Below, one piece after another: positions 1-64,000 of a stretch of 64,000 bases of DNA. Each line of letters starts with the position of its first letter. Position 1 is the first letter of the stretch. The notes beneath the pieces are model-generated. The model was given only the letters and a program-made list of their open reading frames with translations. It was not told where the DNA came from and made no database searches. The position numbers and the translations under genes are program-made. This stretch comes from Diplosphaera chodatii (taxonomy: Eukaryota; Chlorophyta; Trebouxiophyceae; Prasiolales; Stichococcaceae), in contig JAALGY010000023.1 of assembly GCA_032358165.1 (NCBI GenBank), forward strand, positions 1,488,001 through 1,552,000, in the 5' to 3' direction.

Positions 1-66
1 ATGCGCGGCACAGCTCAGTGATGCCCATGCTCATACAAGTATTTGTGGAGCTAGAGGTCCACACAC

Positions 67-1857
67 CTGGTAAGCACGTGAGGTGTCCGTCTCTGCAGAG
101 GCGCCGCTTTCATCACTGGACGTCTTGGCATCTGCACTCAGCGACTGCCGCGCTTTCGTGGCTGCTTGCCACTCCACCAGCAGGGCTGCAGCGACAACAC
201 AAAATCGCAATTCAGTAAAGCCTGTGCCCAGAGCAATTGCAGGCAGCACATCCCGGGCAGTCGACAGGTGTTAACAGGATGATAACGACAATGACCAATG
301 TACTGCAGACGCAGGCCGCTCGTACAATGACTCATGAGACCATTGTCAATGAGTCTTTGTTGCACCTCGGAAGGAATCGTGTTGCGCCTGCTGGGTGAAC
401 AGCAGCCCCCAGGAGTGTCCCGAGTCCCATGCCGCCGAGTTGGACGTGGGGAACGCCCAAGCCACTGCAGCGTCGGGGATGTTGGGTGCCGCCGCAAGGA
501 AGCTGCCGGTGCTGTCATATGCGCACCTGCAAAGGGGACAGAGTACCACACGGATTAGCAACTGAACAGGTACGTGTGTTCCTGCGACCGGTGCCCATGT
601 GAAGAGCAGTAGAACCATGGCAAACATGCAAGAATGAGACTGTGCAACATGACGCGGCTGCTGATGCAATTGCTAAACTGCAGAGTCAGAAATGCATGCA
701 GGACAGGACGCACAGGGCGACAGATGGCGTGCGTGCTGTGGCGCCGGTCCACAGCGACTGCGCGCGCGTGACGGGCTGCAGCAGGACGGTGACGCCCGGG
801 ATAACGATGGGCACGCCGTCGCGGCCCGCCATCTGCATCTGCAGCCCGTCCAGGCGGGTCATGCCGCCGCTGCCGGGCGGCGAGACCGCTGAAACGCCAG
901 GGGGCTGAGCAGTGGATGGCATGCCGGCAGCCGCAGCGACGTGGTCGCCATGGTGAGGCCCGACGTGCGTCGCAGCAGCAGAGGCCGGCAAGAAGCTGGT
1001 CTGTGCCGAGGTGGTCTGCTGCGGAGACGGTGAGCGGCGGGCGGGCTGCTCTTCCAGCCGGCGGGCCTTGCGGGACTTGGCTTCGGCAGCCGGCCGCCTG
1101 TCGGGGCGTGCGCTTGCTGAGGTGGCTGCCGTGGCCTGCGGTGCACTCGCCTTCGAGTGCTCGCCAGCATGCGCATCTGAGGCTACCACGGCATTAGCTG
1201 GCTCTGGTGCCTCTGCCCTGTTGCAGCTGCGGCGTGTCAGCACTGGGGGACCAATGGCCTCTTGCGCCGACCGCAGGACACCACTCATGCTGCGGTTCAG
1301 GCGTGACCCGGCGTCACCATCCTCGCTCGCTGCTGCCGACGCAGCGGCTGCAACGGCTGCCGCATCTGCTGCCACCTTCTGCTTGTGCATGCGCCGCTGA
1401 TACTTCACGCCGCATGCGTTGCACAGAGTCTTGGGGCCAGCCGCACCATTCCGCCACATGGGTGTCTCTGTGGCGCCACATGTTGCGCAGGCCTGCGACA
1501 GGGAGAGGACTTGCACTTCAGAAGACGCCACGGTGCACGGACTCTAGCAGCCAAAGCCAGCGGTCTGCAGCCTTGGGCAGTAGGCAAAACCGAAGACCAC
1601 TTGGTGCAGCTGGGAATGCAAGCGTGCAAGCGCACAGGAGACAAAGCGCAGCACTGTATGTCCACCTTCACGGCGCCGTTTGACGGCTGCCCCGAGGCCT
1701 GAGTCTCCCTGCTGGAAGTGTCGTCCTCACCAGAGCGAGCTGCGTCGCCCGAGGAGCTGCTGGGCTGAGAGGCTGAAGCTGTGGCTGTGGACTGGGGCCC
1801 TGAAGTGCCAGCTAGCTGCAGCTGCTGCACCTCCGGCGAGCGCACGAGGCACGCCAT
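67..1857 (-). CDS. GATA-type zinc-finger transcription factor, partial at left edge
   Basis: Predicted nuclear DNA-binding regulator. Four exons are visible: 1857-1666, 1492-714, 526-366 and 221-67. Their phases close exactly (429 codons), and the last exon ends at a GT donor at 66, so the gene continues beyond base 1. The start ATG at 1857 has an in-frame TGA just upstream. The second exon opens with a plant-type IVb GATA finger, C-X2-C-X18-C-X2-C, containing TPMWRNG and LCNACG, and followed by a basic [10 protein letters not shown] run. An Ala-rich and basic low-complexity region follows. The late exons encode a segment with a hydrophobic helix ([12 protein letters not shown]) that I do not recognise. 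The family call rests on the finger and is secure; target genes cannot be inferred. The join at 714/526 is my inference from a GTGCGT donor and phase match; the alternative is a stop at 686. Confidence 0.82.
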
Positions 1858-3111
1858 GGGGCTACATCAACGCAGAACGACGTGAAGGGGGCGCAATCGC
1901 AGGGCGTTCCAGCCCGAACAGCCAACTTCAGAAGATATCAGGCACAGATGCCTCACTGGCCAGCGCCCCTTACCTGTTAAGCTGCAGACGTCGCCCCTCA
2001 GCAGCGACATGCCATGGGTGAACACCACCCTGGTCCTATCTCGCGGGTCTGCAGGCAGCAAGGCGGTACGCACCGACTCAGTCCAGGACTGTCTACGGCA
2101 AACGCCCACCCAGGGCGATGCTGGCGACGGACAACCTGAGGCGGCTCCACCGCAGTAGGGCGAGTTGCTCAATTCGGCTCAGAGCACAGCCGGCCTAGGA
2201 GCATGCATGCGCCAGAAGCCACAACGGCAGTTGCGGTGCACTTGCTCCCGCATCGAAAGAATGAGCTGGCGCACATCAAGGCGCGGCCTTTCCCGCTATC
2301 TAAACGGCAAACACTAGATGATGCCAATGCAGAGCTGCGCGCCGGGGTGCGGACGGCGATTGTTCAACCCTCACGCGGCGCAGCCCGCACGAGGTTTGGC
2401 GTGGTGCACAAGCAACGCAGCACATTGAAGGCTGCACAGACGCCAGCCTCGGCATGTGGATGGGCTAAAGAGCCTCCTGTGTGCCTCGTACCGGGTCCTG
2501 CAATGCGGACGCTATGTGCCGCCTGACCTCGCCCCCCACCAGGGCGCTTCCGGCTAGAGGCGTTGCCCCAAGGTCCCAGCGCAACCTACTGAGCTGCATG
2601 CGCCGCTTCAGCTGCGAGGCGCCAGCCAGTATATGCTATAGCATTCAATCAATAGCGGCGGGCGGTCAATCACATGGGTGCGCATGTGACTTGACGCCAC
2701 CGAACAGCACGGGTGGCTTCTGATAGACGTCCAGGGTTTAAAAGGGGTATATGAGGAAATCAGGTACGCCGGGGGAAGGCTGAAGAAGTGCAAGACAGTC
2801 AAGGGGAAAGGAACTGCTCTATTGTCCTATTCCCCTTGAGAGACAGTAGCTTCCTGCATCCCACTGCAAACATTTCCGCAGACAGCTACGAGCCCAGTCA
2901 ATCATGGGAGGTTACTTCGTTCCGGCGCTGATGTGTTTGACTGTGTTAAACAGAGGTCCTAGGCCTGCCACGTATCGCCTGTGTGTCTTTTGGAGGGAAC
3001 ACATGCTGTGACGGTGTCTTGCTGCTGTGCAATTTCGTGACACATCCGAAAGCACACCTTGTGTATCACGCCTCCTGCTCTCTGACGAACGCCAGCCGTC
3101 TGGTTTGTCTG
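1858..3111. other. Gene-free divergent spacer between the GATA gene and the coiled-coil gene
   Basis: About 1.25 kb with only short, compositionally poor ORFs on both strands. It must hold the promoters and 5' leaders of the two flanking divergent genes. No recognisable core element, repeat or RNA gene was seen. Confidence 0.5.
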
Positions 3112-4729
3112 ATGACGTCAGACTGGCGATGCCGGTCTGAGCTTTCTGATGAGTCTGGCGCCAGCAGTGTGACCAGCTCACATGGGGCGCCGCTGCAGCC
3201 ATACTCGCGGTGAGCGTTGTTTGCAGTCCCTTTCATGTGCACCGTGCCCTGCTGCGCTGTTGACATGGTCAGACTCTCAATCATGAAGGTGCTCAGCCTT
3301 GCAACAGGGGCCTTGATCAGCTGCAGCGAACGGCACATCAGCAGCGGGTGAACCAGCTGCGCAAGTTGCAGCAGATGCAGAACCAGTACAATGTGCAGAC
3401 CGCAACGGCGGCACATCGAGACGCCAAGCAGACTGCGCAGGACGCACGCGTGCTGTCGCAGCGGGAGCACCAGCGTCGCCTGGCTCTGCGGCAGGCAGCA
3501 GACGCTGCGGCTGTGCAGGTGCTTCGCATGGACAGCAAACAGTGACTAGCTCGTAAGGAGCAACCAGGCTGCGCTGGCCAGTCGCAAGGTCATCCACGAT
3601 CACCCTGGCTGCCAGAGCCACCTGCCCCGTCGACGGCATGCATGCCATGATCACAGGCGCGGCGGGAGACGGTGCGGCTGCGGGCGGAGCGGGCGCAAGC
3701 GCGCCGGGAGGCGGAGCTGGCCGCACGGGAGGAGGCGGCGCGGGAGGCATTGCGCCAGGCGGCCGCCGAGCGGCTGGCCGAGGAGCGCGGCCGCCACCGC
3801 CGGGCCGCGGCCAGGGAGGCGTCTGCGGCCGCCAGGCTGCGCCGGAAGGTAGTCACATACCTTCTGTTTGTCTATCTGACAGTGCCATTATCTGCGTGGT
3901 CCTGGGCTGGCTCTCGGATACCTCGCCACCTCTCAGAGGTTCGATGGCAACATCACGCCACCACTGCCTTGGTGCTGCAGAGCGGCCCCCGCACCAAAGC
4001 ACTCCTGATGTAGTGACGTCACCGTGCAGTCGCTTGAGGATGAGGACGAGCGGCAGCGCGTCGCAGAGCGGGTCGCTGAGAAGGAGCAGCGGGCATCTGA
4101 GATTGCAGCGGCCCGCCAGGCAATGATGCGGCAGATCAAGGACACTCAAAAGAGGGCCCTTGTGCAGCAGGACCAGCTGAAGGTGGTTGTGGTGGGAGTC
4201 ATTTGACAGCCTCGTTGCAACTGTCATGCAGACGACTTCGGCCACAGATGTGCAGTCACCAATCTGCACCTCTTAAACGACCCTGCAGGAAGCCTTCCGA
4301 CAGATGGAGGTCACTGGCAAGGTGCAGTGGATGCCAGCGCTGGTCAACCAACAGCCCGTGCAGGCAGATGTGCCGCAGCATCCAGGCAGCAGGAAGCAGC
4401 GGCGGCCGCTGCAGCCTGTGCAGGCGACGCCGTCCTCTCTGCCCAGCTCTGTGCAATGGCCGGCGGTGAGCTTGCTGATCACTCAAGCTCTGCTGAACTT
4501 GGCACGCTGTATTTCTGCAGCGCCTTCTCATAACGGTAATAGGCGCGGAGGCCTGCTCAATGATCTGTGCGTCTGCATTTGTACCATTGACACGGTAGTC
4601 ACGGTCCGTAACTTGCAGGCATCAGCAGTGGAGTCACTGGAGTACTTTCTGGGTGAGGCGCACGGCGAGACAGCAGCAGACCGCACTGCCGCCTGGATTC
4701 CGAGCCAAAGGGAGCAGCGGCCGCACTGA
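3112..4729 (+). CDS. Arg/Ala/Glu-rich coiled-coil protein of unknown function
   Basis: Six exons (3112-3209, 3308-3518, 3657-3848, 4030-4182, 4289-4465, 4619-4729) join in phase to give 313 residues ending in a TGA. The N-terminal 30 residues are Ser-rich. Residues about 35-230 are a nearly continuous charged coiled coil (repeated QRRLALRQAA, ERAQARREAELAARE and RQAMMRQIKDTQKRA patterns) with no membrane segment. The C-terminal 95 residues are Pro/Gln-rich, then acidic (SLEYFLGEAHGE). I recognise no domain. The architecture would suit a centrosomal or ciliary scaffold, but that is only a guess from composition. The start at 3112 is the first ATG of an open frame that runs back to 2983, so an upstream exon is possible. 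Confidence 0.7.
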
Positions 4730-5267
4730 TTCTCTGCACTTTGTAAGACATGGTATGCCACCTTTGGAAGCGCCACCCAGTGGTTTCAGCAGAAACTGTA
4801 GTTTTCGTAAAGCAGCATAGGTTTGAGTCAATGTCAGGAAGGATCAGTCGAGCATTTTCGGATGTTCAAGGCACGGATGTTGCAAGGTCTGCAATCACCA
4901 AATGCCGGGTATCGACAGACTAGTGAGTGATTCAGGTGTGGCGCCATGTGGTGCCACTCACTACAGAGACATACGACATACGGCAGTGACATCCCGCGTT
5001 GCAGTACTGCACACTTGCACAGCTGCGACGTCAGTCCGCCAGTGCACGTAAGCATGTTGCAGATCCAGCAGGTCAGTTTCCCCGTTGCGGCTGTAGGGCT
5101 AGCGAGGCCGGGTACTCGAAACGCACAGGCCGACAGCGTGCAACCAGTCGAGAATTATCGTAGCACCTCAGCATTGGCCACAACCTGAGATCCTGACAGG
5201 TGTCCGTGGAGTGCCATCTGCAGACGCTGCCTCCGCATCTGTACCATGCGCACATGGCCATCAGTAT
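4730..5267. other. Gene-free convergent spacer
   Basis: About 540 bases between two genes that end toward each other. It contains only short random ORFs. If the cyclophilin has a longer C-terminus than called, its 3' end would lie here: an open minus-strand frame over about 5150-5290 cannot be joined in phase with the preceding exon. Confidence 0.4.
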
Positions 5268-6297
5268 TTACCAAGGCAGCAGTCTGAATCCTGTACAATT
5301 TGGAACGAGATCACCAAAGCATCGCCAGCCGTCGCACAAACATTGGTTGTTCTACACTGCAGCCCCTACCGATGCGGTGCAGGACATCACGACCCTCAAC
5401 AACCCGGCCCAAAACAGTGTGCTTGCCGTCGCACTGCGGCGCTGAGGCTAATGTGATGAAGAACTGGCTCTCATTGGAGCTGGCCATGCTGACGACCTGT
5501 TGGTGAGGACACACATACAGTTGAGCCTTGATAAGCTCCATATCTGTATGCTGCATGTTGCACATTCTGCTTGGTCAGAAAAATTCGTACCCCTGCAGCA
5601 TCATGCTTCAGCTTGAGGGCTGCCTTCTCCTGCTTGAAGCTGCCCCCGTATATGCTGTCGCCTCCGCTGCCATCGCCCTTGACAACATCACCCCCTTGGC
5701 ACACAAACCCCCTGACAATGCGGTGGAACAGCGTTCCCTGATAGTGCAGCAGCTTCCCGCTCTTCTTGCCCTTTCCACGCTCACCAGTGCATAGGCACCT
5801 GAAATTCTCCACAGCCTTTGGCGCCTGCTTGATGCAGGTCAGCATCATCATTGTGTGCAAGCAGCAGACCGACCGCAACTGTGCAATAGACTGGACCACC
5901 AGCGCTACAGTAATACTCACAAGCAGGTTATATGATGTGCCCACCTCCTTGGACAGCTCGATGATGATGCGACCAGCGCAGAGTGGCGGTGGGGCCGTCA
6001 GCAGGGGCTCAAGCTGCGCAAGCATGATCATGTAGCACTCATCAAGTGATCAGCTAAACATCTGACGCATGATACAGCCATTGTAGTCGGAGTTACCGAA
6101 GCATTCCGGCTGGTAAAGGCTTCAATGAGCAGCTCTTGCGCATCAGCGTCAAGGGAGTCCACCGCTGCATCCGCTGGCAGGCCAAGCTGTGTGCGGTTCT
6201 GCTCGAGAAAGCTCGCTGTTGCCTCAAAGCGCTCATGCTCATCTGCGTGGGTTTTTGGGTCACCGATGTCAACGTCCAGATACACCCGTGATCCCAT
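5268..6297 (-). CDS. Cyclophilin-type peptidyl-prolyl isomerase with an internal insertion
   Basis: Prolyl cis-trans isomerase fold. Exons 6297-6097, 6013-5945, 5824-5591, 5496-5370 and 5290-5268 join in phase (217 residues). The core is clear: [31 protein letters not shown] with the catalytic Arg, QFFIT and [13 protein letters not shown]. Between the first strand ([10 protein letters not shown]) and the second ([10 protein letters not shown]), where typical family members have only a few residues, lies an insertion of about 65 residues rich in Glu, Asp and Ala. The Trp that contacts cyclosporin in cyclophilin A is replaced by Gln (APQCDGKH). The call of the last 23-base exon is weak, and it leaves the C-terminal strand missing. 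No signal peptide is apparent, so the product is probably cytosolic or nuclear. Confidence 0.88.
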
Positions 6298-6706
6298 GCA
6301 GACGTGGTGATCTGTTCAGGGACTAGCCTCGCTTGCTGTCGCCGTGCACATGACCTTAAGCATGGCATGTTCAATGTGCATCACATGTTGATCGTCGTTG
6401 CTGTGAAGTTATGCCTGCAAGGTAGCTTTGCATCATGCATCATGCATGTCAGGTGTTACAGGTGACTGATGCAGACATGCTGTGCATGCTGGGCTGCAGG
6501 TACTGCAGGTGCAGAAGCACAGCTTCAGGAGCAGCGCCGCCTGTACCCCTGCAAAAAGCAGCACTCTGCATCTGCACGCTTCTGCTGTGAATTGCACAAA
6601 CCGTGCATCTACTCCGTGGAGCGCAATGTCGAAGCTTTGACATCCTCCACTGTTGGCCATGTAAGCAGCACCGTGCCAGCAATGTGAGCGCCAGCTGGTG
6701 CCTACC
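6298..6706. promoter_or_regulatory. Bidirectional spacer between the cyclophilin and XPF
   Basis: About 410 bases between two divergent start codons, so both promoters and leaders must fit here. No TATA box or other motif was identified by eye; the assignment is positional. Confidence 0.4.
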
Positions 6707-9700
6707 ATGCCCGATGACGCAGAAAGAGACGCGGTGATGGCTCCCCTGCTGCCGTTTCAGCGGCAGTTGGTGTCAGAGCTGCTGGACGAGGACGGCCTCT
6801 GCATCATGTCCGCAGGGTTGGGCTGGCAAAAGGTGCTGGCGTCGTGCAAAGAGGCCAAAGCATACTGGCTCAGTTCGTGCATGTGAAATTGAAGTGACCT
6901 GCAAAATCTGCGGCAAGGTTACTCCTTGGTGCCACGGGCTGCACCTGAGCGACCCAGTGTAGAATGCCAGGTGGTGGCGGTCATGCTGCAGCTGCACATC
7001 CGTCGCCTAGAAGACCCGGCAGAGAGCGGCATCGTGCTGGTGCTGGGCTGCACCGACTGGCAGCGCGACATGCTGCGGGCAGAGCTGCGGCGCCTCATCC
7101 CGCAGCTGGGCCAGGTTAAATCAATGGACTCACATGAAATGCTCGGTACAAACGTATGCGTCCGTGCGCCTTCGTTTTCTTCTCTCCTAAACATGGTTGA
7201 GCCGGGTACAGATCAACACATGCTGATGGTGCAACTAATACAACACAGGATGAGCAGCCTGTGAGGACACGCGCCGGACGCACAGACAGCGGGCGCACGC
7301 TAGGTGGCCAAAGCCTTGCAGCAAACTTAGCATCTGCTGCAGCGGCGGGTTCAGAACCCAGCCCAGATGCAGGCGTTGCAGCAGCTGCAGCAGAAGCAGC
7401 TGCGAGGGATGCCACGGGCAACGCTGCGCCCCTGGACGGCATTGCAGCCGGGCCTCGAGGTCATGGGACAGCTCAGCGTGGCACGCCACCAGCAATGCCA
7501 GTGGAGATCAGCAATGAGATCCCGGCACAGACGCGTGCTGACCTCTACCACACAAGGTGCGCTGCAGTTGGCTCAGGGCCACTGGCCACACCTCTCAAAG
7601 TACAGCCTCTTGCAACTGGCATCGGGGGCGGGGAGACGAAAAGTGGCAAAGCATGCTGATCTGCAGGGCATGTGCTTTTGTGACCACCCGCATTCTGGTG
7701 GTGGACATTCTGTCGGGGCGTCTACCGGGCCGGTGGGTGGCCGGCGTGCTGGTGGTCAACGCACACCGTGTGACGGACACCTCCGGCGAGGGTTTTGCGG
7801 TGCGGCTGCTGCGCGCCAGCAACCCAGCTGGCTTTGTGCGGGCCTTCTCCGATCAGCCCACCAGCTTTGGCGGCTTCAACAAGGTTGGCACCTGCTGCAT
7901 TTGCTGTTTGCTTGCATTGACAGACCATCGTCGAACCAACAGCACCGGCATATAGCAAATCCATGGTGCTAGGGGTTGAGCACTGCCACTCACTGTGCAG
8001 ACCGAGAAGGTCATGAAGGCGCTCTACGTACGGAAGTTGTTCCTGTGGCCACGTTTCCAAATGTCTGTCAAGGAGGCCCTAGAAGACCGCATCACTACCC
8101 CAGCTGATGTGGGGCTGCGCATCCATTACTGCTGCACTGTATGCTTGCAACAGGCATCGTGTCTTCTTCCCTTGTCGCACACACTGGCCTCACCAACATG
8201 TCAGAGCAGAAAATGACAGGGATGGTCACATGTTGCAGCTAGTGGAGCTTGCATTGCCCTTGAGTGAGGCAATGACAGCCATATATGCGGCAATTGGGGA
8301 GCTGATGGCAGGCTGCATCAAGGAGCTGCGCTCCAGCAACAAGGTACGTGACTCCAAGAGGTGGACACAGGGTAGTGCGGCGCCAGCTGGAGCCATGTGC
8401 ACTTGTACACATCATGATTGAACTGCAGCGCAATCTGCTCAACTTCCTGCCTGTTCACAGATCGATGCAAGCGAGCTGACACTTGAGAACGGCCTCTTTC
8501 GTGCTTTTGATGACATTGTAAGACGACAGCTGGATGCTGTATGGCATACAGTCAGCTTCCGCACCAAGCAGGTGGATGCTGACAGCTATGGAGACCGTAA
8601 TGTCATGCCGAACGTCTCAGCGGTCTTGCACCAACGTTCCACTGCGAAGCTTACATATCGTGCTTGTGGACAGGTGGTGACAGACCTCTCAGTGCTGCGG
8701 GAGCTGGCCGAGGGGCTGCTGCGCTATGATGCGGTCACCTTTCTCCAGCTGCTGGACACGCTGCGCCTGTCAGAGGGTCGCGCTGCTGTTTGGCTGCTGC
8801 ACTCCGCCGCGCACACCATCTTTGACTATGTGAGAGAGCCAACACCCTGCAATCATCTTGATGTGACACCACCCCAGGTGCTGCTGACAGATCGTCAGCA
8901 CACGCTTAGGTGGGCTGCAGATTGCATGTTGATCAACGGCTTTGCTCAGTGCAGGCCAAGCGGCGCGTGTTCCTGGTCCAACGTGGCAAGGTCAGCAACA
9001 CCGGCAAGGCCGGCAGCAAGCGCACACTCAGCGCTGCTGAGGAGGGCAACGGTTCAGCAGCCAAAGCACGTGAGGCTTTGTGCAATTGTGGGCCACCGCT
9101 TAACCTGTGGCATGAGAACACACCAGACATGTCTGGTACCATTTGATGCTTCTGAGTCATCTGTGCTGCCATGTAGAGCCAGAGGTGGTGCCTGTCCTTG
9201 AGGAGCTTCCGAAGTGGGGCCTGCTCACAGAAGTGATGCAGGTATGCTACCCATGTGATGAACACATTCCTACCGACTCTGAATATGTGAATACATTTCC
9301 TGGAGCTGTCCCTTCGGTGTCTGTGCACAGGAACAGTCTCCCTGTTGTCGGGGCGAACGTGTTGCCGTACTATGCACATCTGCAGGAGGTGTCGGCTGAG
9401 CGCGAGCGGCTGGCAGCCTCCAGCTCGGAGATAGACCAGGCTGCAGCTGCTGCACCTGTGCTGATTGTGGCGCATGAGGCCCACACCTGCACGCAGCTGG
9501 GACATGTGAGCGAGCTCGAGCAAACATCCGACAGCTGTCGCAGCACAAAGCTTGCTGTGTTGCTTTGCATCATGGCCGCTGATGGCTGCATCGAAGTGTA
9601 CGCCAGTAGGTGTGTACGCGCATGTCATGCTGCTGCACAGGTCCTGCGGCCAGGTGGAGCGCGCCAACTGATGCTGAGGCTGTACGAGGACTACCTGATG

Positions 9701-12700
9701 GTGCGGCTGCAGAACAAGCGGCCGGCTGCCAGCGCCGCAGCTCGGCGTGGCGGGGGCCGGGGCCGCGGGCGCACCTCCAGTGGGGGCCGCTTCGGGCAGC
9801 CTGCCAACAGGTACGCCAACACCCGGGTTGCTCATGCACAGATCATCCCGTGTGCTTCCTTTCCCTGGCATGCACTGTATGCTGTTCACGACCAGGATGA
9901 CAGTGCTGCATTTGTGACACACAGCACTCACTGCGCGGGTCGGTAGGGAACCGAAAGGCATGCATCTGCATAGAGCAACGTCTGCATCATGCTGCTGTGG
10001 CTGGTGATGCAGAAGCGGCGGCGGCCCCGCCATACTGGCGGGTATGGGCGGCAGGGGCGAGGAGGAGGCGCTGCTGCGGCAGGCGCACCTGGTCCAGCAG
10101 GCCCGCGAAAGCGGCGGCGATGCGGACAAGCCCGCCAAGAAGCGCCAGAAGGGCAGCAGGGCTGCGGGTGGCGAGTCGCCGCCGCCTGTCGCCTGCCCGG
10201 ATGTGCCAAATGGTATGCACCTGCCGAACACTGCATGCTCAGCCTTGTGAAACCGAAGTAGCAGGCTCCTGCCGGTGCGGGTGCGCTTGATGCTTGCTGT
10301 CAAGAGTGGCCTGCTCATAGGGCACCCACTACAGTCTAGGCAGCATGCGTGAGGGGCAGCCTGCTGTGCAGGTGCAGAGGTGGAGGAGTATAGGGGGCCA
10401 TTGCTGAGGGGCGTCCACTTTGCAGCATTGGATGCCCACCAGGAGGGGCTGCTCTGGGATGTGTGCCCAGCGTTTGTCGTCATGTACGACCCAGACGTTG
10501 CCTTCATCCGGCAGCTGGAGGTAGGCCTTGCGGCCCGCTGCTGAAAAAAAAACTGTGAAAGGGTTGCCACTCAATGCGCTACAGTGGCTGGGGTGTGCAC
10601 AGCAGATGGCCGCTGATCTAGCATTAGGCTGGCGCCCAGTTGTACAAAAACATCCAGCTCGGTGATGGTTTTGAGCAGTGAGACGTTGTTTCGGGCAGGT
10701 GTACAAGGCAGAGCGCTCTGCAGAGCCTTTGCGTGTCTACAACCTACGGTATGATGACAGCGCGGAGACCGATCAGTTTTCAGCGGGTTTGGCTCGGGAG
10801 CGCCGCTCGCTCGAGTCCCTCATTGCCGACAAGGCACACATGGTGCTGCCAGCCAACCCAGACCCCACACAGGTTCGTGTCGGACTGTCGTGTTGAAGCA
10901 GCTGATACAGTATCCAACAGGTTGTCCCGCCATCTGTTGTTGCTGTCGCAGAGACGCACTGCATTCTGTTGCGCAGCCACGCAAACATGGCGCTCCTAAT
11001 CGAGTGACATCTGCATAGGACAACATTTCAATGTCATTAACACCAACGCCTTGATATGTCACAGAAGCTCCTGGGGGCAAGTGATGCTCACAACGCAGCA
11101 CTGCCCGCATTGCCTGCCGGCATGGGTGGCGTTGCATCACATGGCGAGATGACGCGCCGCGGTGTGTCCTTTACACTAGTCAGTGTCATTCTGCTGGCGC
11201 AACAGTGCTGATGAGAAGCTGTCCCAGTGCGCTGCATGACCGTGTATGGCAGACAGATGCAGACCCTGCACGTGTGCCATTGCTGCCACCTGGGGATTTT
11301 ACCTGCAGGGGGCTCAGCACGGGGGCCCAAGGTGCCGCCACGGCGGCTGGTGGTGGACGTCCGTGAGTTTATGAGTCATCTGCCGGCAGTGCTGCACCAG
11401 CAGGGGCTCGAGCTCATACCAGTCACCCTGGAGGTGCGGCCAGTTCTGAGCCAGGGCAGCTGTGAGCCTCAGCAATCCACTAGTGGACCCGTGGCCTCTG
11501 GCACCTAATAAGCAGAAGAGGAGTTACAATCAAGGGACGCTGCAAACCCTCATTTGCAAATGCCCGGCAGGTCGGAGACTATGTGCTATCCCCGGATATG
11601 TGCGTTGAGCGCAAGGCTATCCCAGACTTGCGGCAGTCACTTGCCTCTGGTCGGCTCTTCCATCAGGTGTGCTGCTGTTAAAGAAAACATGCTACTGCAT
11701 CAGGCAGGCACTAGCTCCTTTCAAGCTCTTATGGCAACATGCATTGGCATCACCGCATGGTGTTGGTGCGATGGTTTGTAATGCTGAACATGATCACAGG
11801 GGTTGACGCTCTACTGCAGTTCCCCTGCTTATGTTTTACTGCCTTTTGCAGGCGGAGGCCATGACCAAGGCATATCGCCTGCCAGTGCTGCTCATTGAAT
11901 TTGATCGCGACCGCGCTTTTGCGCTGCAGGTGTGCTCGTCTTGCTGATAACCGTTGCACCTCCACATGCGATTAACCACGCTGCCGAGGGATCGTATGTT
12001 CCACCCTCACTGCCTCTTTGCAGTCGCCATCAGAGCTGGCAGACGACATCAGCGGCAACTCCCTTGGGGCGCGGCTGGCGCTGCTGTCGCTGCACTTCCC
12101 GCGGCTGCGAATGATATGGTCCAGGTCCCTGCACGCCACCGTCGACATCTTCCGCGCGCTCAAGGCGCACCAGGATGAGCCCGACCCCGTCGCCGCTGCA
12201 GCCATCGGCGCGTCTGATCATGAATCCTGCTTCACTGTGATGCGAGGCACTCGTCATCACCGCTCAACACAGCGCCTCTTGCACAGCGTTAGAACCATCT
12301 GGCAACGATGAACACCACATCTTGCAGGGGTGCCGGTGGACATCGATGGCGTGACACCGCTGGGTGGTGCCGACGCAATAGTCAACAAGTCTGCCGAGGA
12401 CGTGCTGCGGCGCCTGCCAGTGAGTCCGCATGTCACATCCCGATTTCTGCGAGATCACCGCCAGAGGGGTCGCAACCATCTCGACTTGCAGTGGTCCTAC
12501 GCCTGAACATTGTTTTTCTACTAGTGAATGAAATGCCTGCAACTGCTGTACCAGGGCGTCACAGAGGCCAACTACCGGCAGCTGATGAGCGGCGTGGGGT
12601 GCCTTGCGGACCTAGCGGATTTGAGCCAGGAGGAGCTACAGAGGCTGATGGGCGGCGAGGCTGCCGCCAAGAAGCTGCACACCTGGCTGCACGCCAATGT

Positions 12701-12722
12701 GCCCACCCTCACTGCAGCATGA
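6707..12722 (+). CDS. XPF: DNA repair endonuclease XPF (ERCC4/RAD1 homologue)
   Basis: Catalytic subunit of the XPF-ERCC1 structure-specific nuclease, which makes the 5' incision in nucleotide excision repair and acts in crosslink repair; nuclear. About 22 exons, roughly 960 residues, close to the human 916. The degenerate SF2 helicase part runs from exon 1 ([18 protein letters not shown]) through [12 protein letters not shown] and [11 protein letters not shown] Gly/Arg-rich linker at 9641-10212 separates it from the nuclease domain (exons 10372-11929). That domain carries [18 protein letters not shown], the GDXnERKX3D active site, intact, followed by [14 protein letters not shown]. Tandem helix-hairpin-helix exons close the protein (12328-12419 and 12555-12722). 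ATG 6707 is the first Met before the conserved core. All joins I tested close in phase except exon 20 (starts 12024, ends near 12210) to 12328. Confidence 0.96.
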
Positions 12723-13175
12723 TGCCTCAGCAGCAGGCTGAATCGAAGCGGCAGCGACAGACGTTTCTGTATGTACCCTGTGATTCTGGAACTGCAGCAA
12801 GCTGTTGATCCCGAGCCCGGCAGCAGTGTATAGTCATTGTCCGTTGCCAGCGTGCGCTACTGACAGATTGCTGTCCACAGATTGCGGCAGAGAGCAGTTG
12901 ATAGATTAGATGCAGGGCAGGTCATGTAGATGTAGCTGATGCTTCACGGCACAGTTTGTACCTAGTCAATGACAGCAAATCAAGCGAAGAGTCCCTGTTT
13001 GATAATTATGTCAGAACGTTGCCTAACGAAATCAAGCGTTCAAAGCACAGCAGAAACACAGTTATGCTTGGCTGAAGTCTGCGTCCCATCCAGAAGGTCA
13101 CCATCATCTTCAGGAAAGCCAATCTTCAGCAGTTGCAGCTGCGGCAGATGAACCTGAGCAGCACCACTGTCAGCT
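12723..13175. other. Convergent 3' spacer
   Basis: About 450 bases between the XPF stop and the end of the minus-strand membrane protein. One minus-strand stretch (about 13155-13030) is open and could be an alternative last exon of that gene. Otherwise nothing is seen. Confidence 0.35.
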
Positions 13176-13971
13176 TCAGCAGCAGTCAACGTCACCCTTC
13201 CACGCCCATGAACTTTCGTTCACGCCACCACAGGATGCATTCGCACTTGTGGGCTGCTGTTCCTGGCCATGGCCCAGTATCTGGCCCTTCTTGGCAAGAT
13301 GCTCCATACCCAGCCGCTTGGCCTCTTCCTGTGCACGCTGCTGGCGCTTTGCCTGCATCGAGCCCCGACTGTGTTGATTTCGTACGACGCTCATAGCCAG
13401 TTGCCAGGGCGCTTTGTTGATAACATTCTTGGGCGAAGCGACCCGAATGTTCATGATGTGCAGACGCTCGCGTCACCTTCTGCCGCTCGTTCTCCTCCAT
13501 CTGCTTTTGCAAGAAAGCGGCTGTCCCCTCACGCAACTTCGCCTGCTGCCGTTCCACAGCCAAACGGCGCTTCTCCTGCCACTCTGCCGCCGCTGCCGCA
13601 AGCATGGGCAAGAGGCATGACATGGTCAGACACTCGATGCGAAACATGGTCCTGCCAGCACTATATTGGATGCAGGAAACAGTGCATAGCCTGAGATAAC
13701 ACGTTTTACCTGCAGGGACCCCCTGCGACTGGCTTGGCTTCCAGTAATTGTAGTAGAGCCAGACCAGTGCTCCAGCAAGGCACAGCACGACCAGCCCGTA
13801 TCGATCTTTGTAATCCCAGAATGCTGCAAGGAACGCCTCCTTTGCACTCAGCGGCGTTGGCACCGGCGCCGCAGCCGGCCCTGGTGCAACGGTGTCTGCC
13901 GCCTGTGGCACGGGGCCATCAGGTGCCGCCACCCGCACCGGCTGGTCCATTGCAATCTGCGGTAGCGCCAT
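13176..13971 (-). CDS. Single-pass membrane protein with cytosolic coiled coil (possibly selenoprotein S/VIMP-like)
   Basis: Three exons, 13971-13710, 13592-13477 and 13352-13176, join in phase (184 residues). Residues 1-45 are Pro/Ala-rich. A transmembrane helix follows (YGLVVLCLAGALVWLYYNYW), then a charged coiled coil (EWQEKRRLAVERQQAKL, QKQMEENERQK, EEAKRLGMEHLAKKG). The order of short N-terminus, one helix and Arg/Glu/Gln-rich coiled coil is that of SelS/VIMP, the ER-membrane adaptor that recruits p97 in ERAD. The tail lacks the Gly-rich segment with selenocysteine, so the homology is tentative. The last exon may instead splice at a GTGACG donor near 13190 to a short exon further down. 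Divergent from the LYR gene. Confidence 0.6.
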
Positions 13972-14518
13972 GCTCGGCCGCGAAGAGCTGGGCTGCCTTT
14001 GTTTGCTTGCAGCGGCTCTTGTGCAAACACGGACTGGTCTGCGCTTGTGGTCCTGACAGCTTGCGATCTTAACGACACTGTGTGCGCGCTCGCAAGGTCA
14101 TGTGTACATCAGACAGGCGCTGCAGCGTGCCAGAGCGCCTGATCGCAGCTGCACGCCCTGTACGTCAGCTTGACGCTGTTGTCGATCACACAGCAACTGA
14201 GAGACGCACTTGCCACCGTCGAGCGCGACTGAACAGTCCCAGAACCTTGGCAAGCACTGTCGCCAGTTTCGCACTTGCACACACCAATGTGTGAAATCAA
14301 GACGCTGCCGACCTGTGCCTTGTGCAGCCTGATTCACGCGCATGTGAGCACCATCACTGAGCATCAATCATCAAGCCCTCCTGTCTTGCTTCATGCAAAC
14401 ACTGAATGATGTTTCCCGCCACTGGGAGAGCCGGCGGAGATCGCTGAACTGAGTGTCGCACAGCAAACCTTCGACACTAGCGCGCGATCTGGGGCGCAGA
14501 CGACGCCATCGCTGATCT
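13972..14518. promoter_or_regulatory. Bidirectional spacer between the membrane protein and the LYR gene
   Basis: About 545 bases between divergent starts, without coding signal. It should contain the promoter that serves LYR and, if the LYR/BIG pair is co-transcribed, BIG as well. No specific element was identified. Confidence 0.4.
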
Positions 14519-15059
14519 ATGAGCTCAACTGAACTGTACAGGCAGCTGCTGAAGGCGGCGAAGGCTTTCCCAGTGCGACCGGTGGGGCGAAAGATTGCCT
14601 ACAACTGCAGGGAGCTATTTGATTGGTACCGACAGGAGACACGGCCAGGGGAGCTGAAACGCCTGCATGACGACGCACAAGCAGCTCTGCGTGTGATCGA
14701 CTGGATGCGCGCGCTCCCAAAGGTGGTTTCAATTGCCTCCTTTCATACTTGCTTGCTCGGCTGGCACGTCGCCCGGCCATGGTGTTGATTGTCTTCAACG
14801 AACACGATGCTGCACAGTCATATGGAACCTCCACCGCCATGCCAAGTGATGGAGCTGGCGCTACAGCAACCCACTTCTCCGAGATCTTCGGTGTTCATCA
14901 GGCACCATCGGCTTCTTGCCATCGACGAGTGCCTGTGCCAGCTACCAAATCGACTGCGAAAGGGCGCAGGAAGCAATTATGTACAGCGTGCACATGCAGG
15001 CGGGCTTCGACAAGTTGTTTGAGCACTTCCTGCCCCACGCGCGGCCCAAGCGGCAGTGA
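14519..15059 (+). CDS. LYR-motif (Complex1_LYR) protein
   Basis: Small protein of the LYR superfamily, whose members bind the mitochondrial acyl carrier protein and assist Fe-S cluster delivery or assembly of respiratory complexes. Two exons, 14519-14722 and 14970-15059, join in phase 0 to give 97 residues. The L-Y-R tripeptide is at residues 6-8, followed by the amphipathic helices expected of the fold (KAAKAFPVRPVGRKIAYNCR, EAIMYSVHMQAGFDKLFEHF). Length is normal for the family; which member it is cannot be told. The start context is poor (T at -3). The stop lies only 21 bases before the BIG start codon on the same strand. An extra small exon inside the 247-base intron cannot be excluded. 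Confidence 0.78.
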
Positions 15060-15080
15060 GGGGCTGGACACCCCGCAGCG

Positions 15081-18000
15081 ATGGTCGCGGCCCAGCTCAT
15101 CGGCTCCGCGCTGGAGAAGATCTGCGACGCGGCCTCTGGGCGGAAGTACGCATCCCTGCGGCAGGAGACTAAGGTGCATCGAACAGGTTCATCTGGCATG
15201 CTAAACCGCTCACTGTCCCGTGAAAGACAGGTGTGAACCTACTCATCGCGATGAACCGTGTGGTTTATCAAACACAGCTGCATCCTGCAGGAGCTGCTGG
15301 ACCGGCTGCCGGAGCTCCTAGAGGACTATGGCGCCCAACCGCCGCAGCCAGGTGTGCAACAGCTGCTGCGCTTTACTGGAGTGCAGCTGGAAAAATGGCC
15401 TCGACCGCGGCGTCCATCTGACCGCTATCTGAACTGTTGTGCGCAGATGCCGAGCTCCCTGCGCACGAGTTGCAAGAGGATGGCCCTGCGGCACTGGAGA
15501 GCAGGCCGACAGCAGACTCGGTGGCGGCGGCGCACCTGCCAGTTGCCGGCGAGCACGCCCTGCCGGCAACCGAGTCGGACGCTGCGGAGGCAGTGATGCG
15601 GATAACAGGCCCCGATGAGCCCCCGCCGGCGCCCAGCCAGCGCGCGCTGTCAGAAGAGGCTGCACATAGTGAGTGCAGCTACAGCCAGTCACCAGGAGTG
15701 TGTAGATCACCTGCGTCAGCCTCACTGCTTGAGTGAGAAAACCTGCTGCAAGGTCACCTTGGCTGCAGCAAGGCAAGGAGGCGACTTCAGTAAGAAGCTC
15801 CTGCGTGTTGCTGCAGCGCTGCTTGAGGTTCTGCGGCAGGCCATCGAGACCCGGAAGACCGCACTGGTGGAGGTGGCTCTGGACTTGATACAGCGCCTTA
15901 TTGCACATCAGGCGCTGCAGGTGGGTCCGAAAGTGAAACGCCTCGCACTGCTCAAGCTGTCACAGCTACAAGGGTCTTGCATTCCTGTAGCCACTACATG
16001 ACGCGCTCCGCGTCTGCATTTCCAGGGGCGTGTGTATACTATCAACCATAAGCGGGATGCTGCCGCATCCAAACCCAAGCGGCGTGCGACGGCGGACGAG
16101 GATGACGATGAGGCTGCGGATGACAGCGAAGGGCTGCCGCCCCAGGTGCTGCTCAGCAAACTGCAGCAGTGAGGAGAGGACTGGGGCTGGACATACCAGG
16201 CGTGCAGTCAGCATGAGTGTCGCCAAGCAGGTTGCCCAAGGGTGTTTTGGTTTCATGTGCACAGGCGCAGGCCGTGGAGCTCCTGTGCAGATGTGATGAC
16301 ATTGCAGACGATGGGGTGGAGCTGCGTGTGCTGAAGGGCCTTCTGACAGCCGTCACATCCAACACATTGCATGTACATGGGCAGGCGCTGCTTCTGGTGA
16401 GGCGCATTGGTTGCAGAGCTTACTAATGCTGGTCAGCTGGTCTGCTCAGAAGTGGGACTGCACTGTTGTGGCCATCCCCCATGCATTGAGATACAGCGCA
16501 ATCTGCAGGCCGTGAGGACATGCTACAACATCTTCCTGCTGTCCAAGAGCGAAGTCAACCAGAACACCGCCAAGGCGTCGCTCACACAGATAGTCAATGT
16601 GGTGTTCCAGCGCATGGAGCACCACTCAGAAACGGTGTCATTGCCCCCGATCATTGTGACCGATGTGCTCGGGCTGCCACCTGTGGAATCGTCGTCTGTG
16701 TCGGCCTTCGTCCAGAACTTCCTCCAGGAGGTGTGCCCAGCTGCCTTCCTTATATGCTGTTTATGCTGCTCAGCCTGTGATACATGCACGCAGATCTGGA
16801 TAGCACCCTCATAGTTATTATGGACCCATACGTACCTGCTCATGGTCCGTAGGTGGTGTCCACTGTGGACCCCTTTGGCTTCTATACTACCAGCCTGGAG
16901 GAGGGATTGAACGACGCCTTTGTAAATGACGCATTTGGGCGTGTGAACAGCGCTGACCAGCCAGGTATGGAACAGGCAACATTGACGTAATCGTGACCGC
17001 CAAGTCTTTGACTGTGAGGCAGTCAAAGACTTGATGAAGTTCAAGTTTTCAGGTCAGGTCGAACAGCCTGGGTACATGCCCGCAGGGACACCACTGTCGC
17101 CGATGAGGCCAGTCCCTGCCGACGGCGAACACCCTGCCGCAGCAGCAGCGGAGCCGGCCACAGACGCCGCAGCCGCCGGCGCCGCCGCCGATGCAGACGC
17201 TCCAGCACCTGCTGCAGGTGCAGCAGAGCCAAAGAATGGGGCCGCCGGCGAGCCGGAGGCGAACGGTGTGCCCAGCGGGGCATCGACGCCGCGGCTGCAG
17301 CTGCCGGGCAGCGTCACCATCCCCACCACGGTGCAGCCGCTGATCCCCCCGCCGCTCGGCGCCCCTGGCGGCCAGCCGGTGGCGACAACGCCCCAGAGCG
17401 CGCGCACTCAGGCGCTGGACCCGGTGCTGCAGAAGGACGCCTTCCTGGTGTTCCGCGCGCTGTGCAAGCTGTCCATCAAGACGGCGGACGCGTCGTCTGG
17501 CACCGACCTCACTGCCACCCGCGGCAAGGTGCTTTGATGCTGCACATGAAGTGCATCGAGCATCATGCCAGCTGTTGCATGCACACCATTTGCTAGTTAT
17601 CTGAATGCTGCCTGACATGTAGCACGAACACACAGCGTGCAGACTGCAGTTCACCAGCGCACACAACACCTGCTGCTGCCGCAGGTGCTGGCGCTGGAGC
17701 TGCTGAAGGTGCTGCTGGAGAACAGCGGCCGGGTGTTTGCGTCCAGCGAGAAGTTCGCTGATGGCATCAAGCACTACCTGTGCCTCAGCCTGCTGAAGAA
17801 CTGCGCATCTGCCAACCCGCATGCGCTGCGCCTCAGCTGCTCCATCTTCCTGACGCTCATCTCCAAGTTCCGCCACTCCCTTAAGGCCGAGGTGCGCAAC
17901 AGCCCTCTGGAATCCTGTTGTTGTCAGAATCGAAGGCACTCCTGTTTCTACTGCTGACATGACCTGTCAGCGGGGTGTGCACTTTTGACAGCATGCTGGA

Positions 18001-21000
18001 GGTGCCGTCCCTTACAGCCTAACCTTGTGTGACGAATGTAGGTTGGCGTGTTCTTCCCCATGATCCTGCTGCGCTCCATTGAACCGCCGCCTGCTGGCTC
18101 AACACCACCAGGTCAAGGTCAGCACCTCGGCAGCAGCCTTGACATCCAAAAGACATCAAACACATACAGATTCAGCAAAGTTTGCTGAGGATTGATTGGG
18201 TAGAGCATGGAGCTTTTGTGGCCAGCAACCTGCAACATGTGTCATGCAGGGCCGCCGCCTGTGGATCTAGGCCAGCGGGGCGTCGTGCTGCGGTGCCTGG
18301 AGGCGCTCACTGGCGACGGCCAACTGCTGGTGAGGCCGACAGGCGCCCACTGGACATGGGATGGCCTGCAGTATTTGAGCCTCAGAACCTGATTGCAACC
18401 AAGCAGCTTTGAGTGTACGTCCTCTGATGGTGCGTCTGGTTGGCTGCAGGTCGACCTCTTTGTGAACTATGACTGCGACCTGGAGGGCGCCAACCTGTTT
18501 GAGCGCATGGTCACGGCGCTGGTGCGCATCGCGCAGACAGGCGCGTCGGCCGATGCGCCTGTGCCACAGCAGGAAGAGGAGCGCGCCCTTCGCGTGCTGG
18601 TGAGACATGATCGTACCCTGTTCTGTCAGTCGAGACTGCTGCAGCACCTGGAAGCACGGTGCCAGTAGCAGCTTTTGCAGCAACACAAGCACAAGCAGCG
18701 CTGGAGCTAGCACGCAGCACGAGCGAGTGTTGCATCACATTGCAGGCACTGCAGTGCTGCGTGAACATCCTGCGTTCGCTGGTCGAGTGGTACACAAAGA
18801 CGCAGCAGGCAGCCTCCCTGGCTGCCGCAGCCCTGGCAGCAGCGGCGGCGCCCGGCATCGACATTGTTGGGGATGACGCAGCCTCCGACTCCACTGCAGC
18901 AGGTGTGGCTTCTGTGCCTATTGCATGTCTATCGAAAAGCTGCATGCTATGCAGGGTCACAGGTGGCGGTTTGCAACGCCCAGGTTTCCTGCTGCACTGA
19001 CACAGTGTTCGTCACACGTGCAGACCACGGCGGCGAGGCTGCTGGTCCCGACAAGGAGGCAGCGTTGCTGGAGAGCTGGAAGGCCTACAAGACAGGCTTC
19101 CAGCAGGGCATTGCGCTGTTCAACAAGAAGCCCAAGAAGGGCATCGCCTTCATGCAGGAGCAGGTCCGCCAGCTGAGCATCCTTCGATTCCACCAGACGC
19201 AACAGTAGAGAACTTCTGTCATGAAAAGCCTGCCACAGTCCGCCTTTTACGAAGTGAGTGGTGCTGGTCTGCTCAGCAGATTCAGAATCACGCATGCCAA
19301 CAGAAATTTTATGTGCCTGGTGTTCCAGGGCATGCTGGGGTCGGAGCCTGCAGAGGTTGCCCAGTTCCTCACGAAGACCAGCGGTCTAGAGAAGTCGGTC
19401 ATCGGCGAGTACCTTGGCGAGCGCGAGGACACTGCGCTCAAGGTCATGCACGCCTATGTGGACGCCATGGACTTCACAGGCCTCGACTTCGATGCTGCTA
19501 TTCGGTGAGCACGACATGCGGGAGAACACGGCTGACTTCGTCATCGTCATTTGCCACGCTTACGTTCAATGCCGTCAAACCTGCAGTGTGTGCGGAGGGT
19601 GTCATTGAACGGTTAGCGGTGCCAAGCGTCTACATGCTGCTGAGCAGCAACTGGTGCTGCAGGCGGTACCTGGATGGCTTCCGCCTGCCGGGCGAGGCGC
19701 AGAAGATCGACCGCCTGATGGAGAAGTTTGCGGAGCGCTTCGTGCACTGCAACCCGGACACCTTCAAGTCTGCTGATGTCGCATACGTGCTGGCCTACTC
19801 CGTCATCATGCTCAACACTGATGCGCATAACCCCGGCGTGAAGAACAAGATGTCGAAGGAGGTACGGGCTGTACCATCAGTGATGCACTTGCCAGCCTCA
19901 TATGGCGTCGTATGGAGGGCGAATGTTGAGTGTCGCACAGTGCATACTCCTGCAGATGTCAACCCGCCACTTTATCGGTGCCATTGCAGGACTTCCTGCG
20001 CAACAACCGCGGCATCAATGATGGTGGCGACCTGCCCCAGGACTTCATGGAGGCTGTCTATGACCGCATTGTCAACAATGAGATCAAGATGAAGGTCGGT
20101 ATCCCCCGGATGCTGCTGTCGTTTGCCAACTGTCAGAGTTTACATCGTGTAGTCGTCAGACATCCACACCTTGGACCGTTGTGCTGTTTACACCTTACAC
20201 GGGTCAGTGCCACACCAAGGCAGAGTGCTTACCAGTGTCACTGCAACCCCTTGTGTCCTTATACTGCGCAGGACAATCCGACAGACATCTTGACAGCAAA
20301 GGAGCAGCAGGCCAAGGCAGCCAGCTGGATGGACAGCATTCTGTCGCTGATCCCGGGGCGCAAGCAGACGCACTCCAACGAACCCTCAGACGAGGCCATC
20401 CGCCGCACCCATGACTACCTCAGGTGCGCATCTAGATACAGCCTCGCATACAGCTTCAGACACTGTAGCTGTGCACAGATGAGGACTGGTTGCTTGGTGG
20501 TTGCGATACTAGCGCTAATGTTGTACTTCGATGTGCAGGGACCAGGCAAAGGGTGCCACATTCTTCAGTGCGGTGGAAGGCGAGACGGTGCGGCCAATGC
20601 TGGATGTGTCATGGGCGCCCTTCCTCGGCGCCTTTTCCGTCCTGTTCGAGGAGTTCCACGAGGGCAAGGTACACCTCATCGTTGGGACTCGCCACAGCAT
20701 TGCACCCACAGTTGCATTCTGGAAAGCTGACTTGATGCTTTCCTTGCTTTCAATGTTGTGAAGCGCCCCCTCTAGTGCCTGACTGCTGGCTATCGACATG
20801 CTGCGCAGACGGTGGGGCTGTGCCTGGCGGGCTTTGTATCCGCCATCCGCATCACCAGCCTGCTGGACATGGGCATGCTGCGCAACACGTGCGCATGTGA
20901 TATCCCTCCGCATCAGTCCTCAATGACCACACCACCGAGATGACATGGCAGCTGCAGTAGTAGCTGCCCGGGATGGTTCCCACTGAGTGCTCCACCATGA

Positions 21001-24000
21001 TTCAGGCGCCTGCAGATGTGCAAGTGCTGACAAAGTGTGCCAAAGGCATCATGGTCTGAAAACATCTACTCCTGGTTGCAGGTTTGTCACAAGCCTGACG
21101 CGATTCACCAACCTGCACACACCCGCAAGCATGGAGCAGAAGTCTGCAAAGGCCTTCCGCTCAATGCTCTTCGTTGCTGAAGATAACGGCAACCATTTGC
21201 ATGTGAGCATCTGTCGTTGTGATCACCCTCCTTTGTTTGCAACATGCATGTATTCTTCATGTTCACCCTTCCTATGTGCCTGGTATTGCATGATGCTTTC
21301 ATCATTGCCTCATATTCCTTTTTACGTCCGCCGCAAACAGGATGTGTGGCCGGAGGTGCTGCGCTGCATATCCCGCTTCGAGCTGTTGAGCCAGATGGCG
21401 ACGGGCGGCATCACGGACATGGCGCTGTTTGCGCCGCCCACGCCCGAGCCCGCCTCGCCATCCGGCTTCACCAAGTTCCGGCTGGGGCTCTTTGCCACCA
21501 CAGCCAAGCAGCCCAAGCCGGAAGGCAAGACAGTCCATCGATGGAAAGGCATATTCCAGCCGAAACCTCACTTTGGTGCTCTTGCCACCGACTTGACATC
21601 ACACAAACACAGCACTGATGCACTGGCTTCTGATCCAGCAGAGAAGCAGGCGAATGGGCATGAGCCGCTGCCAGAGCAGTCGTTCTTCCAGGGCGCAGCT
21701 GGGAAGGGGCACCGTCCGGAGCTCACACCCGCAGCCGCCGCCATCCTGCGGGACATCGATCCCCAGGTGTTCCTTTGTTTGTGCATCAACTTGCCAGTAG
21801 CTGTCGTACCTGTCGATGCCTTGCTCACAAACCAGCAAGTTTGCCTCTGACATCTGCCTCTTTTATGGCGTTGCAGGAGTTGAACCGCATCTTCGTGCGC
21901 TCAGACCGGCTGAACAGCGAGGCCATTGTGGAGTTCGTGCGTGCATTGTGCACAGTGGCACGAGAGGAGCTGCGGGCACCCGGCGCGCCGCGTGTGTACT
22001 CGCTCACCAAGATCGTGGAGATTGCGCACTTCAACATGACGCGCATCAGGTGCCTGCCTGTGTGCCTCCAGATGCTGTGAGGGCACATGCGGCCACTTCA
22101 GAGCAAGATTGCATACTCGGAATCCAATGCAACGAAGTGCGTCAGCTGTGGGACATGCCCGTGCAATGCGAGCTCTGCGACATGGCTGCAGGCTGGTCTG
22201 GAGCCGCATCTGGGCGGTGCTGGCAGACTTCTTCGTGGAGGTCGGCTGTCACCCTAACCTCCAGGTGGGCATCTTAAAGAGACAGCTTGCAAAAGCCTGA
22301 CTATGACCTGCAATGTGCAGCAGGTACGCAACAAATGCACAAGGTCACAGCACCATGTTGTGTATCTTTCAGGTTGCAATGTATGGCGTGGACTCCATGC
22401 GGCAACTGGCGATGAAGTTCCTTGAGCGGGATGAACTGGCCAACTTCTCCTTCCAGAACGACTTCCTCAAGCCCTTTGTCGTTGTCATGCGGCAGTCTAA
22501 GGCTCTGGAGATCCGTGAGCTCATCATCAGGTGAGCCGGCATTGACAGGTTGTATCAGCGCGGCAGTGCACAGTTGTCCAGTATCGCCTGAGCTGTGTTT
22601 GAAGCTGCCAAGAGCCTGAAGCAGCAGCATTATGGGTCATGCGCATTACAGACTTCGATCAATCAGCATATGCTGATATTGTTCGCGCTGCCCTGCAGAT
22701 GCGTGTCTCAGATGGTGCTCGCACGAGTGGGCAACGTCAAATCGGGCTGGAAGAGCATGTTCATGGTGTTCACGACTGCCGCATCTGATGAGGCGCCCAC
22801 CATCGTGCGCCTGGCTTTTGAGACAATCGAGAAGATTGTACGGGAGCACTTCCAGCACATCACCGAGACTGAGACAACCACCTTCACGGACTGCGTAAGC
22901 TGACCTGCTAGTTTGGTCCTCATCCATCCCGCAGTATTGTACCAGTTGGTAAGCCACAAAGGGAACCAGTACAGAGCCTCAAATGATCACAGAATGTGTT
23001 GCTGCACACAGGTCAACTGCCTGATAGCATTCACCAACAACCCGCACAGCCTGGATGTGGCACTCAATGCGATCGCCTTCCTGCGCTTCTGCGCTATGAA
23101 GCTAGCCGAGGGTGACATCGGTGGGTCATCGTTGGCTGATCTCCATATCTATCCTACTAGCCCTGAAAGTGATACGCAATTCGATGGTCCCTGGCATGGT
23201 AATGTCACCTTTTCCCCAACAGTGCATGTCTTCCTTCCAAATGAGTGCGCTCCATCTCGCCAGGGGACACAGAAACGCTGCCAGAGGGCACGGAGGCGCC
23301 ATTGGGCATGCACACGCTGCGTATCCAGGAGGCGGGCTCTGTGACGCTGTCGGCGGAGGATGTGCAGCGCGCAACACGCGACATCGCCGCCATGCCACCC
23401 CCACAGGCAAGTGCTTCAATGCTCACAATAACAGTTATGTCGATGAAGGAGCACTGCAGCTTGCAATACTGAACAGGAGAGTGCTGGAAACTGGTGCAGA
23501 ACGGACAATCACCATCTCAAGGGCCGACTGTAGGCGTGTGCCAAACGTGTAGAAAGCATAACACCGGAATCTGCACATCTCGCCATAGGTGGAGCCGCCA
23601 GAAACAGACGCAAGGGAGGGGCTGGACGGCATGGACACATCCTTGAGCGGCAGCCGGGCACGTGTCCCCGTCAGCAGCGGGCTGCGTTTCACAGACAAGG
23701 ACGAGCACATGTACTTCTGGTTCCCGCTGCTGGCGGGCCTGTCAGAGCTCACCTTTGATCCACGGGCAGACATCAGGTGATGTGCTGTAAATCACAGAGT
23801 GCTTGCCTTTGACCAGCTGTCTGTGACTGCAGGTTCCTTTGCTGCAAGTCAGCACGAAACCAACAGGGTTCAGTTTGCAGCCTCAATCAAGGTTGCCATG
23901 CTGCTATGTTTGAGTGTCATCTGTACATACGATTGCAGGTATAGTGCACTTGAGGTCCTGTTCGACACGCTGTCATACCATGGGTCCGCATTTACGCCGG

Positions 24001-26655
24001 AGTTTTGGACGCGCATCTTTGACAGTGTGCTCCTCAGCATCTTCGACCACGTCCGAGCAGAGGTGCTTGTCCTTGTCGTTCTTGTTCGAGTCCTGGGTGC
24101 GGGCACTGCCAGTTGTCAAGCCATGTCTGCTCGTGCGCCTGCCAGACAGGACAGTCATGTGTGGCACCCGTCTCAAGGTGGGCGCGCACCATGCACAGGT
24201 GACGGACACGACGACGTTCACGGATGAGGCGCGGCGGGCGGAGGTGGACGCCTGGCTGTACGACACCTGCACGCAGTGCCTGCAGCACATGGTGGACCTG
24301 GTGGTGCAGTTCTACCCCGTGGTGCAGCCGCTGCTGCCCCGCATCCTGGACCTGCTGGACAACTTTATCCGGTGAGCAGCTCTCTCTCGAACGTGGCGTG
24401 GTGCACCCCGGGTTGCTTGCTTGGCCTTGAGACTTGAGCTGGCTGAATGGGGTCATGCTTCCTCATTTCGCATCTCACAAGCATGTTGCACTCATACAGA
24501 GCAAGGGTGACCTTGCAGCTGCTTCATGTCCTAAAGCACTGTGCATCGATGCATCCAGGACTGCAAGGCTGAGCAGCCACGACCCTGTGCAGCACTTGCA
24601 TGCATGTGTTGCTGTGCTGATCCCGCCCTGGCGTGCGCAGGCGGCCGCACCAGAGCCTGGCGGCGGTGGGCGTGGCGGCGCTGACGCGCCTCATCTCCGC
24701 TGCCGGCGGCGCCATGAGCGACGACACCTGGGCCCTGTGCGTCCACACGCTGTCAGCAGCGGCGCTGGACACCCTGCCCCAGGTGCGGCAGCGCTGCGCA
24801 GTCCAGGGGCTGCGCTGGAGTGGTTGCTGATGGTATGCATCATTGACGCATTGCTTACAAACATGTGGAACGAGTGTCAAGTTTTGTGCAGGTCACCGAG
24901 CTGGTGGCGGGCAGCAGCGCACGGACCTCAGTGGATGCAGCCAGCAGCGAGGATGGGCAGCAGCGGCGGCCGTCGCTGGCGTCCGGCTCCGGCGCCCGCC
25001 GCCTCGGCCTGGTAGGCCCACATCCCTGATGTGGTGCAAGTGCAGCATTTGTACAATCATGCCTTGCGCTGCGCCCTGTGACGCAGCTTGCCCCGGCGCC
25101 GAAGCTTGCATCTTGTCATCCTTGTGTCTGGCCTGCTCATGTGCATGTTCCTATGGGGAGGTCTTAAAGAGCTCAAAGAGCTCAGGATGTGACATGCCCT
25201 CGTGGCCCGCGCTGCGCTGCAAGCTGCTGTCGGCTGCGCAGGTGCGGGTGCGGGCGGCGGTGCAGCTGCTGCTGGTGCAGGCGTGCGGGGAGGTGCACGC
25301 AGCACACGCCGGCCGCATGCCGGTCGCGCCCCTGGTGGAGATGCTGGACACCCTGGAGCGGGTGTCGGGCCACGCGCGCGCCGCCAACGACGACATGCCG
25401 CTGCGCCGCGCCCTCGCCTTCGCCCAGGCAGACGACCAGGTGCAAGCGCAGTGGCGTACACAGCGGCTGCCAGATGGGGATCTCGAGCCCCTCGAAGCCT
25501 GGAAAGGCGCCTGTGCAGCTGCGCATGTGCATGGCGGGCTGTGCAGCGAGCTGCAGCCCGCTTTCTGTAGTTGCCGACCTTACAGATTGACACCAGCTGC
25601 ACCCCTGCTGCGCAGGTGCCGGAGGACAGGGTGCTGGCGGACCCACCGCTGCTGCGGCTGGAGTCGGAGGCCAGCCACGCGTACCTGTCCATCCTGCTGC
25701 ACGTACAGACAGCGCAGCCGCCGCTCGCCTCAGCAGAGGTACGAACCTGTTCATGGCTTTGGGTAGCTGTTGTTGATATGTGGCGCCAAGCTTGCACGTT
25801 CACATTGCGCGCGATCAGGGTTTTGCTGCCTGTGGCAGCAGTCAGTGACGCGTCTTTCGAACTGTCGTCTTGGGCTGTGCAGGCGGTGGATGCGGCGTCG
25901 AGGCTGGTGCGGCTGTGCACCGCCAACCTGACGCGGTTCCAGCACATCAAGCCCGACAATGGGCCCGAGCCGGCCCCAGCCTTCACAGATGCTAATGGTG
26001 GGCATGTGTTCAACAGCCTCAGGAGATAAGCCTACTAGTTGTTGCAGCGTGTGCACAGCATCCATCTGCAGCCCATGCCACTGCGGGAAGGCAGAACCTT
26101 CATTCGCTGTCCCGGCCGCTGCAGGCGTGCCGCTGCAGATGGCGAGCAACAGGGAGGAGTTCCGGGCGCTGGCGCCGCTGGTGGTGGCCACCCTCAACGC
26201 CCTCAACACCTTCTCAGACGAGGCGTTCCGTGTGCACCTGTCGGTGAGGCCCTTCCAAACATGTTGCAAGTCGCACAGTAGGCCATATAGCAGCCGTGTG
26301 CTGGCCAGTTCATGCTTCCTGGCGATACATGCAGGGCAGGCAACATGTTGGCTTGCACATCAGGCTGAACACACGCCGACACTCAGTGTCCGACAACCGT
26401 TGCTGTGCAGGAGTTCTTCCCGCTGCTGACTGAACTGATCGGATGCGAACATGCGCCTCCAGAAGTTCAGGTGACCCACCAGCTGCGACAGCTTACAGTC
26501 AAAGCCTGCAGCAGGCAGTAAGGCTTCCTTCGTCAGTGTGCCTCATCTGTGTGGCAGCACAGTGGTGACCCTGCTGTTGCCTGCAGGTCACGCTGTCCAA
26601 GCTGTTCAGCACTCGCCTAGGGCCGCTGCTTCAGGCCCAGGAGGACAGCAAGTGA
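15081..26655 (+). CDS. BIG: BIG-type large ARF guanine-nucleotide exchange factor (Sec7 domain)
   Basis: Activates ARF GTPases at the trans-Golgi or endosomes to start coat assembly. About 40 exons. The N-terminal DCB region starts at [17 protein letters not shown] and includes [18 protein letters not shown]. The HUS box NYDCDL is near 18465. The Sec7 domain spans exons 19024-19163, 19329-19504, 19663-19861, 19990-20094 and the one starting 20272. Its catalytic glutamate lies in FRLPGEAQ (codon 19694-19696), and motif 2 reads [22 protein letters not shown]1-4 repeats follow, including [31 protein letters not shown] and [15 protein letters not shown], and the protein ends at TGA 26653-26655. 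A long Ala/Pro linker (17053-17529) precedes [15 protein letters not shown], as in plant and animal BIGs. The start has a strong context (G at -3 and +4). Exon borders in 24-26 kb are less certain. Confidence 0.96.
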
Positions 26656-27000
26656 TGGGCCGATGGATGGGCTGTAGGCATCGCACAGCAGGGTGTTCTA
26701 GGTGGTGTCTTTCCATCAACACCCTTGCAAACTGCGCAGTACGGTATTGTAGGCAGGTTCAGAATTCGTGGTGTGCCGGAGACACCGTGCAGTTGAGGGG
26801 GCGAGAACAGACTGCTTACACGCAGCCAGATATGATGCGACATGAAACATCCTTAGTCCAGCTTGTTAATGCTAGACACAAAGCTGAACTGCTATTCAAT
26901 CCGCACGTGCGTCATCGCGCAGATCGTTGCTCCATATGTCTGGACGGAGCGAGGCCGAGACTCTCCAGCTCCTCTCGGCCCGCTGCCACGTTGACCGATT
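26656..27000. other. Convergent 3' spacer
   Basis: About 345 bases between the ends of BIG and the rhodanese gene. Only short overlapping ORFs; nothing else seen. Confidence 0.4.
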
Positions 27001-28953
27001 CTAGCTGCATTCCAGATGCAGCGTACTGTATGGAGTCGGCGCTTTCAGCCCGCATATCAGCGCAGGTAGGACACCCTGCTGCCATGCGCATGGGCATGTA
27101 GGGTACTGAGGTGTTCCCACCTGGACATTCTCAGGGTCGGGTGGCGCCTCCCACTGCTCGTAGCTGCTGTACGATTTGACATTGGGGTCGAGCCGCCAGC
27201 CATACGCACCCTGCAAGCAGCAAAATCAGGAGTCAAGGTTGGCAGCAACCAACTAGATGTGCCCTCAAGAACAACATCACCAGCTCCGATGGGCCCTTCA
27301 CGCCAGAGAGCAGCAGCCACATACACAGGGAGACTGGTCCAGCAAGGGGTGGCCGGACCGCAAACGACTTGCGTCACCTGCTTGTACACCAGCACGTTGT
27401 GCAGCCCGGCGTCGGCGGCGAGCTGGGCGGCCCAGGAGGCGCGGCGCTGCGTGCGGCACTGCAGCACCACAGGCGCCCCGGGCCCCGGCTTGGGGAAGCG
27501 GTACCGCTCCGCCCACTCCGCCGCGCTCAGCTGCAGCGCCGCCGGCAGCTCGTCCACTGCAGGGCGATGAAACGCTTGAACAATCGCACCGGGCTTCCGT
27601 ACATCGTGCAGGCCTCTCAGATGTGTCATTTGCATCTTGATGGGCGGCGGTCGCTCTTCCCATGCTCATAAGCGCTCTGCGCCAGCACAGTGTCGGTATG
27701 CCAGCGACAGCCTGTTCAGCAAGTGACACAGCGATCAGCTACACGCACCTGGCACATGCTGCGCGCGGGGGATGCTGCCGTACAGGGTGCGCTCATCGTG
27801 CCGCCGCACATCGATGAACGCCAGCCCGCCGCTGCTGTCGCCGTTGGCGGCGCTGCGGCTGAGCAGCAGGGCCGCAGCGTCCCTGTTGATGTACCGCACA
27901 TCTGCCTGCAGTCACCGCAGGGGTTGTGTCTGGAGCGCACGGCCCTCTATGCCACAACGGCTGGTGTGCTGGGTTGTGCCTTGACAAAGGCAAATCACAG
28001 TGCAGCTCACATGACCGTGCTGTTGTGACAAGGCACCCACGCCGGCGGCCAGGTACACAACCCGCTGGAACCCAGCAGCCGCTGCGGCAGAGGCTGCATC
28101 GTGCGGTGTGTCGCGGCCTGCGGGCACACAGGATGCACGCTATCAGTTCTTCCACTGACGGACCATGACACCGAATGCTGTCAAAGCAGACTACAGTGTC
28201 CTTTGTGTCAGAAAGCAGGTCAGTCATGCGGAGCAGCACCTTCTGTCAGCAGCACGAGCAGATGGCCCTTGCTGGGTGCTGGCGGCCCGCCCACTCGCAC
28301 CGGCCAAGCGCCCTCCTTGCCAGACAGCGCCCTGCCAATCTGCAGAACCGTCGCACTGTGACCCCATGATGAAGCGCATTGAAGCATCCAGGCTGCATGG
28401 GCAAGCTGCTGCACCTCATATGTTCAGGAGGCCGTCACTGCTTGCAAGTTGCAGATGTTTGATCGGTAGCTATGGGGTGTTCACCCATTTTGGCGGAGTT
28501 CTGATACGTCTGCTCAAGCCCACCTGCTCCTCGGTGACCTCCACGGCGGCGCCCGCCAGCTCAGTTGGCAGCTCAATGGGCGGTGCATCATCGGCGCTGC
28601 GCACGACTATCAGCACGTGTGGGACTGCGTCCAGCTCCACCTTCAGGACATCACATGTCAAGTATGAAAACCTGCAACTGCAAGCATGTTGCACTAGGCA
28701 GCAGAAGCGATGCCTGCACAATATGCGCAATCATGGCATGCTCTAGATCAACCTAACCCACCAGCCTGCGCAGGGCGGCGGGCGTGAGAGCCGCCAAGAA
28801 TCTTGGCAGCGTGCCGGTGGGGTCCGAGGAGCTGCCCTTGCGCGACGGGCCCTGCCGCTGTGCGGTGGCACGAAGCAGCCGGACGCCCCACGCCAGCAGC
28901 GTCAGCACCACAGCGCTGGTGAGCGAGCCGCCAATGTTGCTGATCTGTGGCAT
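27001..28953 (-). CDS. Membrane-anchored rhodanese-domain protein
   Basis: Seven exons. Borders checked in phase for the first three are 28953-28762, 28640-28524 and 28339-28240; the rest run to about 27100, with the first in-frame stop at 27001. A short N-terminus is followed by one hydrophobic helix (SAVVLTLLAWGVRLL). Next comes a rhodanese-like half without a recognisable active loop (HVLIVVRSADD, FQRVVYLAAGVGAL), then a full rhodanese domain: GLAFIDVRRHDERTLYGSIP, VVLQCRTQRRASWAAQL with the catalytic Cys at the loop start, HNVLVYKQGAYGWR. The family transfers sulfur or acts as a redox or regulatory module. The helix-plus-rhodanese layout is found in plant thylakoid and other membrane proteins, but the location here is not provable. 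A final GTGGGA donor at 27120 may remove the last 40 residues. Confidence 0.85.
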
Positions 28954-29586
28954 GCTGCCTTGTCGAGTGGCTGGTGCTATTTATACGCCAGAGAGACACC
29001 TTGGCGTCGCTGCTTGGCAGTGTATGCTAACGTCCATGCGGCAGTGAATGTGGTGGGTCAACCGGCAAGCGGCAGCAGCTGCAGCTACAGCATGCGGCAA
29101 GCCCAACTTGGTCTGCGCAATCATTGTACACCTCTCTTACTGTGGGTGACACAGACGCATTGTGTATATACTTTGCATGCATCTGGGGTTCTGGGCTGCC
29201 TGCATTGAAGATCACACCAAAGCCCTGCTAGATTTGAAGTCGAATGCTGACATGCTTGCCCTTGCGCAGTTGCGCTGGCACTGGCAGACGGTAGCCTGCC
29301 ATTTCCAACACGCTTGAGATCATTCGATGCGCCTTTGCGTCCTTGTCATACTGTGTGTGTCCCTTTGCAAATAGCTGGAAACGGTTTTTTGTGGGATTGT
29401 GTACCAATCCCTCCGACACCACAAACCGCCTGTCAGTTCGTCCTACAGCAACGGGGCAGGTCACACCGCTGAATTGTGACGATTGCCGATTCAAGGACCG
29501 AGCCTGACGTCTAGCAGGCTTCGGTTTTGTCACGGCGCCGCTCTGCGCATTTGAACGCTGCAGAGACAGCCGGCGCTGGCGCCGCC
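28954..29586. other. Divergent spacer containing one unexplained minus-strand ORF
   Basis: Lies between the rhodanese start and the claspin-like start. A minus-strand reading frame 29650-29228 overlaps it. Its last 75 codons (from about RRFVVSEGL to a TAG at 29228) have balanced, protein-like composition, and its first 50 codons are Arg/Ser/Gln-rich like a targeting peptide. It overlaps claspin exon 1 in antisense and matches no family I know, so I do not call it a gene. See findings. Confidence 0.3.
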
Positions 29587-32500
29587 ATGTCAAGCCTTGA
29601 GGACGACGTGGACACGCAGAACGACACAGGGCACCTTCCAGATCCTCCAAAACGCAAGCTCAGCCGCCTCAAAAAGGTGCAGGCTGTGCTCAGCTGTGCT
29701 GTGCACCATTTGGCGTCTGGGCCACCCGCAGTGTCAGCAGTCCGATGGAATGAACATGAGGTGTACATGTCGCAGGTCGAAGCCCGCATTGACACTGTTC
29801 CATCGTTGAGCCCACCTCGGGAAAAGCAGATCGATGAAGATGCAGCTGCAAAGGTGGGCATGCTGTTGCGGGGTCAGCACGCAGGACCTCCAGCGCAAGC
29901 TACAGCTGCAATGCAGTGTTTATCTGGGACCAGCAGTAAGCCAGATGACCTACAGCATACCGCAGTGTGTGTGGTCACAGGGCCGTGGAGGCACAGAAGC
30001 AGCAGATAGCGGGCGCAGCAGCCCAGCCGCCTCCGGCGGCCATGACGAGGATGCCAACACCACACGCACAGTCGCTGACCCTGCGAAGGATGGTGACGCT
30101 GCGGATGGCGAGGAAGACCAGAGTGATCAGGAGGCGGGGGGTGATGGGGACTACTGGGACGAGGAGGACGAGCTGGCCATCGACTTCCAGCGGGAGGTTG
30201 CGGGCGGTGATACGCCCGCCCCCTCAGGTGCGAGAGGCCTTGCTGGCAGGTGCACCAGGCGTGGAACACAAACTTTCCGCTGCACCTTCGACACACGGAC
30301 CGTCGACCCCGAGTGTCGTGCAGCAACTGGGCCCCAGCCTGCACACCACATGTCAGTCTTTTCCATGGTGAGCCCGAAACATGAACAAGCCGGTGCAGCA
30401 CCTGCTGCTCAGATTCAGCCTGTGTCGTCAAACTGCATCTCGCATGTGTCTGCGCAGGCACAGCTGGCGAAGAGCATGACGAGGAGGAGGGCGAGGAAGA
30501 GAACTGTCATCATCCGAGCAGCCCTTCGCAGCTCAATGCACAGACGCAGCGCATGCTCAGAGGTCAGCCAGCTACTGTGCATGCACGCACCCACACGTGT
30601 CACATCAGCCCACCCGTCCAGTGGGCAGCTGCGGTCTTGTTGGCCAGTGTGGGTGCACCTGATGGTTACATTTACTCAGGGAGTTGCGAACTGCAGACAG
30701 CGCGGTTCGGGACCGCATTGGCAAGGGACACAACTTTGAGATTGCTCCGCTGTCCGGCATCCTGGCCAAGCTCAAGGCGCAGCGGCAGGAAATGATTGCA
30801 CGGTAGGCTTGGTTCCTGCTTGTGGACTGCATGGCTGCTGACGATCGTCGGTGCTGTGCTACAACGTCCTCAGTATAGCATCAGCCTGACTTGCCTGCCT
30901 GTATGCAGGACAAAGCCTGCGCCTGTGCGGCGCACGCTTAAAGCAGCACCTGAGCCAGAAGGCGATGCAGGAGCAGGCGATGAGGAAATCGTATTGCTGG
31001 ATGAAGACGAGGACACAGGTAGATACATAAAGGTTCTTCGTGCAGAGCGTCTCCTGCATTGTCAACAACAAAGGGTGGCGCAACCAGCACGCCCAGTTGA
31101 CTGCTGCAGGCGAAGTGGCAGAGTTTGCTGCCAAGCAGTCACTTGCAGGAGCTAGACCTATCAGGGATGGCGCTGCCCCCCTGTCCACGCCAGCGTCGCA
31201 GGTGACGCACGGAGCGGCGTGTCCAATAGAAACTAGCCTTGATGCAACGTGGTGGGAAAGGTCGTGAGCTGAATATTAAACATTGATGCTGGTTGCAGGA
31301 CGATGAGCTGCAGCTGAACCTGCGGATTGCAAGCGAGGAGACGCGCGAAATGGTCGGGATGTCGCAGCCCTCCCTACACCTGACGCTGGACACACAGACC
31401 CAGGATCTGGCTGACGACTGCGTTCCACTTCCGGCGCCGGCGCCAGGGGAAGCTGGTAAAAAGCCGGCAGATTGCGCAGCAGCAGCAGCAGCAGCAGCAG
31501 CAGCACCACCACCACCACCACCACCATCAGCAGAAACGGCTGCACAGGCGCCGTCGCTTGTTGGCACAAAAGCTGCACATCTGTCAACGCCAGCTGCGCC
31601 ACATGATATAGCAGAGCAACATGTTGCAGACAGCAGTGATGAGGGAGGCAGCGACAGCAAGTCTCCTCGAGCGGAGCCAGTCGCAGAGCAGTCAGACAGC
31701 GATGAGGAGGCAATCTCCGGTGCTGAGGATGCAGCAACCGATGGCTCCAGCAGCAGCGACAGCAGTGACAGCGAATCAGAGCATGAGGACGATGCAGAGG
31801 TGATCTAATTGTACCGTGTGTTGGTGGAGGTGATGGCAGGCAACGACCGCAGTTTTGATGTGGTGCTGAACCACATCTATGCTGCATCAGGCTGGGGGGG
31901 ATGCCGCAACTCCCAATGCTCCAGATGCAACAGCTGCATTGCGCCAGCATGCAGCTATGGCAGGTGCACTCTCTTCTACTGACTGTCCAGACGGTGCTCG
32001 TGGATTTCCTCCCTCCTGAAGACTGCACTGAAATGCCTTCCACACCTATGGCGACTCGTGTCACCTGTGCAGCGGCCAAGGCTCGGCTACAGGACCAGCC
32101 GGGCACCTTCTTCAAGTCCGACTTCTTCGAGATGGAGGCGGAGATGAGCGATGACGAGGGTCACTCGGACGATGGGGACGACGACGATGCCAACGCTGAT
32201 GGCATGCTGGTGAGGAGCGCTGACATCGAACATGGTTTTGAGCATGAGCTCGGGGCGCTGCAGCAGATGCTGCACCTTGACGGTCAAATTCCAGCTGCAC
32301 GTCATGAGCTTGCTGCACTTCGGCTGCAGGATGGCCTGATCGGGGAGGCGAGGGAAGGGAAGAGGGATGCGGCGCGCGTCGAGAAGCACCATGCTGAGTG
32401 GGCCAAGGCGCAGGACGCGCGGGACATGGAGGCAGTCGTTGGGGCCATGCGCTCTGGGTGGCGACGTCCCGGCCGCAACGGCGGCCTTGATGGCGACCTG

Positions 32501-34124
32501 GTGTGCTGCATGCTCCTCGTCTGTGGCAATATATAAAAACAGTCCAATGGGTGACCAGTTGCTGTCTCAGCAGCACCTGGCATGCGGTCCAGACGTGGCG
32601 CTGCAGGTGCTGTGCATGTACTCTCCTTGCGCGGGTGCGCGTTTCTAGATCTGCGTCGAGTCTTCGCAAGTGTCGAGCAGGGCACGGACAGGGAGGCGCG
32701 GCGGCGGCGGGCGGCGCTGATGGGCGTCACCGAGGAGGAGCTCGACGCCGAGGACTTCCAGCTTTTCTGGGGAGCGGGGCGCGGGGCTGGAGGTGTGGTA
32801 TACCTATCGCTCCACAGTGTGCCTTGCCAGGGCTAGGTACAACAAGGGACAGCGCGATGACTGTGCTCTATGCCCCTGCTCAACTGACTCCTCTGCAAGA
32901 TGGGCCCCGTCGGCACGAAACAAGGTCACATCACACTCGTCGGTCGGAGACCAGACATTGCGGTGCTGCACACAGGCGGTGGGTCGGGCGACGAGGATGA
33001 GGCAGCAGAGGAGGCCAAGGCGGTGCGTGAGGCGGCGGTGCAGCGCATCCTCGACGCCTCGCAGGTGCATGCGGGCCGTGCCAACATGCATCAGGCTGCT
33101 GCAATTGCACATGCACCCTGCTGCAACAGCACACAGGCAACAGTCCCGCCGCGGTGAGGTCATTGGCCGTGCAGCTGCTGAAAGTATGTTCAGCGCCACT
33201 CTGGACCTGGCGCAATGTCAAAGTGCTCGTTTGGATACATGGTCGCAGGAGCTTGAGCCAGAGGCCATCATGGACGGCCTCTCGCAGGAAACGCTGGGGC
33301 TGCTCAGCCGTGGCGCGTCCGCAGCCGCGCCAGCAGCTCCAGCACAGCCGTCGCGCCTGGGCCTGTTCGGCAGTGAGATCACCAACCTGCGAGCCGGCGG
33401 GGTGAGCCTGCCCCTGAGGCATAACAGCAATGCAATGCAGATGACGTCGTGCCCCCAAGGATGTTGTGCAGCTGCTGTATGAGCAGGACAGGTACAAAGA
33501 GGTAACCGCCCTCTGACACATGGCCTCCCTTGCTGCAGGTGTCCTTTCTTGGTCACACTGCCCCAGGAGCAAGCAGCAAGGTGCAGCGGGGCGGCACCGG
33601 AGAGCACACGAATGGGGGCCGGTCCTTCATCTTCGGCAGCCGAGACGACAGCAATGCTGAAGACCTACCAGCACAGCAGGCCCCCGAGGTATCCCCTGTC
33701 CAGGCTCACAACCAAAATGTCACCGTGCCGTCACCAGACACTGCGTGTAGCTTTTGACTGCATACCCAGTTCACACGGCGACTGCCACGAATGCTATGCG
33801 TCTACGTCTGCACAGGACGAACACGCAGCAGCAACAAGGGGACCAACATCCTTCGTTGGCGTGCGTAGCATGGCGGCCTCAACAGCAGTGGCCATGGCAA
33901 GTCAAAGGCCTAAGCGGAAGGCGGCAGGACCAGCGCTGCTTGGCATGCTGTCCAGCAGCAGGGTGACAACAGCTGCACTCGTCGGGGTGGTGGCTGATAG
34001 CAGCAGCAGTGCCCGAGCCGCAGCAAACCTCAGCCGGATACTTGGAGCCACAGCAGGCCTCAAGCGGCAAAAAGCTGCAAGCTCATACTCCACGAACCTG
34101 TTCAAGAAGGCTATGATGCCGTAG
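29587..34124 (+). CDS. Claspin/Mrc1-like replication checkpoint protein (putative)
   Basis: Long acidic multi-exon gene. Exons 29587-29676, 29776-29853 and 29981-30227 were verified in phase; further exons run to TAG 34124. Ser/Asp/Glu-rich tracts (DEEDELAIDF, SDSSDSESEHEDDAE) lead to a conserved-looking core, KARLQDQPGTFFKSDFFEMEAEMSDDEGHSDD followed by EGKRDAARVEKHHAEWAKAQD and DLRRVFASVEQG. The C-terminus has two F-[IV]-[FG] patches (GGRSFIFGSRDD, GPTSFVGVRS), which resemble claspin C-termini. Claspin and Mrc1 mediate ATR-to-CHK1 signalling and travel with the replisome. The family call rests on layout plus the E-[AM]-E-[AE] core and needs a profile search. An Ala10-Pro7 tract interrupts the middle. 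Exon joins around 30.2-30.6 kb and 32.5-32.7 kb did not close uniquely. Confidence 0.6.
31476..31526 (+). repeat. In-frame trinucleotide microsatellite (GCA)10(CCA)7
   Basis: Ten GCA units are followed without interruption by seven CCA units, encoding Ala10-Pro7 inside the claspin-like protein. Likely length-polymorphic. Confidence 0.97.
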
Positions 34125-34292
34125 CTACGAATAGGAACGAAGTGCAGCATGTGTGTGCCCGGAACATGCGTGGGCTATCACAGTGTCGGCTGAACAGTTA
34201 CAGGGTGTGCCATACCGCTACAGAGGTGACTGCTGTCAATGCACGAAACCAGCATATACAATATGTAAAGCTGACAAACTGTCACAGCCCTG

Positions 34293-35117
34293 CTAATAGT
34301 AGGAAATCGTGTCCTGATTTGTGAAGAAATCATATGCCACAACTGTGCCACCCAGCACCTGCATGTCAGGATGCAAATCGCATCACATCAGTCATCATCA
34401 TCTCATCAGTCATCACATCAGTCACACACAGTCCCATTTCAGACACAGCACCGCGATGTAAATTCGGTGTCATCAGAGTCTCACCGCAACCGCTGCTAGC
34501 TCCAATGCCAGAGCGCCCCCGGTGATTTTCTGGTGTCAGTGACAAAGGCCGTTAGTTCGTGCCGCTGCTCATCAACGAACACAGAAGAGCACGAGGACAT
34601 GCAACGCGCACCTCGGCATGATATAGGATGGCGGGGATGGCAATGGATCCCACAGCCGAAAAGCCTGTCAGAAACTTGCCAGCGTCCACCCACCTGCGTA
34701 CGCTCAGTGCCATGCTCGAAAGTGAGCCAATGTCTTCAGGTGCATGGACCGCAAGTCTGCAGCAGCAGTGTCACAACCAGAGCCTCACCCACTGGCCAAC
34801 GCGCTGCCGCCATATGCTCCGCTGTCCATGCCGCCAAAGAACAGCATCGGCATGGGCACAAGCACATACATGAACGCCGTGAGCATCGGCCACCAGTTGT
34901 GCCATAGCAGGCAGCCCAGCAGCTGCAGAAGCACGCCTAAGCTGAAGCTGAACGCCAGGCCACCTGAAGGTGGACAGTCCCCATGACGCCACGTGTTCTG
35001 CGGCAAGTAACATCGGGCTGCAGGCACCAAAGCACCATTGACTATCTTCATCCAAACATCGCAAGGATCAGCAAGGAGTAACATTGCACCTAGCACTCTG
35101 ACGTCCTGGATTGCCAT
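34293..35117 (-). CDS. VPS55: VPS55 / LEPROT family endosomal membrane protein
   Basis: Four-helix membrane protein that with VPS68 acts in late-endosome-to-vacuole sorting. Five exons, 35117-35090, 34963-34789, 34693-34612, 34529-34485 and 34358-34293, close exactly in phase (131 residues). Diagnostic stretches: LLGCLLWHNWWPMLTAFMYVL and PMPMLFFGG, then GWVDAGKFLTGFSAVGSIAI and PAILYHAE, which follow the plant VPS55 pattern closely, and a final helix ending DFFTNQDTISYY. Exon 1 encodes only ten residues, and the N-terminus is about 15 residues shorter than in land plants. Divergent from FAS2 and convergent with the claspin-like gene. Confidence 0.93.
34381..34432. repeat. Imperfect CAT/CAG-TCAT simple repeat in a VPS55 intron
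   Basis: Tandem-like array of CATCA and GTCATCA words within the last intron of VPS55. It is purely intronic and shows no sign of function. Confidence 0.7.
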
Positions 35118-35628
35118 GTCGAAGTGTGCCGCTGCGCCGCTGCGTTGTCTGGTGTACTGCGGTGCTCTACTGGGAGTGCAACGCTCACGCGCCGCGCACC
35201 TGCGGCCGTTGCACGACCTTGTGAGCTCCTAGGCGTTTTCACGATGCACTGAGTGCAGAGCCAGCGTGCGTTCCGAGAACTCACAGCTCAGCTGTTACAT
35301 CCCTCGGGCCAACATGGACATAACCCCTGCACCGTACTTAAAATTCAAGTTGGCCAGTTTTGCTGCCACGCTGTGCAACTTTCGGTCACTACTGCAAACG
35401 ACAACGTAGGCACAGCGCTTGCAATCACACTTACTATGTTAGAGTTGTCTTGAGAAGTCGTACGCATGGTTCACGCCCTGTGCCTGGCACACTGGTACAA
35501 ATCTGCTATCCATCCTTGGTGAGGTCACAGGCTCATAGTGCATACACACTGCAGCAAGCACGCGCAGCATGTGACGAATCTTCGCACACGTTGGACAGAT
35601 ACAGTAAGCCGCTATACAGCTGCGCCCG
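35118..35628. promoter_or_regulatory. Bidirectional spacer between VPS55 and FAS2
   Basis: About 510 bases between divergent start codons, containing both promoters and 5' leaders. No motif recognised. Confidence 0.4.
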
Positions 35629-38600
35629 ATGAAGGCGAAGGTCCTGCAGATTGTGTGGCATGGCAAAGAGCCTGTATATAGCCTGGACTTTCACCCGGAC
35701 GGCACGCTGGCCACGGCAGGAGCAGACAAGGAGATCAAGGTGAGTGTATAGAGCTGTTGTGAACATCGTCGTGACGCAGCATGCCAACAGCGCATGCTTC
35801 GGTGCTGGCAACATGACACTGAACATATGCAATTTCATGACTTACACCTCTGGCTGCAGCTGTGGCGCGTGGGAAAGGATGCGGACGGTGATCCAACAGT
35901 GCAGCACATGGGCAGCCTGATCGGCGGCCACACACGCACAGTCAACTGCATCCGCTTTTCGCCAACAGGTGTTGAGAGCACATGCAGTTGATTTGGCTTC
36001 CAAGTGAACATGCAGCTGTCACCGTCATCATGCTTGCTGTTGTTCACATCTGTGGCCCAGGTGAGCTCGTCTGATGAGACGAAATGCTGAAAGACGCATG
36101 ACGTTGACAACTTACTGCTATGTCTGACTGCAGGTGAGCAGCTGGCGTCAGCAGGCGATGGTGGCGAACTGTTCCTGTGGCGTGCCAACATGCAGCAGCT
36201 GAACGGCGAGGAAACTCATTGGCAAAGATCGATTCTCAGGCATGCTGATTACTTGCCACGGCAGCTGGTGCAATGGACCACACCCTATGATGTGCATGAC
36301 TCTGCATTTGATTTGAGAACTGCTTCTGTCTGTGTTGGCAGGTCGCATACAGACGACGTGCAGGATCTGGACTGGGCACCAGATGGCAGCGCCCTTGCCA
36401 GCGGCAGCATCGACAACACAGCGGTGCGGCCTTTCGTGCTTGTGGCTGACAATGATCTGCAGGAATGCCTGCATGTGTCCTGGTTGCATTTGTGAAAGCA
36501 AGCCTCTCAGCAGCTCCAAAATGTGGTGTGCAGGTGGTGTGGGATGCAAGCTCTGCACGAGGTGTGCTGCGGCTAGAGGGACACCGTCACTTCGTGCAGG
36601 TAGGCCGCATGTCACAGTTGACTATCGTGACAAACGTGCGATGTCAGAAGTTGTGGTGCCCTACATTCACACCATCGCCCTCGTGCTGTCTGTGTGCAGG
36701 GCTGCGCCTGGGATCCGGCGTCCCACCTTCTGGCCACGCAATCTGCAGACCGGACTTGCAGGTGGGTCAGCATGCTCAGCATTCGACTGCTGGCACCCAA
36801 GCTGCAAGCAGTCCGGCAAAGCCACAGCTGCATGTACGGTCCTGCTTGCACCTGCTGAGCAGGGCAGAGGCAGCAAACAGCATACGCTTGCGTGTGTCAC
36901 TCTGCAGGTTGTATGGCCCTAAGCCGCCGGCAGCAGGCCGACGCGGCAGGCCAGCAGCAACAGCGGCAACATGCGCAGGCACCGCCAGGGACCTCGTGTG
37001 CCAGCACGTCCTGGCCAAGGGCCGACCTGTTGCACCGCCAGGCAAGGGGGCCAGCTGGTGACATCCACCGCTGGACTTGCCTCCTCCCTGCTGCCATAGA
37101 TTTTGCACCCTGAACAAAACACTTCAATCCGGGTTCACAGGCAGCGACGGGCAGAGCAAGATGCAGCGGCCAGCGTTGTTTGGAGATGAGCACATGCACA
37201 CATTCTTCCGCCGCCTGGCCTGGTCTCCAGATGGTGCGAGCTGCATGTGCCCGTATTTGGTTAGAAGTGGCTCTCTGGTATCACGTGTCTCGATCCTCCT
37301 CGAATCCGGGCTATACCATGCCTGGACTCTTGGGCTGACGCCATTCTGCATGCCGCAGGTTCCCTGCTGGCTGTGCCAACTGGTGTGTACACCCGCAGCA
37401 GCAGCAGTGCACAGGGCTTCACCACGTACATTTACGCCCGGGGGCACTGGGACGCACCGGTATGTCTGAGATCTGCCCACAGCTAGAAGGCGGTATTGAC
37501 AGCGCTGACCTTGCTTGAACGTAGTTTCAATGCAAATGTATAACAAGCACACTGTCCTTCGGTACAGGTGTGCCACCTGCCAGTGCTGGCAACCCCAGTG
37601 GTAGCCATCGCCTTCTGTCCGACCCTATTTACACTGCGGCAAGCGCAGCCAGCCAATGCAGCCAGGGCTGTTCCTGCAGCTGCCAACAGCAGTGCAGACC
37701 CAGCTGCAGGGCAGCCAAGCGACCAGCACAGACATCCCACCGTGGACCGCGCAGTCGACGATGGCCTCGTGCAGCTGCCATACCGCATGATCTTCGCCGT
37801 CGCCACAGCAGAGAGTGTCATTCTGTATGACACCCAGGTGCGTCCACAGCGCTCCTCTGCTTTACGTTAGTCCAGCTGCTGCTCAGTTGAGTGATGGTAC
37901 CATCTCCAACGTGCTGCAGTCCTCCGACTCGCTCACAGGATGCGCATGACAGACTGAGCATGGGGGGACAGTCTGCTGCATGGTCCTCAGCATTGTGACT
38001 GTGGCGCAGGGCATGACGGCAATTGGCGTGCTGGGGGCGCTGCACATGGACGTCATCACCGACATCGCTTGGTCCTGTGACGGCCGCGCCCTTGCGGTGG
38101 GTTTATGTTGAAGGGTCAGAACAAGCAAGCTTCAGAGGTCGTCTGCCAAGGCCAATGCCTGCGTGCATTAGATATGCCGCCACAGCAGAGTGTAGGCGCT
38201 CTATGGATTACATGACGTCAGTGTGAATGTCAGTGTAGGTGTCCTCCCGAGATGGGTATTGCTCGATCACAGCGTTCGCAGCAGGCGAGCTGGGAGCGCC
38301 AGCGCCTGCCGAGGCTGTGCCTGCGCACATATCCCGCCGGTTGGCATCTGCCGCCAAATCTGTCAAACCCAGGTGAGCATACACATGCGTGACAGCAGTG
38401 CCTGGTGAACATTGGGTTGCATCAAACAGGCAGATTGTAAGGTCTGCCCCCGCCATCACAGCCTGACGTACGCCTCTTTCAAATCAAGGTGAAGCCTGAC
38501 CTATGATGTCCTGCAGACCGCCTCCACAGCCCAAGCAGGCGCCGGCTGCGAAGCCGCCAGTGGCCACCAACAGCCCTTCCCAGCAGCGCGTCTCGCCTGC

Positions 38601-39521
38601 CGCCGTCGCTGCAGAGCCTCACGAGCAGCAAGCGCAAGCCGGCCACCAGCAGCAGCCCATACAGCGGCGCCGTATCGCGCCGCAGCCCATCAGCATCATG
38701 ACAGCAACGGCAGGCACGAAGTCTCAGCCTGCGCAACTGGCCAGCGCAGAGGGATTGGATCCACCACCCTCTCAGCACACGGTACCAGAAGCCATGCAGC
38801 CAGCTCTGGCAGGTGGCACAGCGCAGCAGGTTACTGGGCCTGCAGCAGATGTGCAAGCGCAGCCCTCTGGTGGGGCTGGTGGTTCTGCTGCAGGTGGCAT
38901 CAGCAGCGCCAGCGGCACCCTGAAGCGCTGCGGCAGCAGTGCTGGCGAGCAGCAGCAGCAGGTGCTCGGCCATCACCATGCGCCACATCCTCTCTCAGCC
39001 TCCGCATGCAAGCCTGCCTGATTGCACATGTCCGCTCTGATGTCCAGCAAAACATGCATAAAGTACCATGAGCCTGCTGTGCGCAGTCTGTTAAGAGGCC
39101 GCGGCGGCTGACACCTGTGGCGGTGTCATCATCCATGCTGCTGAAGGACTCGGGCCCGATCTGCAGCTTTGCAGTGCAAGCCGCAGCAGCATGCGGCAAC
39201 AACCGAGAGGTACGGTGCAGCACGACAACGAGAGTGGTTGGTTGCTGTTGTCACCAGCACATTCTGTCTTTCTATTACACCGGACTGTTACTGAAATATG
39301 TGTGGCTGCATCAAATAGCACAGCATCGTCAGGCGTTCTGGACACCACGAACTAATGTCGTGCCTCGCATGCAGGCATCGCCAGCAGAGGCGAGCCATGA
39401 GGCGCCACCAATGACGAAGGTGGAGCCAAGCCGCCGCATCACGCCACAGCTAGTAGACAGGTCGCTTTCCGGTACCGTGCAGGCAGCGGAGCCTGTTGCG
39501 CTGAGTGCATTCGGGAACTGA
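35629..39521 (+). CDS. FAS2: Chromatin assembly factor 1 p60 subunit (FAS2/CHAF1B)
   Basis: WD40 subunit of CAF-1, which deposits H3-H4 on newly replicated DNA. Fifteen exons sum to 2070 bases, 689 residues, with every phase closing: 35629-35739, 35860-35968, 36134-36239, 36342-36423, 36534-36599, 36700-36761, 36908-37041, 37141-37233, 37359-37459, 37568-37837, 38010-38096, 38239-38372, 38517-38961, 39087-39209, 39375-39521. The N-terminal propeller is typical: IVWHGKEPVYSLDFHPDG, HTRTVNCIRFSPTG, HTDDVQDLDWAPDGSALASG, EGHRHFVQGCAWDP, DVITDIAWSCDGRALA and VSSRDGYCSI. The 270-residue tail is Pro/Gln/Ala-rich and carries three Arg-Arg-hydrophobic-X-Pro motifs like the ASF1-binding B-domain. Introns 3 and 7 start with GC instead of GT. 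Confidence 0.95.
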
Positions 39522-39844
39522 ATGTGGTGGAGAGGTTCTTGTGGATGACCACTGCCATGATGGTGTCATGAAAGAATTTGTAGGGTATGCAATGTCGTGT
39601 TCAGATGCCGAGGGCTTGCGAAATTGATGAGGTCTACAACACCGATCCTGCTATGCTATTTGTATACAGTTGGGGCAAGCAGACACGAGTCACTTGTCGT
39701 GCCCTTCACAGCGCCCACAAAGCTTGGTACGCTGCCGGGGTTCTACAGCTGAGAGCTAAGGTACAAGTAGGACCGATGGTGCAGTGCAGTTGCACGCATC
39801 TCGACCAGCCGTGTTGCAAGAGTGAGAACTCTCCTTTGCCGGCA
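39522..39844. other. Convergent 3' spacer
   Basis: About 320 bases between the FAS2 and sorting nexin stop codons; nothing else seen. Confidence 0.4.
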
Positions 39845-42712
39845 TCACTGGGCCTCCTCGCCATCAGCAGACGGCGGGATGAGGGTGCGCCAGGCCTCGG
39901 CTGTTTCTGCCGCCGTGCGCGCCTGCGCGATCGCAAAGTTGCGCAGCACCGCTGCCATCTCCTCTGCCCGCTCCTCCTGCAGCATGCCAGAAACACGACG
40001 CTTGTAGTAAGAACGGAAGTAAGGCCAGGGATGTGACATGAACAGCAGAATGTTGCCGCGTATGGCAAAGTCGACAAATACTGCTCACCGAATGCCACGG
40101 CACTGTCCACACCTGGAAGCGGGCCAGCTCTGCGGTCATGCGGGACACGATGGTGTCGAAGGTGCCCTGCGCGGTCTCCACCCTGTACTGCGCCTCGTTC
40201 AGCTCCCGCTCCACCTCCGCCACCTTCTCCTCCTGCGGGAACAGTTTCATCGTGTCGCTGATGTCTGGCGCAAAAGCGTGTCTGTGACGAAGCAGGTTCA
40301 GTAGATTCATTGCAGCGCACATCAAATATTGTAGGTTGCTCCTTCGCACCCCGCACACGAGCGTCTGTGCCAAGTGGATGTACGGTATGTGCACCGTCTG
40401 CTGCACACAAGAGGTGCGTTGCCAGGCGCGTGGCGCACCCTGATGCCGGGCGTGCCGCGCAGCTTCATGAGCTTGGAGCGCCTGGCGGCGACGTCGGCGC
40501 GCGCCGTCTGCAGCGTCCCCAGCGCCAGCGCCCGATCCGCCATGGTCGCCTTGCAGCTCTTCACCAGGCGCACGAACTCCTGCAGCCGTGTTTGAGCACC
40601 GATGTGGCAGCAGGCCTTCGCACTCATTGCACTGACACAAAGTGTATGCGTTCAGCCAGTGGGGCTGTCAGGTCAAGTACTCCCTGCTGCCGTTGGGACC
40701 GGCTGCTGCACCTTGAGGGGCGCCTCGAAGGACTCTGCGAGCGCGGCGGACTGCTCGCGCGCCGACTTGGCCAGTAGCTCCGGCTTGTCGCCCATCCGCA
40801 TGAAGGACTGCGCCAGGCTGCCGCTCTCAAACTTGCCGAGCGCCACCTGGCCAAAGCACGCATCGCCTGAGCAGACTGCTATCTCACTTGTGAAGGGTGA
40901 CTGCTACCGGACGCCAATGCGGCGAAAACAATTCGCACAGGGCTACAGAGGCAAAGCGGACACAGGTGCTGCACGAGGCAACAACAGAGCGTCATCCCCA
41001 CCATGGAGGTGCCGAAGTTGGCGAGGGCGCTGGAGAGGCTGTCCTGCCGCTTGACGAGGCGCGCCGCCTGCTTGTGCGCCTCCGCCAGGTGCACCTCCAG
41101 CTGCCCCACGTACTCCCGCACCTGCGCACCCAGGAGGGGCCGCCGACAGGTGGGTGCTGCTGTGCCAGTCGGGGCTGCATCATGCATGCACATATACGCC
41201 CGCATGCTCAGGAAGCGAGGGGTCGACACGTGCTTGCGCCATGATCACTGGCAGCTTTGCTCTGGGTCCAGTACATTCACGGGAGCAGCGACGCACCTCG
41301 ACAGCAGGCGAGGACAGGAATCATCACAGTCTGAGATCATGGAGCATGCTACCAGCCCTGGAGCACCTTGAGGTACTCGGGGTCCTCGTCCGCGTCCTCG
41401 CTCTTGCCGGCGATGAGCGCCACCGTGGAGTGGCTGAGCTCCCGGAACATCTGCACAGCCCCCGCCAGCGTCTTCTTGGCGCCGCCGCCCTGCTCCGCAT
41501 TGGCGCGCGCCACCTGCTGGGCCCCGAAGCAGGGTGGCTGGGTGCGACACGCCTGGCAGGCTGCAGCACTCTCGCTTGACCAACATGGAAAGCAACATGT
41601 ACTGTCAGGACGATAGATGACGATATGAGAACCCGTTGACTAATCTCTGGATTCACATTGGGCAAGCTGTGCAACGGGTGCAAGCAGGCGGTGCACCTCG
41701 ACCTGCCACTCGCCCTCGTTGTCCTCCAGGAAGGCGCGCAGGTCGGCGCTGTCAGCCAGCGACGGGTGCGCCGCCTGCGCCCAGGCAGGACATGGGTTCG
41801 AAATGCTTCAATACCATGCACCTCAACAACATCAGTGCCCAAAACATCCAGCACAGCGCCAGCTGCCGCAGGGTGCTGCCGGCATGGCTCACCACCCGGT
41901 TGACGAACTTCTCGAGGGCAGTGCGCCGCTCACGCAGGAACCGTGGCGACGTCTGGATCTTCTGCATCGGGTTCTTCTCTGGGATTGGCGGTATGATGAT
42001 CCCTACAAGTCCAGCATGCAGCATGTCACCGGGATTACTTTGAGTGTAGAACCTGTTCCAGCAGACGCAGCTAGCAGCCCGTTGGCACTGGGACAAGTGT
42101 GTTCTACCTCGGTTGTGCTCGGAAAGCCGCTGGTGCAGCCACGCAAAGTCACGAAACCGTCGGATGACCTCCATGCTGCGGTTCCGGTACTGTGTTTGCG
42201 AGGTCTTCGTGCGCACCTTGTACGTGTGGAATGCCTGCAAGGCCATGCCATGGTTCAGCAGCCTCTTACCACAACGCCTGACTCCTCTGGGCAGTGCTCC
42301 GTCAATAACATCGAAGGTGTCAATAACCTTGTAGGCGTCAAGCGTTCCCAGAACCTACCCCGACGCCGTCGCCCTGTTTGATGGGCTCTGAGATTGTGAT
42401 GTCGAAGGCTGGCGCAGGGGGATCCTGCGACGAAAGCAAACCCTGTTGAGTCAATCGTACTGTACTGCAAAATTGCAAGACATGGCCTCAAAATACATCT
42501 GCCGCTTGCTCACCGCTGGTGCTGTGCTTCTGCCTCGGGACACGTCCTGCACAACAATAAATTCGGCTCAGACTGTAGTCATCTTGCTGTCAGAGAAGGT
42601 GAACGGACGATCCTGCTGTCAGCACACCGTCAGCCGAAGGTGCACGCACCGCATCGCTCATGACGACGCTCTCATATGGTGGGGGCGGCCCATGCACGGC
42701 GCTGGTACCCAT
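39845..42712 (-). CDS. PX-BAR sorting nexin (SNX1/SNX2-like)
   Basis: Retromer-associated endosomal protein that binds PI3P through PX and tubulates membranes through BAR. It reads from MGTSAVHGPPPPYESVV through FDITISEPIKQGDGVG, then the PX domain: FHTYKVRTKTSQTQYRN, MEVIRRFRDFAWLHQRL (with the PI3P-binding RRF), IIIPPIPEKNPMQK and RERRTALEKFVNRV, followed by HPSLADSADLRAFLEDNEGEW. The BAR part is long amphipathic helices over five exons (FRELSHSTVALIAGK, VREYVGQLEVHLAEAHKQAA, GKFESGSLAQSFMRMGDK, EVERELNEAQYRVETAQG), ending EERAEEMAAVLRNFAIAQ and a TGA at 39845. The start ATG is 42710-42712; an upstream exon is possible. The join near 40.3-40.4 kb fits in phase only with a GC donor and is uncertain. 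Confidence 0.93.
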
Positions 42713-43360
42713 GATGCTGTGGGAGCCAGCCGCCGCTAGTATGCTGACACCTGGGGCAGCTCAGCGACCGCTGCAGCTGATTGCAGCGCAACTTTGCGCT
42801 GCTCAGCAGCTGGCGCTCCACCCTGACATGAAAGCTGAGATATAGCTACTCCCTGGGCCCCGAACAACGTGGATGACCACTGTACTCAGATTTCACGCAG
42901 CACGAAGGCATGCAGCAGGCACCAGCACGATGGGTGGTTGCACACAGAATGTGACTCGAGCTTGGTGTGTTGAACGAACTTGCATCAGCTGCAAACGACC
43001 GCCGCGACGCTCAGACCTTCTATTGCAGTCAGCCTGACGACGGATGGAACTGTATAGCTCGCAGATGTCAGTATGCTCTGTGCCACTGTGCAGGACAAAT
43101 AGCCGAGTACGGAGTGTGCACCCACACCTCGGTTGTTTCGCCACCCGTGATTGCCTCAGATCCTGCAGTCGGCGGGTTGGGAGACATTTGCAGTTTACAT
43201 TCTGATGAGAACCATTTGCCTCTTATCGTGTGTTCGTGCCGCGTGAACAGCTGCGCGCACCACACCACTCCAATCATACCCAGACTGCGGGCCAGGCGCA
43301 CCGCATACATACAGCTGAGGGCGCAGCTTTGAGGGCTTCAGATTGTTAGGCTGATGCAAC
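42713..43360. promoter_or_regulatory. Bidirectional spacer between the sorting nexin and SRP19
   Basis: About 650 bases between divergent starts, without coding signal. Presumed to hold the promoters of SNX and SRP19 (and Dabb if co-transcribed). Confidence 0.4.
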
Positions 43361-44237
43361 ATGCCTGACGCCCTTGATCACGACAAGGTGCGCGTGCATA
43401 GCTGTAAGCTGCAGGGAAACTCAGGCAAAAGTATGTGATCGTCCGCATGCGCAGCGGCATGATGTCGGTGTCATGTATGCAGAGGGTGGTGATATACCCC
43501 GCATACATCAACAGCAACGCCACAGTCGCTGGTGGAAGGAGAGTTCCGAAAATCCAGGGTGAGGCCATGCACGCGTTCATGGCTGCGGGTGCAAGCTGTA
43601 CTTTTCCAGCAGAGGCATGCGATGAGATGTCCTAACCGCTGGTCACTGCATGCACAGGCTGTGAAAACCCCAACGTCATCGAGATTGCGGACTGCTGCAA
43701 CCTCGGACTCAAGCTTAAGGCGGACTACGAGGTGATCACTGATCAGTCCATGCCAGACACAGTAGAAACATGCAGCATGCGGACATGATCGTTGACCGAC
43801 CTTGCAAGCCAAGCGCCCATGCATTTCATCTGTTACGCAGCGCAAATCGTACCCGCGTGAGTGGTGGGTGCTGGGCCGCGTGCGTGTGCAGCTCAAGAAT
43901 GATGACGGCACCCTGTGCAACCCTGAAATCCCAAACAGTGGGTCTTCGGATGTGCTCCTCACTGCGTGTTGCTTGCTGAAGCTCGTTGCGGCAGCAGTGA
44001 AGAGGTACCTGGCATGAAGGTGGCCCTGCATGGGGTTGACGGCAGATATCCGAATACTCTGTAGGGAAAACCCTGTACAAAAGAGTGGCAGAGCTGGTGC
44101 CAAAGCACCCTGGGCGATCCAAGAAGGCCCAGGCCGCAGCACAGGCAGCCAAGGAGAAGGAGGAGCGGGAGACTCGTGCCGCTACCGGCGCTGCCAGCGG
44201 CAAGTCCGGCAAAAAGGGGAAGAAGGGGCGCAAGTAG
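43361..44237 (+). CDS. SRP19: Signal recognition particle 19 kDa subunit
   Basis: Binds the S domain of SRP RNA and allows SRP54 to load, for ER targeting of secretory proteins. Five exons, 43361-43387, 43483-43558, 43658-43731, 43841-43937 and 44065-44237, close in phase to 148 residues (human 144). Diagnostic: RVVIYPAYINSNATVAGGRR, CENPNVIEIADCCNLGL, SYPREWWVLGRVRVQLKNDD, TLYKRVAELVPKHPGRSKK, and a Lys/Gly-rich tail ending KKGKKGRK. The nine-codon first exon matches the short leader that precedes the IYPAY motif in other SRP19s. The stop is 56 bases before the next start on the same strand. Confidence 0.95.
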
Positions 44238-44293
44238 CGGCCTTGGGCTGCAGCCGGGCGCCCCTTGCAGCGCTTCCACCTGCCTGCAGCAAG

Positions 44294-45583
44294 ATGCGGG
44301 GCGGCGGCATGGCGCTCGCCCAGCAGCCGCAGTGTCCATATGTACAGCAGCAGCTGCAGCAGCCGGCCGTGCGCTGCTTTCTGGCAGCCACAGATCCTGG
44401 CGGCAAAGGTCCCTGCGGCACGCACGTGCAGTAGTGGCAGGCACAGATGCACTGCATGTCGAGCAGCAGACAGTGCCAGTGTGTGAGTACCTGCTTAGCT
44501 TCCAGCTGAAGGCGGGCTGCCAGCCAGAGCAGGCAGTGGCAGCGCTCGAGGCCCTGTGGGCCCTGCAGTTCATGCTGCCCGGCTGCCTGTGTGCATTTGG
44601 CGGCCCGGTGCTGCAGGAGCCGGCCTTCATGCATGGCACAGGTGCACCATGCAGCTGCATGTCGTCAAGCTGTGCGGTCAGCAGACCAGCATTTGCATGG
44701 TTCGCCCTTGTGCATCATGCAGCCGATCACGGGCTGTGCACACATGGCTGCAGGTGCCACTCATGCTTTGCACATGCGCTTCGCCAGCCTTGACCACGCC
44801 ACAAGGTTCCAACAGCACGCCCTCTGGCAGGAGGCCATCCGCGCTCAGGTCCAGGCAGTCACGGACAGCTACGAAGAAGTCCTCCTGCAGGTCTGCGCCT
44901 CCTGCAGCTTGTGCATGTGCACAACGAGTGCCAATCTCGCCTTCCGCCAGCACTTTTATCTTATTGCTGCACCGTGAGCGGCTGTGTGACGCGCAGTCCC
45001 TGCACCCGCTGCAGGCAGAGGTCGAAAAGGACATGCACTCCATGTTCCGCAAAGGCAGCGAGTGGGAGAGCGGAGTGGAGCTGCTGCTGGTGCTGCAGCC
45101 GGCCTCAGGCGGGCAGTCGGGCATCGACGCTGCCTTTGCTTTCACACAGCGGCTGGCGGCTCATGCAAGAGAATCAGCAAGCGAAGCACTGCAGGCGTCC
45201 GTGGGCACCGTGGTGCGGCACACACGGCAGCAGCAGGTGTGGCAGGATCAGCAGAGCACGGCATCCAGCTGCCTGTCGCAGAGCGCAGTGTACCGCAGCT
45301 GCGCCTCGTTTCCTGCCCGCTCAGTTTGTTGCATAGTTCCTCAGGCAGTAACATGTTCGCATCGCCACAGGCCGCCAGCAGAGGCAGCATGGAGCAGGCT
45401 CTGATGGTACGCTTCCCCACTCGGCAGCAGCTGCACTGGTTTGTGGAGTCTACGCCATACAAAGCAGTTCTGACGGGTGACACCAGAGCGCCAACCGCTG
45501 CTGTGCTGGCTGTCACTTGTGAACTGCTCCCATCAGAGCGACAGAAGCAGCGTGCACCGCGGCTTCAGGCGACTGACAAGTGA
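44294..45583 (+). CDS. Double Dabb (stress-responsive A/B barrel) domain protein
   Basis: Five exons, 44294-44408, 44441-44641, 44754-44890, 45015-45236 and 45371-45583, close in phase to 295 residues. Two copies of the ferredoxin-like Dabb fold can be traced. The first has EYLLSFQLKAGCQPEQAVA, LWALQFMLPGCLCAFGG and ATHALHMRFASLDHATRFQQ; the second, more diverged, has GVELLLVLQPASGGQ, ALQASVGTVV and EQALMVRFPTRQQLHWFVES. Dabb proteins include stress-induced plant proteins and polyketide cyclases; the substrate here is unknown. No clear transit peptide. Only 56 bases separate it from SRP19. A pyrimidine-rich CTTCCACCTGCCTGCAG, like a 3' splice site, ends five bases before the ATG, so the leader may be spliced. 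A second in-frame ATG lies at 44309. Confidence 0.82.
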
Positions 45584-45865
45584 AGATCTTGCAGCTGTTG
45601 GTTGATGGATTTTGGAGGACAGCTTGTCGCCATTCTATTGACGGATTGTGTTTTCACCACATCTTGTTGCTAGGAGCCAACCTTCCACCATTTTGCGTTG
45701 TGTCGCCCACAACTGAAAACATCACTCCCTAACTACACACATGGCAAGCATACCATGTCCCGCCAAATGCTGACACAAGCACCAGGGTGCTTGGGGCTGG
45801 CTACACAGACAGACACGAAAGAATGGGCTGGTTGCTAGCACCAGCAACTGCTAGGCTAAAGTCTA

Positions 45866-48226
45866 TCATCGTCGCTTCTTGGGAGTAGTGAAGCCCCATA
45901 GCCCCCCAATCCCATGCGTTGAATGTACAGGCGATGCTGCAGATGTTGCTTGCACCGATGCTGCCGGTACGTCCTCTATGACACTCCGGCGCCTGCAACG
46001 GTTTGCATGAGTGTCAATGTCACACATCTCAAGCAGGGCAGCACATAGTACACGGTGTGATTTGGTCTAGCACTTGAGGTAGGCTGCTCGCAGTCGTTAC
46101 GAGGCTCCAGAGCAGATGGCATTGCCGATTCTGCATGCCATGTACGCATTCTGTGTGACGTACCCTGGTGAGACGAAGCGTTTGGCTGCAGCCTCTCGGG
46201 GGCTGAGCAGCGAAAAGTCTTTGTCTGCGTCCGTCACTTCGTACTCGTCCGCCTCCTGCGGCGACCCTGCCAGCGGGCTCGCCTCGTCAGAATCTGCCGA
46301 CAGCTCTCCTGCTGCCCAAGATGCACAGCCTTGGTGAGCGAGTGCATTGGCAAGGGGTCTTTATAGCCTTACATGCAAGGTTCACCAGCCGCTCCCCCTA
46401 CAATCGAAGTGCAACCTGCAGCAGCATCAACAGCAGCGGCAGTGCCGCACCTGACATGCCCTCAATGCTGCTTTCGGTGCTGAGTGGGGGAGTGCCGGGC
46501 GGTTCGGCCTCGGGCCGGCTGGGCCGGCCGCCGCCGGTGGACATAGAGTACAGCCACAGCGCCGCAAAAACGAGTGCCAGCCCCGAGCCGCCCAGCGTCG
46601 CGGCCAGCCCAATCACAGACAGCCACAGTGTTGCCCAAAATCCCGGTCGCAGCTGCATGATGCCCACTCAGCGTGAGCTCCCACTCGCTGTAGAAGGATA
46701 CGCCATGCCGTGCAGCTTCTCACTAAGATACGATGCAGGATGCATCTGCATTGTGGTGATGCATTGAGCAGATGTTCTAAAGCAAATTTATTGTGTTCGC
46801 ATCAGTACCAGGCACAGCATATGTGGCGCACCCAGTACAACATGCGGCGTAGGATGCCCAGATGCAGCCGGATGTGCATTGCTGCATGCGCAACTGGTGG
46901 CGGCAGCTCGCTTGCCGCCCGTCCCCGTAGTCGGCACAGGAACACGGCAAAGGGCGGGTCGTCACGCTCTCGGTACCGCTCAAAGAGCGTCACCTGCGTT
47001 GCAGGGACATGTGTGACTGGGACTGACACCCAGCGGTAGTGACGAGCCCTCAGAAGCGGCCGTGTTCACGCTGTGCATGGACGGGGGATGCTGGGGGTCC
47101 ACACTACAACCAGGCAGCAAGAGACATGCCTGCATGTTGGTGTATTCATGCCAAAGCCCAACTACTGCAAGCGGCAGTGTTGCAACGCTTCTGGCCAGCG
47201 CAATCGCTGCGGGGCGCGGCTTTGGCAGCACTGGTCTGCTGGACTTAGCCGCAAGTCGGGCGTCAATTGACCGCAGTTCGCCCACAGCCTGCGCATTGCC
47301 ACCACTGGTGATTGCTTAAAACACATCACCTGCGCAACCCTGCTTTCAACTGCACAGGTAGGCAGTTGGTAAGGTTTCAGAAAATAACAGAGTCCACCTT
47401 GATCAAAGCATTCCACACCTGGAATATGTCGTACTGGCTCGTGTCCGGCAGCTGCAGTTCGAGCCACAGCGTGACCTGCTCTCCTGGCGGCAGGAACCGC
47501 TCCTTTGAGTGCGGCACACTGACGTTCTGCACACATGCACATGAGGCTGTGGCGTCGCTGCACCGGCTCCCTGCATGCCCAGGTCGCTGCGTACAGCTGT
47601 CATGTCCTGCTTGACATCAGCGGCCAGCATGTGCGGTGTCCACTGACCACTGGCAGCTTCCAAGAGTCATGCGCAGGTGCATGTCCAACTCACTTTGTGG
47701 TTCAGCTCATGCAGAGTGTGTGTGTACAGCGTGGCGCGCTGCGAGGCCAGCAGGCTGACGCTGGCGGTGGCCTCCGCCGCGTTGTAGTCAAAGTAGAGCG
47801 GCCGCACGATGTGTGCGCTGGCGGGTGCAAAGGTGCGGGCGACGAACAGGAGCACCAGCAGCGCCACGCCCAGGCACGCGGCCGCGCCGCAGGACAGCGT
47901 GGCCGCCAGCAGCGCGGCGGACTGCATCGTGCGCACCAACCGCCATGGCGACCACCCCAGCTCCTGCTGCTGAACGATTGACGTGAGCATGCATGCACAT
48001 CCAACAGCCAGCAGCGGCACAGCCGCAGACACAATAGGGTGCGTGGATGCAATGAGGCGGAACTGAACGCAGTAGCCAGCGCCTGGTGGTTGCCCACCGC
48101 CGCTGCGCACACCTTGGGAGGGTCCTCCTGCACCTGCGCCGAAGGCAGCCCAACACTGGGCTGCGCAGGTAAGCCAGCTGACGGGCTGGAGCCGGCAGCT
48201 TCCGGAGATGCCTCTCGCAGGCTCAT
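45866..48226 (-). CDS. Seipin-like lipid-droplet biogenesis protein
   Basis: ER membrane protein that organises nascent lipid droplets. Eight exons, 48226-48113, 47969-47694, 47526-47419, 47288-47166, 46993-46832, 46652-46451, 46311-46164 and 45992-45866, total 1260 bases with all phases closing (419 residues). Residues 1-50 are cytosolic. The first membrane helix (GVALLVLLFVARTF) is followed by the family signature IVRPLYFDYN and ATASVSLLA. The luminal beta-sandwich contains LPPGEQVTLWLELQLPDT, LAAKSSRPVLPKPRP and VTLFERYRERDDPP. The second membrane segment is WATLWLSVIGLAATLGGSGL. The cytosolic tail is acidic (EADEYEVTDADKDF) and ends in the basic TTPKKRR. Size and two-helix topology fit the family. 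Confidence 0.92.
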
Positions 48227-48610
48227 GGCAATTGTCAGGGCCTTTGCTGATGCATGTTACGTTTCTCCTCTGAACAGCGCCTGTGACTCGACTTGCAATT
48301 TCGACTTCGCTTTCACCACCCCCAACTAGATCTGAATGTTTGTATGCTGTGCTCACATTCACGAAGCCTTCAGCGAAGTGATCGCCGTGATCAGAGCATG
48401 AGCAAGCTTACACCTTTGCTGCATATGTACCGCATGTCGGAGAGAGCAAGCGCCCAGACGAAGCTGGAGGTTTTGCCCCAGGGCGGCAGGAGTACGTGGC
48501 AAGGGTCGACGAGATGAGGCGATTCCTGAGGCAGATCAGCACAGCTGAAGCCTCTAACGCACAGCCGTGCTTCGCCCCCAACACCGTGTGCTGCTCACCC
48601 ACGCCTCACC
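48227..48610. promoter_or_regulatory. Bidirectional spacer between seipin and PsbY
   Basis: About 385 bases between divergent starts. A strongly expressed photosynthetic gene should have its promoter here, but no TATA box or light-response element was identified by eye. Confidence 0.4.
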
Positions 48611-50268
48611 ATGGCTGCCGCGACCATGATGTCGTCGAAGGCGATGCGGCCGGCAGTGCTGGGCCGGGCACCTGCCCTGCCGTTCCGCCCTGCAAGCCGC
48701 AGCGCAGTGCGCCTGGCGCCACGCGTGCAGGCCGTGCAGAGCTCAGAGGGCATGCAGGTGGGCCTGATGACCTGACTTGATGTGTGCCACCCTCCAGCGT
48801 GCGGCTAGTGAGCGGCTCAGCCCAGATAAGGCGGTCGCTCCTCCAGCGCGTGCAGCTGGCTCAGATCGCCGCTGCTGCAGGCCGCTGGACATGACTGATT
48901 CCACCCCACAGACACCTCTATGGATAGTGTGGAGGGGCACGGGCGCCGTCAGCAACGCAACATGCCGCTGTACCGACCCCAAACGGAATACAGTATGCAT
49001 TATAGGCTACATGCACATCAACAATGAAACGGAGCTTCACCGTGCTCGATCTCCTGCAGGACAAGGCCGTGCAAGCGGTTGCGCTCAGCACGCTGGTGGG
49101 CTCCTTCATGTCAGCTGGCAATGCCGCCGCAGCCACTGAGCTGGGTCAGATCGCCGCTGGCGATAACCGCATCGGCGCCATCGCCCTGCTGTTCGCGCCC
49201 GTCGTGGGCTGGGTGCGGGAGCTGTCGTGCACTGTGTACTCTGAACGATCACGATGGCGCAACTAATGTGTGGTCTCCCACACTGCTGCATCGGGTAGCG
49301 CTCCAACTGGTACTGCAGGCTGACAGCAACGTCCCAATCACGCAGGTGCTGTTCAACATCGGTGGGCCGGCGTTGAACCAGCTGAATGACACCGCGCAAA
49401 AGAACAAGCTCGCCAAGCGCAGCGTGGCAGCCGGCCTTGGCCTCACAGCCGCCTCCCTGCTGGCAGCACAGAGCGCAGACGCGGCTGAGATTGCACAGGT
49501 GGCGACATAGTGCCGCAGCCATAGCAGCTTTGTGACACCAGCACCACCTTTCCGTTCCATATTTTACTGATCGTCTTGGTGCTCTTCTCTCACTCTGTGT
49601 GTCAATCTCCTCAGGTGGCAGCTGGTGACAACCGCATTGGCGCCATTCTGCTGCTGTTTGCCCCGGTCGTTGGCTGGGTGAGCGTCTGAATGTTCATGCC
49701 TTGCCTCGCTGCATGTGGTGCCTATGCTGCTGCCCGTGTACGGCAGTACCCGTGTACAACTCAGCACTCATTACAGAGCGAGTCGCTAGGTCGCTTCTGT
49801 GAACCTTGACGTTGGCCTCTGATTCTGCAGGTGCTCTTCAACATCGGCGGCCCGGCGCTGAACCAGCTTAACGAGACGGCGCAGAAGAAGAAGAACACCG
49901 GAGCCAAGCGCAGCGTCGCTGTCGGCCTGGGCCTGACAGCCGCCTCCATGCTGACAGCCCAGAACGCCGATGCCGCTGAGGCCATTGTTGAGGCAGCGCA
50001 GAAGGTCAGCGACAACCGCTTCGGCATCATCGCCACCGTCTTCGTGGTGAGCACTGATGCTCCAGTCTCGACCGTCTGCACATGAACACAAGTCCTTAGG
50101 TGAACAACATGTGTCAATTGTGCGGGTGTTGACGCAACCTACACGCATCTTGTAAATTCTGCACAAACTCATTTTATGTCTGTGCACCTGCAGCCGGTCC
50201 TCGGCTGGGTCCTCTTCAACATCTACGAGGGCGCCAAGAACCAGGTTGACAACATGCGGCTGCGCTGA
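48611..50268 (+). CDS. PSBY: PsbY precursor: polyprotein with three PsbY units
   Basis: Nuclear precursor of the low-mass photosystem II subunit PsbY. Six exons, 48611-48757, 49060-49212, 49346-49498, 49615-49677, 49831-50046 and 50194-50268, close in phase to 268 residues. Residues 1-49 are a chloroplast transit peptide (RPASRSAVRLAPRVQA). Three PsbY units follow: IAAGDNRIGAIALLFAPVVGW plus VLFNIGGPALNQLN; the same with VAAGDNRIGAILLLF; and a diverged SDNRFGIIATVFVPVLGW plus VLFNIYEGAKNQ. Each is preceded by a hydrophobic stretch ending near an Ala-rich site (AAAATE, ADAAEIAQ, ADAAEAI), like thylakoid signal peptides. In units 1 and 2 an intron falls at the same place (GW|VLFN), which indicates exon-level duplication; unit 3 is split elsewhere. 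Confidence 0.94.
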
Positions 50269-51022
50269 AGTGCTTGAGGGTGGTGAACGCCGGAGGCTAG
50301 CAGCAGGTTTTGGGTTGGGGTTGGTGTTGCGCACTGCTTCTAGTGGCGCAATTGGGGTTTGGGACTGCTCATGCAGGAACAGCAATGCTCAGTTGAGACG
50401 CCGCACTTGCAAAGCAAGTGTTGTCACGTAGGTATAGCAACCATCTCCTGAGACATTGCACTGCGTTGCCAGTGCCAGTTCTGATGTTTGCAAATGGAAT
50501 GGGGTTCTGTATGTCGTGCCAGTCCTCACACCCCGTGCAGTATTCGTTGCCCACCCTGCAGCTGATGCACGTTTGCACGATGTCGCGTGCTTCAGTCACA
50601 CCTTGATTGTGACCATGCACATGTCCTGTTGAAGCTGATTGCAGTTGCGTGCTGTGTCTTTGTGACTGAACAGCATACAGCTGCAAGAACCTTTGTCGTA
50701 CATGAGGCTGCTCCCACGGCAAGCTGGGGGTGACGACCAGTTATACACGTGACAGCAACGTATGGCTCCGAAAACAGTGTGTGCAAGCACGTCTGCAACC
50801 CACCGCCGTGATGTATGCCGTCTTATTCCTGATCTGAGGCAGCGCACCATGTCATAGGCGCACCGCATCGATCGGCTGAACTCCGATCGCTGTGATTGTT
50901 AATTGTGTGCGTTTGATGTGCATACTTGTCGATCGCAGCCGCCTCGAGATACGTTGTCCGGCAACACGGGCCATTGACAGCATGCGCACAGCGCACAAAC
51001 ATGATGCTGGCGTCCGCAGGCC
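50269..51022. other. Gene-free spacer between PsbY and the TUTase gene
   Basis: About 755 bases holding the PsbY 3' end and the promoter of the TUTase gene. Only short ORFs. No RNA gene or repeat recognised. Confidence 0.45.
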
Positions 51023-54000
51023 ATGACTGGAGCCGAGCCCTCACCCCCCATCTGGGCCGCGGATTGTGCCGGACAAGGCAGCTTGTGGGGTGGCGATAAG
51101 CTGTGGCAGTTTTCTGGTGTACCGTTGCAGCACCAGCATGCAGACGGCTGTGAGGCAAAACATGGTGGCAGTGGTGTGGCAGAACAAGCCGTGGCCACCG
51201 GCCCAGCCAAGACTGCACGAGGGGCCCCACCAGGCTTCGCGCAGCAACTGCACCTGGGGACCCAGACACAGGCATCTGGCAGCGTTGCGCAGGGCGATGG
51301 CAGACGGGCGCCACCAGGGTTTGGCAAGCAACATGCTGCCCGGCAGGAGCTGGCAGCGGCAGACCAGCGTCAACCAGCTCAGAACGCTGCGATTTTGGGC
51401 AGTCTGCAGCAGCGTCACGGCAGCGGCACGTGGCAGCAGTCGATAGCAGCCCCCTTGCAACTGCATGGCGAGGGGGACCCCTCGCACCTCAGCAATGACC
51501 TGCAGCGCCTCAATCTTGGGCCTGCGGGAATGCAACAGCAGCGGCGGCAGCAGCAGCAGCAGCAGCAGCAGGTTCATTACCGTACCAACCAGCAAGTATG
51601 CTATCAGCCAACACTTGAGCAGCATGACATTCGCTTGCATAGCTACCAGCTCCACAGTGTACAGTCAGCATCGCATGGGGCCTCTGAACAGGTAGTGAAG
51701 CCCCCACCCATTTCCTCAGATCTGCAGCGTCTCGGCCTTGGTCAAATTGCACTGCAGCAATATCAGCAGCGTAACCAGGCGCCAAACATGCCTCAACAGC
51801 ACTCTCAGCAGACAGATCTGCTAAACAGCCAGCCCCACTACCAGGTGCAGCCCCAGCACCAACAGCAGCAAGCATCATATGCTTCGCAGCCATGGCAGCA
51901 GCAGGGCATCAGCGCATATGCAGCCGATACGCAGCCAGGGCAGCCACAGCATCAGCAGGAGCGGCATCAATCGCCCGTCATTCATCAGCAATCACAATAC
52001 AGCATGCTGGTGCCGAATGCTGGGCCTGCAGTCGGTCCGCCAGAGCAGCAGAGCCAGCAGATGCTGGTCGCATCGCAGCTACAGCAGCAACAGGTGGCAC
52101 AGCACCAGCAGGACATGCAGGTGCAGGCTGAGCAACGAGAGGCTGAGCAGCGGCAGGCGCTGCTGCATGCGCTCCAGCAGCCAGATCAGCAGGCTGCGCT
52201 GGTGCAGGTGTTGCAACGGTATCCTGAGTTGCAGCAGCAACTGCTGCGCGTGGCCGCTGATGCTCAGTTGCAGCCGCAGCCGCAGCAACAGCCGCAGCCT
52301 ACACCACCGTCCCACGCACCACCGCCGCCGCAGCAGCAGCAGCAGACGACGCTTGCAGCCCTGCAACAGACGTACAGCCTGCAGATGCCCAAAGAGCAGG
52401 ATCGCCAGTCTTCGCCCTTGCGCCGGAACCCCAAGGCCAGGTGGGTACAGCTTGCAGCCCACTGCTGATGCATGATCAGCAAGCGAGGATGTATATTTCA
52501 GCGTCTGTGTCTGTCTGTACGGCAACTCTAAATCTCATTATGCACCAGAACACGTGAAACTGTGCTTTACCTGCTTCTTGTGCTGCGGTTGCAGGAGACG
52601 GCTGCAGGGGGATGTGGCGCAACACAACGAGGATCTGCTGCAGCTGGTCCAGCGGCTGCAGCCATCGCCTGAGGAGCGTGCGCAGCAGGCATCTGCATTC
52701 GACTCCGTGCGGCAGCTGCTGCAGGTGTGTGCTAATGTCGCAACACAGTCACGCCTGACCCTGGAGCCTTTCGCAATGCACATGAGTAAATTGCCAGCTG
52801 TTTGCAACATGGTGGCGCTAAGCATGCTGTTGGCATGCCCATAGCACTGGCTTGACCCAGAACTGGCTTGACCGGGCACAACTGTCGGCGCAGGCACAAT
52901 GGCCAGGTGCGCAGGTACACCTGTTTGGGTCGACCGCCACACGGCTCAACCTGCGCAGCAGCAACGACCTGGACATCTCACTCGACCTACCCTCTGCGGT
53001 GGACAAGGTAGGCACATCTGCAGCTGTGCTTGGCTCCATCCTGAACAAGCACGTCCTGCCGTGGCATGGACCCTGCGCATGACCTGCCCACATGGTAGGC
53101 AGACAGCAGTGTGCTGCAAGCATGGGGTTGACCCCAGCACACCATACTGGTGTTGTTCCAAAGAGGCCCACTTCCTGATGATGGCTGTGCAGGCGGCTGT
53201 CCTGGCTGAGGCGGCACAGCTCATGGAGGCAGCTGGCATGCAGGAGGTGCTGTGCCTCACGAAGGCACGCATCCCAGTCGTCAAATTCGAGTACCGTCAC
53301 CCGGACGGCGCAATCAAGGTGCGCATTGCCTAGCAATGTGCTCCTGCCACAGGCATTCATGTCCTACGCACAACCTCACGTTTGCTTCGCACGTTTGCAC
53401 CGCCACTCAGGGGACCATCCAGTGTGCAGGTGGACATCACAGTCAATAACCATTTGGCGGTGACAAACACACGGTTGCTGGCAGACTATGCCGCAATCGA
53501 TGGCCGGTTGGCACAGCTTGTTTTCATCGTCAAAGCATGGGCAAAGGTAGGGTGGGCCGGCTCAAGGGTGTTCTGATGCTGCAGGCGTTCGGTAGTTGTC
53601 TGCTCTACAGCGGCACATCCTGAAGCCTTACTGCAGCAGCCGCAGCACCCATAACGAGCGTTCGGACACTCATGCGTGCAGGCGAGGAACACCAACGATG
53701 CGTACCGCGGCACGCTCAGCAGCTACTGTTATGTGCTGATGTGCATAGCACTGCTTCAGCGGCGGTCACCGCCCGTGCTGCCGGTTCTGCAGGCAATGCA
53801 GCCCACCTTCAGACGGTGGGGTTTCAGGCCTGGATGATGTCTTGCACTGTTCAGCGCACCATGCAGGCTGTCGTGTCAATGTTGGTGCTTTCAAGTGATG
53901 TACATGTGTGTCTCCGTGGGCTGAATGCAGGACCATCGCCAACTGGTGCTGCGACTACAATGACGATGTGCGCAGCCTGTCCAGCTTTGGTGCCGCAAAC

Positions 54001-54528
54001 TCGGAGACGCTGGCAGAGCTGACGGCCGCCTTCTTCGCGTTCTGGGCTTGGGACTTCAACTATGGCCGGGACGTGATCAGCGTCCGGACGGGGCGCGTGC
54101 TGACCAAGCACGAAAAGGTAGGTGCTGCCTTACAGTGCCCTCGAGTAAGTCCGTTGTTCCATCTAATTCTGTGCTGCGAGTGATGCACCTCGGTTGTCTG
54201 CGCAGGGGTGGACGCGCAGAGTCGGCAGCGAGCGCCACCTCGTGGGCGTCGAGGTGGGTGTGAGCAGCATGTCAGGGCACGACGACGCAGAGCACTGTCC
54301 TGCCAGCAGTCGGTCGTTCTCGTACCATGCCCGCATCGACGCCACAAATGCTTGCACTCGCCTGCACAGGACCCCTTTGACACGTCGCACGACTTGGGGC
54401 GTACGGTCGACCGGCAGACATGTACCTGCTTGCGCGGGGAGTTCGAACGGGCCGCACGGTTGCTCCACGAGCATGCGCACCCTTTCGAGCAGCTGTTTGA
54501 ACCCAGCCCGACACACAACGGCAAATAG
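51023..54528 (+). CDS. Terminal RNA uridylyltransferase (URT1/TUTase-like nucleotidyltransferase)
   Basis: Nucleotidyltransferase of the non-canonical poly(A) polymerase family. Exon 1 (51023-52440) encodes about 470 residues of Gln-rich, probably disordered sequence with two APPGF motifs ([20 protein letters not shown]) and the repeats LQRLNLGP and LQRLGLGQ. Eight more exons carry the catalytic core: [20 protein letters not shown] has the Gly-Ser and Asp-X-Asp metal ligands (near 52965), and the third Asp is in [56 protein letters not shown] and the nucleotide-recognition segment [14 protein letters not shown] follow. The disordered N-terminus plus core matches plant URT1, which uridylates deadenylated mRNAs in the cytoplasm. 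U rather than A specificity is inferred, not visible. Stop TAG at 54528. Confidence 0.9.
51548..51571 (+). repeat. (CAG)8 tract encoding polyglutamine
   Basis: Pure CAG run in the disordered N-terminus of the TUTase; shorter interrupted CAG/CAA runs surround it. Confidence 0.95.
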
Positions 54529-54892
54529 ACATGCTTGGATGCAAAGCACGTGGTCATTGCCATGGCTTGTACATGCTGCTGTAGTGTTTGCCTGGTGATC
54601 TGCAGGCCAGTGTGTTCACTCAGCAGGTTGTCGAGCGCATTGTATGCTCGTTGTGTTTCAGTCTGTATTCATTTTCTGGAGCAAACGCTGATATTAACAA
54701 GGTCCCGGCCTTCAGTCTTCCTGTGCTGCACTTGTCCAGGCCCTGAAGTGGCGCCTCAGGCTGCTGCTGTGGTTGCGCCGTCTTGCCGGGCAGTATTTGT
54801 CATCACGGCGCTTTCAGAGGCATTGATGCACGCCATAGCATCCCATCGCCTGTGCATCAGCGAGCTCGTTTCAGGATAGTGTACCCATCCAT
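54529..54892. other. Convergent 3' spacer
   Basis: About 360 bases between two genes ending toward each other; nothing else seen. Confidence 0.4.
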
Positions 54893-56012
54893 TCAGCTTT
54901 CATGCACTTCTTTGACACAGGCATGATAGTTGCTTGCATAGCAATAACCCAGCACGAAGGTGCATAGAGGAGCGCACTCGAAATAGTCCGCAATTCTGAG
55001 CTCTGAGCACCAGTCCAACATGTCGTCGAGCGCTGCATCCTCGTCTGTCTCAGGGCCCTCTGTGCGATGCCGTTCATACATCTGCAGCATTCGCTGCTGC
55101 CGTGCCTCTCGTCCTCTGGCCACCTGCTGCCGCGCAGGCACAAGCGGCGGGTAGCTCACGTTTGGCCTGTAGGTGCGTGCGCGTGCCCGGGCAGCACGCC
55201 ACTGCTGCATCATTGAGGACAGTGACGTTCCCATCTGTACTGCACGCCACATATTCAGTCCACCTGCTGCAGCGTGAAAGTGTGCAAGGTAAGCTCCAGC
55301 TGTGACCGCCAACTGTGGAAGGTCGTAGTACATACACTTATGCAGCAGCTGCACCAATTGTAGGCGGAGCCCTGAGGTGGCATCCCACCTTCAGTTTCTG
55401 GCGCTGGTGCTCCTGATGTCAAGGCCGTCACGTGAGCGACGGTGGTGTGCAGATACACACGGTACATGAGTCGCGGCGGCCAAGTGTCGCCGCTCAGGCG
55501 CAGTCGCATGTGCACGCCGGACGCGCCGTCCACCAGGGCAGCCTCCGCTGGGTTGATGCATGCGAGCAGCACGCGGGGCTCCGCTTGCTGCCTGCACCAA
55601 TCTTTGGCTTGCTTGCCTCTGTAGTCGTCGGCTGAGCACTTTTCTAAATCGTACGTCTGATCGACCTCACCCAACAGAGATGAGACGCGACAGTGCCGTG
55701 AACACACGACGCTGAGCACGGGTTTTCCAGGCATGCTGGATCTGGCGTGCGGCACGCTGGCGCACCCGCCAAAGCGGCTGCCGCCATGCGCGTTGTATGT
55801 CCGTTGCTGCTCGAAGCTGCAGGCGAGCTTTAGATGTGTCACAAGCAATCATGCCGCAAACAGTATTTGGTGGTAATGTGCAATCAGCCGTACCATGCAC
55901 AGCGCACCCGCGTTTTGTCAGATCTACGCTGCAGCCATCTGCGAGTGCAGGATTGTATCTGAGTCGCTGCGTAGCACTCCAGCAAGAGCCCGTGGAACTC
56001 TGACGTCGTCAT
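54893..56012 (-). CDS. IQ-motif protein resembling the C11orf65/MFI family
   Basis: Four exons, 56012-55908, 55816-55671, 55618-55389 and 55263-54893, close in phase to 283 residues (human C11orf65 is about 310). The N-terminal half has three calmodulin-binding IQ-like motifs ([48 protein letters not shown]). The middle, PRVLLACINPAEAALVDGAS then GVHMRLRLSGDTWPPRLMYR, and the C-terminal REARQQRMLQMYERHRTEG plus LDDMLDWCSELRIADYFE resemble from memory the C11orf65 pattern of an INP-E-A loop and an R-F-R-L-G-G strand. Function in algae is unknown; conservation with ciliated eukaryotes would suggest a ciliary or mitochondrial role. The second intron is only 52 bases. Confidence 0.72.
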
Positions 56013-56459
56013 TAAGAAGTTCACATGCTGTATGCTTATGATGAGGGGTGTTGACAGGCCACCTCGTTGCTGAATGGTACACACACATCATAGCTGCTAT
56101 GATGTGTGATTGAGTTTGGTCTTTTGAGGTGGCCTTTCAAGCATCACGTAGGGATGGAGCGCATCCGCTGTCGTCTCGGACTGGCCCCCCCGAATTTGGC
56201 ACGTGCACATGGCAGAAGCATGCAAAGCGGAGGACGCTGCGGACGCTACTGGCGGTCCAGAACCGACATTACACCACTGTTGGGACCATATGACGGGCTG
56301 CTGCGGGTCTGACATGTGCACCGTGCACTCAGCAAGATCAAGCTGGCACTAGTGATTGGGCCTTGCGCCATGGAGTGAGAGCAACCCTCACGCAAATGCG
56401 AATGCATTATATGCTTGGTGTAGAGTATGCCACATCGACAGTAGGAGGGCGGCCCACGC
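56013..56459. promoter_or_regulatory. Bidirectional spacer between the IQ gene and the CID gene
   Basis: About 450 bases between divergent starts; no element recognised. A long minus-strand ORF that enters this interval from 57.7 kb is an antisense shadow of Gln-rich exons. Confidence 0.35.
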
Positions 56460-59400
56460 ATGGGCGCCGCTGATAGGCCTGTTAGACAGCCCAAACTGCC
56501 GCAGTTGTATGAGGCTGGGCCAGCGTCAGGCCGCATCCACTGCAATGGATCCTGGGACAGGCAGCACAGCAGCAGCGGGGAGCTGGACGGCACTGAGTCG
56601 CCGCCTGTCAGCAGCCAGGTGCAGCAGGCCAACACCACTGCTACCCCGGCTGCAACCGTGGCGCTGAGGCCAGACGCCACTGAGAAGCACCGCTGGGTCG
56701 GTGCCCTGCTCCACTTGGCAATTCGTTTGCAGTGCTCCATGCTGACTGTGTGAACGCTACAACGTGGAGCTCTGCATGCACCGCCCCCTTTATGTCGGAA
56801 GCACAAGCAACCGCGCTGGACTGCGGGTGGTGCATGCTGCACAGGTCGTACCGCGCGGCAGCCACAGCGCCAGCCCCAGTCGGTGCCGGCTGGAGCTGAG
56901 GGGCCCGGAGCTGATGGGCGGACGCCAGCTTGGCACGCACCACTGGGTGGCGGAGGTGGAGGGTGTGCCGGACCGCCAGGAGGTTGAGCTGCATGATGGC
57001 ACAGCGCTGCAGCTGAGGGATGGCAGCGTGTGGGACATCGTGCAGACGCCAACTGGGCCCAGCTCAGCCTGGGCACAGGCGCAGCATGACACATTGCCAC
57101 AGCACAGTATGCAGCGATCGCAAAGCGCGGCCTCAGCGCATGCTCAGGTAGCTGCACAGCGACATTGGCTGCCGTCGCCTTCGGCGCACCGGCCACAGTG
57201 GCCTGCACATCAGCAGCAGTCGGACCAGCATCCAGCACTGCATGTGCAGCACCAGGGACCGAACCACACATCAGCCCTGCCGCATGAGTGGCAGCCTCAG
57301 CAGTGGCATCGGGAGCAGCAAATCCCTGGTGTGCAGACACGACTGCAGGAGCTGGGAGGGGACGTCGGCTGGCCTCATCAGCAACAGCAGATGCAGGCAT
57401 ATGGCGTGCATCCCCAACAGCTGCAGTCAGCGCAAGAGCGCCTTGCTGCACAGCGGCACAGTCTGGAGCTGGACATGCTGGGAGCAGCGATGCGGGATGC
57501 AGCGGCTCAGACTGGAGCGACCTTGCCAAAGCCAGCAGCAGCAGGCCCATCGGCGGCGGCTGGCAGGACGTGTACGCCAGCCAAAAGCCGGAGCAGCGGC
57601 GGCCATGTACAGCAGACGCTACATGCGTCCCAGAACCATGCGGCTGTGCGACAAACAGCTCCTGGCTCGGCCCCATCTGCTACGCAGCCATTTCATGATG
57701 TGGCATCACAGTCTGCGGCTACACCCAGCAGTACCACTTCGACAGACAGCCGCTCACAGCCCACTCTCAAGCAGCAGCGGAGCGGAGTCAGCAGAAGGAG
57801 CAGCGGTGGGCAGCAGACAGCATCACAGCTGCAACAAGGGCTGCCGCCCAAGCCAGACCCGCAGGCCGCAATAGCAGCTTACGCGGATCAGCAGCCCAAT
57901 GGCCATCCTGCTGCCAGCATGCAGCCGACAGCACTCAGCATGCCAGCCACACAGCAGACGCTTTTGGCAGGCAAGCTTAAGATCAGGCTGCCTCAGCCAG
58001 CTGCAAAGCCTGCCAGCCATGCATTGCCCAGCCCTGTCCAGCCCGGCAGCCTCCTTCAGCCCTCAGATGAGCCGCGACCAAAGCGACAGCGGGTTGCGGA
58101 TGCTGGTGGGGCACAGGCCCCTGCTGCACCGCCCAGTGTGTCAAGGCGTGGCAGTCCGAAGACACACAGGCAGAGTCAGCAGCAGGCAGCCGCCAGTGCG
58201 ACTACATGGTTGCCGCCCATCCCGCAGCCACCAGCTCAGCCAACTGTGCCCCTAACAGCGCCACCCACTCGGACCAGTCCAGCCAGCCAACGGTCTCAGA
58301 TGCAGCTGCAGCATCAGCAGCAGCCTGCAGGTGCCGACACCTCGCAAGCCTTGCCGCCAGGTCTTCAGCCAGCAATCCAGCCCAGCACCAGCATCAGCAA
58401 AGCACAGAAGGCAAAACCGCCGTCAAAGCCAATGCAGCCTCGGCAGCAGCCTGGCAGCACAGAAAGGGCTGTGGCGGCCAAACACAGCACAGCGGATGCA
58501 GATGTTAAGGCGCCAGGGGCGCAGGGGCTGAAGGTGAATGCTCGCACAATCGCTGCATGCTGCGTATTGCAGATTCGTAGTGAGATATTCAACACCTCGT
58601 AATGCAGCCGTGTCACTGAATTTCTGTCTATAAGACGCCATGGGATATATTTGCAGCTGCTCGGTGCATTGCAGAAGCAGCAACAGAGGCAACAGCAGCG
58701 GCAGCAGGCTCCACCTGGCAAGGCGAAGCTCGTAGAGGACGACTTCATCAGCCAACGGCCCGCCTCGGCTGCCAAGTCAGCGACAGCTGTGGCCAAGTCT
58801 GCCGCAAAGCAGCAGGGTGTAACTCCGACAGGCACCCCTGCTCGTGCAGCGCATGCAGAGTCAAAGGCCGGCGCCAAGGCAGCCAGCATCCTTGACACCG
58901 CAGCAACTGCAAGCGCTAACAGGCAGCGATCGGCGTCCTCTCAAGGGCGTCCCAGCAGCGCGAAGCTGCTGCCAGTGCCGATGCCCCCCCAGCGGCGCGG
59001 CCAGACCCCTGCAGGCAGCAGCCCGGCCTCCTTCCATGGCGAGGAGTCTCCCGATGGCGGCGAGACCCAGCTCAAGGCTGCCTCCACCCAGCTTGGCAAA
59101 CAACGTAAGGGCACAAGCTCTTAATGCCAAAACCGCTCGGGAGTCTGTGCAGCAGCGTATTGCAGAGTTTCGATCTGCTCAGGCTGACAAACTCTGTGCT
59201 CACCCTGCTGGTGCCACACATGCAGACACCCCAAAGGCGGACGCAAAGCTGCAGCTGCAGTGCGAGGTGGAGTGTGCCAAGCTGCGCAAGGTATGGAGCA
59301 CACCCTAGTCAATGGCGTGCGACCTTGTCCACCGCCGAAGGTCGTGCACCCGGCCAGTGCAGCGCTCATATGTAGGCTACCTTCAGCTGCAAAGCAATGA

Positions 59401-62400
59401 GCTTGACTCTGCTGTCCAGCTTCTGGGCGGGCTGTCGAAGGCAAAGGACACCATCAATCCTACCAGCGCGCACATGATGAGCGCCGCGGAAAAGCTGGGC
59501 TGCGGTCGCAAGATGGTGCAGATCATCGTCGAGCGCATTGCTCAGGTGAGCAATCTGGCAGCAGGCAGAGGCAACCTCAGGAGGCAGATGTTGCACTGTG
59601 TTCCATCCTGCGTGCGCTGTGGGCCCCGTCAGAGCGAGTCCCGCCTGTGCAGCGTTACGCTCCCTAGCATGCGGCACAAACGTCGGGCTCATGTGATGAT
59701 TTCTGGCTGCTATCCACAGGAGCCCGAGTTGGGCAGGCGGATAGGCATGCTGTACGTAGTCGACTCGGTCCTGCAGGGCAGCCAGAAGAGCCGTGCAGTT
59801 GAGGACGGCGCCACTTCGTATGCCAGCGTGTTTCGCAATACCATTGGCGCGGCACTGCCCAGGTAGGGAAAGCCCATGAGTGTTTTGTCAGCAGGTTGAG
59901 CGCCTTGAAGCTTGCTTTCAGCGAAATGCTGGCTCGGCGTTGCTGCTGCCTCACAAGCTGATGCCTGCGCTGTATGCAGTCTGGTGGATGCGGTGGCAAA
60001 GACACGAGAAGGCCGCCTGCGAGCAGTGCATGTTGTGGGCATCTGGTCTGCACGCGATCTGCTGCCTGCCAAGGCAAGGTTCCCTCGAAACCTCTCGAGG
60101 CCACAGGGAGCGACCTGCTGCATGTGCCACTGCTGCTCACGCGGGTCCCTTGCATCACTCGGAGTGTGATGGTCATGCGATGCTGGTCACAGATACCGGC
60201 CTTTGCAAGTCGAGTGGTGTGCTTGGTGTTCCCATGACCTTGGGGCTTGGAAGCCCTGGCCAAGCTGGTCTCTCCAGCACACCTGGTGTGCTGTGATGCC
60301 AGGTGCTGGAGCCTGTGGCATCAAAGCTAGCTGCTGACATCGCGGCGGATGAGGCCACACCTGCCGACCCAACCATCGTGGCCATGGCACGCGATCGACT
60401 TGCGCCCATGACCTTCGAGCTCAGCGGCGCCAGCGGCGCAGCCCTCCGCATCCGGTTGAAGGTGAGACTGAAGACCTGCATGCGGTGCTGTAGCATGTGG
60501 ACAATGGCGAGCAAAGCGGCACGTTCCATAACACGAACAGAGTTCAGAAGTCCTGCGTTCTGGTTCAAATCGCCTCCAGAAGATCCTACCATGTCAGCAC
60601 ATGGGACTTGACGCAGTGGGTGTCATCGCAGCCCGAGGAGGACGAGGAGGCCAGGCTGCCGACAGGCACACCACCGCCGCTGGTGCGGGCGGAGTACGCC
60701 TGGCTGTCAGTCGCCAAGCGGGGTGCGCATGCCTTGATTAGCTGCTGTAATGGGCATTGGACGGGCGCTGGCAAGCTCGAGAGCTTGCTGATGCAGTTCA
60801 ACATCATGCAGATGTGCGATAAGCTCCAAGGCGGTTCTTCTCGCGCAGATCGTGCATACTCAGAGTCGCCGCCGCCAGTGGCGCCGGGCCAGGACCCCTG
60901 GGAGGCCGGACCCAATCCCTGGGAGATGGGGCCCGAGGCCACCTGGCCAACCAAGGCGTCAGGTCAACACCTGTCCGGCCTCGCCGTGATGTCCCCAGCT
61001 GCTAGGGCGGCAGACCTGCTGTATGTTGTGTGAGATCTTGTGTCTCAGTCTGCGTGGTCGGAGTGGCACTTCAGCCAGGAGGGTGGGGCCACCCAGTATT
61101 GTGTGCGTGCAACCCGCAGGTGTTGCTCAGGCAGACATGGACATGGGATCCCCGCTGGCGCCGCCACCGGCACCAGTCCACGAGGTGCTGGTGTCGCCGC
61201 CCCGTCTCCCCTGGGCCCCGCGTCACGAGCCCTCGTACATCTCGCCTGTCACAGCAGACTCAGTCCCCCAACTGCAAGGTGCGGCTTGTGCTTTGACAGT
61301 CCGTCATTGCTGCTGCTGCTGCTTCAGGCAGTGCTGGCGACGCTGGGGGCTTGCACTATGCACATCACTTGGTGCAGCTGGACTGAGCATACGCGTGACA
61401 CATTTTCGAACCTCAAACAGGTTCCACCGGCACGCAGCCATATTACAGCCCGGAGGTGGCCTACTCTCCCAGCCGCAGCTTCGAGGACGTGTTGCTGGGG
61501 CGCAGCTCTGAGCAGAAGGCACCGCCTCCATGGCAGCATCCAGCAGGGCAGCAGCCATGGCAGCAGGCTCAGCAACCGCTCGCCAATGTGGCACAGATGC
61601 CATGGCCGGGTGGCGCCGCGCCTGGGGCCCCGCAACATCTCAGCCAGCAGCAGCCAATGCTGCAAAACCAGTCGGGATACCGACAACAGCAGCAGTATGG
61701 CCAGCAGCCACAGGCCCCTCAGCAGCGGCCGCCGCCCCAGATGCCGCAATGGCAGCCGCGGCCTTCGCAGCCACAGCAGCCGCCAGCAATGCAGTCAGCC
61801 ATCAACCAGGCCATGCGCGCGCTGCCTCCAGACATCGCATCGGCAGCTCAGCTGCAGGGCAGTGCTGCGCGTCCGCCAATGCACAATGTGCACCAGCAGC
61901 CGGCACCTCCGCTCGCGCAGCAGCCGCCCCAGCAGCACTGGCAGCAGCGGCAACAGTGGCAGGCACAACCGCCACAGCAGCAGCAGTGGCAGCAGCCTGC
62001 GGCCGCAGTGGCATTTGCACAGGCTGCGCCGCAAAAGCACAGCGCAGGTGGATGCACTCACTTGTCATGTTATCAAGCTGCTACATGTGCCATAAGCTCG
62101 TACCCAAATGTACTCCATGGCTCTAGGGTTGAGGCATAGGCGAGGGCCCTGCAGTAGACCATGCTTGCACTGCCACAAATTTGCTGTGCCACGAGCATAA
62201 CGAGAGGAACACATGGGCTGCACTTCTGTTGAACTCTCTTGCGATGCTGCAGGTCTGTTGCAGCCGCCGCTGCCGGAGGATCCGCCACCGCTGCCTGACG
62301 AGGATGCGCCGCCGCCCATGCCGGGAGAGGCCCCTCCGGCGCCAGACGTTGACATAATGGACTTCCCACCTTCGCCTGTGGGCGACGCGCAGCCCCCGCT

Positions 62401-62413
62401 GCCGCCAGAGTGA
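56460..62413 (+). CDS. CID (RPR) domain protein, HUA2-like RNA polymerase II CTD-interacting factor
   Basis: Large, mostly disordered nuclear protein. An N-terminal segment of unknown fold (VELHDGTALQLRDGSVWDIV) precedes a 550-residue Gln/Pro/Ala/Ser-rich exon (about 56850-58530). The CID follows over several exons from about 59390: NELDSAVQLLGGLSKAKDTI, GRKMVQIIVERIAQ, EPELGRRIGMLYVVDSVLQG, SYASVFRNTIGAALP, REGRLRAVHVVGIWSARDLL. This follows the CID of plant HUA2/HULK proteins, which binds the phosphorylated CTD and affects pre-mRNA processing. The C-terminus is WEAGPNPWEMGP, PYYSPEVAYSPSRSF, a Gln-rich run, and a Pro-Leu-Pro-Asp-Glu tail ending at TGA 62413. I see no PWWP domain, which HUA2 proteins have. 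The intron after codon 60071-60073 starts with GC. ATG 56460 fits in phase with the exon opening at VVPRGSHSA; ATG 56776 is the alternative start. Confidence 0.82.
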
Positions 62414-62667
62414 CGGCCATAGCAGTGCAGCACCTTGCGTAACTGTGGCGGTGGTGCAGCTGCATGCGGTGGCAGGACCGACATGCAAATGGCATTGGCT
62501 GCTGTCGTGTATTGCTGAGTCGTGAACATCGTTTCGGTGCTATGTGTTGTCAACAGAACTGCAAGTGGTCAAAACACCAAAGGCTGCGCATGCACATTTG
62601 ACATGCTGCAAGCGGGCAACCCCAAGTCTGCTGGTGCTTCACCCCTTCCTCGGTATGCGAGCTCGAG

Positions 62668-63833
62668 CTAGGCGCTCGCTTCTGAGGCACGTCCTTTCGG
62701 TTCTATTGGCTTGCCCTGCGGCAGAGGCTGGTCCTTCACAGGCACAGGCGTGTCTGTTGCAAAAGTCGGCGTCTTCTCTGTGGCGCTGGCAACTGCAGCC
62801 CTGGAGGCGCTGTCTGACCGGCTGCTGGCAAACAGGCTCTGCGCACGGTGGTACACCCTCTCCAGGAAGTACATGCCGCCACCCTGCAGCCAGGAGAGCA
62901 GGTGCGCTTGCCATGGTGCAAGCCAGCCACGGCTGGATGCCGCTCTACAGCTGCAGCAACATGACCGATCGGCGGCACGCCTTCGCAGTAAAAGTCATAG
63001 GCAGTAAGGTGCGTTCCGAACCTCGTCCATGGGCTTGGGCTTGGCGGCGGCCTTCTCCGCGTCCTTCCGGCGCCGCTCCGTCTCCTCGTCCGCCTCGTCC
63101 TGCGCCTCGTCCGCCTCATCCTCCTCCTCGTACACCCGCTGCATCTGCAGCGCCTGCACACGGGACCAGCGACCGACATTGCCAATGCTGCAGGATTTGA
63201 GATCCGAAATCGCAGCCCTTGCGGGACTGCGCCAACGGTTGGCACGCAGATCGCATCGCTGGCCAGGGATGCGGTGACAGGCCGCCACCTGAGCAGTACA
63301 ACCATGAGTAGAGTGTGGGTCGGCCGGGATGCAGCATACCTGCAGGAATGGGTCTCGAAGCTCCGCGATGATGCTGCCACGCTGGTAGATGCGGTCGTCG
63401 CCCGCCAGATACAGCCGCTGGTCCGACCCCGCCGCGGTGGGCACATCCACCGCCAGCAGCTTGAAGTCGTACTTGCCCTTGATGGCAGCATCAGGATCCC
63501 GTGTCAGCACTCACTTTCAGGGGCTGCTGCTGGTCAAACAGATCACCTCAAAATACAGCAAGATGTTGTCCCATCGTTGAGCGTGCCCACTGATCATGCG
63601 AGTTGGAGTTTGGAAATGGCGCAGACTCCTTGTGCCAGGTGGGATGATGGGAGACACACCCGGCGGCGCTTGGCCTCCAGGGAGACGAGGCCGCGGTGCT
63701 CGGCGCCCCGCAGCGGGAAGATCATCTGCAGGCGGCGCGAGCGGTACCTGGGGCGCAGCCCCTTGAGCCGGAAGCCGCCGCCCGTCAGCACCTGCGCCCG
63801 CACGTCCGACCCCGCCAGCGGCGCCCCCATCAC
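62668..63833 (-). CDS. Coa1/Tim21-like protein, 5' end not seen
   Basis: Four exons are visible: one starting at 63833 after a TGCTGGCAG acceptor, then GKYDFKLLAVDV, then ALQMQRVYEEEDE, then the last from GGGMYFLERVYHRAQ to TAG at 62668. The first two give MGAPLAGSDVRAQVLTGGGF, LQMIFPLRGAEHRGLVSLEA and YDFKLLAVDVPT, an alternating-strand pattern like the Coa1/Tim21 beta domain (L-G-x-P start, F-P-V-x-G-x-x-x-x-G strand, final K-L-x-V-D-V). That fold occurs in mitochondrial respiratory-complex assembly factors and the TIM23 accessory Tim21. A highly acidic then basic linker (EEEDEADEAQDEADEETERR) and a Pro/Lys-rich tail are extra. The transmembrane N-terminus expected for this family is not visible, so the first exon probably lies past base 64000. 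Confidence 0.6.
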
Positions 63834-64000
63834 CTGCCAGCACCAACAGGACTGCGGCTGTCCGAAAAGATAAAATCGGTGCCGTCCGCTGCATCAGTGG
63901 CATTGACATCGTGTGCAAGCACAGGAGTCGTGCAGGCAGTGCCCGCTGGGGATCCGCATGCAAGTTCACAGTCGCAAAGATGTGCCTATTGTAGGATTAG

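Follow-up and report, generated by a model that had tools for sequence, protein, structure and literature searches.

The LYR-family gene and the BIG gene that adjoin on the plus strand of the window, which is the whole 64,000-nucleotide stretch of DNA analysed here, are probably expressed from a bicistronic mRNA, with leaky scanning past LYR as the main route to BIG. The layout of the two reading frames, the exact gap between them, their start contexts and the splice sites are read directly from the DNA, and all are conserved in a second copy of the pair in the same genome; from these we infer a single transcript and leaky scanning. In the mechanism we propose, a promoter upstream of 14519 would drive LYR (87 aa) and BIG as one spliced mRNA. 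Ribosomes would scan from the cap and part of them would initiate at the weak LYR AUG; others would bypass this AUG and two weak internal ones and would initiate at the strong BIG AUG, 21 nt past the LYR stop. The features on which the argument turns are as follows.

About 13192-13971, minus: divergent open frame, whose product by eye has a charged tail and probably a single membrane span
14410..14518, plus: conserved block just 5' of LYR; 85% identity between copies (ungapped), against 70% for 13972-14409
14519, plus: LYR start ATG (ORF 1 start)
14519..14722, plus: LYR exon 1; PF05347 match, 91.7% identical between copies
14667..14669, plus: internal AUG in frame +1, T at -3; its 9-codon ORF stops short of BIG
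14705..14707, plus: internal AUG in the LYR frame, T at -3; its 25-codon ORF shares the LYR stop
14723..14999, plus: LYR intron, GT-AG, 277 nt; conserved donor, acceptor from the gene finder and homolog P0004
15000..15059, plus: LYR exon 2, AGFDKLFEHFLPHARPKRQ and stop TGA; two-copy gene finder, homolog P0004
15057-15059, plus: LYR stop TGA, the same in the second copy
15060..15080, plus: inter-ORF spacer, 21 nt, a multiple of 3; 19/21 identical between copies without indel
15081, plus: BIG start ATG (ORF 2 start)
15081..15173, plus: BIG exon 1, start context GCG-ATG-G; gene finder, N-terminal alignment with P0012
15174..26243, plus: remainder of the BIG gene (an ARF-GEF), up to where it was confidently modelled; exon models, domains in order
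19308..20085, plus: Sec7 domain (catalytic part of the ARF-GEF), interrupted by introns; PF01369 pieces at C21:1507308-1508085

The two genes and their junction

The coordinates given for the junction in the first-pass annotation, with the LYR stop at 15059 and the BIG ATG at 15081, 21 nt apart on the same strand, are exact, and the stop and the ATG lie in one frame. Its description of a weak upstream and a strong downstream start is likewise borne out: the LYR AUG stands in the context GATCT-ATG-A, with T at -3 and A at +4, and the BIG AUG in GCAGCG-ATG-G, with G at -3 and +4. ORF 1 measures 264 nt including the stop. The plus strand carries no TGTAA from 14519 to 16920, the flanking occurrences being at 13809 and 16921, and the earlier remark that none lies between LYR and BIG therefore holds. 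The conserved block just 5' of LYR is a probable promoter or 5' UTR of the presumed shared transcript, as judged from the two copies; the nearest ATG upstream of LYR is at -110 in the window copy and at -84 in the second copy. The divergent open frame shares a 547-bp upstream region with LYR, and in a Pfam search it matched no family over cut-off.

The splice structure of LYR bears on how many AUGs a scanning ribosome would have to pass. A simple, self-written gene finder, which works on the two copies and takes no protein input, picks LYR exons at 14519-14722 and 15000-15059 and the BIG start at 15081. The homolog P0004, which was found by sequence search and is apparently a spliced prediction, continues after the same point with EGFEKLFEQFLHQAQPKRT, matching the AGFDKLFEHFLPHARPKRQ encoded from 15000. 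This comparative evidence places the acceptor at 15000 and supports an LYR protein of 87 aa encoded by these two exons. The donor can be followed more widely. After a conserved LPx motif the next residue is V (GTN) in 38 of the 39 homologs that could be parsed by pattern, and the 39th is P0004; such a V is what read-through of a GT donor gives, so the position of the donor is conserved. Five of the 44 homologs were not parsed, and by eye V occupies the position in P0050, P0051 and P0059 and not in P0060 or P0061.

Several other LYR models were considered and rejected. An acceptor at 14970, giving 97 aa, is ruled out by P0004 and the gene finder, which both point to 15000, and as coding sequence the segment 14970-14999 is disfavoured by its codons, which differ between the copies mostly by amino-acid changes. 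Termination inside the intron at 14788, giving an 89-aa ORF, is ruled out by the conserved donor after LPx. A direct splice from LYR exon 1 into BIG fails as well: with acceptor 15079 the BIG frame is lost, and a single-gene model, when forced, has to resort to a 1-nt exon. The gene finder does fuse LYR and BIG when the gene-start penalty is set to 30 or 60 instead of 7, skipping the stop by way of such a 1-nt exon, a result that counts against a bicistron.

The choice of acceptor changes the number of internal AUGs in the LYR mRNA from four, with 14970, to two, with 15000. The first-pass annotation had regarded internal ATGs as a difficulty for leaky scanning; two of these remain, both with T at -3, but the barrier is smaller than claimed because the other two drop out with the acceptor at 15000.

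The identity of the first protein is established at the level of the family. With PF05347 (Complex1_LYR), for which the curated cut-off is 24.8 bits, it scores 26.7 bits in the 97-aa form and 27 bits in the genome search; its closest solved relative is LYRM4, at an E value of only 0.005, from which a subfamily assignment does not follow. A family search of the genome gave four further, different LYR-family matches besides the two copies of the pair. SDHAF3 is an LYR-type protein, and PF13233, which we take to be the SDHAF3 family, had no match in the genome, nor in any control.

For the second gene the gene finder returned three models, and the 1492-aa protein was joined by hand; the model is weak around 17892-19633 and past about 26243. 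The joined protein contains DCB, HUS, Sec7 and HDS domains in that order, all above cut-off, with 256.6 bits for Sec7 (PF01369), and its DCB region, entered as a query without linkers, matches the BIG1 structures 5ee5 and 5j5c. Assignment to the BIG-type large ARF-GEFs is thus well supported by the predicted domains. The best protein match among 7996 scored candidates is P0012 (ABBQ32_001093), from Trebouxia sp. C0010, which begins with MTLTPQQVIGSCLDKIVDGASGRKYSKLK, two residues ahead of BIG here, and this alignment supports the BIG ATG at 15081. Together with the TGTAA pattern, this best match points to a green alga, probably a trebouxiophyte, as the source of the DNA. The earlier view that the pair would couple a mitochondrial assembly factor with a Golgi ARF-GEF is supported as regards the BIG-type ARF-GEF identity of its second member; the first was called a mitochondrial assembly factor on the strength of LYR-family membership, and the LYR-family protein of the pair is probably mitochondrial.

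A second, diverged copy of the pair

In the 85.6-Mb assembly, which comprises 55 contigs, the window belongs to contig C21. A search of this genome with the protein encoded by LYR exon 1 yielded two scored candidates, the one in the window and one on contig C24 (94% identical), and both sit in the pair arrangement, each being followed by a Sec7 gene, which favours the bicistronic reading. The pair region aligns with C24 over about 8 kb at 79% identity and over a further 1.8 kb at 77%. Despite this divergence both AUGs and their contexts are intact in the C24 copy, as are the TGA and the splice dinucleotides of LYR, and the gap there is again exactly 21 nt, all in favour of a bicistron. TGTAA is missing from that copy, too, over LYR and the first 2500 nt after the BIG ATG. 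No indel separates the copies between 14960 and 15200. The colinear conservation on which we rely is thus seen between two copies in one assembly, not in another named species.

Both reading frames are conserved at the protein level. LYR shows 13 synonymous and 6 nonsynonymous codon changes in 87 codons (10 and 4 in the 68 codons of exon 1), and BIG exons 1-10 show 116 and 24 in 584 (5 and 0 in exon 1). The first 20 BIG codons contain one change; 8% of the 20-codon windows in exons 1-10 are as low, and the conservation of this segment is not striking.

The duplication extends well beyond the pair. Most of the window (3-63840) is matched in the same order by C24:1192001-1262000, at 74-79% identity, and several other families are likewise paired on different contigs, as if the assembly held two diverged subgenomes, through hybrid origin or an old duplication. 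A scan for LYR-BIG loci that covered prokaryotic genome contigs and viral contigs only found no locus. The LYR homolog P0053 and the Volvox africanus BIG protein P0016 come from contigs of almost the same length (1087295 and 1087118), possibly the same scaffold in two assemblies.

Comparison with known green-algal bicistrons

Green-algal bicistronic loci were reportedly described by Gallaher in 2021, and bicistrons of other gene pairs in these algae are already known; LYR-BIG would most likely add a pair. Among the publications accessible to the search none joined bicistronic, brefeldin A-inhibited and green alga, and the pair may stand in published supplementary locus lists.

The available text of Duenas 2025 (PMC11892635) gives, for bicistrons of the trebouxiophyte Auxenochlorella, a median ORF 1 of 291 nt and a median inter-ORF distance of 40 nt, the latter compared with 2,518 nt between monocistronic colinear genes of the same alga and 183 nt between the ORFs of Chlamydomonas bicistrons. 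The same text describes weak ORF 1 starts and an observed/expected AUG ratio of 0.48 ahead of ORF 2, and its reporter mutants speak for leaky scanning. LYR-BIG resembles these bicistrons in its short ORF 1, its gap of tens of nt, its weak-then-stronger starts, its colinearity and its conservation. For the base rate of same-strand gaps we use the published one; gene finding over the whole window gave overlapping genes on both strands, and its output was left unused.

There are also differences. LYR-BIG is a bicistron predicted from DNA sequence, and BIG, as ORF 2, greatly exceeds the median of 1,185 nt for Auxenochlorella (PMC11892635, available text). AUGs before BIG are fewer than expected, which favours a bicistron, but their depletion is weak, which counts against the simple reading. 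Over ORF 1 and the gap, without the 5' UTR, the window copy has 2 AUGs where 3.27 are expected (0.61) and the second copy 3 where 3.62 are expected (0.83), one internal AUG there having A at -3; the published medians in the text available, 0.49 and 0.48, are lower and include the 5' UTR, so that the measures differ somewhat.

LYR-motif proteins are named among conserved green-algal bicistrons in a 2024 preprint (PMC11291117), the available main text of which contains no word beginning ARF or Sec7. The TOM22-SDHAF3 bicistron of Chlamydomonas and Auxenochlorella, described in the same available text, is like LYR-BIG in involving a mitochondrial assembly factor. There, however, SDHAF3 is ORF 2 and its partner is mitochondrial, whereas here LYR is ORF 1 and its partner is of Golgi type.

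A further comparison is provided by CDC26-TTM3, a deeply conserved bicistron according to the available text of Duenas 2025 (PMC11892635). In the present genome CDC26 and CYTH (TTM3) adjoin on one strand in two copies, at C46:2000923-2001767 and C49:2171080-2171935. The ORF bounds at this locus were read by eye together with the gene finder, which at one setting merged the two genes and at another put in false exons upstream. In both copies the CDC26 start has T at -3, the TTM3 start has A at -3 and G at +4, and TGTAA is absent between the two, all of which favours the bicistronic reading of LYR-BIG. The control pair thus shares with LYR-BIG a T at -3 in ORF 1, a purine at -3 with G at +4 in ORF 2, an intron in ORF 1 and retention in both copies. 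It differs in its gap, which is 115 nt in both copies (aligned without indels) and not a multiple of 3, and in its ORF 1 intron, which is not unusually conserved, with an identity of 0.70 beside neighbouring introns at 0.70, 0.70, 0.68 and 0.46.

How much weight the missing TGTAA can bear was judged from light-harvesting genes of the same genome. UGUAA lies near about 60% of chlorophyte 3' ends in the available text of Wodniok 2007 (PMC1868727). We used 21 of 30 light-harvesting loci, those with a match to the domain end and an open frame, taking the first in-frame stop; several are paired copies and not independent. TGTAA occurs within 600 nt past the stop in 12 of the 21, in ten of these at 150-215 nt, as against 2 of 10 wrong-strand frames, and the signal seems to be in use in this genome. 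The other nine lack it over the same distance, which counts against the bicistronic reading, and because of them its absence after LYR is mild evidence for a bicistron. At the first in-frame ATG of these genes (20 of the 21; putative starts, some in paired copies) the -3 base is A in 11, G in 8, C in 1 and T in none, whereas the LYR start has T there, which favours the bicistronic reading.

The conserved LYR intron and other routes to BIG

The main result against a simple bicistron is the conservation of the LYR intron. It is 78.5% identical between the copies, with two gap columns, and 31 BIG introns, a set that leaves out those in the poorly modelled 17892-19633, average 65.1% (sd 6.1, maximum 80.4%). 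The LYR intron outranks 30 of the 31, and it comes first when gaps are counted, at 0.78, the top BIG intron then being at 0.77. This tells against the simple reading because an embedded BIG promoter would look so; a conserved first intron would look so too. An intronic RNA gene was rejected, no Rfam family reaching its gathering score; the one weak hit, to sR32, lies on the minus strand over the junction (16 bits against a cut-off of 40, E 0.22).

As the main alternative, the locus might consist of two overlapping units, with a BIG promoter inside the LYR intron, a BIG cap site at about 14997-15070 and LYR polyadenylated within the 5' part of BIG. Besides the length and unusual conservation of the intron, such an arrangement would have a clean leader for the BIG mRNA, there being no ATG from 14997 to 15080, and in CDC26, from a known bicistron, the intron does not stand out from those around it in conservation. 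It would, however, need an LYR 3' end within BIG, where TGTAA is absent in both copies, and conservation is also possible in a first intron that lies close to the true promoter. The noncoding block just 5' of LYR is moreover even more conserved (0.85). On balance we regard two such units as unlikely.

A bicistronic mRNA does not by itself specify how BIG is translated. Reinitiation, or stop-start coupling after termination on LYR, could take the place of leaky scanning as the main route, and the shortness of the gap speaks for it, together with the strong conservation of the spacer, whose 19 of 21 identities are matched by 40 of 3311 overlapping intron 21-mers. Initiation at the AUG at 14705 would in addition yield a 25-codon ORF with the same stop. 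But an ORF of 87 codons is long for reinitiation, and the RNA fold of the junction in the window copy is no better than that of shuffled sequences (86 nt, z = 0.40; 27 nt, z = -0.79). A strengthened ORF 1 context, moreover, lowers ORF 2 output in Auxenochlorella mutants (PMC11892635, available text). Reinitiation as the main route therefore seems to us improbable.

Occasional readthrough of the LYR TGA, giving an LYR-BIG fusion alongside the separate proteins, would suit the shared frame of stop and start, the spacer that reads GAGHPAA in both copies with both differences at third positions and silent in the BIG frame, and the fusion made by the heavily penalised gene finder, but that fusion skipped the stop through the 1-nt exon, codon degeneracy suggests, by a hand estimate, that chance alone gives two silent changes about 1 time in 11, the stop is conserved in the second copy and the annotated Trebouxia BIG homolog starts just two residues further out, all of which makes readthrough very unlikely. 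Hardly less of a long shot is the idea that, besides leaky scanning, the in-frame TGA might be read through at a regulated rate, with the spacer as its trace, so that a fusion would tie the LYR protein to the Golgi ARF-GEF.

A bicistronic LYR-BIG mRNA translated by leaky scanning remains our preferred reading. The original proposal of such a bicistron is consistent with the anatomy of the locus, its conservation in the second copy, the start contexts, the missing TGTAA after LYR and the known bicistron in the same genome; the conserved LYR intron is the point at which it leaves room for a BIG promoter. The locus also illustrates how a wrong acceptor in a gene model overstates the AUG barrier to leaky scanning. 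If the bicistron is confirmed, a pair made of an LYR-family protein and a housekeeping ARF-GEF would join those of the green algae, and its layout would have been kept through the divergence of two copies in one genome. Whether odd pairings of this kind reflect co-regulation or a mere compact layout would then become testable.
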